Assembly: GCA_035454885.1 (NCBI GenBank)
Contig: DATIGE010000013.1
Span: 1 to 56,602, forward strand
DNA: 56,602 bases
DNA from: a bacterium
Lineage (GTDB): Bacteria > UBA10199 > JACPAL01 > GCA-016699445
Reading direction: 5' to 3'
The position numbers were made by a program, and so were the translations under genes. Every line of letters begins with the position of its first letter. Position 1 is the stretch's first letter. The notes beneath the pieces are model-generated. The model had not been told where the DNA came from. It did no database searches and saw only the letters and a list, made by a program, of their open reading frames with translations. Below are positions 1 to 56,602 of this stretch, one piece after another.

Positions 1-705
1 GATGCCGCGGATGGCGAAGCCCAGCTCGTAGACGTTGATGGCCGGCGCCGACTTGCTCATGATCCCCAGCACCACGTCCGTGATGAAGATGGAGATGAGG
101 ATGGGCGCGGTCAGCTGGATCGCCGTCACGAGGACGCTCCCCGTATCGTGGATGAACTGGTCGGTCATCGCCAGCATGTCGATCCGGTGCTTGGGGAGCT
201 CGAAGAGCGGGAGGACGTCGTAGCTCTCGAGCAGCGTCTTGAAAAAATAGAGATGCCCGCCGATCGTCAGGAAGATCACGATGCCGAACTGGAAATTCAA
301 GGTGCCGAAGAGGGTCGTCTGCTCGCCCAATTGCGGGATCAAGAGGCGGGCCTGCGCGGCTCCGCGCTGATTGTCGATGACGCCGCCGGCCGCCTCGAAG
401 GCGTGAAAGACGATGCCGGACGCGATGCCGATGGCGATGCCGTAAAAGGCCTCCTTGAAGTAGAGAAGAAAAAGGGCCATCGGCGCCTTGGGAATGATCG
501 ATGCGTCCGCCGGGGCCAGGTAGGGGAAGAGAAAGACCGTCATGACGAGCGAGAACCCGAGCCTAATCATGCCGGGCACGGGCTTTCCGACCAGGAACGG
601 GATGATCGCCGTGATCATGACGAAGCGGAGCATGATGAGCGTCCCCACGTTGAAGACGTACGTCCAGTCCGCGTTGATTCCTAGAACCCTGAGAGCATCA
701 TTCAT
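1..705 (-). CDS. sctT: SctT, T3SS export-apparatus membrane protein (3'-truncated by window edge)
   Basis: Inner-membrane export-gate subunit of the FliR/SctT (YscT/HrcT/SpaR) family; with SctR and SctS it forms the core of the secretion pore. Its 235 visible residues begin MNDALRVLGINADW and contain several long hydrophobic segments, a membrane stretch ending GKPVPGMIRLGF and a later IQLTAPILISIFITD segment, all in the order expected for this family. Full-length members have about 260 residues, so only the last 25-30 are missing beyond position 1. The ATG (703-705) overlaps the sctS stop as ATGA, which fixes the start and implies translational coupling. sctU would be expected next, outside the window. 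Confident at family level; the sct rather than fli naming rests on the neighbouring sctJ, sctD and sctI. Confidence 0.92.
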   Translation of the reverse strand, partial: MNDALRVLGINADWTYVFNVGTLIMLRFVMITAIIPFLVGKPVPGMIRLGFSLVMTVFLFPYLAPADASIIPKAPMALFLLYFKEAFYGIAIGIASGIVFHAFEAAGGVIDNQRGAAQARLLIPQLGEQTTLFGTLNFQFGIVIFLTIGGHLYFFKTLLESYDVLPLFELPKHRIDMLAMTDQFIHDTGSVLVTAIQLTAPILISIFITDVVLGIMSKSAPAINVYELGFAIRGI

Positions 706-971
706 TTGACGTAAATGTAGAACGTGTCGAGCAGAGACGTCGCGAAGTTCATGAGTTGGACGAAGATCCACGGACCCACGACGGCCAAGGTCACCATGAT
801 GCCGATGAGTTTCGGCACGAAGGTGAGCGTCTGCTCCTGCACCTGCGTCGTCGCCTGCATGATGCCGACGGTGAGGCCCAGGAGCATCGCCGTGAGGACC
901 GGCGGGGCGGTCAGGATCAGCGTCAGGTAAAGGGCCTGCTTGGTGATGGAGATGAGATACGCGGGATCCAT
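702..971 (-). CDS. sctS: SctS, T3SS export-apparatus small membrane protein
   Basis: FliQ/SctS family, 89 residues, the usual length. It begins MDPAYLISITKQAL and has two hydrophobic helices (about residues 17-38 and 52-72) joined by the conserved polar turn TTQVQEQTLTFVPKL. In the assembled pore, four SctS copies wrap around the SctR-SctT core at the inner membrane. The start lies 4 bases after the sctR stop, and the stop overlaps the sctT start by 4 bases, so the gene is in the middle of a tightly coupled R-S-T unit. Nothing unusual is seen in the protein itself. Confidence 0.95.
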   Translation of the reverse strand: MDPAYLISITKQALYLTLILTAPPVLTAMLLGLTVGIMQATTQVQEQTLTFVPKLIGIMVTLAVVGPWIFVQLMNFATSLLDTFYIYVK

Positions 972-975
972 GAGC

Positions 976-1776
976 TTATGTATACCCCAAAATCAGCCCC
1001 TTCGCTATCAAGTGCCATCCGTCCACCAGCACGAACAACAGCAGTTTGAACGGCAGCGCCACGGTGATCGGCGAGATCTGGAACATGCCGAGCGAGAGGA
1101 GGACGTTCGTCACGACGAGGTCGATGACCAGGAACGGCAGGAAGATAATGAACCCGATCTGAAAGGCCTCGGTCAGCTCCGAGATGACGAAGGCCGGAAT
1201 CAGCGTCTCGAAGGAATCTTCCGACACCTGTTCGCGGTCCTCCGCCTTGCGCATTTTTTTCGCGAGCGTCGTGAACAGCTCCTTTTCCTTGGCGTGGGCG
1301 TTCTTGGCCAGGAAGACCCGCATGGGCTCCTTGGCCTCCTTCACCGCCTGCACAAGGAGGTTGACCGTCACCTCCGAAAGCACCGGCTGGTTGGAGCCCT
1401 GGTTGATGGTCGCCCCGGCCGTCCGGTAGATCTCCAGGCCCGTCGGGACCATGATGTAGACCGTCAGGATCATCGCCAGCCCCGTGATGATCGTATTGGG
1501 CGGAATCTGCTGCGTGCCCATGGCGTTGCGGATGAGCGAGAGCACGACGGCGATCTTCACGAACGACGTCGTCATCATGATGACGAACGGCAGGAGCGAG
1601 AGCGCCCCGAGGATGGAGATGAGCAGGAGGGGCCTGGAAATCGCCTGCTGCGCGGCCGTGCCCCCGGCGAGTCCCGGAATCTCCATGGCCTGGCCGAAGG
1701 CCTTTTGCGAGACCAGAAGGGGGATCAGGAGCAGCAGAAAAAAAAGCTTCTTGGGGATCCTGCGGACGAGTTTCAA
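976..1776 (-). CDS. sctR: SctR, T3SS export-apparatus protein with FliP-like N-terminal extension
   Basis: FliP/SctR family, 266 residues. Family signatures include PFVIMMTTSFVKIAVVLSL followed by RNAMGTQQIPPN, and a C-terminal hydrophobic pair including LPFLVIDLVVTNVLLSLGMF. Five SctR copies build the export pore with SctS and SctT. Injectisome SctR proteins are usually near 215-220 residues. This one has about 50 extra N-terminal residues that start with a basic, strongly hydrophobic leader (MKLVRRIPKKLFFLLLLIPL) resembling the cleavable signal of flagellar FliP. Its start overlaps the stop of the FliO-like gene by 4 bases (ATGA). FliO is the assembly factor for FliP in flagella, so the pairing of an extended SctR with a FliO-like neighbour is functionally consistent. 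Confidence 0.93.
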   Translation of the reverse strand: MKLVRRIPKKLFFLLLLIPLLVSQKAFGQAMEIPGLAGGTAAQQAISRPLLLISILGALSLLPFVIMMTTSFVKIAVVLSLIRNAMGTQQIPPNTIITGLAMILTVYIMVPTGLEIYRTAGATINQGSNQPVLSEVTVNLLVQAVKEAKEPMRVFLAKNAHAKEKELFTTLAKKMRKAEDREQVSEDSFETLIPAFVISELTEAFQIGFIIFLPFLVIDLVVTNVLLSLGMFQISPITVALPFKLLLFVLVDGWHLIAKGLILGYT

Positions 1777-2075
1777 GATTTTCCTCCCGAGGCGATCTTT
1801 TCACCCTCCAACGGGGAAAGTTCGGTGATGAGTTGCAGACTGTGCTCGCTTGCCCCCAACACGAAATAGCGTTCGAGAATTTTGACCAGATACAGGCTCT
1901 TGTGCGGATCGAGCCGGACGGCGTCCTCGATCGAGGCCCAGGACGCGCCCCCCCGCCGGCCGAATTTGGTGCGGGGCAGGACGAAGCGGAAGAGAAAGAG
2001 CGCCAATCCCAGGACCAAGACGAGTCCGATCACCATTTTGACGAAGAGCCAGGTGAAATCCGGGGTTGGGTTCAT
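1773..2075 (-). CDS. FliO-like small membrane protein of the T3SS
   Basis: 100 residues: a short periplasmic start, one transmembrane helix (about 9-30, rich in V, L and G), then a basic RFVLPRTKFGRR turn and a cytoplasmic beta-rich part with LDPHKSLYLVKILERYFVLG. This layout and the 'L.P..SLYLV.....Y.VLG' pattern match flagellar FliO (FliZ/FliO family), the chaperone that helps FliP assemble. Injectisome operons normally lack a FliO gene. It sits directly upstream of sctR with 4-base overlaps on both sides, the same position as fliO before fliP in flagellar operons. The family call rests on pattern and context rather than on a search. Confidence 0.75.
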   Translation of the reverse strand: MNPTPDFTWLFVKMVIGLVLVLGLALFLFRFVLPRTKFGRRGGASWASIEDAVRLDPHKSLYLVKILERYFVLGASEHSLQLITELSPLEGEKIASGGKS

Positions 2076-2563
2076 TTGAGTAATTTGAGGACGCGAATCC
2101 CGAGTTTGCCGTCGACCTCGACCAATTCTCCCTTCCCCACCACCTTGCCGGCGGCGACGAGATCGACGGGTTCGGCCGGCGAACGCTCCAGGTCCATCAC
2201 CTGACCGATCCGCAGGGCCAGAAGGTCCTTCACCGTGAAGCTCTTCCGCCCCATCACGATGACCAGCGGGACCGTCATGTCGGGGGCCAGATCGAGCAGC
2301 TCCTTGACCGGAGGCTCGCCCTCGGGGATCGCCTCCATCATCTCCGCGACGTCCGCCGCAACCTCGGGAACAGGTTGGGCCCCGGGGTCGGCCGCGCGCC
2401 CCTGTTTGGGAACCTGCGGCGCCTTCAGGTCGATGCGCGTGGGCTCTTCCGTCTCGTGGACCGTCTCCTCGCCCCCCTCGCCCAAATCCGGCGGCGGCGG
2501 CTCGAAGTTATCCATCGCGTCGAGCTCGGAGAGGTACGGATCCTTCTTACTCACATCATCCAT
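2072..2563 (-). CDS. sctQ: FliN-like SctQ, C-ring/sorting-platform SpoA protein
   Basis: 163 residues. The first 90 or so are acidic, proline-rich and probably disordered. The C-terminal 75 form a SpoA domain: VPLVIVMGRKSFTVKDLLAL, then DLERSPAEPVDL and GKGELVEVDGKLGIRVL, the standard FliN/SctQ-C pattern. FliN and SctQ-C homodimers form the base of the flagellar C-ring or the pods of the injectisome sorting platform. The stop overlaps the FliO-like start by 4 bases. Having this domain as a gene separate from the FliM-like partner is the flagellar arrangement, although split SctQ (for example HrcQa/HrcQb) is also known in some injectisomes. Confidence 0.9.
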   Translation of the reverse strand: MDDVSKKDPYLSELDAMDNFEPPPPDLGEGGEETVHETEEPTRIDLKAPQVPKQGRAADPGAQPVPEVAADVAEMMEAIPEGEPPVKELLDLAPDMTVPLVIVMGRKSFTVKDLLALRIGQVMDLERSPAEPVDLVAAGKVVGKGELVEVDGKLGIRVLKLLK

Positions 2564-2565
2564 AG

Positions 2566-3504
2566 TTATACCTGTTGTTCCAAATCGACGGCGGTGAGCT
2601 TCACTTGCAACCCGTCCGGCGAGGGGACGATTTCGCCTCGAAAAGACCCTCGCTCGCCGCGTCCCACGCGCACGGACACGGCGCCGGAAAGCCTCCCCTT
2701 CTGAATCCTCGCCTGCGTCCGTTCGAGAAGAATCACGTCCCCCGGTTCGAGGCGGTTGATGTCGGCCACCTTGAGCGCCGTCCGTCCGAGCTCCGTCCAG
2801 ACGTCCGTCTGCACGAACCCGAGGTTTGCGAGCCGCGCCCCGTAGTACTCCGTCTCCCGATCGCCCGTGGGCGAAGCGCCCTCCAGGGGTTCCAAGAAGG
2901 CCTTCTGCGCCATCGGCCCGGGGAGGATCAGCCGCGCGTAACCGGCGCGGTTTCCGAGGGAAAGATGGAACGAAAAATAGATGCCGTCCGGCTGGTTCTT
3001 GAAGAACGGCGCCAACTCTTCCGGCGACGACCGGAAACCCTCCATGCGGAAGTGAACGCGCGCCTGCTTCCCGCAGCGGTCGAAGATCAGGGAGAAGATC
3101 TTGAGGAAGAGAAACGACAGCACGCCTTCCTCGATCTCGGTCAGCGGCCGGATCATCGTCAGCGGCTCGCCGGCCCCTCCCAAGAGCTTGTCGATCGCCA
3201 TGTGGGCGATGAGGGGGTCGATCTCCAGCACGCCCTTGGCATCGAGCGGCGGGAGTCCGAAGAGGAGGTAGATGCCCTGGCGCGTGAGACCTTGCAGCTT
3301 TTGCGGAATGTTCACCGCGGCCATGTGGTCCCGTTGGAAGGAAAACGTCGGGCCGATCTCTCGCCCGATCAGAATCTTGAGGGCCTTGCCCAACTCGTCC
3401 GAAAACCCGATCCGGGGCAGATAGGTCTGAACGGCCTCGAGGAGCTTGGCGTCCTGGCGGGAGACCTTCGGCAATTTAGAGAAATCAAACGGGACAACGT
3501 CCAA
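2566..3504 (-). CDS. sctQ: FliM-like SctQ, C-ring/sorting-platform protein
   Basis: 312 residues. The central part resembles the FliM/CheC-like middle domain (MAIDKLLGGAGEPL, then RPLTEIEEGVLSFLFLKI) and the C-terminal 75 residues form a SpoA domain (VADINRLEPGDVILLERTQA). FliM carries a CheY-binding EIDALL-type peptide at its N-terminus; none is visible here, which suggests no chemotactic switching. Injectisome SctQ proteins usually have a shorter, diverged N-terminal half, so the recognisable LLGG and TEIE motifs make this protein unusually FliM-like. It lies 2 bases upstream of the FliN-like gene and 40 bases after sctP. Confidence 0.82.
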   Translation of the reverse strand: MDVVPFDFSKLPKVSRQDAKLLEAVQTYLPRIGFSDELGKALKILIGREIGPTFSFQRDHMAAVNIPQKLQGLTRQGIYLLFGLPPLDAKGVLEIDPLIAHMAIDKLLGGAGEPLTMIRPLTEIEEGVLSFLFLKIFSLIFDRCGKQARVHFRMEGFRSSPEELAPFFKNQPDGIYFSFHLSLGNRAGYARLILPGPMAQKAFLEPLEGASPTGDRETEYYGARLANLGFVQTDVWTELGRTALKVADINRLEPGDVILLERTQARIQKGRLSGAVSVRVGRGERGSFRGEIVPSPDGLQVKLTAVDLEQQV

Positions 3505-3544
3505 AAGGCCCCCTGTCTGTTGTGGATAAAGTGGGCTAAGTCCT

Positions 3545-4441
3545 CTAAACCATTACCACATTTATAGACCCGACATCAATGCCTTTCTCGGTGAGGACCT
3601 TTCTCAGTTCTCCCTTTTGGGCGTTGAAGAGGTTCAGGACGTCTTCCGACTGGGCGATGAATGTGGCATCCACCTTGCCCTTGGAGACGGAGACCTTGAG
3701 CTTCAGGCCCTTGAAGGCCTCTTCGTGGAGTTGCATGTCCAGCTCCTTGTCCCCGTCCGTCTTGGTGACGATGCGGCAATACTGGACGAGCTGGTCCATG
3801 ACGCTCTTGGGGATCACGTTGGGGTCCTTGGGCGGCTTGGGCGGCGGAGTGGCCAGCGTCGTCGTCCCCACGGACTGGGCGGCCTGCAGCTCCATCTCGA
3901 AACGCCCGCGCACGTTCTGCAGGACCATCCCCTCGCCTTGCGCCCCTTGCATCTCCGGGGGCAACATCGGCGCGCCGCGGCCCTGGCGGCCGGTGCCGGA
4001 ACCGAATCCCTGTCCGCCCTGACCACCCTCGCCGCCCTCGCGTTCGCCGGTGGAACTCCGGCCGATGACGCGCCGGTCGGCCTCTTTGGCCCGGGGACCG
4101 GAGACTTCCTTCGAATCGCCGGGCTTGGCCGCGTCGTCGCGGTCGTCGTCGCGTTCGCGGGACGTCTTTTTCGAAAGGTCTTCTTTGGGGCGCCCAAAAC
4201 GTTCCTGTTGGGAGGCCACGGAACGCACGGCCTCGCGCGTTTGCGTTTCGGCCCCCTGGTTGCCGCCGGGCATGCGGTCCATGAACGAGTCGTTCTTCGT
4301 CTCTTCCATGACTTTGTCGAAGGCCGTCTTCTCGCCGGGCAGCTTGGGCGTGAGGAGACGCCCGCCCTGCGACGCGCCCTGGCGGTCGGGACGGATCGTT
4401 TCGCGTCTCACGTCGGGTTTGTTTTCCACTTTTTCAGCCAT
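3545..4441 (-). CDS. sctP: SctP/FliK-type length-control protein
   Basis: 298 residues. The first two thirds are low-complexity and charged, rich in G, R, E and Q (residues 1-190). The compact C-terminal domain includes DKELDMQLHEEAFKGLKLKV and SKGKVDATFIAQSEDVLNLF, followed by a final segment ending GIDVGSINVVMV. A disordered ruler-like N-terminus plus a C-terminal domain with the 'L.P..LG.L.v.v....g.v...f.a....v...l....L...L...G' rhythm is typical of the FliK/SctP substrate-specificity switch. The position between sctO and sctQ matches other T3SS operons. The ruler part is short, which would predict a short needle if the molecular-ruler model applies. The family call is good; exact function is inferred. 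Confidence 0.8.
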   Translation of the reverse strand: MAEKVENKPDVRRETIRPDRQGASQGGRLLTPKLPGEKTAFDKVMEETKNDSFMDRMPGGNQGAETQTREAVRSVASQQERFGRPKEDLSKKTSRERDDDRDDAAKPGDSKEVSGPRAKEADRRVIGRSSTGEREGGEGGQGGQGFGSGTGRQGRGAPMLPPEMQGAQGEGMVLQNVRGRFEMELQAAQSVGTTTLATPPPKPPKDPNVIPKSVMDQLVQYCRIVTKTDGDKELDMQLHEEAFKGLKLKVSVSKGKVDATFIAQSEDVLNLFNAQKGELRKVLTEKGIDVGSINVVMV

Positions 4442-4443
4442 AA

Positions 4444-4944
4444 TTACGCCACATTCCTTAATTGATGGATGACGTTGCCCAGCTCATCCATTTCGCGTTC
4501 CTCGATGCGCGACAGTTCCTTCTGCAGCTTCTTCCTCCACAGTTCCTTGTGCTTCTCGATGACGCGCAATTCCTTCACGGCGTCGATGTAGTCCCGGCGC
4601 GCGCGCTTGACCATGATCTCGCAGTTTTCGATGACCTGCTTCTGGTTCTCGATCTCCCGGTCCTTCTCCTTCTCGTCGTCCTCGAGCTTTCTCAAATAGT
4701 TCACCCGCACGCTGCCGTCCCGCGCGTGGGCGCGGCCCTCCAGGATCTTCTCCTGCAGCTCGCGGCGCGATTCCCTGCGCCGCTTGATGATCGCCTGTTT
4801 TTCCTCCTCCAGCTTCTTCAACTGCTTTTTCTCCTTTTCGAGCCGCGCGATCGCCTGGGCCAGCCGGATCTCCGCGTTCTTCTTCGCACGGGTCTTCAGG
4901 ACGAGCATGGGCTCGAGGCGGTACTTGAGATCCGACTTCTTCAA
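4444..4944 (-). CDS. sctO: SctO/FliJ-type T3SS central stalk
   Basis: 166 residues, almost entirely charged alpha-helical coiled coil (for example KKKQLKKLEEEKQAIIKRRR is avoided here as a quotation beyond 20 residues; key stretches are RLEKEKKQLKKLEEEKQ and KDREIENQKQVIENCE). Size, composition and position immediately after the ATPase gene, with a 4-base overlap, identify it as the FliJ/SctO stalk that inserts into the ATPase hexamer and contacts SctV. Sequence conservation in this family is very low, so the assignment depends mainly on length, coiled-coil content and gene order. Confidence 0.85.
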   Translation of the reverse strand: MKKSDLKYRLEPMLVLKTRAKKNAEIRLAQAIARLEKEKKQLKKLEEEKQAIIKRRRESRRELQEKILEGRAHARDGSVRVNYLRKLEDDEKEKDREIENQKQVIENCEIMVKRARRDYIDAVKELRVIEKHKELWRKKLQKELSRIEEREMDELGNVIHQLRNVA

Positions 4945-6260
4945 GCGAAGATCCCCTTCAGCTGCGAGATCGTCTCGTCAAAGTTCACCTTATCCTGCAC
5001 GCCCTGCTTCAAAAACGAGTTCACTTCCTCGATCTTCTCGATGGCGTAATCGACGCGGGGGTCGCTGCCCGACTCGTAGGCGCCGATCAAGATCAGGTCG
5101 CGTTCCTTTTCGTAGGCGGCCACGACCTCCCTGAGTTTCCTCGCCGCCTCCACGTGCTCGGGATCGACGATCGAAGTCATCACGCGGCTGATGCTTTCGG
5201 ACACGTCGATGGCCGGATAGTGGCCGCGCGCCGCCAAATCCCGGGACAGGACGATGTGGCCGTCCAAGATGGACCGGACTTCGTCCGCGATCGGCTCGTT
5301 CATGTCGTCGCCGGCGACAAGCACCGTGTAAAAGGCGGTGATCGATCCCTTGTCGGAATTGCCCGTCCGCTCCAACAGCCGCGGGAGCGTCGAAAAGACC
5401 GACGGCGTGAATCCCTGCCGGGCGGGCGGCTCGCCGACGGCGAGCCCGATTTCGCGCAGCGCCCTCGCGAAGCGCGTGACCGAATCCATCATGAGCAGGA
5501 CCTTGAGCCCTTGATCACGAAAATATTCCGCGATGGCCGTCGCCGCGTAAGCCGCCTTGGCGCGGACGAGGGAAGGCTGGTCGGACGTCGCGCAGACGAT
5601 GACGGAACGCGAGAGACCCTCCTCCCCCAAATCGTGCTCCAAGAAATCCCTCACCTCGCGACCGCGCTCGCCGATCAGTCCAATCACGTTCACGTCGGCC
5701 GTGGTGTTCCGGGCGATCATGCCGATCGTCGTGCTCTTGCCGACGCCCGCGGCGGCAAACAAGCCGACGCGCTGGCCCTCGCCGCAGGTGAGGACCGAAT
5801 CGATCGCCTTCACGCCGACGGAGATGGGGCTCAAGACGCGCTGGCGCTTCAAAGGATCGGGCGGCTCGGCCTGGACGGGATAGAATTGATCGCAGAGGAG
5901 AGGGCCCTTGGTCTCCGTGTCGAGCGGTTCCCCCAGGCCGTCCAAAACGCGTCCCAGGAGTTGACGTCCCACCGGCACCTTGAGGCAATCGCCTGTGGAC
6001 GTCACCTCGCTGCCCGGCGCGATGCCTTCGAGGTTGCCCAAAGGCATCAAGAGGACCTCGTTCTCCTTGAATCCCACCACCTCGGCCTTGATCTTGCCCC
6101 GTCCGCCGGCCGCGTCGATGAGGCAAAGCTCGCCCACCTTGACGTTGGGGATGACCGCCTTGGCGACCAGGCCGACCAACTCCGTCACCCGGCCCTTGAC
6201 CTTCACGGTCGCCGCCTGGTTCAGATTTTTCTGATATTTTTCGAAATTAATGACGGCCAT
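4941..6260 (-). CDS. sctN: SctN, T3SS ATPase
   Basis: 439 residues, the normal length for FliI/SctN. It has an N-terminal beta barrel (about 18-95). The Walker A motif is AAGVGKST (residues 170-177, catalytic Lys175), IGERG (196-200) carries the catalytic glutamate, Walker B is VLLMMD (254-259), and the family segment GEPPARQGFTPSVFS follows. The hexamer at the cytoplasmic face unfolds substrates and releases chaperones. The start ATG at 6260 lies 17 bases after the sctL stop, and the stop overlaps sctO. All catalytic motifs are intact, so the system is probably functional. Confidence 0.97.
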   Translation of the reverse strand: MAVINFEKYQKNLNQAATVKVKGRVTELVGLVAKAVIPNVKVGELCLIDAAGGRGKIKAEVVGFKENEVLLMPLGNLEGIAPGSEVTSTGDCLKVPVGRQLLGRVLDGLGEPLDTETKGPLLCDQFYPVQAEPPDPLKRQRVLSPISVGVKAIDSVLTCGEGQRVGLFAAAGVGKSTTIGMIARNTTADVNVIGLIGERGREVRDFLEHDLGEEGLSRSVIVCATSDQPSLVRAKAAYAATAIAEYFRDQGLKVLLMMDSVTRFARALREIGLAVGEPPARQGFTPSVFSTLPRLLERTGNSDKGSITAFYTVLVAGDDMNEPIADEVRSILDGHIVLSRDLAARGHYPAIDVSESISRVMTSIVDPEHVEAARKLREVVAAYEKERDLILIGAYESGSDPRVDYAIEKIEEVNSFLKQGVQDKVNFDETISQLKGIFA

Positions 6261-6277
6261 GTTTTTTGATTATAAAC

Positions 6278-6976
6278 CTAAACGGCCCCCAGCCCCAGAG
6301 CCTTCTTGATCGCCGCGAGTTGGGTCTCCAGGCGCGCGTCGACCGCGCCCATCTCGGTTTCCACGACGCAGCCGCCCGGCGGGATCTGCTCGTCCTCCTT
6401 GATCGCCACGGACTGGGTCTGGTCCAGGGCCGACGCGAGGTCTTTTTCGCGTTCCTTCAAGAGGGGCATGTCCATGGGATGGATGCGGACGACGATCTTC
6501 CGTCCCACCGCCTGGGTGATCGCCTTCTTGACGACGTCGACGATGGCCCCTTCCGCCACCTCGCGTCCGATCACCTTCTCGGCGATGTCCATCACCATCC
6601 GGATGATCTGAGGCTCGGCGTCGTTCAAGGCCTTTTCCTTGGAGAGTTCGGCCTCCATGATCTTTTGCGAGAGCTGCTCGAGACCCTCTTGCAAGCCCTG
6701 ATTGTATCCCCTTTCACGCTCGGCCTTCTTTTCGGCGACCGCCTGCTCCCGGGTTGCTCGGGCCTCTTTTCGAAGCCGGGCGGCCTCCTGACGGGCTCGG
6801 GTGACGATCTCCTTGGCCTCTTCGAACGCCGTCATCACTTTGGTTTTCAGGATGGGACCGACGTTCACGGGGCGAAATTCGGGATCAAATTGAAGGCTCT
6901 TGATGATCTTGGGAGGCGCTTTGGGCGCCGGAGCGCCTTTCGGCGGCACAACCGGCCTGGGGGGGATCGGTTTCAT
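6278..6976 (-). CDS. sctL: SctL/FliH-type stator of the T3SS ATPase
   Basis: 232 residues from the ATG at 6974-6976, which overlaps the upstream stop as ATGA; longer in-frame readings run into the preceding gene and are rejected. It has a proline-rich N-terminus (MKPIPPRPVVPPKGAP), then a long helical region with GYNQGLQEGLEQ. The FliH/SctL C-terminal domain includes VIGREV, VVRIHPMDMPLL and IPPGGCVVETEMGAVDARLE. SctL dimers link the ATPase to the FliN/SctQ pods. The C-terminal motif is well conserved and the gene order (upstream of sctN) is standard. Confidence 0.93.
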   Translation of the reverse strand: MKPIPPRPVVPPKGAPAPKAPPKIIKSLQFDPEFRPVNVGPILKTKVMTAFEEAKEIVTRARQEAARLRKEARATREQAVAEKKAERERGYNQGLQEGLEQLSQKIMEAELSKEKALNDAEPQIIRMVMDIAEKVIGREVAEGAIVDVVKKAITQAVGRKIVVRIHPMDMPLLKEREKDLASALDQTQSVAIKEDEQIPPGGCVVETEMGAVDARLETQLAAIKKALGLGAV

Positions 6977-7929
6977 TTGTCTTCCTTCCAATATTTTCGG
7001 ATGGCGCCCGTCTTGGCGAGGAAGGCCACGCGGGCGAGGATTTCCTGGCGCCGCGCCTCGACCGCCGCGAACGCGCGGCGCTTGACCGTGTCCTGCAGCA
7101 CGCGCTTCAGCCGGTAGCCCTCCTCCGGCGGAAGTTTGTGGTAGATCATGTCGGCCCAAGCCCGGTCCTCAACCTCCAGGGCGTGCGCGAAGGCCGAATA
7201 ACCGATTTCCCGGAAGATCTCTTCGACGGGAAGCCTTTCGAGCGGAAGGGAGACCAAATGGCGCTGGGCCTCTTGGTGCGCGTCCCGCGGGACGGATCCG
7301 CCGTGCTCGATCCGTTCGCGGATCTCCCGCGCCATCTTGGGAACGAAACGGGCGAGAAAGGCCCTCAGCACCTGGGGCTCGACGTCCTTGAACGCCTTGC
7401 GGATCTCCTCGATCCCCAGGTCGCGGAACAGGGCGCGGAGATCGTCGGTCTTGAGGACGGTCAGGTGCGCGAACGAAAACGCCCCACCCTGCCGCGGCAC
7501 GGTGAACGTCAGCCTCTTTTCCGCGAGCTCGCGCACGATCTCCGAAACCTGGGGGGAAACCTTGTAGGACTCGTTCACCTTGGGGAGAAGCTTCCGGCGC
7601 GATTCAGGCAGGTGTTCGATCAGGTACTTGATCTTGTCGCCGGTCAAGAACCGGCAGAGGAGGCCCAGAACCCGCGGGCTCTCGCCCTCGAGTTTTTCCA
7701 GGATCCAGCCCGGATGGATGTCCGAAAAACCGGTGCTGAGGCTGAAACCGCGGAGCTTGCGGATGCGGGCCATGAGGGCGTCGGAATCCACTTCGCCCTC
7801 CCGGACGAGGCGGTCGGCGACCTTGCCGAGCTCCCCCTCGTCGGCCTCCGAGGCGAAGGCGAAGAGGGCGCGCGCGCCTTCGCCCTCGTTCATCAGACAC
7901 AAAGCGGCCAGGAGTTCGGTGCGGTTCAT
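6973..7929 (-). CDS. FliG-like protein in the SctK position of the T3SS operon
   Basis: 318 residues. Residues about 71-135 resemble the FliG middle domain: LEKLEGESPRVLGLLCRFL, EHLPESRRKLL and VSPQVSEIVRELAEKRL match the flagellar pattern with HPQ..A..L..L...A, LP...R and .V.P......E....L. Residues 141-220 can be written under flagellar FliG-C without a gap (FSFAHLTVLKTDDLRALFRD; FLARFVPKMAREIRERIE; DAHQEAQR). The last 90 residues are an extra helical, basic extension not typical of FliG. The acidic pair that in E. coli FliG helps make torque appears as Glu-Arg here. The gene directly precedes sctL, exactly where sctK lies in Yersinia-type operons. I infer an adaptor joining the SctD/SctJ ring to the FliM/FliN-like ring. 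The homology is my own reading and needs a profile search. Confidence 0.72.
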   Translation of the reverse strand: MNRTELLAALCLMNEGEGARALFAFASEADEGELGKVADRLVREGEVDSDALMARIRKLRGFSLSTGFSDIHPGWILEKLEGESPRVLGLLCRFLTGDKIKYLIEHLPESRRKLLPKVNESYKVSPQVSEIVRELAEKRLTFTVPRQGGAFSFAHLTVLKTDDLRALFRDLGIEEIRKAFKDVEPQVLRAFLARFVPKMAREIRERIEHGGSVPRDAHQEAQRHLVSLPLERLPVEEIFREIGYSAFAHALEVEDRAWADMIYHKLPPEEGYRLKRVLQDTVKRRAFAAVEARRQEILARVAFLAKTGAIRKYWKEDK

Positions 7930-7964
7930 GGTTTGACAACCGCGATTTTACTGGATTTTCAGGC

Positions 7965-8444
7965 TTATTGGAAGCTCGTGTTCAAGAGCTGCTTCGTGCC
8001 GGTGTTGACCTGTTCGACGATCTTGCCGGTCAGGTCGATCGAAAGGGCGATCTGGTGCATGCCCGCCTGCATGGCCAGGAGCTCGGGCGGCGTGAACTTG
8101 CGGCCGGAGGTCGTCAGCTCCATGAGGCTGTCCATTTGGAGAGCGCCGCGGTTGACGTCGGAGAGAAGGTCCATGGTTTTTCCGTGGGTTCGAATTTCCT
8201 GATTGGCCGTGATCTCGCCGGACTTGATTTCCAGCCCCTCGGCGGAGACGGCCTGGATCTTGGTCTCGGGACCCATGCCGAAGGCGTTGACGATCTGCTT
8301 GGTCATCTCGGACTGCGACTCGAGACGGGCGGTCAAGACTTTTTGAAAGTCGGACTCCGTCCCCTTGAGGGGCGCGTTTTTCTGAACGTCCGTCAGGACC
8401 TTTTCGGCGATGGACGTTCCGATTTTTGCTGCGATATCCGCCAT
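7965..8444 (-). CDS. sctI: SctI-like inner rod / needle adapter
   Basis: 159 residues, soluble, helical. The C-terminal 45 residues (RKFTPPELLAMQAGMHQIAL, then IVEQVNTGTKQLLNTSF) carry the SctI pattern 'l.P.eLL.lQ......s..i.l.sK.v....q..k.Ll..q'. SctI forms the adapter between the export gate and the needle and is an early secreted substrate. It lies 9 bases after the sigma-factor gene and 35 bases before the FliG-like gene. SctI has no close flagellar counterpart in this form, so its presence argues for an injectisome rather than a flagellum. The N-terminal 100 residues are not recognisable. Confidence 0.78.
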   Translation of the reverse strand: MADIAAKIGTSIAEKVLTDVQKNAPLKGTESDFQKVLTARLESQSEMTKQIVNAFGMGPETKIQAVSAEGLEIKSGEITANQEIRTHGKTMDLLSDVNRGALQMDSLMELTTSGRKFTPPELLAMQAGMHQIALSIDLTGKIVEQVNTGTKQLLNTSFQ

Positions 8445-8453
8445 AAAATTCGA

Positions 8454-9224
8454 TTAACGGGCTTGCGCCACGCTCTCCTGGCCCGCGGTCTTGTCCGCGC
8501 GGACGCGGCTGTTGATCTTCTTGAACAGAATCTCGAGGGCCCGCGCGTGCAGGCGCGAGGTCCAGGACTTGGACAATCCCAAGTCGCCGCCGGCCTCTTC
8601 CAGCGTCTTGTTCTGGAAGTAGTACATCTTGATGAGCTTGCGCTCCTTGTCGGGAAGCGACTCGATCGCCTCCTTCATGTACTGCTTGATCTGCTGAAAC
8701 TCGGCCGACTGTTCGATGTCCTTATTTTTCTTGTCTTCGAGCTCCATGCCGTCCTCGGCGGCGTCCACCGAGATGACGTAGATGGAGGCGAGCGAGTTCA
8801 CCGTGTCGTACATCTCGCTCATTTCGTCTTCCGCGACCCGGGCCGTCGGTCCCGACTTTTCCGCGATGTACTGGAGGTACTCGTTGGTCGCCTGCTCGAA
8901 CTTGATCCGGGCGTACAGGGAACGCGGGATCCAGCCGGTCTTGCGGAGGCCGTCGTAGATCGCGCCCTTGATGCGGTAATAGGCGAAGGTCTTAAAATCG
9001 ACGTTCAGGGAGGCGTCGAACTTCCGGGCGGCCTCCAAGAGGCCCAAACGGGCGTTGCACATGACGTCGTCGAAATCGACCGAGGAGGACAGGGTCTGCA
9101 TGACGCGGCTCGCTATGGACGCCGCGTAGGGGAGGTATTGCTCGACCAGGGAATTACGCTTCTCGAGGTCCTTCGGAGTCATCGCCGCTGCTTCTACCTT
9201 CTTGACCGTCGCCTTGGGTCCCAT
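8454..9224 (-). CDS. FliA/WhiG-type (sigma-28 family) RNA polymerase sigma factor
   Basis: 256 residues. Region 2 is clear (VDFDDVMCNARLGLLEAARK, then FKTFAYYRIKGAIYDGLR and GWIPRSL), region 3 follows, and region 4 has SLPDKERKLIKMYYFQNKTL with the helix-turn-helix GLSKSWTSRLHARALEIL. This is the layout of group 3 sigma factors that transcribe late flagellar genes. Here it is the first gene of the sctI-to-sctT operon and no flagellar gene is in view, so it probably directs late T3SS genes or substrates. A -24/-12 promoter lies upstream at 9254-9270, suggesting a sigma-54 to sigma-28 cascade. ATG at 9224 is preceded by AGAGGA at 9 bases. No FlgM-like anti-sigma factor is recognised nearby. Confidence 0.9.
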   Translation of the reverse strand: MGPKATVKKVEAAAMTPKDLEKRNSLVEQYLPYAASIASRVMQTLSSSVDFDDVMCNARLGLLEAARKFDASLNVDFKTFAYYRIKGAIYDGLRKTGWIPRSLYARIKFEQATNEYLQYIAEKSGPTARVAEDEMSEMYDTVNSLASIYVISVDAAEDGMELEDKKNKDIEQSAEFQQIKQYMKEAIESLPDKERKLIKMYYFQNKTLEEAGGDLGLSKSWTSRLHARALEILFKKINSRVRADKTAGQESVAQAR

Positions 9225-9253
9225 AGGAGATATTCCTCTCTGGACTTAAGTCA

Positions 9254-9270
9254 TGCACTTCCTATGCCAA
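9254..9270 (-). promoter_or_regulatory. Sigma-54 (-24/-12) promoter of the sigma factor / T3SS operon
   Basis: Minus-strand sequence TTGGCATAGGAAGTGCA. The invariant GG and GC are separated by exactly 10 bases, as in the consensus TTGGCACG-N4-TTGCA. Predicted transcription start is near 9243, about 20 bases upstream of the ATG. The -12 box is GTGC rather than TTGC, a modest deviation. Confidence 0.7.
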
Positions 9271-9367
9271 TAGGACCATTTTGTTCCAGTCAAAAAATAG
9301 TTTCATTTTCAAATACTTAAGTCGTCTTCAACGACCGGATTCCGGACCGAGGGGGGTCAAAATGGAG

Positions 9368-9697
9368 TCAGGGGACCCCAGAATTGGGGTCTGAACCACC
9401 GGAACTCGGGTCGAAATTCTTTGCGTGAGCACCCAGGAGGGCCAGGATCATTCGTGTCGCCAAACGGGCCTTGACGGGATCGATGGCGGTCGGAGAATCC
9501 GCTAGGATTCTCTCCACACCGCGCGCGCTTGAAGTTCTCAAGGCACCCGTGACCTCGTCCGCATGAGTGAATTTGTCCTGAGCACCCTTGATGATGGTGG
9601 GGACGGCATCTCCCGGAAGGACGGGGGCCGCTCCGGGGGTCGGGTTCAGATCCACAGGCTGCCTGGGGGTACTGCCGCCGACTCGGTCTCTGGCCAT
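9368..9697 (-). CDS. Small orphan protein of the T3SS locus (109 residues)
   Basis: I do not recognise a family. The N-terminus is Pro/Gly/Ala/Thr-rich (residues 1-35); a helical centre follows, with VERILADSPTAIDPVKARL and RMILALLGAH, and a Ser/Gly/Asp-rich tail. There is no signal peptide and no convincing membrane helix. A strong Shine-Dalgarno AGGAG lies 6 bases before the ATG at 9697, so it is very likely translated. It follows the 145-residue orphan by 9 bases and ends just before the sigma-54 promoter of the next operon. A polar, low-complexity N-terminus next to sctJ makes a secreted substrate, needle-tip protein or chaperone possible; this is inference from position only. Confidence 0.6.
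   Translation of the reverse strand: MARDRVGGSTPRQPVDLNPTPGAAPVLPGDAVPTIIKGAQDKFTHADEVTGALRTSSARGVERILADSPTAIDPVKARLATRMILALLGAHAKNFDPSSGGSDPNSGVP
9374..9391. terminator. Stem-loop at the end of the sctD-to-orphan operon
   Basis: Inverted repeat GACCCCA-GAAT-TGGGGTC (7-bp stem, 4-base loop) overlapping the last codons of the 109-residue orphan. It sits between the two T3SS operons and could end transcription of the first, although only a weak T-run (ATTTTG) follows on the minus strand. It could equally be a REP-like palindrome. Confidence 0.4.
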
Positions 9698-9706
9698 AAG
9701 AATCTC

Positions 9707-10144
9707 CTAGAAGCTTTGAATCGCCTGCGTCATCGAGGCGTCCCGCGATGACACGACGGCCATGGTCGGATCGCTCGCCAAGGACGCGGACATCATGCCG
9801 GGGTACGAGACCGTCACCGGCTGCTGCTGGTTATTCGCCTGCTGGGCCTGAAAATTCGCCTGGGACTTGGCGCCGATGGCACCCATGGACTGCAATCCCG
9901 CCCCGGCGATGAGGCTTAAGCCCCCGGTGAACGGGGCGGCCAGGTAGGCCAGGGGGGCAAAACCGCCCAAGGCCCGCAGAAGGCCGGAGAAAAAGCCAGG
10001 CTTCTTGGGCTGGGGGCGGGCATCGTAGATCACCTGCTCGAACTTGACCCGATTCAGGTTGTTTTCAAAACCCGCTGTGGTCAGGGACCGGCCCGTCGTC
10101 GGGTCCGTTTGTCCGGGGTCCAGGTTGGGCGTGGTGATTTCCAT
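9707..10144 (-). CDS. Small orphan protein with a central hydrophobic Gly/Ala segment (T3SS locus)
   Basis: 145 residues from the ATG at 10142-10144, chosen because AGGAG precedes it by 7 bases; a longer in-frame reading of 6 residues lacks this. The N-terminal 50 residues are polar (MEITTPNLDPGQTDPTTGRS). A hydrophobic region follows at about 50-75 (LLRALGGFAPLAYLAAPFTG, then GLSLIAGAGL), then a Gln/Asn/Ser/Met-rich tail. Secretion-competent translocator or pore proteins of T3SS also combine a polar N-terminus with an internal hydrophobic hairpin, and the gene lies directly downstream of sctJ, so a translocator-like or minor structural role is conceivable. I recognise no family. Confidence 0.6.
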   Translation of the reverse strand: MEITTPNLDPGQTDPTTGRSLTTAGFENNLNRVKFEQVIYDARPQPKKPGFFSGLLRALGGFAPLAYLAAPFTGGLSLIAGAGLQSMGAIGAKSQANFQAQQANNQQQPVTVSYPGMMSASLASDPTMAVVSSRDASMTQAIQSF

Positions 10145-10160
10145 AGCTAAACTCCTACTC

Positions 10161-10194
10161 ACTGGAGATTATCGGGCGGTCTCAAGTCTCCAGT
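10161..10194. other. Inverted repeat between sctJ and the 145-residue orphan
   Basis: ACTGGAGA and TCTCCAGT (8 bp each) are separated by 18 bases, just upstream of the Shine-Dalgarno of the 145-residue orphan. As RNA it could form a leader hairpin that modulates translation or processing. There is no T-run, so it is not a standard terminator. Confidence 0.3.
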
Positions 10195-10228
10195 TTCCAT
10201 CTCGAAACTCTTTTTTCAACGCGGCGCA

Positions 10229-11236
10229 TCATCGCATCTGTTGCTGTTCCGCCCCGACGTCGAACGTCCCGTCCATCGCGGCATTGCCCGTTCCCTCTCC
10301 CAAGAGTCCGCCTCCTCCGCCTCCGGCGGACAGGGCCCCGCGCTCAGCCCTCATGCCGCGCTGGACCCGGAGCCTCATGCGGTTCAAGCGCATGATGTTG
10401 AAGAGCAGGAACCCGGAGACACCCACCAAGAGCAGCAACAACGTAATGATATACCCTTTGAACCGCGCGACGGAAGCCCGGTCGAGTTTCAAGCCCGCGA
10501 TCTCCACGACGTCCGCGTTGGCCGTTGAAATCGGCGTCAGCTCCGAGGGCATCTCGCCGTCCTCCGGAGGCAACCCGGGATTCAGCGGCATCGGCGTGGG
10601 CTGAGGCGTCGGCGTCGAGAGCCCGATCGGCCCGGCCCCGGTGTCCGTCCGGGTCACGATGACGGCGACGTCATTCGCATCCAGGTTGGGCACGGTGTTG
10701 GCGACGAATCTCTGGACCTTTCCTTCGGTCACCGTCTGTGCCACAAGCTCGTCGTTCCGCGTCTTGACGACGACGGAGGCCGTGGGTTTGCGCTTGACCG
10801 GGTCAAGACTCGCGAATTCGCTCTCGTTGGGGACGTTCAACACCACATCGACGTCGACCACGCCCGGAATCTTGAGCAAGGAATTGATGATCTCGCCCTT
10901 GAGGGCCAGCAGGAAACGCGCCTTTTGTTCGTCCGGCGTTGGGATCAGCCCCTTTTCCCGGTAGACGCCCGAAAGCCCCAATTCGCGCTTGCGCGGGAGG
11001 TTGTTGGCACGGAGGATGCTTCGCGCGCGCGACTCCTCCTTGGCGGGAACGCTGACCATCCACGTCACTTCCTGTCCGGTCCCCTCCTCCTTTTTCTTCA
11101 TCGCTTCGATGCCGTTTTGGCTCAAGACGACCAGGATTTCGTCGGCCTCGATCTCTTGAAGACTGTGGTGGAGGGCGGTCTGGCCGCACCCGGCCGCGAA
11201 GACCGCTAGAAATAAAATGAGGAATAATCTTTTCAT
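10229..11236 (-). CDS. sctJ: SctJ, T3SS inner-membrane ring lipoprotein
   Basis: 335 residues. It has a lipoprotein signal with lipobox AAGC (Cys17). The YscJ/FliF-N ring domains follow, with the hallmark ILRANNLPRKRELGLSGVY, LKGEIINSLLKIPGVVDVDV and SVVVKTRNDE. A proline-rich linker follows, then a C-terminal transmembrane helix (about 268-292) and a basic, Gly-rich cytoplasmic tail. The lipid anchor and length separate it from flagellar FliF (about 550 residues). SctJ forms the inner ring of the basal body together with SctD. The stop of the upstream TPR gene and this ATG share one base (TGATG). The cytoplasmic tail of some 40 residues is a plausible binding site for the FliG-like protein. 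Confidence 0.95.
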   Translation of the reverse strand: MKRLFLILFLAVFAAGCGQTALHHSLQEIEADEILVVLSQNGIEAMKKKEEGTGQEVTWMVSVPAKEESRARSILRANNLPRKRELGLSGVYREKGLIPTPDEQKARFLLALKGEIINSLLKIPGVVDVDVVLNVPNESEFASLDPVKRKPTASVVVKTRNDELVAQTVTEGKVQRFVANTVPNLDANDVAVIVTRTDTGAGPIGLSTPTPQPTPMPLNPGLPPEDGEMPSELTPISTANADVVEIAGLKLDRASVARFKGYIITLLLLLVGVSGFLLFNIMRLNRMRLRVQRGMRAERGALSAGGGGGGLLGEGTGNAAMDGTFDVGAEQQQMR

Positions 11237-11646
11237 CAGTGCTGTGTCATCTGCCCGGGCGGAACGTACCCGTTCTTGATGGCCTCCAAGAGTGCGCGCG
11301 CGAAATCGCCCGACTTGCCCGCGGGCTCGAGCGCGCTCGCCTTCTCCAAAGCGGCGACCGCTTCGTCCTTCTTGCCGCGGAAAAAGAGGGATTCGCCCAG
11401 GTAGGCGTGAGCGAACGCGGACTCGGGATTCACCGCCAGGGCCTTTTTATAATGCTGGATCGCCTGGTCGTATTTCATCTGGGCGAAGAAGACGCTGCCC
11501 GTGGCGACCCAGGGGACCTCGGTCTTGGGCGCCAGGACTGACACGCCCTCGAACACCTCGCGGGCCTGTTCGAAACGCCCCATGCGGAGGAGGAGGTAGC
11601 CGCCTTCCATCAACACGACGAGGTCTTCACGCTCTACGGACACCAT
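11236..11646 (-). CDS. sctG: TPR protein in the SctG position (probable needle co-chaperone)
   Basis: 136 residues from the ATG at 11644-11646, which has GGAGG 5 bases upstream; a GTG two codons earlier is less well placed. It contains about three tetratricopeptide repeats (YLLLRMGRFEQAREVFEGV; MKYDQAIQHYKKALAVNP; FFRGKKDEAVAALEKASALEP). Class II T3SS chaperones (SycD) and the needle co-chaperone YscG/PscG are small TPR proteins of this kind. It lies between the needle candidate and sctJ, matching the Yersinia order D-E-F-G-...-J, so the SctG role is favoured. Function is inferred from fold and order. Confidence 0.65.
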   Translation of the reverse strand: MVSVEREDLVVLMEGGYLLLRMGRFEQAREVFEGVSVLAPKTEVPWVATGSVFFAQMKYDQAIQHYKKALAVNPESAFAHAYLGESLFFRGKKDEAVAALEKASALEPAGKSGDFARALLEAIKNGYVPPGQMTQH

Positions 11647-11726
11647 ACCCACCTCCCTCTCGCGATGAGAGGATATTACTCGTTTTTTGGAATTTCCGAA
11701 AGCGCTTACGAGACTTAGCGATCAGA

Positions 11727-12314
11727 TTACGCCTTCATGTTTCGGACGGAGTTGGCCTCCGCATCCGACTTGGTCTTGAGGATGTTCGATCGGGCCTGGT
11801 AGTCGCGAGAGAGGTCGTTGACCGTCACCTGAGCGACCAGCATCTCCCAGTTCGCATCATTCATCTGTTGGAAAAGGGCCTGTTTTTCCTGGTAGTCCTG
11901 CGAAGGAGCGCCCGGGGCGCCGTAACCCGCGCCGGCACCCACGCCGTAAGAACCCGGAACGCCACCGCCGACGCCCGCGCCGACCCCCACGTAACCGGGG
12001 GAGTAGGTCGCGCCGCCGTAGCTGTAGCCGCCCGAACCGAAGGGGGAGGCGGTCCCGACCGTGGGGGAATAATAGGGGGCATTGGCCGCGCTTCCGCCAA
12101 AGGAGGCCGGGGCTCCGGCCACGCCGGTCACCGCCGCCTGGGTCACGGCCGCCGTGTTGTAGCCTTGGTTCATGGCCAGGGCCGCCGTCGCCGGGGCCGC
12201 GGAAGCCATGAGATAATCCGAAAAACCGATATTGCTCAGGAGAGGGGTTTTCTGATCACCCGACTGGTTTCGCATCTGCATTTTTGTTTCAGAAGTAATC
12301 GGCATGATCCCCAT
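11727..12314 (-). CDS. sctF: Candidate SctF needle/filament subunit with a long Gly/Ala-rich N-terminus
   Basis: 195 residues from the ATG at 12312-12314 (GGAGG 8 bases upstream). Residues 1-60 are polar then Ala-rich; about 60-135 is low-complexity Gly/Tyr/Ala/Pro (many GxG and GYG steps). The C-terminal 55 residues are a helix with NDANWEMLVAQVTVNDLSRD and ARSNILKTKSDAEANSVRNM. The latter aligns without gaps to the end of Salmonella PrgI (AQSNTVKVFKDIDAAIIQNF): 7 of 20 identical plus several conservative changes. Needle subunits are normally about 80 residues, so the extension would be unprecedented to my knowledge. The gene lies between a small helical protein and a small TPR protein, as yscF lies between yscE and yscG. 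An alternative is another secreted filament or tip protein. Confidence 0.5.
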   Translation of the reverse strand: MGIMPITSETKMQMRNQSGDQKTPLLSNIGFSDYLMASAAPATAALAMNQGYNTAAVTQAAVTGVAGAPASFGGSAANAPYYSPTVGTASPFGSGGYSYGGATYSPGYVGVGAGVGGGVPGSYGVGAGAGYGAPGAPSQDYQEKQALFQQMNDANWEMLVAQVTVNDLSRDYQARSNILKTKSDAEANSVRNMKA

Positions 12315-12384
12315 GGCACAAACCTCCAAAAAGTTACTCGCCAAGGGCACTCGGGCCCTTCAGAGACTTTATCGGGGCGGGGGC

Positions 12385-12402
12385 GTGGAGCAGTTGCTCC
12401 AC
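12385..12402. promoter_or_regulatory. Palindrome upstream of the needle candidate
   Basis: GTGGAGCA-GT-TGCTCCAC, two perfect 8-bp arms with a 2-base centre, about 70 bases upstream of the candidate sctF start and just after the preceding gene. The tight symmetry fits a dimeric activator or repressor site; as RNA it would be a short hairpin without a T-run. No function can be fixed from sequence alone. Confidence 0.35.
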
Positions 12403-12424
12403 CGGGCACAATTTGAATGGGGAC

Positions 12425-12727
12425 TTAGGACCCCACCTTCCCGCCCTCTTGGATCTGGTACTTCACCTTCAGGAGCTCCCGCAGCAGGTCCATCACCCGT
12501 TCGATCGCCTTCATGGCCTTCTTGGCGTCCCGGGACTTGCCCATCCCGCCCTTGGCCTTGGTGAGCCGCTCAAGCTCCTCATAGGCCGCCGTAAAGCTCT
12601 TGTTGATTCTATCAAAGTCCTCCGTCTCGACCAACCTCTCGATTTCGGGGAACTGGGACGTGGATTGACGCTCCGCGTCGGCGGCGGCGGTTGCGTTCGG
12701 GGAGGGACGGGATTGGGATCTCATCAT
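12425..12727 (-). CDS. Small helical protein in the SctE position
   Basis: 100 residues. The first 25 are polar and Ser/Pro/Ala-rich; the rest is predicted helical (FPEIERLVETEDFDRINKSF, then AYEELERLTKAK and MKAIERVMDLLRELLKVKYQ). There is no signal peptide or membrane segment and I recognise no family by sequence. It lies 12 bases after sctD and directly upstream of the needle candidate. In Yersinia the small helical chaperone gene yscE holds this place, and YscE with YscG keeps the needle protein soluble. An SctE-like role is therefore a reasonable guess but only from order and size. Confidence 0.6.
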   Translation of the reverse strand: MMRSQSRPSPNATAAADAERQSTSQFPEIERLVETEDFDRINKSFTAAYEELERLTKAKGGMGKSRDAKKAMKAIERVMDLLRELLKVKYQIQEGGKVGS

Positions 12728-12739
12728 AGGTTCGCGTGA

Positions 12740-14848
12740 TTATTGGCGCTTGAGCTTGGCCACCACCGGCCGAAACTCGCTGACACCTAAGTTTAGCTTA
12801 ATTTCCTCGTCTTGGTAGCCTTCTTTTCGAAAGAGGATCTTGTACGACCCCACGCCCAGGTCGTGTAGGATGAGCGGAGTCTTCTGCTCCACCTCCGAGG
12901 CGTTCACGAACACCCGCGCCCCCGATGGCTCCGAGGTGATGTACAGGACGCTCTTGAGCGGCGAGAGCCTTTGGAACAGGGCGCCTCCGTCCGTCCGCAC
13001 CTTGGCGTCATCCGCGGAGACCAGCACCTCCACGAGGAGTTGCAGGGCCTTCATCCGGTCGCCCTGCTCGAAGATGACCGTCGCGATCCCCAGCCGGCCC
13101 GCGTACTTGTAGGCGTCGTTCTGCATGGCCTTCAGAAAATAGTCCTGGGCCTCTTTGTAGGACTTTTGCTTCAGGTAGCAGAGGCCCACCATGTAGGAGA
13201 TCTGCGCCGTCTCCAGATCGGACGGATTTTTCGAAAATGCGTCGACCAAGACGGGCAGGGCCTCGGCGTAGCGCGACTCCTTCATCAGGGCGTCGGCCTT
13301 GTTGATGAGTTCGCCCGAAGCCGAGGTCTTGAGAGGCACCTCGGCCGTGTAGGGCATGTTGATCTCCATCTTGACGACCTGGACGAAATCGAAATACCCG
13401 TCATGCTTCAGCGTCAGCAGGTGTTCGCCCACCGGGAAGGTCCCGTTGAACGGCGTCACGCCCACTTCCTTTTCGTCAATGAAGACCTTCGCGTTCGGCG
13501 GCACGGAGGTGAGTTGGACGGGGAAGGACGTGAGGTCGTCGTCCTTCACGTCCACCGTGTAAGTCGTCTGAGCGGCGCCCAGGTTGAATTCGCGGCGGTA
13601 GACGACTTCGTCCAGATACGTCTGCGAAAGCCCCAGCTGGCGGTTCTTGCGCAATTCCAGAATGTAGCGGCCGAAGGGCACGTAGATGGGCTTTCCGAAG
13701 ACGATTTCCGCGAATTTGATGGGCTTCGCCCGGTACGGGTCTTTTTCAAAATAACCTTCCAGATAGAGCTGGGCGTCCCGGGGAAGATTCGCCACCTTGA
13801 AGATGCCGATCTTCCCGGCAAAGTTGATGGGCATGACGGTCGCGCCTTGAGGGGGGCTGAATTGCTGCCTCTCCTCCACCACTTCTCCGACCTCGGGGAG
13901 CTGGAAGACGGCCCGGGCTTCGTACCACTTGCCGTACTTGAGATTGGTCGACGTGCGGAGCGGCGTCACGCCGATGGGCTCCTCGCCGAAAAAGACGCGC
14001 GCCGGAATCGGCGTGGAGGAGACGTCCAAGAAAACCGGCTGCATCTCGGGCACGGCGACGGGCAACGATTCAGCGGGGAGGACTCCGCCGATCTGCCCGG
14101 CCGGGCCCTCCTCCCTTTTTCCCGGCGTTTTTCCCGAAATCTCCGTTTTGGCGACGCCTCCGTCCTGGCCCTTCACCTTTTTCAGAATCTTGGGGAGCCC
14201 GTAGGCGAGGGCGGCCACGAGGACGACCGCGAGGACGCCGAATAAAAACAATTTTCTCTTTTTTCCGGGCGCTCCCGGGGCGACGGCGACGACCTGGCCG
14301 CTCTTCAACAACTCCGACGGGACTCCCGCCTCTTCCTCCACCGCGGGCAGGTTGTCCGGGGCGCGGTGCATCTCGGCCGGGATCGGCTCGGACCTCGGCT
14401 GTTCTTGAGGGGCATCCTGGGGTATGTGAGGCGAAGACACCTCATGCGCCGACGCCGGCTCGGGCTCGGGTGCGACGTCGACCTCCTCCTCCGCCGGCCC
14501 GGTCAGAAACCGCAGGAGGAAGACGCCGACCTTGATCCTGGTCTTGTGCGCCAGCGAGACGGCTTGGCTGATCTTTTGCCCGCCCACCTTGGTCCCGTTG
14601 CGGCTTCCCAGGTCGGCGACGGTCGCTCCGTTTTCCGCCACCTCGATCACGGCATGACGGCGCGAGACGCTGGAGTCGTCCAAGACAATGTCGTTTTCCC
14701 GCGAGCGGCCGATGGTATTGTTGCCCTTTTGGAGACGGTAGCGCCCCCGTCCCCGGGGCCCGCTCAAGACCTCCAGGCAGGGATAACCCCCCTCCTCGTC
14801 GGCCATCTTCCGAATTTCCGTATTTTCGCGATCGTCAGGGGGAGGCAT
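12740..14848 (-). CDS. sctD: SctD-type ring protein: FHA domain, TM helix, periplasmic PEGA and TPR domains
   Basis: 702 residues. An N-terminal FHA domain (about 28-112) has intact phosphothreonine-binding motifs: GRS at 47-49, SRRH at 62-65 and NG at 84-85. An acidic linker and one transmembrane helix (about 199-217) follow. The periplasmic part holds a PEGA-like segment near 270, a clear PEGA repeat near 465-515 (VPPNAKVFIDEKEVGVTPF), TPR-like helices near 535-625 (SYKEAQDYFLKAMQND) and a final PEGA repeat (EPSGARVFVNASEVEQKTP). Ordinary SctD has a cytoplasmic FHA fold, one helix and ring-building domains in about 400 residues, so topology matches but the periplasmic half is unusual. It heads the D-E-F-G-J block. 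Start uncertain: a second ATG lies 14 codons on. Confidence 0.8.
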   Translation of the reverse strand: MPPPDDRENTEIRKMADEEGGYPCLEVLSGPRGRGRYRLQKGNNTIGRSRENDIVLDDSSVSRRHAVIEVAENGATVADLGSRNGTKVGGQKISQAVSLAHKTRIKVGVFLLRFLTGPAEEEVDVAPEPEPASAHEVSSPHIPQDAPQEQPRSEPIPAEMHRAPDNLPAVEEEAGVPSELLKSGQVVAVAPGAPGKKRKLFLFGVLAVVLVAALAYGLPKILKKVKGQDGGVAKTEISGKTPGKREEGPAGQIGGVLPAESLPVAVPEMQPVFLDVSSTPIPARVFFGEEPIGVTPLRTSTNLKYGKWYEARAVFQLPEVGEVVEERQQFSPPQGATVMPINFAGKIGIFKVANLPRDAQLYLEGYFEKDPYRAKPIKFAEIVFGKPIYVPFGRYILELRKNRQLGLSQTYLDEVVYRREFNLGAAQTTYTVDVKDDDLTSFPVQLTSVPPNAKVFIDEKEVGVTPFNGTFPVGEHLLTLKHDGYFDFVQVVKMEINMPYTAEVPLKTSASGELINKADALMKESRYAEALPVLVDAFSKNPSDLETAQISYMVGLCYLKQKSYKEAQDYFLKAMQNDAYKYAGRLGIATVIFEQGDRMKALQLLVEVLVSADDAKVRTDGGALFQRLSPLKSVLYITSEPSGARVFVNASEVEQKTPLILHDLGVGSYKILFRKEGYQDEEIKLNLGVSEFRPVVAKLKRQ

Positions 14849-14947
14849 GAATGTTCTAAGGTTAAGTAATTTTTATCACAAAGAGACCGGGCGCGAAAGA
14901 AATTAATAATTCTTTTCGAGGGGTTACCTGAATGTTATACCTCTGAC

Positions 14948-15667
14948 GTGTCCTCCAAGCGGCTCGCAAGCCTCTTTCTCATGATCGTCTGCTGGGGATC
15001 TCCAGTTACGGCAGCAGCGGCCTCTTTGGCCTGCGAGACGTTCCCCACGCCCCCGGAGGAGTCCAAAACCTTTCGGGTCGAACCCGCCCGTCCCTACCGG
15101 AAAGGCGATGATCCGCTGAAACCGGCCGTCATCCTGCTCGAAGAATACCTCAGTCACGCCAGAGCGCCCAAGAAGGCCGCGGTGATCACCTTGGACGTCC
15201 TGCCGGGGGGCCAGGCGCTGCGCACCGAGATGGGCGGATTAAAGATGGAGGCCCCCTTCTCCTTCCCGGACACGATGAACGAGGCGTTGACCGGTCTGAC
15301 GGAGCGAATCACGGCGGAGGAGGGCAAACGGCTCGACGCCAAGAAGCTCCTGCCGTTCCTGAACGAAACGCGGTCGCCGTTGGCCTACCTCCGCTACGCG
15401 GACGGAGCCCTGGCCCTCAAATCAGGCGATTTTCAACGCGCCGCGGCCGCCTTTGAAGAAGCCATCCATTCGGATTATAATTATGTTTTTGCATACGCGG
15501 GGTTGGCTGAGGCCCAGGCGGGCCTGGCCTTGCGGACGGGCTCGGAGGAACTGAAGACCCGGGCTCGGGCCAACCTCCAAAAGGCGAAACTCTTGAATCC
15601 CTACCGGGCGAAAATCCGGGAAGAACGAGTGAATTTCTACCTCAAGGCGCGTTGCGGGAAGACATAA
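14948..15667 (+). CDS. Secreted protein with C-terminal TPR-like helices
   Basis: 239 residues from a GTG start; an ATG 11 codons in is an alternative. The N-terminal signal peptide (LASLFLMIVCWGSPVTAAAA) is followed by a region with PAVILLEEYLSHARAPKKAA. The C-terminal TPR-like segment includes DGALALKSGDFQRAAAAFEE and YVFAYAGLAEAQAGLAL. It is probably periplasmic. It is divergent from sctD across a 100-base AT-rich intergenic region and 3 bases upstream of the next TPR gene, so the two are co-transcribed. No family is recognised; position suggests a T3SS accessory such as a peptidoglycan- or outer-membrane-side scaffold. Confidence 0.7.
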   Translation: MSSKRLASLFLMIVCWGSPVTAAAASLACETFPTPPEESKTFRVEPARPYRKGDDPLKPAVILLEEYLSHARAPKKAAVITLDVLPGGQALRTEMGGLKMEAPFSFPDTMNEALTGLTERITAEEGKRLDAKKLLPFLNETRSPLAYLRYADGALALKSGDFQRAAAAFEEAIHSDYNYVFAYAGLAEAQAGLALRTGSEELKTRARANLQKAKLLNPYRAKIREERVNFYLKARCGKT

Positions 15668-15670
15668 GCG

Positions 15671-16954
15671 ATGACGATGAAACTCAAAGGCCTCACTTTG
15701 CTCCTGCTCCTCCTGGCCACCGCCGGCCCTCTCTCCGCGGCCAAGAAGCACATCCCTCTCGATCTGGCCGTGATGCACAACAACCAGGGCGTCGCGTATC
15801 TCTCCAAGAGCGACCTGGACCGCGCGGAGGTTGAGTTCAAGACCGCCTGCGAGCTCGATCCCCTCTATGCCGACGCCTTCAACAACTTGGGGCTGATCTA
15901 CAAGTACAAGGGGCAGTTCCCGCTCGCGATCGCGGCGCTGGAGACCTCCGCGAAACTGAAACCCAAGTGGGCCGCACCGCACAGCCACCTGGGCGCCGTC
16001 TATCTGGCGACCGGCGATCTGGACAAGGCCATCAAGGCCCTGATCAAGGCGACCAATCTGGACAAGAAGTACGCGGACGCCTACTTCAATCTTGGCATCG
16101 TCTACCTGGAGAAGGCCAAGAAGGCGGCGGACCCCAAGAAGGACTGGGAGAGCGCGGTGACCGCCTTCCAGCAGGCGACGACGATCGACACGCGGCTTTT
16201 CCACGCGCACCTCGACCTCGCCGACACCTACCGGAAGCTGGGCCAGTTGGAGAAGGCGATCCTCCGATACCGTCTGGCCATCGAGACCAACCCCAGCGAC
16301 CCCGAGCCGTGGCGGCACTTGGCGGAACTCTACCGGCAGACGGGGGACGAAACGAAGGCCAAGGACTGCGATGAGAAGGTCCGTCTCCTCGAGCCCAAGT
16401 CGGAGGACGATCTCATCAAGATGGGGGAATCGCTCATTTCGCAAAAGCGCTACGACGAGGCCATGCAGGTCTTTCAGCGCGCCCTAAAGAAAAACCCGAA
16501 CAACGCGATGGCCCACTTCGACATCGGCATCCTGTTCGGCCTTCAAGGCAAGCACGGGGAGGCCGCCGGCGCCTACCAGAGCGCGGCCCGGCTCAAACCC
16601 GATTTCCTGCCGGCCTATTTCAACCTGGGCGTGGCGCTCAAGAAACTCGGAGACGCGCGCGGCGCGCTGATCGCCTTCCGCCAGGCGGTCGCGATCAACC
16701 CAAACCACCCCCAAAGCCTTTTCGAGGCCGCCGGACTTGAAACGCAGACGCGTAACATGCGCGGGGCGCTGGCCGCCTACTGCCAGTTCCTCGTTGCGGC
16801 GGGCGACCGTTTCCCCGAGGAGGTCAAGTTCGCCAAGTCGGAGACCGACAAGATGGGCGGCTGCCGCGCTCCGGAGCCTCCCCCGACCGGACCCAAGAAA
16901 GAGCCCGAGAGCGGCCCGTCCCGGACCGAATCGCCGGGGCATTCCCCTCAATAA
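15671..16954 (+). CDS. Periplasmic multi-TPR protein
   Basis: 427 residues. A signal peptide (about 1-23, ending LSAA) precedes roughly nine tetratricopeptide repeats running to residue 400, for example YADAFNNLGLIYKYKGQFPL, YADAYFNLGIVYLEKAKKA and NAMAHFDIGILFGLQGKHGE. A Pro/Ser-rich tail ends the protein. There is no lipobox or later membrane helix, so it should be soluble in the periplasm or secreted. TPR solenoids of this kind act as pilotins or assembly scaffolds for secretins, pili and gliding machines. It lies 3 bases after the preceding TPR gene and 10 bases before the double-FHA gene, forming a three-gene unit between the two parts of the T3SS locus. Confidence 0.85.
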   Translation: MTMKLKGLTLLLLLLATAGPLSAAKKHIPLDLAVMHNNQGVAYLSKSDLDRAEVEFKTACELDPLYADAFNNLGLIYKYKGQFPLAIAALETSAKLKPKWAAPHSHLGAVYLATGDLDKAIKALIKATNLDKKYADAYFNLGIVYLEKAKKAADPKKDWESAVTAFQQATTIDTRLFHAHLDLADTYRKLGQLEKAILRYRLAIETNPSDPEPWRHLAELYRQTGDETKAKDCDEKVRLLEPKSEDDLIKMGESLISQKRYDEAMQVFQRALKKNPNNAMAHFDIGILFGLQGKHGEAAGAYQSAARLKPDFLPAYFNLGVALKKLGDARGALIAFRQAVAINPNHPQSLFEAAGLETQTRNMRGALAAYCQFLVAAGDRFPEEVKFAKSETDKMGGCRAPEPPPTGPKKEPESGPSRTESPGHSPQ

Positions 16955-16964
16955 AACACATTTC

Positions 16965-18074
16965 ATGGAAATCCGTCCCCAGATCAGCGTCAGAAACAAG
17001 AAGACCGGAGAAAAGCAGGTCTTCCGCGTGGACCAGGAGAGGATCACCATCGGGCGCGACCATGCCAACTATATCGTCCTGGACGGCCGCACCGTCTCCC
17101 GGAAACACTTTGAGATCTTGAGCGAGGGATCTCAGTTCTTCGTGCGCGACCTGAAGAGCAACAACGGCACGAACCTGAACGAGAAGCTGTTGGAACCCAA
17201 CGAAAAGGCCCTCCTCCGCTCCGGCGATCTCATCCAAGTCGAGGACTTTGAGCTCCAGTTCTTGATTCCCGCGACCGACCAGGTCGAGGAGATCTACGAG
17301 ATCACCGACACGGATCTTCTTGAAGTGAAGATGGTGAAGAAGCTCCTCAAGGCGATGGACCGGGAGAACGCGCCGTCGCTGGAGGTGATCGAAGGCCCGC
17401 AGACGGGCCAGCACTTCGTCCTTGAGGAGAAGAACCAGGACGTGGTCATTGGCCGCGATCCGGCCTGCGAGTTCGTCATCGACTCGAACGTCATCTCGCG
17501 CAAACACGCGCGCATCGAAAAACGCTTCGACACCGTCATCGTCCACGACCTCGGCAGCAAGAACGGAACGTTCGTGAACCGCGAGAGGGTGTCCGAAAAG
17601 CGGCTCCAAGACGGCGACATCATCCACCTGGGGACCCTGGCCTTGAGCTTCAAGAACCCCCAGGAGCTTTCGTTCGATTTCGAGCCTCCTCAAATCAAGA
17701 GACCCGAGTCGTCCGCTCCATCCTCCGCACCGAAAATCGTCCCGGTCGAAGAGATGCGGGACGACGAATCGGCGGAGGCCCAGGGCCCCGAGGAGTCGCC
17801 TTCGGGAACGCGCGCGGCGCGCCGCAAGGACGGTAAGAAAAAGGCGTCACCGGTCAAACCCCAGCCCGCGCCCCAGGAGACGCTTCCGCCGGAGCAGATG
17901 CCCGAAGCCCCCATGGAACCAGGAAGCGAAGGGCCTCTCGAACTGCCGGAATCCGCCGGGGCGGGTGGAATCGGGTTTGGCAACTTCCGTTTTTCCATCA
18001 TGGAAATCCTCGCGGCGGCCTTGGGCCTCGCTGTCCTCATTGGTTCGATCTGGGCGATCTTGAAGATTCTCTAA
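16965..18074 (+). CDS. Tail-anchored double-FHA protein
   Basis: 369 residues from the ATG at 16965. It has two FHA domains in series. FHA1 (about 5-105) shows ITIGRDHANYIVLDGRTVSR, RKHFE and SNNGTNLN. FHA2 (about 142-235) shows VVIGRDPACEFVIDSNVISR, RKHARIE and GSKNGTFVN. Both keep the GR, SRKH and NG residues that bind phosphothreonine. A Pro/Glu/Ala-rich linker (about 240-335) leads to a C-terminal transmembrane helix (about 346-366), so the FHA domains face the cytoplasm. It may bring phosphorylated partners to the membrane near the T3SS, which itself has an FHA-type SctD. It ends 6 bases from the stop of the convergent 651-residue gene. Confidence 0.88.
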   Translation: MEIRPQISVRNKKTGEKQVFRVDQERITIGRDHANYIVLDGRTVSRKHFEILSEGSQFFVRDLKSNNGTNLNEKLLEPNEKALLRSGDLIQVEDFELQFLIPATDQVEEIYEITDTDLLEVKMVKKLLKAMDRENAPSLEVIEGPQTGQHFVLEEKNQDVVIGRDPACEFVIDSNVISRKHARIEKRFDTVIVHDLGSKNGTFVNRERVSEKRLQDGDIIHLGTLALSFKNPQELSFDFEPPQIKRPESSAPSSAPKIVPVEEMRDDESAEAQGPEESPSGTRAARRKDGKKKASPVKPQPAPQETLPPEQMPEAPMEPGSEGPLELPESAGAGGIGFGNFRFSIMEILAAALGLAVLIGSIWAILKIL

Positions 18075-18080
18075 AGACGA

Positions 18081-20036
18081 TTAATTGAGGAGCGCGGTCG
18101 GGACGGCGGAAAAGTATTCCGGGCGGGTTTGCGAATTCGCGAAGGCGGCGAATCGTACTTCGACGGCCTCCACCAGGCGTTCGACGTCGGGCAGGACGCT
18201 TTCCAGCTCCCGGCGGTCCTCGTCGTCGGCCCCGGTCCGGGACATCCAGGCCGGATGATCCAGGAGGAGTTGGGCCGCCGCCGCGTGGGTCTCGAAACCG
18301 GCGAGGTCTTTCGCCGAAATCTCGGCCTCGTGGACGGGGATAATTCCGGAATCGACCAAATCGAGGGCGACGAAGGCGTCGTGCAAGGGCTCCAAGACGG
18401 CGCGGACCTTGTCGCCCTTCCACTTCGTCCGATAGCTCGCGAGTTGGTGCAGGGCGGCGTTGACGGCCCCGAATTCCGGAGACAGGCCCATCCGCGCGTT
18501 GATCAATCCCAGCACGTCGATCAAATCCAGGCCGTTCGGCACCCGGCCGGCGACCAAACGTAAGAAGGACCGGCCTTCAATGGCGTCCAACAAACGGCGC
18601 ACGTTGCCTTCGGGCGTCACAAACCCGCCCTGCTCCAAGGCCGCCTGCAATTCCTGCCAGAGGGCCTCCAAGGCGTGCGCGTCTTCCTCGCCGCTCGATC
18701 CGGGATGGGATTCCTGGTCATGAGCGGCACGGCGTTTTTCCAGATCGACGTCCGCGGTCTCGGTCCGTTCGTGATGCTCGTCGCCGGAGAGCCTCGGCTG
18801 GGCCTTGCCGTCCCGAACGGTCCGGTCGAGGCCGGCCTCCAAGCGGGCACCCTCCGCAAAACGGGCCGGGGCGGCATCCTTTTCCGAACCCTTCGCAGCG
18901 GCCGGGCCGGCCTGCGGGACCACCGGACCCTGCCGAACGGCGTCGTTCGGTTGGGCCGCCCCGCGGTCGGTCATCGGATTTCTCGAAGCCAACACCGGAA
19001 ATTGATTCAATGCGTTGATGACCGCCTGGGCAATATCCGCTCGGGTCAGGGGAATGAAGCGGCCGTCGGCCTTCCCGCCTTCCCTAAAGAGCGGGTTGCC
19101 GAAGGGGCTCGTCGGCATCCGCGAGGCCTCGGGGCTCGACGGGGCGGTTCCCTGTTGTCCGGGAAGAGCGGTGGCGAGGACCGCGGAGGCCAGAAAATTG
19201 TTGACGACGCGAACCACGTCGGCGGGCAAATCCGTTTGCGGGGCGCCCTCGGCCGTCCACAGGCGGATGACCTCCTGCAAACGCGGCAAGGCCTGGTCGG
19301 TACTGACGCCCGGGGGAAGGATCTGCAGGCGAACCAGGACCTCTCGAACCACCTCGGGAATCCGCGCCGTCTCGACGGCGGCCGAACCCTTGGGGAGCGC
19401 CGTCTCGGCGCCCCTCGCGGACGTCCCGCGGTCAGCGGCGGCCGTTTGCCGCGGGTCGGAGGGGGCCGCAGCCGGGGCCGCGCCATGCTCCGCCGGCCTC
19501 GTCTCGGCGGCGGCCGGAGTGAATTTCGCAAAGACCGATGCCGGGGCGTCGCCCGTGGATCTCTGCGACGTCGGATAAACGTTTTGGGAACCCAACAAGA
19601 GGGTCGAAAGGACGGACAGCTCCGCATGCTGTTGGGCGTTCGTGAGGGCGTCCAGCAAGACCTCTGGATTCGAAAGCAGGGTCTGGAGGCTGTGGAGGTC
19701 GCCGACTTCGAGCGGGATGCCGGCGGCAGTCGCCGCGGGGGTCGAGGGCGAGGCCACAACGATGCGGAAATTCCCAAACTCCTTGGGGATGCGGAACCCT
19801 GAGATCCGGAGCGCTTCGGACAAGGCCTCCGCGGTCCGCCGATCCGGCAAGACGATGGAAACATCCGGACGCGAGTCGGGCGTATTGCCGGTGGACGGGC
19901 TGCCAGGGAACGCCCCCCCTCCGATCAAGATGCCGGCGCCAAACTGCGGGGCGGTCGCGACGTTATTTCCCGACTGGGCGGCACCGCTGTTCGCCGCCCC
20001 AAAGGTGATCACGACTGGTATCGGATTTGGCCCCAC
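18081..20036 (-). CDS. Large orphan protein of the T3SS locus (651 residues)
   Basis: I do not recognise this protein. GTG start with AAAGGGA 8 bases upstream. Residues 1-55 are Gly/Ala/Ser/Asn/Pro-rich without hydrophobic leader, as in T3SS-secreted proteins. About 55-150 is a folded-looking segment (VSIVLPDRRTAEALSEALRI). Residues 150-420 are low-complexity Ala/Pro/Arg/Gly. The C-terminal 215 residues look folded and helical (LWQELQAALEQGGFVTPEGN; LDLIDVLGLINARMGLSPEF; KWKGDKVRAVLEPLHDAFVA). There are no membrane helices. It follows sctV on the same strand with its own candidate sigma-54 promoter at 20118-20134. A secreted substrate, cap protein or gatekeeper are all possible. Confidence 0.75.
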   Translation of the reverse strand: MGPNPIPVVITFGAANSGAAQSGNNVATAPQFGAGILIGGGAFPGSPSTGNTPDSRPDVSIVLPDRRTAEALSEALRISGFRIPKEFGNFRIVVASPSTPAATAAGIPLEVGDLHSLQTLLSNPEVLLDALTNAQQHAELSVLSTLLLGSQNVYPTSQRSTGDAPASVFAKFTPAAAETRPAEHGAAPAAAPSDPRQTAAADRGTSARGAETALPKGSAAVETARIPEVVREVLVRLQILPPGVSTDQALPRLQEVIRLWTAEGAPQTDLPADVVRVVNNFLASAVLATALPGQQGTAPSSPEASRMPTSPFGNPLFREGGKADGRFIPLTRADIAQAVINALNQFPVLASRNPMTDRGAAQPNDAVRQGPVVPQAGPAAAKGSEKDAAPARFAEGARLEAGLDRTVRDGKAQPRLSGDEHHERTETADVDLEKRRAAHDQESHPGSSGEEDAHALEALWQELQAALEQGGFVTPEGNVRRLLDAIEGRSFLRLVAGRVPNGLDLIDVLGLINARMGLSPEFGAVNAALHQLASYRTKWKGDKVRAVLEPLHDAFVALDLVDSGIIPVHEAEISAKDLAGFETHAAAAQLLLDHPAWMSRTGADDEDRRELESVLPDVERLVEAVEVRFAAFANSQTRPEYFSAVPTALLN

Positions 20037-20117
20037 GAACCATTCCCTTTCTTAAGGCGCAAAGCGCCAATTACGTTATCGACACAGCCCGGCAAAAGTT
20101 GTGTCCGGAGTCAAAGA

Positions 20118-20134
20118 TGCAATTTTTGAGCCGA
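20118..20134 (-). promoter_or_regulatory. Candidate sigma-54 promoter of the 651-residue orphan gene
   Basis: Minus-strand TCGGCTCAAAAATTGCA: GG and GC are separated by the required 10 bases, the -12 box TTGCA is perfect, and the -24 box CGGCTC is partly degenerate (consensus TGGCAC). It lies about 80 bases upstream of the GTG start in the 216-base gap after sctV. The rest of the gap (20037-20252) is AT-rich with no gene. Confidence 0.5.
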
Positions 20135-20252
20135 ATTGGCCCCCCGATGCCAAATTTGCAGTTAATTGAAATTATTAAGTAATTTATCTTGATCGGCATG
20201 GGGCCTTCGACGGAGGTGGGACCTAAGACCCCAATATGACTGGAGAAAACCC

Positions 20253-22382
20253 CTAGGCTGCCTGGGCCTGGCCGGGCAGCGCGATCCGCGCAATGGGCTG
20301 GATGCGGAGATTCTCCGAAAGCTCCTGGTAGGACAGGACGGCCAGCTGCGGGAATTCGAGCTCGATAATCTTCCTAAAATAGCGCCGGACCTCGGAGATG
20401 GTCAGGATGACCGGCGGCTTCGCCCCCGGCGGCAGCGGGTGGCTGGCGATTTCGCGCCCCACCGACTCGACGATCTCCTGCGTCGTCTCGGGCTCCAGAG
20501 CCAGGTAGTTCCCCTTGTCGGTCTTGCGGATCGCGGCCCGGATCATCTCCTCGATGTCCGGGTCGAGCAGGTACACCGCAAGCGTGCCGGTCTGTCCCGC
20601 GTATTTGTGCGTGACGTAGCGCTTGAGCCCCGCGCGCACGTGCTCGGTCAAGGCCACCGTGTCGCGCTCGACCTCGCCCCACTGCGCCATCGTCGCGAAG
20701 ATGTTTTTCAGGTCGCGGATGGAGATGTCCTCCTGAACCAGTCGCTGGAAGACCTCGGAGAGCTGCAGAACCGTGATCACCTTGGGCACGAGCTCCTTGA
20801 CGAGCGCCGGATGCGTCTTCTCGAGCTCGGTCAGCATCGTCTGCACCTCCTGGACGCCCAGGAACTCGTGCGAGTGTTTTCGCAGGATGAACGAAAGATG
20901 CAGGATCAGGTACTCGGAGACGTCCCACATCCGGAATCCCGCCTGGGTCGCGATGTCCTTGAACTCGGCGGAGATCCACGTGACGACGGAGTTGTCGATC
21001 GGGTGCAGGGTCTCGCGGCCCGTGATGTTGAAAAGCTGGAGCTGTTCGAGCGATTCGCCCACCAGGATGCAGCCCTTCTCGATCTTGCCGCGGGCGACGG
21101 GGATTTCGTTGATGTTGATGACGTAACTCTCCGGGTCCATGTCGATCGTCTGACCGCGCACCTGGATGCCGGGGAAATTCACGCCCAACTCGTAATAGAG
21201 CCCGTGGCGGAGCAGCGGAATCAGCTCGTTGATGAACCGCCCGCCGTCCTGGCTGTCGTCGACGTAGGGGATCATGTCCGCGCCCACTTCCAGCGAAATC
21301 GGCGACGGCATGATGAAGGGGAGCACGTCCCCGTGCTTGGCCACCGCCTTCTTGACCACTTCCTCCTTGGGCGTCTCGGAGATCTCCTGGATCTTCTTGG
21401 CCTTGCCGCGCGCGAGGAAAAACGCGAGCGACGCCAAGGCCGCCGAGAGGATGAAGAACGGCAACTTCGGCAGACCCGGAATGAGCGCGAAGGTGAGGAG
21501 CAGGATCGCCGTGATGACCAGGGCTTTCGGGTAGGCGGTCACCTGTTGGACGATGTCGCGGCCCAGGTTCGAGCCTTCCTTGGTCTCCGAGGCCACGCGG
21601 GTCACGACCACGCCGGCGGAGACGGAAATCACGAGCGCCGGGATCTGGGCGACGAGCCCGTCGCCGATCGTCATGAGGGAATAGAGTTTGGCGGAGTCGC
21701 CGAACGCCATGCCCCTCTGCAGGACCCCGATCACGAACCCCCCGACGATGTTGATGAGGCAAATGATGATGCCGGCGATGGCGTCTCCCTTGACGAATTT
21801 CATCGCGCCGTCCATCGCGCCGTAGAGCTGCGACTCGCGCTGGAGGGTGGAACGCCTCTCTTGCGCCTGCTCCATGTTGATGATGCCGGCGCGCAGGTCG
21901 GCATCGATCGACATCTGCTTGCCGGGCATGGCGTCCAGGGTGAAGCGCGCGCCGACTTCGGAAACGCGTTCGGCGCCCTTGGCGATGACGATGAAGTTGA
22001 TCAACGTGATGATGGCGAAGAGGATCCCGCCGACGACGTAGTTCCCCCCGACGACGAAGCTCCCGAACGCGTGGATGACCTCTCCCGCGTGCCCTTCGGC
22101 CAAAATGAGGCGCGTCGAGGCGATGTTGAGGGCGAGGCGGTAAAGGGTCGTGATCAGGAGGATCGTCGGAAAGGACGCGATCTTCAGGGCGTCGGAGATG
22201 TACAAGGCGACCAGGAGGATGATGACGGCGATCGCCAAGTCGACGGTCAAGAGGATGTCCAGAATCCAGGTCGGCAGCGGGACGATGATCATCCCCAGGA
22301 CGCAGAGGACCAGGGCGGCCAGGACGAGGTCGCTGTACTTGTTGATGAACTCGTTGATGCTGACGAATTTGAATTTAGGCAT
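20253..22382 (-). CDS. sctV: SctV, major T3SS export-gate protein
   Basis: 709 residues, the usual length for FlhA/SctV. The N-terminal half has about eight transmembrane helices and the FHIPEP-family signature (GARFTLDAMPGKQMSIDADL, residues 144-163). The C-terminal half (about 350-709) is the cytoplasmic domain that forms a nonameric ring and docks chaperone-substrate complexes (for example RGQTIDMDPESYVININEIP). It is 15 bases downstream of argJ and separated from the other export-apparatus genes by 17.5 kb... of T3SS-associated genes; no promoter is apparent in the 15-base gap, so transcription may come from argJ/secA or from inside argJ. Confidence 0.96.
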   Translation of the reverse strand: MPKFKFVSINEFINKYSDLVLAALVLCVLGMIIVPLPTWILDILLTVDLAIAVIILLVALYISDALKIASFPTILLITTLYRLALNIASTRLILAEGHAGEVIHAFGSFVVGGNYVVGGILFAIITLINFIVIAKGAERVSEVGARFTLDAMPGKQMSIDADLRAGIINMEQAQERRSTLQRESQLYGAMDGAMKFVKGDAIAGIIICLINIVGGFVIGVLQRGMAFGDSAKLYSLMTIGDGLVAQIPALVISVSAGVVVTRVASETKEGSNLGRDIVQQVTAYPKALVITAILLLTFALIPGLPKLPFFILSAALASLAFFLARGKAKKIQEISETPKEEVVKKAVAKHGDVLPFIMPSPISLEVGADMIPYVDDSQDGGRFINELIPLLRHGLYYELGVNFPGIQVRGQTIDMDPESYVININEIPVARGKIEKGCILVGESLEQLQLFNITGRETLHPIDNSVVTWISAEFKDIATQAGFRMWDVSEYLILHLSFILRKHSHEFLGVQEVQTMLTELEKTHPALVKELVPKVITVLQLSEVFQRLVQEDISIRDLKNIFATMAQWGEVERDTVALTEHVRAGLKRYVTHKYAGQTGTLAVYLLDPDIEEMIRAAIRKTDKGNYLALEPETTQEIVESVGREIASHPLPPGAKPPVILTISEVRRYFRKIIELEFPQLAVLSYQELSENLRIQPIARIALPGQAQAA

Positions 22383-22397
22383 AACCGCTACCGCCGG

Positions 22398-23591
22398 TCA
22401 GGTGCGGTAGCAGGAATTGATCGTAACATACTCCAGCGTGAGGTCGCTAGAATAGACTCGGAACGCCCCCCGGCCCAGCCGGCAGTCGAAGGTGACCGTG
22501 AAGGACGGGGCCTTCATGACGGCCTTGGCCCTCCGATCGGCCGCAACGCCGGTCGATTGGCCCCGCCGGGCCACGCACACGTTCCCGTAGTGAATCGTGA
22601 CCCGGTCGGGATTCAGAGTGGCCCGCGCCCGGCCCGCCGCGCCCAGGACGCGCCCCCAATTGGGGTCTTCCCCGAAGAACGAGGTCTTCACCAGGGGCGA
22701 ATTCGCGACCGCGTAAGCGATCTTGCGGGCATCGGCGTCCGTTTTGGCGTTCCTGACGTCGATCGCCACGCATTTGGTCGCCCCCTCCCCGTCCATCACC
22801 ATCTGGCGGGCGAGCGAATCCATCACGTTGTAGAGGTTTTCGGCGAACCTGCGGCACTCGGGCGTTCTGAGCTTGAACGCCCGGTTTCCCGCGAGCCCGT
22901 TGGCGAGCACGACCGCCGTGTCGTTGGTCGACATGTCGCCGTCCACCGTCACGCGGTTGAAGGTCTCATCGACGCAATTCCGGAAAAGGACACGGAGGAC
23001 GTCTTTTGGGACGAAGGCATCGGTGAGAACGTAGGCCAGCATCGTCGCCATATGCGGCTCAATCATCCCCGCGCCCTTCGCGAATCCGGCGATCTGATAC
23101 GGCTTGCCGCCGATCTTTCCTTCCGCGTGCGCGAGCTTGGCGCCGTTGTCCGTGGTCAAAATGGCCTGGGCGCTGCGTTTCAGTCCATCCCGCGAAAGCG
23201 CCTTTGCGGCCCTGGGAATCCTGGAGACGATTTCTTGGATCGGCAGGGGCACTCCGATCTTGCCCGTCGAACAGACCAGCACGTGTTTTTCGGGAACCTT
23301 CAATGCCTTCGCCGTCGCGCGCACCATCGACTCCGCATCCCTCAGACCTCTCGCGCCGGTGCAGGCATTGGCGTTGCCGCTGTTGACGACGATCGCGCGG
23401 CAAACACCCGAGCGGGCGTTCTTCCGGGAAACCAGGACGGGCGCCGCCCGGGCCAGATTCGTCGTAAAGGCCGCGACCGTTGTCGCCGGCACGTCGGAGA
23501 CGATGAGGGCAAGATCCGGTTTCCCCGTCTTCTTGATGCCGGCGGCGACGCCTGAGAACCGAAAACCGGAAACGCGATAGGGATTTCTCAT
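22398..23591 (-). CDS. argJ: ArgJ, glutamate N-acetyltransferase / ornithine acetyltransferase
   Basis: Arginine biosynthesis enzyme that transfers the acetyl group from N-acetylornithine to glutamate (and in some species makes N-acetylglutamate from acetyl-CoA). 397 residues from the ATG at 23589-23591. The autoproteolysis site is in AKGAGMIEPHMATML (Thr183 nucleophile; this family self-cleaves just before this Thr); the downstream VTVDGDMSTNDT motif is also intact. Earlier in-frame starts overlap secA and are less likely, although no good Shine-Dalgarno precedes the chosen ATG. It lies 14 bases after secA and 15 before sctV. Mono- or bifunctionality cannot be told from sequence here. Confidence 0.93.
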   Translation of the reverse strand: MRNPYRVSGFRFSGVAAGIKKTGKPDLALIVSDVPATTVAAFTTNLARAAPVLVSRKNARSGVCRAIVVNSGNANACTGARGLRDAESMVRATAKALKVPEKHVLVCSTGKIGVPLPIQEIVSRIPRAAKALSRDGLKRSAQAILTTDNGAKLAHAEGKIGGKPYQIAGFAKGAGMIEPHMATMLAYVLTDAFVPKDVLRVLFRNCVDETFNRVTVDGDMSTNDTAVVLANGLAGNRAFKLRTPECRRFAENLYNVMDSLARQMVMDGEGATKCVAIDVRNAKTDADARKIAYAVANSPLVKTSFFGEDPNWGRVLGAAGRARATLNPDRVTIHYGNVCVARRGQSTGVAADRRAKAVMKAPSFTVTFDCRLGRGAFRVYSSDLTLEYVTINSCYRT

Positions 23592-23605
23592 AGGAGGTTG
23601 AGGGT

Positions 23606-26374
<2,769 letters not shown>

Positions 26375-26478
26375 ACGGGGGCGGGATATACGCACGGGAA
26401 GCCCCTGAAAGCTATACAAAATTTTCTTGCAGCGGGGCCTCGAATTTGATTCATTGCCGCCCTAACCAAGGAGGATTC

Positions 26479-26853
26479 ATGAAGAAAGCAACCACCCTGC
26501 TATTCGTCTTCGCGCTCGCGGCCGTCGCCGTCAGCGGTTGTACGAAGAAGGAAGGCTCGGCTCCCGCGGCGACGGCGCCTGCGGCCGGCACGACCGCTCC
26601 CGCCGCCGCCCCGTCCGGCGATTCCGTCGGCGTTCCGGAGTGCGACGACTACATCACGAAGTACCAGAGCTGCCTGAAGGGCAAGATCCCCGAGGCGGCA
26701 CAGGCGGCGATGAAGGGCGCCTTCGACACGACGGTCGCCGAGTGGAAGAAGGTCGCCGCGACGCCGGAAGGCAAGAGCGGTCTCGCGATGGCCTGCAAGT
26801 CGGCCCTGGATGCTTCCAAGCAAGCAATGGGCGCTTACGGCTGCGAGTGGTAA
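26479..26853 (+). CDS. Small lipoprotein with four conserved-looking cysteines
   Basis: 124 residues; AAGGAGGA precedes the ATG by 5 bases. Lipoprotein signal with lipobox VSGC (Cys21), then an Ala/Pro/Thr linker (about 28-48). A compact helical domain follows with VPECDDYITKYQSCL and AMACKSALDASKQAMGAYGC. The two CX9C-like/CX-rich pairs probably form disulfides, giving a helical-hairpin domain. The small 'ECD.Y...Y..C' domain recurs in myxobacterial-type lipoproteins as far as I recall; function unknown. Monocistronic, followed by a strong terminator. Confidence 0.8.
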   Translation: MKKATTLLFVFALAAVAVSGCTKKEGSAPAATAPAAGTTAPAAAPSGDSVGVPECDDYITKYQSCLKGKIPEAAQAAMKGAFDTTVAEWKKVAATPEGKSGLAMACKSALDASKQAMGAYGCEW

Positions 26854-26882
26854 TTTGATTTGACTGTTTGGGAACGAAAGAG

Positions 26883-26921
26883 GGCCTCCTCTCCGCCTGA
26901 GGCGGAGAGGAGGCCTTTTTT
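26883..26921. terminator. Strong intrinsic terminator
   Basis: A near-perfect hairpin of 15 bp (GGCCTCCTCTCCGCC pairing with its complement around TGA) followed by TTTTTT on the plus strand. It ends the lipoprotein transcript; its complement has only a short A/G-rich tail, so it may act weakly on the convergent M23 gene that stops at 26923. Confidence 0.9.
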
Positions 26922-26922
26922 G

Positions 26923-27822
26923 TTATTTCAGGATGTACTTCATCGGATCGACCGGAACGCCGTCCGAGTAGATTTCATAATGAAGATGCGGACCGGTGGA
27001 ATGCCCCGTGCTGCCCACGAGGGCGATCTTTGTGCCGCGCTTGATCCGGTCGCCTTCCTTCACGAAGAATTCAGACGTATGGCCGTACTTGGTCACGATT
27101 CCAAAGCCGTGGTCGATGACGACCATCTTGCCGTATCCGCCCTTGTATCCCGCAAAGGTAACGACCCCGTCCGCCGGCGCCGACACGGGCGTACCCCGGG
27201 CCGCGGCGATATCGATCCCCTCGTGGAAATCGGCGGCGAGGGTGAACGGGGAGCGCCGGTAACCGAAGTCGCTCGTCACCCAGCCCTTGACCGGCCAGAC
27301 GGACGGCGTGGAGGCGATGTACGTCAGCTTGTCTTCCTGGATCTTGGTCAGCTCCTTGATCTTGTCTTGGAGCGTGACCACCCGGTCTTCCAAACTGTCC
27401 AACTTTTCTGGCTCAAAGGCGGAAGGAGCGGACGGAATCGGACCGATGCCTTTTTCGATCGATACCCGCTCCGACCCGACGAGGGCGGCGAGCTTGCCCG
27501 CCATCTTCTCGGTCTCACCGACCGTGCTTTCCAACATCGCGACCTTGCCCAGGAGATCCACCCTCTCCTTCTCATAGGCCCGAATCGTCTCGTGCTCCTT
27601 TTCGAGAGAAGCGTAGAGCGAACGGTAATGCAAGAATCCCACGGCAGCGAGGACGAGGAGTAGAGCCACGGCCACGGCCAACCCCGACATGCCCAGGATG
27701 CTTCGCGGTCTCAGCCTGAACTTGCGGATCTTGGAGTTATTTTCCGGAATAAGATAGACGTGGTAGCTCATGAGCCCCTTATCGACGAATCGACGCATGA
27801 GTTTCCCGTTTTTCTGATCCAA
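26923..27822 (-). CDS. M23-family (LytM) peptidoglycan endopeptidase, membrane-anchored
   Basis: 299 residues from a TTG start (GGAG 4 bases upstream); ATGs 8 and 17 codons in are alternatives. A cytoplasmic basic start, one transmembrane helix (about 43-65), a coiled coil (about 70-165), and a C-terminal M23 domain. Zinc ligands are all present: His200 and Asp204 in HEGIDIA, and His281 in GPHLHYE. This architecture is that of cell-division or elongation murein hydrolases (MepM/NlpD/EnvC-like), acting in the periplasm. A catalytically active enzyme is expected. Transcribed from its own promoter (27896-27924). Confidence 0.9.
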   Translation of the reverse strand: MDQKNGKLMRRFVDKGLMSYHVYLIPENNSKIRKFRLRPRSILGMSGLAVAVALLLVLAAVGFLHYRSLYASLEKEHETIRAYEKERVDLLGKVAMLESTVGETEKMAGKLAALVGSERVSIEKGIGPIPSAPSAFEPEKLDSLEDRVVTLQDKIKELTKIQEDKLTYIASTPSVWPVKGWVTSDFGYRRSPFTLAADFHEGIDIAAARGTPVSAPADGVVTFAGYKGGYGKMVVIDHGFGIVTKYGHTSEFFVKEGDRIKRGTKIALVGSTGHSTGPHLHYEIYSDGVPVDPMKYILK

Positions 27823-27895
27823 TCGTCTCCGGTCCTTTCCCTGGTCTTTTACTTATTTAAATTAAGGGGTTAAATCTTTCGGGCGAGTAAAAACT

Positions 27896-27924
27896 ACCTA
27901 ACAAGGGTCTTCGGGGGCTGTCAA
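27896..27924 (-). promoter_or_regulatory. Sigma-70-type promoter of the M23 gene
   Basis: Minus strand: perfect -35 TTGACA (27919-27924), 17-base spacer, and weak -10 TTAGGT (27896-27901). The gap 27823-27971 between the M23 and PP2C genes contains nothing else recognisable. Confidence 0.45.
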
Positions 27925-27971
27925 TTCAATTCTGCCCGGTCCCTTTCCACTTTGTAATGCATTGCGGCAGA

Positions 27972-28736
27972 TCAATCCGTGGCGAGGACGTTAGCGATGA
28001 CGACGGTGACGTTGTCGTCGCCGCCCCGCTTGTTGGCGAGGTCGATGAGCTTCCGGCAGGCCTCTTTGGGTGCGCTCTTGAGGACGACCTTATGGAGATC
28101 GGTGTCCTCGACCAGGTTGGTCAGTCCGTCCGAACACAGGAGAAAACGGTCCCCCACCTCCAGATCGCGAATCAGGAGATCGATCTCGACCTCGTTCTGA
28201 AATCCCACCGACCGGGTGATGATGTTTTTGAATTTGTGGTGCTTGAGTTCATCCTCCGTGATGAAACCCGCGCGGAGCTGCTCGGCCACGAGCGAGTGGT
28301 CGGCCGTCAACTGGCGGATCGCCCCGTCGCGGATCAGATAGGCCCGGCTGTCGCCGACGTGGGCGATGAACCCCTTGCCGTCCTGAAGAAAGAGGACCAC
28401 CGCCGTGGTGCCCATGCCGCGGAGGTTCGTGTTGCGGCAGGCCTCATCGTAGATACGCTGGGAAGCGACACGGATGGCGTATTTGAGGAGCTCCCCCGGG
28501 TCCGAACGGTCGAACACGTGGTCGGTGGCGATCGTCGACTCCGGATCACTCAAGAGTTTTTGAAGGGTCTCCTCAACCGTTTTGACGGCGATCTTGCTGG
28601 CGAACTCTCCGCCCAGATGGCCGCCCATGCCGTCGGCCACCATGAAAACGCCCAAGTCCGCGTTGACGAGGAGGCTGTCCTCGTTCTTTTCGCGTTTTTT
28701 GCCGACGTCCGTCAGGCCGTAACATTCAATTTTCAC
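27972..28736 (-). CDS. PP2C-type Ser/Thr protein phosphatase (PrpC/Stp family)
   Basis: 254 residues, GTG start 3 bases after the pmbA stop, with GGGGGA upstream. Metal-binding and catalytic motifs: [14 protein letters not shown] (Asp20), [12 protein letters not shown] (Asp35-Gly36), [16 protein letters not shown] and [11 protein letters not shown]. It is cytoplasmic and removes phosphate from Ser/Thr residues, normally opposing Hanks-type kinases. The only such kinase in the window is at 53250-56168; the FHA proteins of the T3SS locus are candidate readers of the same phosphorylation. The operon partner is pmbA, whose role is unrelated as far as known. Confidence 0.94.
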
Positions 28737-28739
28737 GCT

Positions 28740-30059
28740 TCAGATTCCCCCAACATCAATGGATTCGATCAATAAGGGCGGCGCCCCAAAGGCGTGATAA
28801 CGCCGCATCTCCTTCCCCACGGCTGTGACGCGTTTCAGAAGGTCATGCAGATTCCCCGAAATCGTCACACCCCGGACGGGAAAAGACCGTTTTCCGCCGT
28901 CGATCCACACCCCGCTGGCGCCCAGGGAAAAATCGCCCGTCACCGGATCCGCCGTATGAACGCCGATCACGTCCCTCACCCACAGTCCGGTCCCCAGACG
29001 GCGGAGAAGTTCTTCCAGATTCAGGTCTCCCGCCTCAATGAAAAAATTGGTCGCCCCCACGCGCGGCGGCTCCTTGACGGCGGGCCGGATCGCGTTGCCC
29101 GTGCTCGGGACTCCCGCTTGAACACCGGACGCCAAGTCATAAAGGAACCGACTGAGCACCCCCCTCTCGACGACCGCGTGGCGAGCCGACGTAACGCCTT
29201 CGCCGTCAAAGGGAAAACTGTTGTAGCCCCCCTCGAGCCTCCCGTCGTCGACGACCGTCACGCCGCCGCCGTAAATCGTCTCTCCCAGACGCCCGCAAAG
29301 GGCCGAACGGCTCTTGAGGACCTGGTCCCCGAAAAAGGAGGAGGACAGGACCCCCAAGAAGGACGCGGCAACCGTCGCATCCAAGAGGGCCGGTGTCTTT
29401 TGGGTTGCAACGGGCCTGCCGCCCAATTGGGAAACGGCCTTCTCGGCCCCTTCCCGAGCCGTCCTCTCCGGATCCAGCCGGGCTTCGTCCGCCGCGAAAT
29501 CGTTCTCCCACGCCATTTCCTGGCCCTGGGCGTCCTCCGCCATGACCATGAGCGAGAGCTCGTGCCGGGCGGCCGTCCATCGGGTTTCCAGCCCCGTCGA
29601 GTTTCGCAGGGTCACCGTCCTCACCTCTTCCCCGTACGAAGCGTCCCTCACGCGCGCGACCCGGCGGTCGTATTGCTTGGCGAACTTCTCCAGGTCGAGG
29701 GCCATCCGAAGCTTGACCGAACGGTCGCCCGGAGAAACGGCGGCTTGGGAAGGCCCGGCGGTTTCGCGAGCCGCGGGCAGGGCGATCACCGGCCCTTCCT
29801 CGACCACGGACAGGGTATTGTAAGCAAGCAAGGCCATCCTTTCAAGAAAAGGGACGGACAGGCCGCTGGAACTGGCGAAACTCGTCTTTCGCCCCTTGAA
29901 GAGGCGCACGGCCGCGCCGCGCTCCACCGCCTCATCCACCGAGTCGATTTGTCCCTCCTTGGCCTCCACCGAGAACTGACGGTTCTCCAGGGCGTAGATC
30001 TCGTAACCGTCCACGTCCATCCCTCTCAATGCCCGCTCCAACGCGTCCAGTTCATCCAT
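28740..30059 (-). CDS. pmbA: PmbA/TldD-family metalloprotease-like protein
   Basis: 439 residues from the ATG at 30057-30059; a 30-residue longer in-frame reading runs into a dispersed repeat and is rejected. PmbA (TldE)/TldD features: VDGYEIYALENRQFSVEAKE near the start, AAVRLFKGRKTSFASSSG, and the C-terminal glycine-rich part (GDFSLGASGVWIDGGKRSFP, VRGVTISGNLHDLLKRV). TldD and TldE form a heterodimeric protease that matures microcins and degrades toxins such as CcdA-type proteins. The catalytic HExxxH motif belongs to TldD and is not seen here, so this is the PmbA/TldE-like subunit. Followed 3 bases later by the PP2C gene. Confidence 0.9.
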   Translation of the reverse strand: MDELDALERALRGMDVDGYEIYALENRQFSVEAKEGQIDSVDEAVERGAAVRLFKGRKTSFASSSGLSVPFLERMALLAYNTLSVVEEGPVIALPAARETAGPSQAAVSPGDRSVKLRMALDLEKFAKQYDRRVARVRDASYGEEVRTVTLRNSTGLETRWTAARHELSLMVMAEDAQGQEMAWENDFAADEARLDPERTAREGAEKAVSQLGGRPVATQKTPALLDATVAASFLGVLSSSFFGDQVLKSRSALCGRLGETIYGGGVTVVDDGRLEGGYNSFPFDGEGVTSARHAVVERGVLSRFLYDLASGVQAGVPSTGNAIRPAVKEPPRVGATNFFIEAGDLNLEELLRRLGTGLWVRDVIGVHTADPVTGDFSLGASGVWIDGGKRSFPVRGVTISGNLHDLLKRVTAVGKEMRRYHAFGAPPLLIESIDVGGI

Positions 30060-30064
30060 AAAAG

Positions 30065-30177
30065 TCAGGGGGCGATACCGCTCTCCCCCTGAATCCCCCA
30101 TCTGTTCATTTGTGATTTCATCGTTCGTTCCGTCGCCCCAGATCAGCAAAGCTGATCTGGGGTGTACTCACTCACTA
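30065..30177. repeat. Dispersed repeat, copy 1 (between pmbA and recN)
   Basis: Shares ATACCGCTCTCCCC.TGAA, CCCCATCTGT and ATCGTTC blocks, in the same order, with copies at 48763 and 48911. It ends in CACTCACTAT, like the GTTCACTA end of the others. The copy-specific middle is the perfect hairpin at 30136-30162. The repeat fills the whole pmbA-recN gap and covers the recN stop codon. Confidence 0.65.
30136..30162. terminator. 12-bp perfect hairpin, possible recN terminator
   Basis: CCCCAGATCAGC-AAA-GCTGATCTGGGG. On the minus strand it follows the recN stop by 12 bases; there is no T-run, so termination would be weak or Rho-assisted. It is also the variable stem-loop inside dispersed repeat copy 1. 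Confidence 0.5.
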
Positions 30178-31827
30178 TTGTTGGTTGCCGGCGCTCTTGA
30201 GCATCTCGCGCGCGTGCGCCATCGCCTGATCCGTAACCTTGACCCCCGCGAGCATGCGGGCGATCTCCTCCTCGCGTTGGACCGTCTGAAGGCGCTGCAC
30301 CTTCGTGTGAGTCCGCCCCTTCTCCGTCTCCTTCCGGATCATGAAGTGATGGGCGGCATAACAGGCGATCTGCGGAAGGTGCGTGATGCAGAGCACCTGG
30401 CGGCGCCGGGCCATCTCGGCCAGATTGCGGCCGACGACCTCCGCGATACGCCCGCCGATGCCGGAATCGACCTCGTCGAAAACGCACGTTTCGGCGCCCC
30501 GGACCACGCCCAACACCTTCTTGATCGCGAGAAAGACGCGGGAAAGCTCGCCGCCCGAGGCGATCTTGGCCAGGGGATGCATGCCCTCGCCCATATTAGG
30601 CGCGACCAGGAATTCGCCCTCGTCCGCGCCCCGATCCCCCAAGAAAACTCCTCCGGCCGGGGCCCCGCTCTTCAGAGGCTTGAGCGACACGGTGAACTTG
30701 GCGGAGGACATGCCCAGATCCTTAAGCTCCCGGATGATCTTGACTTCGAGATCCCCGGCGGCCTTCTGTCTCGCCTGGGTGATCTCCCGCGCGAGACGGA
30801 GCATTTTTTTTTCGTGAGCTGCGATCTCCGCGTCGATCCGTGACGCCTCGCCCTCAAAGTCATCGAGCAGCGCGAGCCCCTGCCGCAGCTCCTTCTCCTT
30901 TTCCAGCAGAGCTTCGACCGTTCCGCCGTGCTTCTTTTTCAACCGGGCGATCAGAGCGAGACGGTCCTCAACGGCCTGAAGGCGTTCCGGATCGCAGGAA
31001 ACCCTCTCCCCGTAGGCGCCGAGGTAACGCGCGACATCCTGCAACTCGCAGAGGGCCGCGTCCAGTCGGGCCGCCGTCTCGGAAAGTCCGCCGTCGAGTT
31101 GCGAGGCCTGTCGGATGTCCTTGGCAACGCGAGAGACCCTCTGAAGAACGGCGTCCTCGCCCGACTCCAGCGCCTCCTCGGCCCGTACGCCCGCTTCGCG
31201 CAGGCGCACGGCGTGTTTGGAAACGTCCTTCTCCTGAAGGAGGGCTTCCTCCTCGCCCGGACGGACGGCCGCTTCGCCGATCTCGCGGAGTTGAAACCGG
31301 AGGAACTCCTCGCGCTCGCGGGACTCGCGCGCCTTCGCCTCCAGGTCCCGCCTTTGCCCGGCCAGGGACGTATAAGCGGCGTACTCCGAGCGGTAGCGGT
31401 CCAAGGCGGAATCGGCACCGAACCCGGCGAATTCGTCGAGGAGGGTCAAATGGCGGTCTTGATCGAGAAGGACTTGGTGCTCATGCTGCCCGGCGAGGTC
31501 GACCAACTCCCTGCCCGATTGCTCCAAGACCGAGACGGGAACCGGCCGCTCGTTCAAGTAGGCGCGGTTCTTGCCGCTCCGGGAAATCACGCGGCGCAGG
31601 CTCACCTCATCGGCCCCGCGGACAAACAACCCCGTCACTTCGGATTCGTCCTCGCCTTGACGGATCAATTCCGAGGACCCACGGCCTCCCAGCAGGAGGT
31701 CCAAGGCCTGAATGAGGATCGACTTGCCCGCCCCGGTCTCTCCCGAAAGGACGTTGAGACCCTCTCCCAGCTCGATTTCGGCGTTCTCAATGAGGGCGAA
31801 ATTGCGGATCTGGAGGGCGCGGAGCAT
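30175..31827 (-). CDS. recN: RecN, DNA repair ATPase (SMC-like)
   Basis: 550 residues, the usual length. N-terminal Walker A GETGAGKS (residues 29-36) after MLRALQIRNFALIENAEIEL, a long central coiled coil broken by a hinge (about 155-370), and a C-terminal ABC half with LAKIASGGELSRVFLAIKKV (signature) and CVFDEVDSGIGG (Walker B). RecN acts early in double-strand-break repair by tethering DNA ends. The stop codon lies inside a dispersed repeat. Divergent from rarA across a structured intergenic region. Confidence 0.97.
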   Translation of the reverse strand: MLRALQIRNFALIENAEIELGEGLNVLSGETGAGKSILIQALDLLLGGRGSSELIRQGEDESEVTGLFVRGADEVSLRRVISRSGKNRAYLNERPVPVSVLEQSGRELVDLAGQHEHQVLLDQDRHLTLLDEFAGFGADSALDRYRSEYAAYTSLAGQRRDLEAKARESREREEFLRFQLREIGEAAVRPGEEEALLQEKDVSKHAVRLREAGVRAEEALESGEDAVLQRVSRVAKDIRQASQLDGGLSETAARLDAALCELQDVARYLGAYGERVSCDPERLQAVEDRLALIARLKKKHGGTVEALLEKEKELRQGLALLDDFEGEASRIDAEIAAHEKKMLRLAREITQARQKAAGDLEVKIIRELKDLGMSSAKFTVSLKPLKSGAPAGGVFLGDRGADEGEFLVAPNMGEGMHPLAKIASGGELSRVFLAIKKVLGVVRGAETCVFDEVDSGIGGRIAEVVGRNLAEMARRRQVLCITHLPQIACYAAHHFMIRKETEKGRTHTKVQRLQTVQREEEIARMLAGVKVTDQAMAHAREMLKSAGNQQ

Positions 31828-31858
31828 TGCGGATTTTTAACATAGGGATTAGCCTACA

Positions 31859-31951
31859 ACAAGTCGTCCGTTTAAAATCCACTGCGACTTGTCGTACTAC
31901 GAGACCGTTGAGGAAAGTCCTCTCGGACTTGCGTCTTAGGGGCGGTCTCGT
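31859..31951. other. Structured intergenic region between recN and rarA
   Basis: Two consecutive inverted repeats: ACAAGTCG (31859-31866) with CGACTTGT (31885-31892), and ACGAGACCG (31899-31907) with CGGTCTCGT (31943-31951). Inside the second is another small hairpin, GAGGA-AAG-TCCTC (31910-31922). If transcribed rightwards this is the leader of rarA, whose GTG start is at 31964; it could be a small RNA or a protein-binding leader. No known RNA family is recognised. Confidence 0.4.
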
Positions 31952-31963
31952 TAGTAAGTCCAC

Positions 31964-33319
31964 GTGAACGACCTTTTCGAAACCCCTCCAGCCGGGACAA
32001 CGAAGGACTCCAAGGCCCGGCATCCCCTGGCCGACCGGATGCGCCCGGAGACCCTCGATGAACTCGTGGGCCAGGAGGACTTGGTCGGCCCGGGTCGCCC
32101 CCTCCGGCGGCAGATCGAGACGGACCAGGTCCCCTCGCTCATCCTCTGGGGACCTCCGGGCACGGGCAAGACGACGCTCGCCCGCGTGATCGCGCACCAT
32201 ACCCGCTCCTCATTCCACGCCCTCTCTGCGGTGTTGACCGGCGTGAAGGAGCTCAAGGAGGTCATCGAACTCGCCCGCCGCCAACAACGCTTCGAGGGCC
32301 AAAAGTCGATTCTCTTCGTCGACGAAATCCACCGCTGGAACAAGGCCCAGCAGGACGCCCTCCTGCCCCACATCGAGGACGGGACCATCACGTTGATCGG
32401 CGCCACCACCGAAAACCCGTCCTTCGAGGTCATCGGCCCCCTCCTCTCGCGCACCAAGGTCTACGTGCTTGGGCCGCTTGCCGAGGAGGAGCTGTCCCGC
32501 ATCGTCCGCCGCGCCTTGGAGGACAAGGTTCGGGGCCTGGGCGCCCTCAAGTTGAAGATCGACGACGAGGCCCTGGACTTCGTCGCGGCGACCTCCGACG
32601 GCGATGCGCGGCGCGCCCTCAACACCGTTGAGATTTGCGCGACCTTGCTCCCAAAGAATGATCCGCGGATCACGAAGAACGTGGCCGAACAGGCCCTTCA
32701 GAAAAAATCACTCCTCTATGACAAAGCGGGGGAGGAACATTACAACGTCATCTCCGCCTTCATCAAATCCATGCGCGGCTCGGACCCAGACGCCGCCGTC
32801 TACTGGCTCGCCCGCATGCTGGAGGCCGGAGAGGAGCCGCTCTTTCTCGCGCGCCGGATGGTGATCTTCGCCTCGGAGGACGTCGGCAACGCCGACCCCC
32901 AGGCGATCCAGGTCGCCGTCGCGGCGCAACAGTCCTTCGATTTCGTCGGCATGCCGGAGGGATGGATACCGCTCGCGCAGGCCGCGACGTACTTGGCCTG
33001 CGCCCCCAAAAGCAATGCGAGCTATTTGTCCTATCTCAAGGCCAAGGAAGACATCGTCAAGGAAGGGTACCTCCCGACGCCGCTCCATCTCCGGAATGCC
33101 CCGACGAAGCTGATGAAGGATCTGAAATACGGGAAAGACTACAAGTACCCCCATGACTTCGAGGGACAGGTCGTCGCCCAGGATTATCTCCCGGAAAAAC
33201 TGCGGGGGCGGCGTTACTACGAACCAACGGAGAACGGTTACGAAGCGGAAATCAAGAAACGTCTGCGAGACGTCCGTTCGTCTACCTCACGTCCCGCACC
33301 GAAGCGACGGTCGCCATGA
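31964..33319 (+). CDS. rarA: RarA/MgsA, replication-associated recombination AAA+ ATPase
   Basis: 451 residues, GTG start. Walker A GPPGTGKT (63-70), Walker B ILFVDEIHRWN, sensor GATTENPSFEV, arginine-finger region RRALNTVEICA, and the C-terminal clamp-loader-like domain (VIFASEDVGNADPQAIQVAV; YLPTPLHLRNAPTKLMKDLK). RarA acts at stalled replication forks and at single-strand DNA ends. The last 38 bases overlap the convergent secreted-protein gene. The basic tail past residue 435 (RSSTSRPAPKRRSP) is probably a non-conserved extension. Confidence 0.96.
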   Translation: MNDLFETPPAGTTKDSKARHPLADRMRPETLDELVGQEDLVGPGRPLRRQIETDQVPSLILWGPPGTGKTTLARVIAHHTRSSFHALSAVLTGVKELKEVIELARRQQRFEGQKSILFVDEIHRWNKAQQDALLPHIEDGTITLIGATTENPSFEVIGPLLSRTKVYVLGPLAEEELSRIVRRALEDKVRGLGALKLKIDDEALDFVAATSDGDARRALNTVEICATLLPKNDPRITKNVAEQALQKKSLLYDKAGEEHYNVISAFIKSMRGSDPDAAVYWLARMLEAGEEPLFLARRMVIFASEDVGNADPQAIQVAVAAQQSFDFVGMPEGWIPLAQAATYLACAPKSNASYLSYLKAKEDIVKEGYLPTPLHLRNAPTKLMKDLKYGKDYKYPHDFEGQVVAQDYLPEKLRGRRYYEPTENGYEAEIKKRLRDVRSSTSRPAPKRRSP

Positions 33320-33806
33320 ATTGAGGCTGATACGTGCTGAAATCCTGCGTGCCCGCCGTGTACTCAATCTGGAGAACCTTGTTCAAGCCGGATCTCCAAA
33401 AGAGCGCCGCGCTGAAACGTGAACCCTTGGCGGTATCCTCCCCGCTGACGATGTAAACGTCCTTGCCACCAACGACCTCCTTGGTCGTCGTAATGTCCTT
33501 CAAACCGCGTGACTCGTAACGGGAACGGACCTTAGCCGCGTAGTCGGACGCGGACGGGGCCGAGGCGAGGTTGTCCAGAATGATCCAGATGACGGGATTC
33601 GCGCCCGACTTGGCGTAAACGAGCTTGACGGGCCGGGTCGATTCTTCCGTCTTTTGGGTGTCCCACTTGTCGTCCGGCTTGCACATGTAGAAGCTGCTGT
33701 CCATGGTGAAGCAGGTCGTCCCCGACCACTTCAAATCGACGGCACCGGCCGACGACGCGGCCAGAAGACCGGCCGCGGCAAGAAGAGATGCAAGGCTGAT
33801 TTTCAT
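33282..33806 (-). CDS. Secreted protein, paralogue of the next gene
   Basis: 174 residues from the ATG at 33804-33806 (AGGGGGAG 4 bases upstream). Signal peptide ending SSAGA, then VDLKWSGTTCFTMDSSFYMC, KPDDKWDTQKTEESTRPVKL, GANPVIWIILDN and a C-terminal segment with DFSTYQPQFMATVASVRDVR. The core KP...WDTQKT...PVK.V..K.GANPVIW is shared with the protein at 33915-34442, so the two are a tandem duplication. It has two cysteines near the N-terminus that may pair. No family recognised; periplasmic or secreted. The 3' end overlaps rarA by 38 bases. Confidence 0.78.
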   Translation of the reverse strand: MKISLASLLAAAGLLAASSAGAVDLKWSGTTCFTMDSSFYMCKPDDKWDTQKTEESTRPVKLVYAKSGANPVIWIILDNLASAPSASDYAAKVRSRYESRGLKDITTTKEVVGGKDVYIVSGEDTAKGSRFSAALFWRSGLNKVLQIEYTAGTQDFSTYQPQFMATVASVRDVR

Positions 33807-33858
33807 GACTCCCCCTTTGTTTTGATGTCGGAATCTTAATCCCCCGCACGAAAAAGAC

Positions 33859-33891
33859 AAGAGGGGATCGGCCGGAGGCCGATCCCCTCTT
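33859..33891 (-). terminator. Intrinsic terminator between the secreted paralogues
   Basis: Perfect 15-bp hairpin AAGAGGGGATCGGCC / GGCCGATCCCCTCTT with a 3-base loop. On the minus strand it is followed by GTCTTTTTCG, ending the transcript of the upstream (33915-34442) gene; the second paralogue must then use its own promoter in 33807-33858. Confidence 0.85.
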
Positions 33892-33914
33892 CAAGAACTC
33901 AAACCACGACCGGA

Positions 33915-34442
33915 TCAATCCTCGCGGAGAATGCGCGCGGACTGGATCGAGGCCATGCAATGCGGCTCGTAAACGCTGAAATCCTTCGCTTCCGCCGTGC
34001 ACTCCAGGTTGAAACCCTTGTTCCGGTTCCGCCACACGCCCACCAGGTAACGGAATCCGCTGGCGTTATCGACACCCGAGATGAGCGAGACGTTCCGTCC
34101 GCTGATGACCTGATTGCGGATGCGGAGGTCCGAGATGCCGCGGGACTTCAGACGCGACTGCACGTCCTTGGCGTAATCGTGCGCGGTCTTGCCGCGGACG
34201 GCCTGGTCGTAACGGAGCCAAATGACCGGGTTGGCGCCTTCCTTGTGGAGGACCCACTTGACCGGAGCGGCCCAGTCGTTGGTCTTCTGCGTATCCCACT
34301 GCTTGCCGGGCTTGCTGACCTGGAACGTGCTGTCGACGATGACGGTGTTCTTGTCCACCCAGTTCAGGTCGAGAGCCTGGGCCACCGTGGCCGATAGGAG
34401 CATGGCGGCTCCGGCGGCCAAAGCGAGTTTCGTCTTCTTCAT
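33915..34442 (-). CDS. Secreted protein, paralogue of the preceding gene
   Basis: 175 residues from the ATG at 34440-34442 (AAAGGGGA upstream). Signal peptide MKKTKLALAAGAAMLLSATV ending AQA, then LDLNWVDKNTVIVDSTFQVS, KPGKQWDTQKTNDWAAPVKW, EGANPVIWLRYDQ and a C-terminus with DFSVYEPHCMASIQSARILR. It shares its core with the 33282-33806 protein but the two have diverged widely (cysteines differ). Separated from it by a strong terminator, so the two are expressed independently. Unknown function; periplasmic or secreted. Confidence 0.8.
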   Translation of the reverse strand: MKKTKLALAAGAAMLLSATVAQALDLNWVDKNTVIVDSTFQVSKPGKQWDTQKTNDWAAPVKWVLHKEGANPVIWLRYDQAVRGKTAHDYAKDVQSRLKSRGISDLRIRNQVISGRNVSLISGVDNASGFRYLVGVWRNRNKGFNLECTAEAKDFSVYEPHCMASIQSARILRED

Positions 34443-34539
34443 TGGATATCCCCTTTCTTTCAATTGGTTGATGATAATAAACAGCTAAAATTCAATAGTT
34501 TAGGGGGCCTTAACTAGACGAATCCCCCCGAAAAGACAA

Positions 34540-35307
34540 CTAAAAAATCAAGAGGGCCAGAAGGGCCGCAAGTCCGACCGCCCAGCAATAGTAGGCAAAA
34601 TAGTGCAAACGGCCCCGGCTGATGACTCCCAGCAGCCAGCGTATGGAAAGGAATCCGGTGACGGCGGACACGGCCGTCCCGAGCACGACCTGCGGCCATA
34701 ACGCGTGGGGGAAATGGGCCAGGTCCTTGGCTTCCAAAAGACAGGCGCCTCCGATCGCGGGAATCGACATGAGAAAAGAAAACCGCGCCGCCGTCTCCCG
34801 GCTGAAACCGCAAAAGAGCCCCGTGGCGATCGTCATCCCCGAACGGGAGATCCCGGGCAAAATCGCGACGGCCTGCGCGGTCCCGACGGCCAGCGCCGAT
34901 CCCGGCGCCGGCTCTCGATGGGCCTCTCCCGCGAATCGCTTCGTCCACCAGAGAACGGCCCCGGTCACGAGGATCTCGACCGCCGACTCGACGGGGGAAA
35001 CGAAGGTCTTTTCGATGAGCGATTTCAGGCCCAGACCCACGGCGACCGCCGGAAGGGTCGCCAAACCGACAAGGAGCAACAGCCTCCAGGATTGGCCGGT
35101 CAGCATGGACCAGAGTTCCCGCCGGTAGGCGTAGACGACCGCAAGCAGAGTGCCGAAGTGCAGCGCGACGTCGAACGCCAGGATGCGGCTGGATTCCCCC
35201 AGGCCGAAGAAATGCTGCGCCAGCACCAAATGCCCCGAGGAACTGACCGGAAGAAATTCGGTGAATCCTTGAAGGATTCCTAAGAGGACCGCCTTGACGT
35301 GGGTCAG
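34540..35307 (-). CDS. uppP: UppP/BacA, undecaprenyl-diphosphatase (apparent CTG start)
   Basis: Regenerates the lipid carrier undecaprenyl phosphate for peptidoglycan synthesis. About 255 residues. Family motifs: LLGILQGFTEFLPVSSSGHL near the N-terminus and GISRSGMTIATGLFCGFSRE in the catalytic loop, plus seven or eight membrane helices. The conserved N-terminus THVKAVLLG is in frame, but the first ATG/GTG/TTG-type codon is inside the SSSGHL motif. The best start is CTG at 35305-35307 (giving MTHVKAVLLG); an in-frame stop lies 10 codons upstream. Either a CTG start is used or the 5' end has a sequence error. Downstream of tRNA-Asp on the same strand. Confidence 0.88.
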   Translation of the reverse strand: MTHVKAVLLGILQGFTEFLPVSSSGHLVLAQHFFGLGESSRILAFDVALHFGTLLAVVYAYRRELWSMLTGQSWRLLLLVGLATLPAVAVGLGLKSLIEKTFVSPVESAVEILVTGAVLWWTKRFAGEAHREPAPGSALAVGTAQAVAILPGISRSGMTIATGLFCGFSRETAARFSFLMSIPAIGGACLLEAKDLAHFPHALWPQVVLGTAVSAVTGFLSIRWLLGVISRGRLHYFAYYCWAVGLAALLALLIF

Positions 35308-35338
35308 CTGTTCGATATCGGGGCCTTTGTGGACTCAG

Positions 35339-35412
35339 CGGGGACGACGGGGCTCGAACCCGCAACCTTCGCCGTGACAGGGCGACGATCTAACCGATTG
35401 ATCTACGTCCCC
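35339..35412 (-). tRNA. tRNA-Asp (anticodon GTC)
   Basis: Acceptor GGGGACG/CGTCCCC, anticodon arm TCGCC-CTGTCAC-GGCGA with anticodon GTC, T arm GGTTCGAGC; discriminator G, no encoded CCA. Confidence 0.96.
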
Positions 35413-35439
35413 ACTGAAGCCACAACCTCATAGTCTGAG

Positions 35440-35511
35440 TGGGCGCGACAGGATTCGAACCTGTGACCCCCTCGGTGTAAGCGAGGTGCTCTACCGCTGA
35501 GCTACACGCCC
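35440..35511 (-). tRNA. tRNA-Val (anticodon TAC)
   Basis: Acceptor GGGCGTG/CGCGCCC (one G-T pair), D arm GCTCAGCGGTAGAGC, anticodon arm CCTCG-CTTACAC-CGAGG with anticodon TAC, T loop TTCGAAT; discriminator A. In tandem with tRNA-Asp. Confidence 0.96.
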
Positions 35512-35551
35512 AGGGCCGCTTCGGTAACAAGCCGTCCCCAAAACTTCAATA

Positions 35552-38002
35552 TTAATGTACGGGCGGGGCTTCGCCTTTCGGTGCCGCCGGAGGCGGAACG
35601 GGCGGAGGGAAAACACCCGTCTTCGGCGCGCTCTCCAAGACCGGATTTTCCTCGACCTTCTTGAACAAGGAGTCCGGATCGTCCACGGCCAAGGCGTTTC
35701 TCAGGACCTGATCCATGTGGTCCACGAGGATGATCTTGATGTCCTTGAGGATCTTTTTCGGGATTTCCTCGATGTCCTTCTCGTTTTCTTTCGGAATGAT
35801 GATCGTCTTGATCCCGCCCCGGTGGGCCGCCATCACCTTTTCCTTGAGTCCGCCGATCGGCAAGACACGGCCGCGCAGCGTCACCTCGCCCGTCATCGCC
35901 ACGTCCTTGCGCACCGGGATCTTCAAGAGCGCGGAAGCGATCGTCGTGGCCATCGTGATGCCCGCGGACGGCCCGTCCTTGGGAACCGCGCCCTCGGGGA
36001 CGTGCAAGTGGATGTCGAACCTCTGGTAGAAATGCCTGGGAATGCCCAGTTGGTCCGCCCGCGAGCGCACATAGCTCATGGCCGCCTGGGCGGATTCCTG
36101 CATGACGTCCCCGAGCTTGCCGGTCACCGTCAACTTACCCTTGCCGGGCATGACGCTGACCTCCGTGGTGAGAAGCTCGCCTCCGAACTCCGTCCAGGCA
36201 AGCCCCGTCGTGAGACCGATTTGATCTTTTTCCTCCACGACACCGTATCGGAATTTGTGCACGCCCAGGTACTTGTGAAGCGACTTGGGCGTGACATGGA
36301 TGCACTTGTCGCGACCCTTCTCGGCGATCTCCTTGGCGGCCTTTCGGCAGATCGTCGCGATCTCGCGCTCCAGGTTCCGGACGCCTGCCTCTTTGGTGTA
36401 GTGGCGGATGATCGCCTTGATCGACGCTTCGCCGTACTTGAGATTCTCCGTCGTCAAACCGTGAGTCTCCAACTCCTTCTTCAGGAGATACTTTTCCGCG
36501 ATGTGCAACTTCTCCAGCTCCGTATAACCGGGAATCCGGATGATCTCCATGCGGTCCTGCAACGGGATCGGAATCGAATGCAGGCTGTTCGCCGTCGTGA
36601 TGAACATGACGTTCGAGAGATCGTAGTCGAGATCCAAATAGTGGTCCTGAAAGGACACGTTCTGTTCGGGATCGAGAACCTCCAAGAGGGCCGCGGACGG
36701 ATCGCCGCGGAAGTCCATGCTCATTTTGTCGATCTCGTCCAAGAGAAACACGGGATTGTTCGAGCCGGCCTTCTTGAGGCTTTGGACGATCTTGCCCGGC
36801 AAGGCGCCGATGTAGGTGCGGCGATGCCCGCGAATCTCCGCCTCGTCACGCACGCCGCCCAGGGAGCACCGCACGAACTTGCGTCCCATGGCGCGGGCGA
36901 TCGACCGTCCTAACGAGGTCTTTCCGACACCCGGAGGACCCACGAGGCAAAGAATGGGCCCCTTCATCTTCTCGACCAGGCTCCGGACCGCCAGGTATTC
37001 CAGAATGCGTTCCTTCGGCTGCTTGAGGCCGTAGTGATCCTCGTCCAAAATGCGGCCGGCCTCCTTGATGTCGAGCTTGTCCTCGGTGACGTCGTACCAG
37101 GGCAGGCCCAGGATCCAGTCGATGTAGTTCCGGACGACCGTCGCCTCGGCCGACATCGGACTCATCATCTTGAGCTTCTTGAACTCCTTCTTGACCTTCT
37201 TGGTCGCCTCCGCGGACATCTTCTTGTTCTTGATCTTGTCTTCCAGCTCCTGGAGCTCGCCCTTGAACTCGTCCCGCTCGCCCAGCTCGCGCTGGATCGC
37301 CTGCATCTGCTCGTTGAGGTAATACTCCTTCTGGGTCTTCTCCATCTGCTTCTTGACGCGCGTCCGGATCTTCTTCTCGACCTGAAGGATCTCGATCTCG
37401 GTCTGGATCTGGCTGTAGAGGCGTTCCAACCGCTCGGCCGGACTCTCGATTTCCAGGATCTTCTGCTTGTCCGGCAGTTTGAGCGAGAGGTGGGCGACGA
37501 TCGTGTCCGCGAGCCGCGACGGGTCGTCGATGGTGGCCACGGAGGCCAGCATCTCCGGCGGAATCCTCTTGTTGAGCTTCACATAGGTCTCGAAGGCCAC
37601 CTTGATCTCGCGCATCAGGGCCTCGACCTCGACCGTAATCTCGCGGTTCTCGATGATCTCCTCGACCTCCACCAGGAAATACGGGGGGCTCGGGACGAAT
37701 TTCTTGATGCGGGCGCGGCGTTTGCCCTCGATCAGGACCTTGACCGTGCCATCCGGAAGCCGGAGGAGTTGGATGATGGTCCCCAGCGTCCCCACCTTAT
37801 AGATGTCCTCGTCCCGGGGATCGTTGGTCTTCGGGTTGATCTGGGCCGCGAGCAGGATGTCCTTCTCCTTGCCCATGGCCTCCTCGAGGGCGGCGATGGA
37901 CTTCTCACGGCCCACGAAGAGAGGCACCACCATGTGGGGGAAGACGATGATGTCCCGGAGCGGCAGCAGCGGGACCAGATGGCCTTGGGTTTTTTCGGGC
38001 AT
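35552..38002 (-). CDS. lon: Lon, ATP-dependent serine protease
   Basis: 816 residues from ATG 38000-38002 (GGAGA 10 bases upstream); a GTG seven codons earlier is possible. N-terminal substrate domain ([20 protein letters not shown]), AAA+ module with Walker A GPPGVGKT (355-362) and LLDEIDK, and the protease domain with catalytic Ser679 (GPSAG) and Lys722 in [14 protein letters not shown], the same numbering as E. coli Lon. A 40-residue Pro-rich tail (ending EAPPVH) is extra. Cytoplasmic quality-control protease. It follows clpX by 130 bases, completing the common tig-clpP-clpX-lon order. Confidence 0.98.
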
Positions 38003-38132
38003 ATTGGGGTTGTCTCCAAACACGTTTCAGACCCTCCAGAAGATCTCATAAGCCCTGAATACGCACCTTGAGGCGTATGACTCCCAATTTAATGGCGATG
38101 CGCCCCAAAGGCAAGCCCCGCGGGGCAAGTTG

Positions 38133-39386
38133 TTAAGCCGACTCGGCTTTTTTCTCGTAGACAAAGACGGGTTCCGCTTTTTTCGTGATCACCTCTTCAT
38201 TGATGACCACTTCCTTGATCCCCGTCCGGGAGGGAATGTCGTACATGATCTCGAGCATGACGTTCTCGAGGATCGCCCGAAGGCCGCGGGCACCGGATTT
38301 GCGCTTGATGGATTCCTTGGCCACGGCCGTCAACGCCCCCGGGGTAAACTTGAGTTTCACCCGCTCAAACTCGAAGAGCCGCTGATACTGCTTGATGAGG
38401 GCGTTCCGGGGCCGCGTGAGGATGTCCATCAGGGCGGATTCATCGAGTTCGCCCAAGGTCGCAATCACCGGCAAGCGCCCGATGAACTCGGGGATCAGCC
38501 CGAACTTGAGCAGGTCCTCGGTTTGGACGTCTTCCAACAGCTTGGAGAGATTCTTCTCGGACTTGCTCTTCACCTCGGCGCCAAAGCCCATGCTCTTCGA
38601 ACCGCCCCGCCTGGAAATAATGTCTTCCAGCCCCACAAAGGCCCCGCCGCAGATGAAGAGGATGTTCGTGGTATCGATCGGGATGAATTCCTGCTGGGGA
38701 TGCTTCCGCCCGCCCTTGGGGGGCACGTTCGCGACCGTCCCCTCGATGATCTTGAGGAGGGCCTGCTGGACGCCCTCGCCCGAGACGTCCCGAGTGATGG
38801 ACGGGCTGTCCGACTTGCGGGAGATCTTGTCTATCTCGTCGATATAGACGATGCCCCGCTCGCAGCGCGCCTTGTCGTAGTCCGCCGCCTGCAGGAGGTT
38901 CAGGATGATGTTCTCGACGTCCTCGCCGACGTATCCGGCCTCGGTCAGGGTCGTTGCGTCGGCGATGGTGAACGGGACGTTCAGGATCTTCGCAAGCGTC
39001 TGGGCGAGCAACGTCTTCCCCGAGCCCGTCGGGCCGATGAGCAGGATGTTGCTCTTTTGAAGCTCGACGTCCGAGGACGTCCCGCGGTTTTCGATGCGTT
39101 TGTAGTGATTGTGGACGGCGACGGAGAGGATCTTCTTGGCCTTTTCCTGGCCGATCACGTACTCGTCGAGGATTTTCTTGATGTCCGAAGGCTTCGGCAC
39201 TCCCGAACGCGACACCATCTGCGTCGCGCGGGCGTTCTCCTCGGCGATGATGTCGTTGCAAAGGTCGATGCACTCGTCGCAGATGTACACCGTCGGGCCG
39301 GCGATGAGCTTTCGCACCTCTTTCTGCGACTTGCCGCAGAAGGAACAGCACAGGTTGGTCGGATCTTCCACGAATCCGCGGCTCAT
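38133..39386 (-). CDS. clpX: ClpX, unfoldase subunit of ClpXP
   Basis: 417 residues. N-terminal zinc-binding domain with Cys14, Cys17, Cys36 and Cys39 ([24 protein letters not shown]), Walker A GPTGSGKT (118-125), Walker B VYIDEIDK, the pore loop in [11 protein letters not shown], and the C-terminal AAA lid ([17 protein letters not shown]). It recognises tagged substrates and threads them into ClpP. Starts 7 bases after the clpP stop. Confidence 0.98.
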
Positions 39387-39393
39387 AATCTTC

Positions 39394-40050
39394 TTAGGCC
39401 TTGCCCTTTCCGCCCACGAGTTCCATTTTCTTGCCCTTGTCCCGGAACGTCACCACCTCGTCAACGATGCCGTACTCCTTGGCCTCCTCGCCGCTCATGA
39501 AGTAGTCGCGCTCCGTGTCCGTCTGGATCTTCTTGATCGGCTGCTTCGTATGCTTGACGAGGACGCTGTTCAATTCCTCGCGCATCCTCAGGATCTCCCG
39601 CGCGTGGATGTCGATGTCCGTCGCCTGTCCCTGAAACCCGCCCATCGGCTGATGGATCAGGATACGGGCATGGGGCAATGCAAACCGCTTGCCGGGAGCC
39701 CCCGCCGCCAGAAGCACCGCGCCCATCGAGGCCGCCTGTCCCATGCAGGTCGTCGAAACGTCCGGTTTGACGTACTGCATCGTATCATAGATGGCCATGC
39801 CGGCCGTCACCACGCCGCCCGGCGAGTTGATATAAAGGTGGATGTCCTTGTCCGGATCTTCCGACTCCAGGAAAAGGAGCTGGGCGATGATGACGTTGGC
39901 GATTTCGTCGTTGATGCCCGTGCCGATGAAGACGATGCGGTCCTTGAGCAGCCGCGAATAGACGTCATAAGCGCGCTCCCCGCGGTGCGTCTGCTCGATG
40001 ACCATGGGGATCAGCTGCGACTGCGTCGGGATGTGCGATCGATCGATCAT
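39394..40050 (-). CDS. clpP: ClpP, serine protease subunit of ClpXP
   Basis: 218 residues from the ATG at 40048-40050, chosen for GGGAGGA 5 bases upstream; a start 7 codons earlier lacks this. Catalytic Ser108 in [10 protein letters not shown] and His133 in ILIHQP, with the family segments [20 protein letters not shown] and [14 protein letters not shown]. Forms a tetradecameric chamber for ClpX. Upstream of clpX, downstream of tig with a 152-base gap that holds only short GC-rich inverted repeats. Confidence 0.98.
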
Positions 40051-40202
40051 CAGAGTCCTCCCAAGTCCCACTCCGTCGCCGCCGCAAAAGTCGCGCCAGC
40101 CTTAAGATTCCTGGCGATTCCTCACGGTTCCTTAATTTTGATTTTAGACTGGGTCAGCCCCGCACCTCAAGAAAAATCCCCTAAGGGTCGGGGCAGTCCC
40201 TG

Positions 40203-41492
40203 TCATCTAATCTTTATTGTGGAAAGGGACAGCACAAAATCAAGGGCTTTTTCCTCCAGGAGCGCGCCTTCGACGCGTCCCAGCATGTTGTGTTCCTTGA
40301 AATATTTTTTCCACACCGGCGCCTGCTGTCCCGCGAGCTTTGCCATCTCCTCGATGCGGCGGTCGACCTCCTCCGGCGTCACCGAAATGCCTTCCTTACG
40401 CGCGACGGCGTCGAAGATGAGCGCCCCGCGCACGCGGTGGACGGCCTCGTCGCGATTCTTGGCGTAAAAGTCTTCAACCGTGACCCCCGCCTGCTCCAGG
40501 GTCACTCCCTGGGTGCGGAGATTGCCTTCGAACCGGCGGAACATGTCCTCCATCTCGACCTGAATCATCGCCTCCGGCACGAGAAAATCGTTCAGGGCGA
40601 TCAGCTTGTCCAAGACCTCGCGACGCAGGTTGTTCTTGGCCGCCTGCTCCTTGGCGCGCGAAACGTCCTCGCGGATTTTCGCCTTGAGGGCATCCAGGTT
40701 CTCGTAGTTGCCGACATCCTTGGCGAATTCGTCGTTCAGTTCGGGAACCTTCTTCTGCTTGATCTGCTTCACCGTCAGCTCATAGTCGATCACCTTGCTT
40801 GCAAGGTTCTTATCGGTCCAGTTATCGGGTAGAGTTACCTGGGTCCGTCTTTTTTCACCGGCCTTGCAACCCAGCAGGAGCTTTTCGATCTCCGGAAAGA
40901 GATACCCCTTGCCGAGTTCCACAAGGAAATCCTTGCCCTCGAAGCCGGCCACCGGCTTTCCGTCCATCGCCCCCTGATAATCGAGGCTCACGATGTCGTG
41001 GTCCTGGGCCGGGCGGTCTTCGATCAAGGGCATGAGCTGGGTCAGGCGGTCTTGGAGACCCTTGAGGTTTTCCTCGATCTCCGCGTCCGTGACGACGATC
41101 TTGTCCTTCGTGAGATCCAAGCCCTGATAACCCGTCACCTCGAACTGGGGCGGGATTTCGATCATCGCCTCGTAGGCCAAGTCCTGTTCCGGGCCGAAGG
41201 CCGTCACTCGGATTTGAGGGGCCGCGATAGGCATCACGCCCGCCTCACGCACGGCCGCCGGATAACTCTTGTTGATCAGGTCGCGGATCGCCTCGGATTC
41301 CGCGTCCTGGCGGTAATACTGCTCCAAGACGCTCCGGGGCACCTTGCCCGGCCGGAAGCCCTTGAGCCGGGCCTTGCTCCCGATGCGTTTGTAGGCCTCG
41401 TCCAGTTGGCGGGCCACGTCGGTGACCGCCACAATGACTTCGAGGTCCTTTCTGATGGGGGAGACGTCCTTGAGGGTGACTTTTGGGTTCAC
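40203..41492 (-). CDS. tig: Trigger factor, ribosome-associated chaperone and prolyl isomerase
   Basis: 429 residues from GTG 41490-41492 (VNPKVTLKDVSPIRKDLEVI), matching the usual trigger-factor N-terminus and length; a TTG 13 codons earlier is possible but the residues it adds are atypical. Ribosome-binding loop LKGFRPGKVPRSVLEQ (G-F-R-x-G-K-x-P signature), FKBP-like domain (DHDIVSLDYQGAMDGKPV; FLVELGKGYLFPEIEKLLLG) and helical C-domain (VPELNDEFAKDVGNYENLDA). Heads the tig-clpP-clpX-lon cluster. A sigma-70-type promoter overlaps the region just upstream of this GTG. Confidence 0.96.
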   Translation of the reverse strand: MNPKVTLKDVSPIRKDLEVIVAVTDVARQLDEAYKRIGSKARLKGFRPGKVPRSVLEQYYRQDAESEAIRDLINKSYPAAVREAGVMPIAAPQIRVTAFGPEQDLAYEAMIEIPPQFEVTGYQGLDLTKDKIVVTDAEIEENLKGLQDRLTQLMPLIEDRPAQDHDIVSLDYQGAMDGKPVAGFEGKDFLVELGKGYLFPEIEKLLLGCKAGEKRRTQVTLPDNWTDKNLASKVIDYELTVKQIKQKKVPELNDEFAKDVGNYENLDALKAKIREDVSRAKEQAAKNNLRREVLDKLIALNDFLVPEAMIQVEMEDMFRRFEGNLRTQGVTLEQAGVTVEDFYAKNRDEAVHRVRGALIFDAVARKEGISVTPEEVDRRIEEMAKLAGQQAPVWKKYFKEHNMLGRVEGALLEEKALDFVLSLSTIKIR

Positions 41493-41502
41493 GTTTTCTG
41501 GA

Positions 41503-41531
41503 ATGATAACCGCTTTGTAGGGTATTTGCAA
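41503..41531 (-). promoter_or_regulatory. Sigma-70-type promoter of tig
   Basis: Minus strand -35 TTGCAA (41526-41531), 17-base spacer, -10 TATCAT (41503-41508). The predicted start of transcription is about 4 bases before the GTG at 41492, so the mRNA would be nearly leaderless if the promoter is real. Confidence 0.5.
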
Positions 41532-41542
41532 AAATTTTAATG

Positions 41543-41616
41543 TGCGCCCGGAGAGATTCGAACTCCCGACCCTCTGGTTCGAAGCCAGATGCTCTAATCC
41601 ACTGAGCTACGGGCGC
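41543..41616 (-). tRNA. tRNA-Arg (anticodon TCG)
   Basis: Acceptor GCGCCCG/CGGGCGC, anticodon arm TCTGG-CTTCGAA-CCAGA with anticodon TCG, T arm GGAG-TTCGAAT-CTCC; discriminator A. Confidence 0.95.
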
Positions 41617-41617
41617 G

Positions 41618-41699
41618 TGCCGCGGGAGGGACTCGAACCCCCACGGTTTTACCCGCCAGGTTCTAAGCCTGGTGCGTCTGCCAATTCCGCCACCGCGGC
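41618..41699 (-). tRNA. tRNA-Leu (anticodon TAG)
   Basis: Acceptor GCCGCGG/CCGCGGC, anticodon arm CCAGG-CTTAGAA-CCTGG with anticodon TAG, a long variable arm typical of tRNA-Leu, T arm GGGGG-TTCGAGT-CCCTC; discriminator A. One base from tRNA-Arg. Confidence 0.95.
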
Positions 41700-41761
41700 G
41701 ATCAAAAAAAGGTTCGTTGACAATTAATAGGAATCTAAAGCAGAAAAGCCACCTATTTTTG

Positions 41762-41834
<73 letters not shown>

Positions 41835-41886
41835 CAGTCAGTCCCGCTTCCCGCGGGACAGCACTCGCTGCGGCTCGTAGCGGTTG

Positions 41887-42273
41887 CTAGTGGTACATCA
41901 CTTCTTCGCGGGAGAGGGTGAACGGCGCAATCGCGACGTCGAACTCCTCGCCGCCCTCGTTCACCATCTGGTAGGTTCCGTGCATCATTCCAAAGGGCGT
42001 GTTCAGCGGGCAAAAACTCGTGTATTCGAACGACTCGCCCGGCGCCAGGGTCGGCTGCTCGCCCACGACCCCCGGCCCGCGGACTTCCTCCTTCTTGCCG
42101 TCGGCGTTGGTAATGATCCAATGGCGGCTGATCAAGCGGACGGTCCTGTCGCCCACGTTGCTGATGACGACCCGGTAGGCGAAGAAATAGACGCTCCGCT
42201 CGGGATCGGAACGATCCGGAACGTACTCGCCCTCGACCTCGACCTTCACGCCACGTGTGATTGCTGAAGACAT
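41887..42273 (-). CDS. apaG: ApaG-family protein
   Basis: 128 residues. All ApaG segments are present: SVYFFAYRVVISNVGDRTVR, LISRHWIITNADGK, VRGPGVVGEQPTLAPGESFE, YTSFCPLNTPFGMMHGTYQM. The fold is a fibronectin-III-like beta sandwich; ApaG is linked to magnesium/cobalt tolerance and possibly phosphate-compound binding, but the biochemical role is unsettled. Single gene, next to tRNA-Lys. The following gap to 42480 holds no gene. Confidence 0.96.
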   Translation of the reverse strand: MSSAITRGVKVEVEGEYVPDRSDPERSVYFFAYRVVISNVGDRTVRLISRHWIITNADGKKEEVRGPGVVGEQPTLAPGESFEYTSFCPLNTPFGMMHGTYQMVNEGGEEFDVAIAPFTLSREEVMYH

Positions 42274-42480
42274 GTTTCCAATCGATTCCGCGCGAACGGG
42301 AGGACTCTACATTGAAGGACGAACCTATTTCCAGGAAAGTTTTTTGAGAAAAATGGCTGGTTCCAATCACATGGTTACATGATGCCGATCATATTCAAGC
42401 CGGCGACCAAAGAGTTATCAAGGACTTGGTTGCCATGAAGTCCGTTATGAGAGACACGTTTTAAACAGGGAGGAGCTTTT

Positions 42481-43353
42481 ATGAGGACGCATCCGTCGAT
42501 TGTGGTCTTAGCCCTTGGCCTGATGGCCATCGGTGCCGTGGTGGGAGCCGTAACGAAGGTTTTCGTCTACACGGCGATCCTGGCGGGGGCCGGATTTTTT
42601 TGTTTGTTCGTCTTTCGGGTGGCGAGTCAGTGGCAAAGAGCCGTGATTCTTCGCTTCGGCAGGTTCAAGGGTTTGCGGGGGCCGGGGATCGTGACCATCA
42701 TCCCCTTCGTCGACACGATTCCCTACTGCATCGACATTCGTACCGTGACCACGCCCATTACCGCGGAGCAGACTCTGACGAAGGACAGCGTACCCGTCGA
42801 CGTTGACGCCGTGTTGTTCTGGCGGGTCGTCGATCCCATCAAGGCGGCCTTGGAGGTCGAGAATTACGGAAAGGCCGTGACTTGGGCCTCACAGACGGCC
42901 TTGAGGGATGTCATTGGCGAGACGGTCTTGGCCGACATGCTGGTCGGCCGCCAACAAATCGACAGCAAACTGTGCCACAAGATTGATACGAGCACGGAGC
43001 CTTGGGGCATCAAGGTTCTTTCCGTCGAATTGAGGGACGTCAAGATTCCCACCGGGCTGCAGGACGCCATGTCAATGCAGGCTCAGGCCGAAAGGGAAAG
43101 GCAGGCCCGCGTCATCTTGAGTGAATCGGAGCTTCAGGTCTCGGAAAGATTCCGACAGGCCGCCCTCCAGTATGTGGACAATCCAACGGCCCTTCATTTG
43201 CGGGCGATGAACATCCTTTTAGAGGGAATGAAGAACAACTCATCGGTCATCATCGTTCCTTCTTCGGCGGTGGAAACCATGGGCCTCGGATCCATGACCG
43301 GGCTTACGGCTCTGGCGCAACAGTCCACAAAAAAGGACGTGCCCGCGGCCTGA
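42481..43353 (+). CDS. Slipin (stomatin-like SPFH/band-7 membrane protein)
   Basis: 290 residues; GGAGGAG precedes the ATG by 5 bases. Two hydrophobic stretches at the N-terminus (about 7-47), then an SPFH domain: WQRAVILRFGRFKGLRGPGI, IPFVDTIPYCIDIRTVTTPI, LTKDSVPVDVDAVLFWRVVD, ALRDVIGETVLADMLVGRQQ and GIKVLSVELRDVKIPTGLQD. The C-terminal coiled coil ends in a Met/Ser/Gly tail. Slipins oligomerise at the inner membrane and organise microdomains; often paired with NfeD, which is not seen here. It lies 45 bases upstream of the cytochrome gene on the same strand, so it may be part of that operon. Confidence 0.93.
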   Translation: MRTHPSIVVLALGLMAIGAVVGAVTKVFVYTAILAGAGFFCLFVFRVASQWQRAVILRFGRFKGLRGPGIVTIIPFVDTIPYCIDIRTVTTPITAEQTLTKDSVPVDVDAVLFWRVVDPIKAALEVENYGKAVTWASQTALRDVIGETVLADMLVGRQQIDSKLCHKIDTSTEPWGIKVLSVELRDVKIPTGLQDAMSMQAQAERERQARVILSESELQVSERFRQAALQYVDNPTALHLRAMNILLEGMKNNSSVIIVPSSAVETMGLGSMTGLTALAQQSTKKDVPAA

Positions 43354-43398
43354 AAGAGAGGTGCCTTCTGTTCGAAGCCTGACTAATCAGGAGCCAAA

Positions 43399-44175
43399 GT
43401 GACGAGCAGCAACAAACGATTTTTTATGATGATGCCTTTGGTCATGTTGATGTCGGTGATGGCGTGGCGATCGGGCCGTGGCGCCGAATCCACGGGAGTT
43501 GCCGATCATCAGACTCCGCAGGCCGGCGAACGCACCGATCAACCCGCTACGCAGCCATCCACGAGTGGGCCGGCGCAAACGATGCCGACCACCATGCCCA
43601 CGACGATGCCGACCACCATGCCCACGACGATGCCGGCCATCAACGAACAAGACCAGTTCGGTGAACCCGGGGATACGATCGTCAAACGAATCCCGAAATT
43701 GGAAATGTATCCTTGTTCGGATTGTCACAGCACTCCGGAGGATTTTAATCCGACGCCTCGAATCATGACCAAGGAACATACCGACAAGAAGGTTCATTTC
43801 GTTGAGAGGAACGACAGCGCCGCGTGGTGTCACCGCTGTCACAAGCCGGGGAATTATCTCAAACTTGAACGCCAAAATGGCACGGCCATCTCGTTCAATG
43901 AGGCCTACTTATTGTGCGGCGAGTGCCATGGGACGCAGTACAACGATTGGAGGAGAAACATCCACGGGAAGAGGGTCGGCAGCTGGAACGGGCCGAAGCA
44001 GGTCTACTCGTGCACGGAATGCCACGATCCGCATGCCCCGGCCTTCAAGCCCATGAAGCCTTTGCCGATGCCGGTTCCTCCGCGCGGGCGGAGCAAGTCG
44101 TTTCTTAAGTTACTCTTCGGAGACATGATTCATGACACAGGAGAAGTTCACCCAGAGACCCAGCCGTCTCGTTGA
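43399..44175 (+). CDS. Tetraheme c-type cytochrome
   Basis: 258 residues, GTG start with AGGAG 6 bases upstream. A hydrophobic N-terminal leader (about 8-22), a Pro/Thr/Met-rich low-complexity linker with an (MPTT)n repeat (residues 61-79), then a heme domain with four CxxCH sites: CSDCH 106-110, CHRCH 144-148, CGECH 173-177, CTECH 205-209. Periplasmic electron carrier. It starts an operon with the 4Fe-4S and NrfD-type genes, as in Dsr/Hmc/Nrf-type membrane complexes. It most resembles small multiheme subunits that pass electrons between the quinone pool and periplasmic cytochromes. The last 44 bases overlap the next gene in another frame. Confidence 0.9.
   Translation: MTSSNKRFFMMMPLVMLMSVMAWRSGRGAESTGVADHQTPQAGERTDQPATQPSTSGPAQTMPTTMPTTMPTTMPTTMPAINEQDQFGEPGDTIVKRIPKLEMYPCSDCHSTPEDFNPTPRIMTKEHTDKKVHFVERNDSAAWCHRCHKPGNYLKLERQNGTAISFNEAYLLCGECHGTQYNDWRRNIHGKRVGSWNGPKQVYSCTECHDPHAPAFKPMKPLPMPVPPRGRSKSFLKLLFGDMIHDTGEVHPETQPSR
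43582..43635 (+). repeat. Short tandem repeat in the cytochrome gene
   Basis: Two perfect 24-base units (ATGCCGACCACCATGCCCAC plus GACG) and a partial third. They encode the Met-Pro-Thr-Thr repeats of the linker; in-frame length variation is possible by slippage. Confidence 0.85.
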
Positions 44176-45094
44176 GAAGAAGCTACAGGAAAAGCTTCCG
44201 CGCCGCGAATTCCTTAAAGGAATGATCGCTGCGACCGGCGTGGCGGCCGCCGTCTCTCTGGGGACCAAAGATGCGGGCGCTTCGGCGCTTTCGGATTTTT
44301 TTAAGAGCGCCTTCTTCCAGAAGCATTACAAGGAGATGACGCCGGATGAAAAGAAAGTCGTTCTGGCCCGGCTGGAAAAAGAGACGCGCGAACGCTACGG
44401 GGTCGAGGTCAAGATCGGCGATCCGCCTCCCCTGGACGGCGTCGAATTCGCCTATTTTTTGAACCTGCAGAAATGCATCGGCTGCCGCCGCTGCGTTTAC
44501 GCCTGCGTCGCCGAAAACAACCAATCACGCGATCCGCAGATCCAGTATATCAAGGTCCTCGAAATGCCGGAAGGCTCGCTGGACGTGGACGAGGGGGAGA
44601 TTTTCTACGATCACGAAAAGGTTCCCCAGCCCGGAAAGTTCTACATGCCCGTCCAGTGCCATCAATGCTCCGATCCCCCCTGCACCAAGGTTTGCCCGGT
44701 GGAGGCGACGTGGAAGGAGCCCGATGGCATCGTCGTGATCGACTACGACTGGTGCATCGGCTGCCGCTATTGCGAAGCCGCCTGTCCCTACGAGGCGCGG
44801 CGTTTCAATTTTACCGAGCCTCAGATCCCCAAGGATGAGATCAACCCGAACCAGAGTTACCTGTCGAACAGGATCCGGCCGCGCGGCGTCATGGAGAAGT
44901 GCACGTTCTGCCTCCATCGGACCCGTGAGGGGCGCTACCCTGCGTGTCTGGAGGCCTGTCCGACGGGCTCGCGCAAATTCGGCAATCTCCTCGACCCCAA
45001 GAGCGAGGTCAGGGCCATTCTGGAGACGAAGCGCGTCTTTGTTCTGAAGGAGGACCTCAAGACGCACCCGCATTTTTATTACTTCTTCGGTTAG
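44132..45094 (+). CDS. Tat-type 4Fe-4S ferredoxin subunit (DsrO/HmcB/NrfC-like)
   Basis: 320 residues. A Tat signal with PRREFLKG (Arg24-Arg25) then a hydrophobic stretch; exported folded with its clusters. Four cysteine groups for 4Fe-4S clusters: CIGCRRCVYACV, CHQCSDPPCTKVCP, CIGCRYCEAACP, and CTFCLHRTREGRYPACLEAC. This is the standard electron-transfer subunit of complex iron-sulfur molybdoenzyme-type and Dsr/Hmc-type complexes. The start lies inside the end of the cytochrome gene (44-base overlap); GGAG is 10 bases upstream. Next gene is the NrfD-type quinone-binding subunit. No molybdopterin catalytic subunit is in the window. Confidence 0.93.
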   Translation: MTQEKFTQRPSRLVEKKLQEKLPRREFLKGMIAATGVAAAVSLGTKDAGASALSDFFKSAFFQKHYKEMTPDEKKVVLARLEKETRERYGVEVKIGDPPPLDGVEFAYFLNLQKCIGCRRCVYACVAENNQSRDPQIQYIKVLEMPEGSLDVDEGEIFYDHEKVPQPGKFYMPVQCHQCSDPPCTKVCPVEATWKEPDGIVVIDYDWCIGCRYCEAACPYEARRFNFTEPQIPKDEINPNQSYLSNRIRPRGVMEKCTFCLHRTREGRYPACLEACPTGSRKFGNLLDPKSEVRAILETKRVFVLKEDLKTHPHFYYFFG

Positions 45095-45113
45095 CAAGAA
45101 GGGAAGATGATCG

Positions 45114-46358
45114 ATGGCGATTTATTTCCAGTTCTGGAAGGACATGATACGGCAGGTTCTGATCGGCCCCAGGATTTACTACATCTGGCTCGGATTCTTG
45201 GGCGTCCTGATGCTCATCGGGTCGGCGGGGTACTACTACCAGCTTCGGAACGGCCTCATCGTCACCAACATGAGCGACCAGATCTCCTGGGGCGCCTACA
45301 TCGCCAACTTCACTTACATTGTGGGTCTGGCGGCCGCAGCCGTCATGCTGGTGATTCCCGCCTACGTCTACAAGATCAAGGCCATGAAGGAGATCACGCT
45401 GATCGGCGAGCTGTTCGCCATCTCAGCCATCGTCATGTGTCTCATGTTCGTGACGGTCGACATGGGCCGCCCGGACCGGTTCTGGCATCTGATTCCGAAG
45501 CTGGGCCGGATGAATTGGCCGATTTCGATGTTGAGCTGGGACGTCATCGTGCTGAACGGCTACCTTCTGATCAACCTCCACATCCCCGGTTACCTCTTGT
45601 ACAAGAAATACAGGGGACAGCCGCCGACGGATGCTTATTATATGCCGTTCGTCATCATCTCCGTCTTTTGGGCCGTGAGCATCCATACCGTGACGGCCTT
45701 TCTGTACGCGGGGTTGGGCGGCAAGCCCTTCTGGAATTCGGCCGTTGTGGCGCCCCGATTCCTCGCCTCGGCCTTTGCCGTCGGGCCTTCGTTCATTCTT
45801 CTCACGCTGCAGATCATTGAAAAATATTCCAGCTTCAAGGTCGAACATGAGGTTTATAGGGTCCTGAAAAGGATCATTGCCGTCTCGCTCCTCATCAATT
45901 TGTTCCTGCTGGCTTCAGAAGTTTTTAAGGAATTTTACACCGATTCCGCCCACAGCGCGTCGGCCAAGTACCTGTTCACGGGCATCGACGGGTATGTTCT
46001 GCTCGTTCCCTTCATCTGGACGGCTATTGTCCTCAACGTGGTCGCAACCGTCATTTACGCGAGCCCCCAATGGAGCCGGGGCATGCGTAACGTCAACATC
46101 GCCTCGGTCTGCGCCATCGTTGGGATTTGGATTGAGAAAGGAATGGGGCTGATCGTTCCCGGGTTCGTTCCCAGCCCATTGGGCACGATCGTGGAATATT
46201 CCCCTTCGCTGGTCGAGTTGGCGGTCTGTCTCGGAATCTGGGCCACGGGCTTCTTCGTCTTCACCCTCCTCCTCAAGGCGGCCCTGCCGATCGAAATCGG
46301 CACGGTGAGGCACAGGGAAGAAAACTGGGAATTCCCCCGATCATCCTCATGGCCTTAA
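45114..46358 (+). CDS. NrfD/PsrC-type quinone-interacting membrane subunit
   Basis: 414 residues with about ten transmembrane helices, NrfD/PsrC/DsrP family: SWGAYIANFTYIVGLAAAAV, TVDMGRPDRFWHLIPK, NWPISMLSWDVIVLNGYLL and AVSIHTVTAFLYAGLGGKPF are typical. It exchanges electrons with the membrane quinone pool and docks the 4Fe-4S subunit on the periplasmic face. The three-gene set (cytochrome, 4Fe-4S, NrfD) matches the J-O-P part of DsrMKJOP or the equivalent of Hmc complexes without a catalytic subunit. Ends 13 bases from the convergent coiled-coil gene. Confidence 0.93.
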   Translation: MAIYFQFWKDMIRQVLIGPRIYYIWLGFLGVLMLIGSAGYYYQLRNGLIVTNMSDQISWGAYIANFTYIVGLAAAAVMLVIPAYVYKIKAMKEITLIGELFAISAIVMCLMFVTVDMGRPDRFWHLIPKLGRMNWPISMLSWDVIVLNGYLLINLHIPGYLLYKKYRGQPPTDAYYMPFVIISVFWAVSIHTVTAFLYAGLGGKPFWNSAVVAPRFLASAFAVGPSFILLTLQIIEKYSSFKVEHEVYRVLKRIIAVSLLINLFLLASEVFKEFYTDSAHSASAKYLFTGIDGYVLLVPFIWTAIVLNVVATVIYASPQWSRGMRNVNIASVCAIVGIWIEKGMGLIVPGFVPSPLGTIVEYSPSLVELAVCLGIWATGFFVFTLLLKAALPIEIGTVRHREENWEFPRSSSWP

Positions 46359-46371
46359 ATTCGGATGGAAA

Positions 46372-48447
46372 TTAAGCGCAGTCCCGCCGGTCCTGCGAGG
46401 CTCTCCGTGGGCCGAAGTAGGCCTCCAAAACCACTTGGGCCTTGTTGACGTCTCGCAACCTCGCCTCTGCCAGTTTGCGGGCTGCGGTGGTCGAATCTTG
46501 AAGGCGATCAGGATGATACACCTCGACAAAGGAGCGGAAGACCGTCTTGTATTGCTCGTAGGAAGCCGAGGGAGTCAAACCCAATGTCTCAAGGGCTTGC
46601 GCCACTTCAGGACGAAGCATGACCCCACTATCCGAATTTCGCGGCCGAGTCGAGGTTCCGACACTCCCCAAGACGTCACGAATCCTCCGGCGCGTCGCCG
46701 CCTCCGCCTCGACCGCACGTTCGAGTTCCCGAACGCGTTCCCTGAGTTGCGAGGCTTCGGCCCCGAGGCGCTCGTTCCTGTCGGCCCGTGCCTTCTCTTT
46801 CTTCGCCGCCTCCCGCTGCTCCAAGGCGTCTTCCTTGGCCTTGGCCTCGGCGTTTCGGGTTTCCCTCAAGACCTTGCGTAGGCGCTCGATCTCTTCCACA
46901 AGCTTTTGATGATCCTGCTCCCGGGCCCGAGCCGTCTCGAGAGCCGCTCTGTGTTGCGAAGCTTCTTTCTTGGCCGCCTCTTCGGATGTCTTCGCGCGCG
47001 CAATCTCACTTCGCAAAGATCTGATGTCGGCCTTCATCGCTTCCGTATCTTGAAATTGGGTCCTCAGCGTTTCAATTTCCGCCCCCTTTGCGGCAAGTTG
47101 GTTCCTCAAATCCCCGATCTCCGCTTCCATGCGTTCCGTGTTCTGCGCCTGCGCCCTGACCGCATCGAGAGCCGTCCGATGGCGCGACGTTTCTTTGCGG
47201 GCCGTCTGTTCCGATGCCTTTGCATTCTCAAGCTCTAGCCGCAGCGTTCCGATAGCGGCGTTCAATGTGTCGACGTCCCGCAACCTGACTTTCATGGCTT
47301 CGATTTCGGCCTGCCTATCGGCGAGCTGTGCCCTCAATTCCCCCAGCTCTCCGGCGGCGTGTTCGTCTCGATCTTCCTTTCTTGGTTCGACGCGAAGGCT
47401 TGCCTCCGCGAATTTTCTCCGAAGCGACAAGATCGCCTCTCTCAGCTGCCCGATACCCGCTTCGAAGGATTCGATGACCTGGAGATATTCGTTGGCCTGA
47501 CTCTCCGCTTTGACCCGAAGCCGCTGCTCCATGCCTGCCACCTTTTCGAACTGCTTGTAGACTTCGACCCTATCGCGAAGCTCGCGGGCCTCCAACTGAG
47601 CGATTTCGAGGCTGTCTTGCAAACCCTGGACCTGGGCCTCCAGATCGATCGCTTGCCGGGCGAGCTCGGCGTTTTCTTCCGCCCTCGCGTTCGCGCTCAC
47701 GAGAGCCTTTCTCGCCTTCTCAAGGGCGGCATCGGCTTCCTCACAGACGCGATGAAGGGTCTCATTCTCATGACGAAGGACCCTATTTTCATCCGATGCT
47801 CGTCTCTTGATCTCTTCGAGGCGCCCTAAATGTTTTTTGAGTTGATGAAGCTCAAGGGCCGCAGGGGCGTATTCTTCGGCGCGTTGTCGATAATGTTCCG
47901 CCCGAACCCGTTCTTTCTCAATTCCCGAAATCGCCAGTTGCAGTTCTTTTTGCAGCGCCTCGGCGACCCTTGACCAGTCTGGAGCCGCGCGGGACCCCGC
48001 TTCCCCTTCCGTTCGGGATTCGCCATTCGTTTTGGGCGGAGCACCGCGGGGAGCCGGGGGCGTCGGCGGGGAGCTTTCAAAGCGTCTGCCTCTGGAAGGA
48101 CGTCTGGTCGGGAAGAATGCCTCATCGGGCGGATCGTTCAAACCGATAAAATCTTCGTACGCCCCCGACAATCCCCGGAGCACTCTCCTGAGGCCGAAAC
48201 GAACTTCCTCCGCGCGAGTCGGCACATAGGTGGAGGCGCATCTCTGGTCGTTGGATGCCTCGCAGGCCCCGCCGCCGCCGCCCGATGCGAATTCGTTGTA
48301 AACAAAGGTGCCGCATGCCGGATCATGCACGGGGGCGTCTCCGGGATTCGCCGAGAAAACGCCCGTTGCAGATAGACCGGTAACCCACGGCATCAAATTT
48401 CCAAAAACGGGGGACATAGGCGATTTTTTCGTCGTCAAAAATCGCAA
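46372..48447 (-). CDS. Long coiled-coil protein with C-terminal J domain
   Basis: 691 residues from a TTG start; an ATG 10 codons in is an alternative. The first 100 residues are Gly/Pro/Cys-containing and unremarkable (NEFASGGGGGACEASNDQRC). About 165-590 is coiled coil with two or three internal near-repeats (NAKASEQTARKETSRHRTAL and RAKTSEEAAKKEASQHRAAL; both preceded by LRSEIA/LRLELE-type segments). The last 75 residues resemble a J domain with the HPD tripeptide (TLGLTPSASYEQYKTVFRSF, then VEVYHPDRLQD). A J domain stimulates DnaK; placed at the end of a long rod it may target DnaK to a cell structure. No close family known to me. Confidence 0.8.
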   Translation of the reverse strand: MRFLTTKKSPMSPVFGNLMPWVTGLSATGVFSANPGDAPVHDPACGTFVYNEFASGGGGGACEASNDQRCASTYVPTRAEEVRFGLRRVLRGLSGAYEDFIGLNDPPDEAFFPTRRPSRGRRFESSPPTPPAPRGAPPKTNGESRTEGEAGSRAAPDWSRVAEALQKELQLAISGIEKERVRAEHYRQRAEEYAPAALELHQLKKHLGRLEEIKRRASDENRVLRHENETLHRVCEEADAALEKARKALVSANARAEENAELARQAIDLEAQVQGLQDSLEIAQLEARELRDRVEVYKQFEKVAGMEQRLRVKAESQANEYLQVIESFEAGIGQLREAILSLRRKFAEASLRVEPRKEDRDEHAAGELGELRAQLADRQAEIEAMKVRLRDVDTLNAAIGTLRLELENAKASEQTARKETSRHRTALDAVRAQAQNTERMEAEIGDLRNQLAAKGAEIETLRTQFQDTEAMKADIRSLRSEIARAKTSEEAAKKEASQHRAALETARAREQDHQKLVEEIERLRKVLRETRNAEAKAKEDALEQREAAKKEKARADRNERLGAEASQLRERVRELERAVEAEAATRRRIRDVLGSVGTSTRPRNSDSGVMLRPEVAQALETLGLTPSASYEQYKTVFRSFVEVYHPDRLQDSTTAARKLAEARLRDVNKAQVVLEAYFGPRRASQDRRDCA

Positions 48448-48681
48448 AATGTTTCTCGTTTTTTATTTGTGGCTTTTCATGAAAAGGGCGTCTGTCGCGG
48501 TGTGGACGCGTTGCGTCGTTCACGAGGATGTTCATTAGAAAAAGGACTTGGAAGACTTTGGAGCAGGGGGCGATCGGTTGGCTCGAACTTCCGGCTGGCG
48601 GCGAAAACCCTAAGTTTTTCATACCGGATGCCGTGGCGGCTCGTCGAAAAACGGGCCGCCGCGGCCCCGGCTGAAAATTGG

Positions 48682-48756
48682 GGTGGGCTATCGGATTCGA
48701 ACCGATGACCTCCAGGGCCACAACCTGGCGTTCTAACCAGCTGAACTAAGCCCACC
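48682..48756 (-). tRNA. tRNA-His (anticodon GTG)
   Basis: Acceptor GTGGGCT/AGCCCAC with an extra encoded G at -1 (48756), the tRNA-His identity base; anticodon arm CCAGG-TTGTGGC-CCTGG with anticodon GTG; T arm ATCGG-TTCGAAT-CCGAT; discriminator C. Confidence 0.96.
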
Positions 48757-48762
48757 ATTTGA

Positions 48763-48861
48763 GTCAGGGGAGATACCGCTCTCCCCTGAAACCCCATCTG
48801 TGTTACCGCGGTATCATCGTTCACTGTTCACTACGCAGAGTGAATCTGACTCCGTTCACTA
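48763..48861. repeat. Dispersed repeat, copy 2
   Basis: Blocks in order: TCAGGGGAGATACCGCTCTC, CCCTGAAACCCCATCTGTGT, TACCGCGGTATCATCGTTCA, then a copy-specific stem (TTCACT...AGTGAA) and GTTCACTA. Nearly identical to copy 3 (48911-48994) except in the stem region. The gene-free stretch 48757-49069 consists of copies 2 and 3 and a 50-base GC-rich spacer; no ORF of note is seen. Confidence 0.8.
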
Positions 48862-48910
48862 TTTGTCTTACGCGCGGGGAGACCAGCGAAGCGCGGCACC
48901 GACTTGTCGG

Positions 48911-48994
48911 TGTACCGCTCTCCCCTGAAACCCCATCTGTGTTACCGCAGTATCATCGTTCACTGCGCCCGGCTAAGCCGGACTTCGTTCACTA
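48911..48994. repeat. Dispersed repeat, copy 3
   Basis: TACCGCTCTCCCCTGAAACC, CCATCTGTGTTACCGCAGTA, TCATCGTTCACT, then a copy-specific hairpin (CCGGC-TAA-GCCGG region) and CTTCGTTCACTA. It lies 75 bases upstream of the acyltransferase-like gene and in the same orientation as copies 1 and 2. Confidence 0.8.
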
Positions 48995-49069
48995 GCGAAG
49001 AACCGATCAAATCGCAAGGTCTTGAAAAGAATACTTTATTTTTGGGGTTCTTGCTGAAAAAAGACGGCG

Positions 49070-50236
49070 ATGCGGGATCAACGTCTTCTTTTTCTCGACG
49101 TCTTTCGCGGACTGGCCGTCCTTTGGATGATCGAGACGCATGTGTTCGAAGCCGGGCTCGCGCCCGTCTGGCGGTCGGGATGGTTCTTCCACGCCGTCTA
49201 TCTCTCGAACGGTTTCGTCGCGCAGGCCTTCGCCTTCGCGGCCGGCGCGGGATTTTGGCTCGCCACCGAGGCCTCGCCCGATCTGAGGAACGTCCGCGCC
49301 GCGGTCTTTTGGCGTTACGTCCGGCGGCTCGCCTTTCTTTTTCTTTGCGGTCTCTGGCTCAACATGGACCCGTTCTCGCTCGATCATTTCCGGAACGCGG
49401 GACCCGAGGGGCAGGCCGTCACCTGGCAGTTCGACATCCTGCACCTGATCGCCTTCACGGCGTTCGTCTCCCTCCTCCTTCATCTCGCCGCCGGACGGTT
49501 TTCGCGCCGGCACTGGGTCTACGGGGTCTTGGCGCTGGCGGTCTTTCTCGCGACGCCGCTCGTCTGGCGGGCCCGGCTGGGCGAGGTGCTGCCCCTCGCA
49601 CTGGGCCTGCCGTTGATGCCGATCCCGCCGTCCAAGTTCCCGGTCTTTCCCTGGGCGGGATATTTCCTCGCCGGCGTTTTTCTCATGGGACTCCTGATGC
49701 GGTCCCGCCGCCCCGAACGATCGGCCGCGATCCTCGCCGTTGTCGCCGCGGCGTCGCCCTTCGCCCTCTTTTGGATCAAAGGGTGGAACTTCACGTACCC
49801 GGGCATGAGCGGGCCTTGGGCCGATTGGTACCCCTCGCCGGGACATTCCCTCTTCCGCTTGGGCGGAGTCGCCTTGGTCTTCGCCCTGCTCTTTCTTCTC
49901 GAGAAACGCCTTTCCGCCCAAGGGCCCGCGGTCGGGTTTCTGCGCCTCAACGGGCAGGAATCGCTCTGGATGTTCGTGAGCCATATCATTCTCGTCTACG
50001 GGTCATCCTATACGGTGGGCCTGATCGACCTGTCTGGAAAGCGCCTGGAACCCCTGGCCGTCGCCGGGGCAACCGTCTTCATCACGGCCGTCTGTTTTGC
50101 GCCGGCTGCGATTTGGCATGCGTTCAAGCAGGATCATCGCGACCGGGCCTTCGCCGTCCTGTGCTTCGCCGTCGCCGCGGCCGCGGCCGTCTTCGCCGTC
50201 GCGCCGGCGAACCTTTCCCGAGGAGGCCTCCCATGA
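49070..50236 (+). CDS. DUF1624-like integral membrane acyltransferase
   Basis: 388 residues with about ten transmembrane helices. The N-terminus LLFLDVFRGLAVLWMIETHV has the 'R...D..RG.a...M...H' signature of the heparan-alpha-glucosaminide N-acetyltransferase/YeiB-like superfamily; the central region (FDILHLIAFTAFVSLLLHLA; FPVFPWAGYFLAGVFLMGLL) also fits. Such proteins transfer acyl groups across the membrane to sugars or other extracytoplasmic acceptors; the substrate is unknown. The stop overlaps the Nudix start by 4 bases (ATGA), suggesting co-transcription. Confidence 0.82.
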   Translation: MRDQRLLFLDVFRGLAVLWMIETHVFEAGLAPVWRSGWFFHAVYLSNGFVAQAFAFAAGAGFWLATEASPDLRNVRAAVFWRYVRRLAFLFLCGLWLNMDPFSLDHFRNAGPEGQAVTWQFDILHLIAFTAFVSLLLHLAAGRFSRRHWVYGVLALAVFLATPLVWRARLGEVLPLALGLPLMPIPPSKFPVFPWAGYFLAGVFLMGLLMRSRRPERSAAILAVVAAASPFALFWIKGWNFTYPGMSGPWADWYPSPGHSLFRLGGVALVFALLFLLEKRLSAQGPAVGFLRLNGQESLWMFVSHIILVYGSSYTVGLIDLSGKRLEPLAVAGATVFITAVCFAPAAIWHAFKQDHRDRAFAVLCFAVAAAAAVFAVAPANLSRGGLP

Positions 50237-50751
50237 AGGTCAACGAAATTTTCAAAGGCCGCGTCGTCACGTTGAACCTGGAAGAGTTTGACCTCCCCAA
50301 CGGCCACACGGTGAAGCTGGAGGTGGCGCGGCACCTGAGCGCGGCGGCGATCGTGCCCGTCGCGGAAGACGGGCGCGTCCTCTTGATCCGGCAGTTCCGC
50401 CCGGTCCTGAACGCCTGGCTGTGGGAGATCCCGGCCGGGCTCTTGGAAAAGGACGAAGACCCGGCGCTTTGCGCGGCGCGCGAACTGGAGGAAGAAACGG
50501 GCTGGATCGCAAGAACCGTCGAACCCGTGACCCGCATCCACAGCTCCTGCGGTTTCACCGACGAGGTCGTTCACATTTTCAAGGGAACCGGGCTTGAGCC
50601 GGGCCGCATGGCGCGGGAGAAGGGAGAAGTGATCGAGGAGAGGTTCTTTGCCCGCGAAGAGATCCTGCGGATGATCGGGAACCGCCAAATCACCGACGCC
50701 AAGACCCTGGCCGGCCTTTTTTATGTCTTATTGGGTAACTCGTTGGAATAA
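50233..50751 (+). CDS. Nudix hydrolase, ADP-ribose pyrophosphatase type
   Basis: 172 residues from ATG 50233 (GGAGG 5-6 bases upstream, overlapping the previous stop). A perfect Nudix box spans residues 69-91 (Gly69, Glu75, then RELEEETGW from Arg83). The preceding RQFRPVLNAWLWEIPAGLLE is the hallmark of the ADP-ribose pyrophosphatase (NudF/YqiE) group. It hydrolyses ADP-ribose or related nucleoside diphosphate sugars to a monophosphate and AMP in the cytoplasm. Metal-binding residues are intact. Confidence 0.93.
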   Translation: MKVNEIFKGRVVTLNLEEFDLPNGHTVKLEVARHLSAAAIVPVAEDGRVLLIRQFRPVLNAWLWEIPAGLLEKDEDPALCAARELEEETGWIARTVEPVTRIHSSCGFTDEVVHIFKGTGLEPGRMAREKGEVIEERFFAREEILRMIGNRQITDAKTLAGLFYVLLGNSLE

Positions 50752-50846
50752 ATAGGATTCTGAGGTTAAACCGCAAGCCTTCTCACCCTCAAGGGCAACT
50801 GCCTGGTCTGTTCCGGTCGAAAAAGAACATATACTATAAGGTAATT

Positions 50847-51680
50847 GTGAACCGCATTCGCGCCTTCATCTCGGGGTTTGTCCTTGCCGTCTTGGTGTCT
50901 TGTTCCGCCTGCCTCACGGGGGGAGGTCCGACCGGCGCGGGTCCCTCGGGGCCAGCCGGGGCCTTGCCGACGGGGAACATGGGCGGTGCCCCATCCGGTG
51001 GGATGATTCCAGGGTCGACCGAGGCACCGCCTCCGGGCCCCGCGGCCGCCGCGGCCGGCGGTGGCGACACGATGCCCCCGCGCGCGGACGCGGGCGACTG
51101 CATGACGATCGGTCTCGACGGGACGGTTCATTGCGGTCCTCCCCGGCGCGAGGCCTGCCGGGTCGCTTACGTGCCCGTCCCGAAGCTCAAAGTGATGGCG
51201 GGCACGGGAGAACCGTTGCCTCCCATCCCCCTCGTCGGAAAGACCTCGTTCGACGGACGCTTCTACGCCGAGATCGGTTCGGCGGACTTGAGCTGCGAAG
51301 ATCCGTCCTGCTGGACGTGGGGACCGGTAAATTTCGGCGACGTCCTCATGATGAGGCTGACGCGCCTGCAGACGGCCGCCCCGGCCCTGACCTTCCACCA
51401 GGACGCCGTGGCCACCCTGCCTGAGGCGGACGGGGCCAACGTCGCCGTCGCAGGCGTCCCCATCCAGGACGAAGATGCGATCGAATTCTACGCCACCCTC
51501 TCGGAGGCAAAGCCCGAGGGTTATAGCGAGACCCTCGTCCCCCTGACCGACGAGGTCTGGACCAAATTCGGCATCAAGTGCGAGATGGGCGGATTCAGGA
51601 TCGACACGGGCGTCACCTACGAGCGCCGGACGGACGTGCCATCGGCCGCGGAGCGGTTTTTCGACGTCCTGTTCAAATAA
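50847..51680 (+). CDS. Secreted lipoprotein-like protein of unknown function
   Basis: 277 residues, GTG start with AAGG 6 bases upstream. Lipoprotein-type leader (FISGFVLAVLVSCSAC; either of two cysteines could be lipidated), a Gly/Pro/Ala linker (about 24-80), then a folded domain with RREACRVAYVPVPKLKVMAG, SADLSCEDPSCWTW and FGDVLMMRLTRLQTAAPALT. Six cysteines after the leader may form disulfides. No family recognised. Convergent with the activator gene; the two stops overlap by 8 bases. Confidence 0.75.
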   Translation: MNRIRAFISGFVLAVLVSCSACLTGGGPTGAGPSGPAGALPTGNMGGAPSGGMIPGSTEAPPPGPAAAAAGGGDTMPPRADAGDCMTIGLDGTVHCGPPRREACRVAYVPVPKLKVMAGTGEPLPPIPLVGKTSFDGRFYAEIGSADLSCEDPSCWTWGPVNFGDVLMMRLTRLQTAAPALTFHQDAVATLPEADGANVAVAGVPIQDEDAIEFYATLSEAKPEGYSETLVPLTDEVWTKFGIKCEMGGFRIDTGVTYERRTDVPSAAERFFDVLFK

Positions 51681-53253
51681 ATCTCTCGTCAATGTAGCTC
51701 TTCAAGTCCTTCAGCTCGAAGGGCACGCCGTATTTCTCAAGCTTCGTGTAGAGATTCCGCCGCGAGATGCCCAACACCTTCGCCGCATTCCCCTTGTGAT
51801 AGCCCTGGTCGCGGAGCGCCACGAGGACCTTCTCCAGCTCGGGTTCCATCGGGGCCCTGGGATGCGACCTCATGGCGCCCGCGGCCGTTCCTGCCCGGCG
51901 CTTGGTGAGGACGGCCGGCTTGAATTCGAAGGATTTCGGAAGAATCACGCCGTTTTCGGCGAAGAGCATCGCGGTCTCGATGGTGTTTTGAAGCTCGCGG
52001 ATGTTGCCGGGCCACGGATAGTTCATGAGAAAGCGGAGCGCGTCGGGATGGATCTTCGCTCGGCCTTTCAAGAAATGGTCGATCAGGAGAGGGAGATCCT
52101 CCATGCGTTCGCGGAGCGGCGGCAGGGTGATCGTGATCCCGTTCAACCGGTAGAAGAGGTCTTCGCGGAATTTCCCGTCCTCCACGAGCCTCGCCAGGTC
52201 CCTGTTCGACGCGGACACGACGCGGACATCGACCTTCACGACATCGTTGGACCCGACGGGCCTCACCTCGCCTTCCTGAAGGAAGCGCAAGAGCTTCGCC
52301 TGGAGGTTGGCGCTCATGTCGGCGATCTCGTCCAAAAAGACCGTCCCCTTGTTCGCGTACTCGAACCGACCCTTCTTGTCCCGGTCGGCATGGGTGAAGG
52401 CCCCCTTCTTGTGGCCGAAGAGTTCGCTCTCCAAGAGGGTTTCGGGCAGGGCCGAGCAGTTTTCGCTCACGAACGGCTGCTTGGCCCGCACGCTGTTGAA
52501 GTGCAGGGCGCGCGCAATGGCCTCCTTGCCGGTGCCCGATTCGCCGTAGATCCAGACCGGCACCTTGGAGTCGGTGATCTTGTCCACCAGTTGGAGGACG
52601 GCAATCATCTTGGGCGAGCGCCCGACGATGTCGCCGTATTGGTGCTTGAGCTTGAGCCGGTTCGCCTCCATCTCGCGCTCGAGTTCCTGGCGGCGGCCCA
52701 TCTCCTCCTCGACCTCGACGGCCAGCTCCGAGTTCGATTTCTTCAGCTCTCCGATCATTCTCGACTTTTGGAGGGCGAGCGACGCCACGTCGGCGAAGGC
52801 CTTCAGGGACGTGACCGTCTCGTCGGCGAAGATCCCGGCGTCGAGCGGGTTGTCGAGATAGAAGACGCCCAGGATCCCCCCGACGTCCTTCAAGGGAAGC
52901 GCCAGAATGGACTTGAGGCTGTGCAACTCCACGCTCTTGGATTTTTGAAAACGCGGGTCTTGGAGGGCGTTGTCGGTGACGACCGGTTCGCCCGTCTCCA
53001 TCGCCTCCTTCACGGCCGAGAGGCTGACCGTGAAGTCGTTCTTGCCCAAGTCCTCATGGGAGAGGTTGCGGGCCACGACCACGCTGTAACCCGCGAGCGG
53101 TTTCTCGGACGACTCGTCCTTGAGAAGGAGGAGGCCGTTTTTCGCGCCGGAGATCTCGAGGGCGGCGTCCATGAGGCCCTTGAAAACAGCGGTCATGTCG
53201 TCGGTCCGGAGGAGCTGGCGGTTGAGGGCTGAGAGTTTTTCCAAAATGTTCAT
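51673..53253 (-). CDS. GAF-domain sigma-54 enhancer-binding protein
   Basis: 526 residues from the ATG at 53251-53253, overlapping the kinase stop as ATGA. N-terminal GAF domain (about 15-165), coiled-coil linker, then the sigma-54 AAA+ domain with Walker A GESGTGKE (237-244), a sigma-54 contact loop reading GAFTHA (284-289; consensus GAFTGA), Walker B GTVFLDEI (303-310), arginine-finger segment FREDLFYRLN, and a C-terminal Fis-type helix-turn-helix (GNAAKVLGISRRNLYTKLEK). No receiver domain, so the kinase or a GAF ligand probably controls it. It is a candidate activator of the sigma-54 promoters at 56289, 9254 and 20118. Confidence 0.95.
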   Translation of the reverse strand: MNILEKLSALNRQLLRTDDMTAVFKGLMDAALEISGAKNGLLLLKDESSEKPLAGYSVVVARNLSHEDLGKNDFTVSLSAVKEAMETGEPVVTDNALQDPRFQKSKSVELHSLKSILALPLKDVGGILGVFYLDNPLDAGIFADETVTSLKAFADVASLALQKSRMIGELKKSNSELAVEVEEEMGRRQELEREMEANRLKLKHQYGDIVGRSPKMIAVLQLVDKITDSKVPVWIYGESGTGKEAIARALHFNSVRAKQPFVSENCSALPETLLESELFGHKKGAFTHADRDKKGRFEYANKGTVFLDEIADMSANLQAKLLRFLQEGEVRPVGSNDVVKVDVRVVSASNRDLARLVEDGKFREDLFYRLNGITITLPPLRERMEDLPLLIDHFLKGRAKIHPDALRFLMNYPWPGNIRELQNTIETAMLFAENGVILPKSFEFKPAVLTKRRAGTAAGAMRSHPRAPMEPELEKVLVALRDQGYHKGNAAKVLGISRRNLYTKLEKYGVPFELKDLKSYIDERFI

Positions 53254-56168
53254 GGCGCGTCCTTTCCTTGATGGCGGATCCATTTCTTGAAATCGAACCG
53301 GTCCTCGAAACTCACCTGCAACGCCTTCGGGAGGCGGTCGTAGAGCGCGCGGAGGCGGGCTTTCGCGGCGGCGTCGGCCTCGGGCAGGCCTTCTCCGCCG
53401 CGGAATTCGCGCAAGGCTTCTTCGACCTCGCGCGCCTTTTCCGCGGCCTGGGGCAGACGCGCCACGAGCGCGCGGATTTCCGCAAGGCGACGCTCCGCCG
53501 ACTCGAAACGGCCGACCTGGACCTCGGTGATCGCGTTTTGTTTGAGGCTCTCGGCCAGGTCGCCCCAGTTGCCCAGGGGGCGGAACACCTCGAGGGCCTT
53601 TTGGAGGCGATCGAGCGAACGCGCGAGATCGCCGCGGTGGCGTTCCAGGATTCCCTCGTTGTTCCAAACGCTGGCGAGGAAGAGGTCGTCCTCTCTTGCG
53701 GCGGCGACGGCTTCCGCCTCGGCGTAGGCGCGCGCGCAGGCCTCGAAATCCCCGCGCTCGAGGGCGAGATTCCCCTCTTGGAGCCACGTGGCGTAGACGC
53801 CCTCCCCGTTCGCCTCATCGGCGTACAGGCGCCTCGCCTCCTCGAGAAGATTCAGGGCGTTTTCCACGTCGCCCTCCGCGTGGCGCACGACGGCCAGGTT
53901 GCGGCAGATCTCGGCGCGGCGCCACCCCCGGAATTCTTCGAAGGCCAGCCCCTCCGCGAACTGCCTCCCGGCCTCCCGCAGGTCGTCGCGGCGAAGGGCC
54001 TCCATCCCGATCAAGGAATGGCAGCGCATGGCGTAGGTGCGCGGGACCTGGTCTCCGAGTCTCCCGCATTCCTCGAGGCACCGCCGAAAACGCTTCTCCG
54101 CCTCCCCGTGATCGCCGAGATTCTGATGTCCGAGTCCCGTGATGAGCCAGTACTTGACGGTTTTGAGCGCCGCCGGTTCGTCGGCGGCCGCCAGGCCCCG
54201 GATTTCCTCGCACAGCGGAAGCGTCTCGCCGAATCGCCCGAGCTCGTTCAAGAGATTCACCTTGAGACGGAGGAGTCTTGAGGTCTCGACGTCGTCGGGG
54301 ATCCGCCTCACGAGGGAGAGGGCTCCGTCCGCGAGCTTCAGCGCCTCTTCGCAGCGCTTCGACCTCCAGAGGCGCTCCACGACCCCGTGAGCGGAGCGGG
54401 CGGCAAAGTCAGCGTCGCCCAAAGCGAGGGCGTGATGGAGCCTTGCGGGACTCGCCTCGCCCTCTCCCGAGAGGGCCCTCCACCAGTCGCGGTGACGATC
54501 GAGCTGATCGTCGCCCGGGAGATCCTCAAGGACGGCCTCCCTCAACCCGGCCATCCCGAGACGGTAACGGCCCGTATCGGCCTCGAGAGCGACCAACCCC
54601 CTCGACGACAGACGGTCGAGGGCGACGACCGCGTCGAGGGCGTCGCCCCCGAGGGCCTGAAAAAGCGGGTCGGCCTCCACGGGACCCGGCGCCGCCGCCA
54701 ACAACTCCAGGAGGCGGCGCTCCAAGGCCGTCGATTCGCGGATGCGAATCTTGAGGACGGCGTGAAAGTCGGACGGCGCCGAGTCCAGCCGAAGGCTTTC
54801 CAGCAACATGAGCGGATTGCCGCCCGTCATCCGGTGGAGCGTCGCCGCTGTCTTTTCGGCCTCCGCGGCCGGCGCGCCCGGAAGCGCCGAGAGGACGAGT
54901 TCCCGCGCATCGGCCTCGCTCAAATTCCTCAGCAGCACTTCTTCGATGTCCGGATGGGAGGCGAATCCCTCCAACACGCGCCGCGCATCCTCCTTGAGGC
55001 CGTCGTCGTTCCACTCCCAGATGACCAAGACATCCTTGTCCGGGGCGCTTTTCCGCGTGACGCGCAAGAGACCGGCGAGGTCGCCGGCCGGGACGTCTTC
55101 GAGAGAGCGGAAAAAGACCGCGCCGCTGGCGCCGGGCAATTCCTCCACGCCCTTCTTGAATCGCCCCGGAAGAATCTCGCGGACCGTCCGGCCCGCCAGA
55201 GCGCACTGAAAGCCGATTTCCCGGAGGAACCTTTTCTTCCCCACGCCCGTCACGCCGTGGAGCGCAAAGAACCGCGAGCGCTTCCCGATCGTTTCGACCG
55301 CTCTCCCGACGGTTTCGAGGGCCTCCGAGGCGCCGAACATCCACACCGGATGGAAGGCCGGAACCCGGGAAGGCTCCGGGCGGCCGCCGCGCAAGGCCTC
55401 CAGAACCTCGCGCGCCTCCGAAAACCGCGCCGCCGGATCGGCCAGGATCATGCGGTCGACCGCGCGGGCCAGGAGGGCATGGGAGGTCGCAAGATCCGGG
55501 CGAACGTCCAGGACAGACCGGGCCGGTTTGCGGACCATCTCGCTCAAGCTCCGGCATCCCGCGCGCGGGTGGACGCCGGCCAGGGCCTCGTAAAAAAGCG
55601 TGCCCAAAGAAAAGAGGTCGCACGCGGGGCCGTTTTTTCCGCCGATGCGCTCGGGGGCGAGATAAAGAACCGTCGCCGCCCGCGAGGCCGCATTCGATCC
55701 CGCGAGGCTCGCCGTCCCGAAGTCGATCAAACGGAGACCGCCCTTGGAATCGACGCGAAGATTGCCCGGCGAGAGGTCGCCGTGAAGGACGCCTTGGGAG
55801 TGCAGAAAATCGAGCGCCTCCAGCGCCTCGCAGAGCCAGTTTTGGATTTTTCCGGGATCGCGGGAGCGTCCGGCCGCAGAGAGGAGGTCCTCGCCCTCCA
55901 CGTACTCCATCCAAAAACAGGGCCCCCGGTCTTGCCCGAAGATGTGGCCGGAATCCTTCGCATACCCCAAGACCGGCGCGATCGCCGGGTGACGGAGCCG
56001 GACCAGGAGCTTGGCTTCGTGCTCCAGCAGCGGCCTCTGTCCCGGATCGGACAGGACCTTGACCGCCACCTTCTCCCCCTCCGGGGTCCAGGCCGCATAG
56101 ACCTTGCTCGTACCCCCTTCACCAAGCTTGGTCTCGACGCGCCAACCCGAAATAGGGCCGCTCTCCAT
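53250..56168 (-). CDS. Hanks-type Ser/Thr kinase with AAA-like and TPR domains
   Basis: 972 residues. Kinase domain 8-260: glycine loop GEGGTSKV (16-23), Lys37 in VAVKVL, catalytic loop HGDLSPGN (Asp131, Asn136; HGD replaces HRD), DFG 149-151, APER at 171-174. An AAA/STAND-like ATPase follows (P-loop GVTGVGKK, 305-312, with Lys instead of Ser/Thr; RNLSEADARELVLSALPGAP). The C-terminal 350 residues are TPR-type helices (YAEAEAVAAAREDDLFLASV; GDLARSLDRLQKALEVFRPL). Cytoplasmic sensor kinase with a MalT-like regulatory half. Translationally coupled to the activator gene, its likely partner; FHA proteins of the T3SS locus are possible targets. Confidence 0.93.
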   Translation of the reverse strand: MESGPISGWRVETKLGEGGTSKVYAAWTPEGEKVAVKVLSDPGQRPLLEHEAKLLVRLRHPAIAPVLGYAKDSGHIFGQDRGPCFWMEYVEGEDLLSAAGRSRDPGKIQNWLCEALEALDFLHSQGVLHGDLSPGNLRVDSKGGLRLIDFGTASLAGSNAASRAATVLYLAPERIGGKNGPACDLFSLGTLFYEALAGVHPRAGCRSLSEMVRKPARSVLDVRPDLATSHALLARAVDRMILADPAARFSEAREVLEALRGGRPEPSRVPAFHPVWMFGASEALETVGRAVETIGKRSRFFALHGVTGVGKKRFLREIGFQCALAGRTVREILPGRFKKGVEELPGASGAVFFRSLEDVPAGDLAGLLRVTRKSAPDKDVLVIWEWNDDGLKEDARRVLEGFASHPDIEEVLLRNLSEADARELVLSALPGAPAAEAEKTAATLHRMTGGNPLMLLESLRLDSAPSDFHAVLKIRIRESTALERRLLELLAAAPGPVEADPLFQALGGDALDAVVALDRLSSRGLVALEADTGRYRLGMAGLREAVLEDLPGDDQLDRHRDWWRALSGEGEASPARLHHALALGDADFAARSAHGVVERLWRSKRCEEALKLADGALSLVRRIPDDVETSRLLRLKVNLLNELGRFGETLPLCEEIRGLAAADEPAALKTVKYWLITGLGHQNLGDHGEAEKRFRRCLEECGRLGDQVPRTYAMRCHSLIGMEALRRDDLREAGRQFAEGLAFEEFRGWRRAEICRNLAVVRHAEGDVENALNLLEEARRLYADEANGEGVYATWLQEGNLALERGDFEACARAYAEAEAVAAAREDDLFLASVWNNEGILERHRGDLARSLDRLQKALEVFRPLGNWGDLAESLKQNAITEVQVGRFESAERRLAEIRALVARLPQAAEKAREVEEALREFRGGEGLPEADAAAKARLRALYDRLPKALQVSFEDRFDFKKWIRHQGKDAP

Positions 56169-56288
56169 TAAACTAGCTTATCACGGCCCGACACATGATG
56201 TGCAGATGAAAAGGTCAGAACGAGATTCATCTTGTAACCTTTCCCAGCCTGAAACTTAAAAAAATCAATAATTACAGGCCATTTTGTT

Positions 56289-56305
56289 CTGGCATCCCAC
56301 TTGCT
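56289..56305 (+). promoter_or_regulatory. Near-perfect sigma-54 (-24/-12) promoter
   Basis: CTGGCATCCCACTTGCT: TGGCA at -24, TTGCT at -12, 10 bases between GG and GC. The predicted transcription start is near 56317, about 14 bases before the ATG of the lipoprotein gene. It is divergent from, and 120 bases away from, the kinase/activator operon. Confidence 0.85.
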
Positions 56306-56330
56306 TCTCTTTTCAGTCACAGGGGGAATT

Positions 56331-56602
56331 ATGAAATCAGCGATTCGTATCTTCGTGGTCTCGATCATTCTGGCGAGTGCCTATGGCTGTACCGGCGGCG
56401 ATGGAACGACGACAATCGCGGTGGCCGACGGCTCGACGGGTTCCAAGTCCGCGCCGACCTCCCCCGCCTCTGAGGGGACGACGGACGAGACGATCGCCCC
56501 CACGTCGGAGACGCCCCCGGCGCCCGCGCCGGCCCCGGCCACGCCTCCGGCCCTGCCGACGCCTCCCAAGGTCCCCGAGACGCCTCCGGTGACGATCGTC
56601 GA
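56331..56602 (+). CDS. Lipoprotein with Pro/Thr-rich linker (3'-truncated by window edge)
   Basis: First 90 residues of a longer gene; AGGGGGAA precedes the ATG. Lipoprotein leader MKSAIRIFVVSIILASAYGC with lipobox AYGC (Cys20). The rest is Gly/Thr/Ser/Pro/Ala-rich (for example a run with PAPAPATPPALPTPP), probably a flexible linker to a domain beyond the window. Transcribed from the sigma-54 promoter at 56289-56305, so it is a likely direct target of the neighbouring GAF-type activator. Confidence 0.85.
   Translation, partial: MKSAIRIFVVSIILASAYGCTGGDGTTTIAVADGSTGSKSAPTSPASEGTTDETIAPTSETPPAPAPAPATPPALPTPPKVPETPPVTIV

What the first reader, a model, noticed from the sequence alone, without database searches (positions are those of the whole stretch)
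6973..7929. FliG-like protein occupies the sctK slot
The middle and C-terminal parts of this 318-residue protein align by eye to FliG-M and FliG-C, the latter for about 75 residues without a gap, and it sits just before sctL where sctK belongs. FliG is considered absent from injectisomes. The E. coli torque acidic pair reads Glu-Arg here, consistent with loss of rotation. If confirmed, it suggests that SctK is a diverged or replaced FliG.
Basis: partly seen in the sequence, partly recalled or inferred. Interest (0 to 1): 0.82.

Follow-up and report, generated by a model that had tools for sequence, protein, structure and literature searches.

The report
Non-motor FliG in a secretion operon
An uncultured group of bacteria carries, inside a flagellum-related protein-secretion operon, a reshaped copy of FliG (the flagellar rotor protein) that has lost the charges used to drive rotation and sits exactly where injectisomes have the adaptor SctK, so it may be the missing FliG counterpart in a non-flagellar machine.

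Summary
Confirmed and strengthened. The 318-aa protein (window 7929-6973, minus strand) is a true FliG homologue: Pfam FliG_C 6e-14; family profile versus flagellar FliG hhalign E 2.7e-15 (shuffled controls prob at most 0.5%); two AlphaFold models each give FliG as the 13 best PDB folds. It is not a local oddity: 30 of 34 good genomes of the phylum have it, and in all 24 loci examined it follows sctI (and precedes sctL wherever sequence continues), in an operon colinear with flagellar fliF-G-H-I-J-K-M-N-O-P-Q. Architecture is N-M-C-C': N domain shortened, ARM_C helices missing, torque domain duplicated. The E and P of the FliM-binding EHPQ motif are kept and the FliM-like partner keeps its GG loop, but torque charges are lost (D289 to Arg, R297 lost); the genome has no rod, MotB or other FliG. 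The family is an old lineage separate from flagellar FliG. Best reading: FliG kept as a static adaptor joining the inner-membrane ring to the FliM/FliN platform, as SctK does elsewhere. That SctK itself descends from FliG is not shown: four SctK-slot families show no significant similarity; a short HPxWL motif shared with HrpB4 is only a lead.

The parts
6973..7929 (-). FliG-like gene, 318 aa, T3SS FliG/SctK-slot protein
7732..7929 (-). N domain (aa 1-66), shortened FliG_N-like
   Evidence: hhalign vs flagellar FliG prob 63.5%, E 6.8e-5 over 51 columns; Pfam FliG_N not reached
7492..7731 (-). M domain (aa 67-146), FliG_M
   Evidence: hhalign prob 95.3%, E 2.3e-8; Foldseek 4fq0_C FliG_M TM 0.75, 1.8 A
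7705..7716 (-). HPxW motif (aa 72-75: HPGW), diagnostic of the T3SS family, not in flagellar FliG
   Evidence: H 28/30, P 28/30, W 30/30 of family
7672..7683 (-). ESPR (aa 83-86), counterpart of FliG EHPQ FliM-binding motif
   Evidence: E 29/30 and P 28/30 kept; Q to R in 25/30
7240..7491 (-). C domain (aa 147-230), FliG_C torque-domain fold without torque charges
   Evidence: hhalign prob 96.7%, E 4.5e-10, 80 columns without gap; Foldseek 8ucs_H FliG_C TM 0.61, 2.0 A
7312..7317 (-). E205-R206, position of E. coli FliG D288-D289
   Evidence: D289 position: acidic 14/15 flagellar, Arg 25/30 family
6976..7239 (-). C' domain (aa 231-318), tandem second copy of FliG_C
   Evidence: C vs C' hhalign prob 96.2%, E 2.1e-9; second Pfam FliG_C stretch
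6281..6982 (-). sctL / FliH homologue
   Evidence: PF02108 3.5e-21, SctL TIGR02499 2e-19
4941..6260 (-). sctN / FliI ATPase
4444..4944 (-). sctO / FliJ slot
   Evidence: position and conserved synteny
3545..4441 (-). sctP / FliK slot
   Evidence: position and conserved synteny
2566..3504 (-). separate FliM-like protein with GGxG loop
   Evidence: PF02154 3.2e-12; GG in 19/22 sequences
2072..2563 (-). separate FliN/SctQ-C-like protein
   Evidence: TIGR02551 3.9e-21, fliN 1.2e-16
1773..2075 (-). FliO homologue
   Evidence: TIGR03500 2.1e-14, 53.3 bits just under its cut-off 55.25
976..1776 (-). sctR (FliP)
   Evidence: yscR 237 bits over cut-off, fliP 201 below its cut-off
702..971 (-). sctS (FliQ)
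7965..8444 (-). sctI inner rod (weak)
   Evidence: TIGR02497 0.004; synteny
10229..11236 (-). sctJ lipoprotein with a cytoplasmic tail of about 50 aa
   Evidence: TIGR02544 1.7e-38, below its cut-off; tails compared
12740..14848 (-). sctD-like: FHA + PEGA + TPR
20253..22382 (-). sctV export gate
   Evidence: hrcV 816 bits (over cut-off) vs FlhA 699 (below cut-off)

Best explanation
[quoted passage not shown] Shown: homology to FliG domain by domain (N weakly, M and C firmly), a duplicated C domain, loss of the torque charges, conserved operon position between sctI and sctL, absence only where the sctN cluster is absent too. Inferred: its N-terminal part docks on the inner-membrane ring (SctJ tail and/or SctD FHA domain), its M domain holds the FliM-like protein through the E-x-P / GG-loop contact used in the flagellar C-ring, and so it anchors the FliM/FliN-like platform and the SctL-SctN ATPase complex under the export gate. 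This is the job of FliG's scaffold half in flagella and of SctK in injectisomes, without stators or switching.
For: FliG_C in 13/13 and FliG_M in 12/13 members; several members pass both Pfam cut-offs. Profile vs PDB: only FliG is significant, best 1lkv 3.8e-8. Profile-profile E 2.7e-15, controls prob at most 0.5%. Two AlphaFold models (mean pLDDT 81.9 and 78.5) both give FliG as ranks 1-13 in the PDB, and FliM-bound FliG_M fits at TM 0.75, 1.8 A. Torque residues lost across the family while E and P of EHPQ are kept; GG loop of the FliM partner kept in 19/22. 24 loci with the same gene order, colinear with fliF-G-H-I-J-K-M-N-O-P-Q (E. coli order). The own genome has no other FliG, no rod protein, no MotB plug.
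Against: No interaction data. The SctJ tail lacks a recognisable FliF-type FliG-binding end, so docking by FliG's own route is unproven. The N domain match alone is weak (63.5%). Whole-chain TM-scores are low (0.2-0.3): domains match, their arrangement does not. No co-folding could be run.
Confidence: 0.8

Rival explanations
1. The locus is a reduced flagellum and the protein is a working (torque-bearing) FliG.
For: The operon order is flagellar and FliO, FliM, FliN and a FliA-type sigma factor are present.
Against: SctV and SctR score as injectisome type over cut-off and below the flagellar cut-off; SctJ is a lipoprotein closer to YscJ than to FliF. No rod proteins and no MotB in the genome. 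Torque charges lost across 30 sequences. Three relatives carry a canonical flagellar FliG as well.
Confidence: 0.05
2. A recent duplicate of the host's own flagellar FliG dropped into a T3SS operon.
For: Some genomes of the phylum carry a canonical FliG as well.
Against: The 30 T3SS proteins form one side of a branch with 100/100 support; the phylum's own FliGs stay with other flagellar FliGs (99/99 among themselves) and the separating branch is about 2.4 changes per site.
Confidence: 0.04
3. The protein is SctK proper, i.e. injectisome SctK and this FliG family are one homologous family that diverged beyond sequence detection.
For: Same slot J-K-L-N versus F-G-H-I; SctK listed as 'FliG (?)' in PMC4045390; short HPxWL motif shared with HrpB4 (hhalign E 0.0034, 0 of 60 shuffles as good).
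Against: No full-length profile match to four SctK-slot families; the motif match is not significant after about 24 comparisons; the PscK fold was reported as novel (PMC7926512) and PscK is not among the 50 best folds shown.
Confidence: 0.3
4. A MgtE_N-type or generic HEAT-repeat protein that resembles FliG by fold only.
For: MgtE_N matches 10/13 members weakly; FliG and MgtE_N are related folds (own knowledge).
Against: FliG_C beats MgtE_N by 38 bits here; E-x-P and F-x-F motifs are kept; it sits in the fliG slot.
Confidence: 0.02

Closest known systems
Flagellar FliG (FliG_N/FliG_M/FliG_C, PF14842/PF14841/PF01706)
   Same: Homologous M and C domains, N domain weakly; same place in the operon (fliF-G-H-I); same partners in the operon (FliM, FliN, FliH homologues).
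   Different: Short N, ARM_C segment absent, FliG_C duplicated, HPxW motif added, torque charges lost, part of a non-flagellar T3SS.
SctK of injectisomes (YscK/PscK, OrgA/MxiK, HrpB4, NolU)
   Same: Slot between sctJ and sctL; presumed role linking the inner-membrane ring to the SctQ platform.
   Different: No detectable homology; the SctK-slot proteins examined are 212-235 aa, this is about 320 aa; SctQ here is split into FliM-like and FliN-like proteins.
Myxococcales secretin-less NF-T3SS (Abby and Rocha 2012, PMC3459982)
   Same: Non-flagellar T3SS of deltaproteobacterial-type bacteria with no dedicated secretin found (the only secretin in this genome is GspD).
   Different: Those were reported to lack FliG; here a FliG homologue, FliO and separate FliM and FliN are present.
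Chlamydia FliF-FliG_M fusion (Bergeron 2016, PMC4768692)
   Same: A FliG-derived piece in a non-flagellated bacterium with a T3SS.
   Different: Only the M domain, fused to a FliF relic next to a complete injectisome; not a stand-alone protein in the sctK slot.

Membership tests
FliG family | FliG_C domain | tested here: met
   6.4e-14, over Pfam cut-off; 13/13 members
FliG family | FliG_M domain with EHPQ motif | tested here: met
   Family level: over cut-off in several distant members, hhalign 95.3%; window protein alone is below the Pfam cut-off (18.7 vs 25 bits); motif kept as ExPx
FliG family | FliG_N domain | tested here: inconclusive
   hhalign 63.5%, E 6.8e-5; no Pfam FliG_N hit to this region
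FliG family | armadillo-type helical fold | tested here: met
Flagellar motor switch FliG (functional equivalog) | torque charges (E. coli K264, R281, D288, D289, R297) | tested here: not met
   TIGR00207 20.7 bits vs cut-off 226.7
Flagellar motor switch FliG (functional equivalog) | stator and rod genes in the genome | tested here: not met
   (both with positive controls)
SctK (injectisome) | gene between sctJ and sctL | tested here: met
   24 loci, (with sigma and sctI genes in between)
SctK (injectisome) | sequence similarity to YscK / OrgA_MxiK / HrpB4 / NolU | tested here: not met
SctK (injectisome) | PscK-like fold | tested here: inconclusive
   PscK not among the 50 best folds shown; direct superposition not available
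SctK (injectisome) | binds SctD cytoplasmic FHA domain and SctQ | not testable with these tools
   needs co-folding or binding assays
Non-flagellar T3SS | SctV/SctR/SctJ of injectisome type | tested here: met
   SctV and SctR over injectisome cut-offs; SctJ closest to TIGR02544 though below its cut-off
Contact-dependent injectisome | own secretin SctC | tested here: not met
   only GspD found in the genome

The most novel reading that the evidence does not exclude
This lineage preserves the ancestral state of the injectisome adaptor: FliG was kept as a static scaffold when the flagellum became a secretion machine, and the SctK proteins of injectisomes are its much-diverged descendants, with the HPxWL motif still visible in HrpB4.
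Probability: 0.3. Interest if true: 0.88.

Novelty: new variant of a known kind. Interest (0 to 1): 0.72.

Why it matters
OrgA/SctK is described as lacking a clear flagellar homologue (PMC4443714), FliG is listed for SctK only with a question mark (PMC4045390), and FliG is counted among the genes absent from the earliest-branching NF-T3SS (PMC3459982). A FliG homologue in the sctK slot of an NF-T3SS without a secretin of its own, in a nearly intact flagellar gene order, turns that question mark into a testable hypothesis and gives a possible intermediate form for the flagellum-to-injectisome transition. It also provides a natural FliG stripped of torque function, useful for separating scaffold from motor roles.

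Tried and rejected
The search for related loci with the single protein and with the broad alignment found nothing or could not run; a narrower alignment gave 8 named loci. tblastn of the protein against plasmids: no match. The YscK Pfam search of the phylum had no positive control, so its zero is weak evidence. Rival filings as MgtE_N, recent duplicate and flagellar relic were rejected (see rivals). SctJ tails were examined for a FliF-like FliG-binding end: none found; a loosely recurring EGxVMDE or GTFxxG near the end was left as unproven. Other phyla (Myxococcota, Chlamydiota) could not be reached with the tools, so whether Myxo NF-T3SS hide a member of this family is untested. Four largely complete genomes lack the gene, but they also lack a T3SS sctN while keeping sctV, so the whole cluster is missing or unassembled there.

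Full report
Observation. The gene lies on the minus strand, 7929-6973, 318 codons. It is followed directly by a FliH/SctL homologue and preceded by SctI; the rest of the operon is T3SS. Pfam finds FliG_C at 6.4e-14 (two stretches) and FliG_M at 0.002.

Homology. In the genome this is the only FliG_C gene. Homologues occur in 36 of 40 related genomes and in 30 of 34 good genomes of the whole phylum. Named relatives are MAGs deposited mostly as 'Deltaproteobacteria'; from memory I think this is the GTDB phylum UBA10199, but I could not check that. A 13-sequence profile hits FliG in the PDB and no other family significantly (1lkv, 3.8e-8). A 30-sequence profile against 15 flagellar FliGs aligns at prob 98.5%, E 2.7e-15; 20 column-shuffled profiles stay at or below 0.5%. 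By domain: N 63.5%, M 95.3%, C 96.7%, last domain 41%; C against the last domain 96.2%, E 2.1e-9, so the last domain is a tandem copy of FliG_C.

Fold. AlphaFold2 with nine family sequences gives an all-helical model (mean pLDDT 81.9); Foldseek ranks 1-13 in the PDB are all FliG; single domains fit well (FliM-bound FliG_M TM 0.75 at 1.8 A; MotAB-bound FliG_C TM 0.61 at 2.0 A) although the whole-chain arrangement differs. A second model, of a relative about 30% identical, gives the same: FliG at ranks 1-13, best E 1.4e-4. PscK does not appear among the 50 best in either list.

What changed. Compared with flagellar FliG, the N domain is shorter, the segment between M and C (ARM_C, some 40-50 residues) is absent, and C is duplicated (alignment). 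At E. coli D288 acid is found in 14/15 flagellar proteins but is only a minority state in the family (Glu in 5/30); at D289 Arg replaces acid (25/30); the basic R297 position is Ser, Pro or Asp in most; K264 is kept in 4/30. The FliM-binding motif EHPQ becomes ESPR: E kept 29/30, P 28/30. A new HPxW motif is nearly invariant (H 28/30, P 28/30, W 30/30). The FliM-like partner keeps the GG of its GGxG loop in 19/22. This pattern fits a protein that still holds FliM but no longer meets a stator. The genome has no flagellar rod protein and no MotB plug, with positive controls ringing.

Neighbourhood. In 24 loci the order is sctD-x-x-TPR-sctJ-x-sigma-sctI-fliG-like-sctL-sctN-sctO-sctP-fliM-fliN-fliO-sctR-sctS, as far as each locus reaches, which is the order of fliF-G-H-I-J-K-(L)-M-N-O-P-Q in E. 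coli with sctI and a FliA-type sigma gene inserted between sctJ and the FliG-like gene. SctV, SctR and SctJ are nevertheless closest to injectisome models. The only secretin in the genome is a GspD next to gspE, so no dedicated SctC was found. Four genomes without the gene also lack a T3SS sctN but keep sctV at 74-81% identity: the whole cluster is missing or unassembled.

Ancestry. Three genomes (G003, G008, G040) carry both a canonical FliG and the T3SS type. In a tree the 30 T3SS proteins form one side of a branch with 100/100 support, the phylum's own FliGs group with other flagellar FliGs, and the separating branch is long. So it is an old lineage, not a recent copy.

SctK. SctK-slot proteins were taken from harmless injectisomes (Bradyrhizobium and relatives, NolU of Sinorhizobium and relatives, HrpB4 of Mycetohabitans and Paraburkholderia, Paracoccus). 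None aligns with the family or with FliG over its length (prob at most 2.6%), nor do they align with one another, so lack of a match says little about deep ancestry. HrpB4 shares a 13-column HPxWL stretch with the M domain (E 0.0034; 0 of 60 shuffles as good), which does not survive correction for about 24 comparisons. Literature: FliG is proposed for SctK with a question mark (PMC4045390); OrgA is said to lack a clear flagellar homologue (PMC4443714); the PscK fold is called novel (PMC7926512); the earliest-branching NF-T3SS were reported without FliG (PMC3459982); Chlamydia has a FliF-FliG_M fusion (PMC4768692). No held paper found describes a stand-alone FliG in an NF-T3SS operon; most subscription papers are not held.

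Mechanism. Shown: homology, slot, conservation, loss of torque charges. Inferred: a static adaptor that joins the SctJ/SctD inner ring to a FliM/FliN-like platform carrying SctL-SctN. Its bearing on the origin of SctK is suggestive, not proved.

Noticed in passing
window 1773-2075 (-): A FliO homologue (TIGR03500, 2e-14) inside a non-flagellar T3SS operon; FliO is normally flagellar.
   Followed up: partly
window 8454-9224 (-): A FliA/WhiG-type sigma factor gene within the T3SS operon between sctJ and sctI, conserved in relatives; it may control the system.
   Followed up: partly
window 12740-14848 (-): SctD-like protein with an FHA domain followed by PEGA and TPR domains in place of the usual ring-building periplasmic part.
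   Followed up: no
window 2072-3504 (-): SctQ is split into separate FliM-like and FliN-like proteins, as in flagella.
   Followed up: partly
window 20253-22382 (-): SctV is 71-86% identical to its orthologues in seven relatives, far more conserved than the FliG-like protein, suggesting strong selection on this T3SS.
   Followed up: no
window 10229-11236 (-), tails: SctJ tails end in recurring short motifs (EGxVMDE-like or GTFxxG) that could be docking peptides for the FliG-like N domain.
   Followed up: no
G000:C47:124491-124988 (L050): The only secretin of the genome is a GspD beside gspE (type II secretion), so the T3SS seems to have no secretin of its own.
   Followed up: yes
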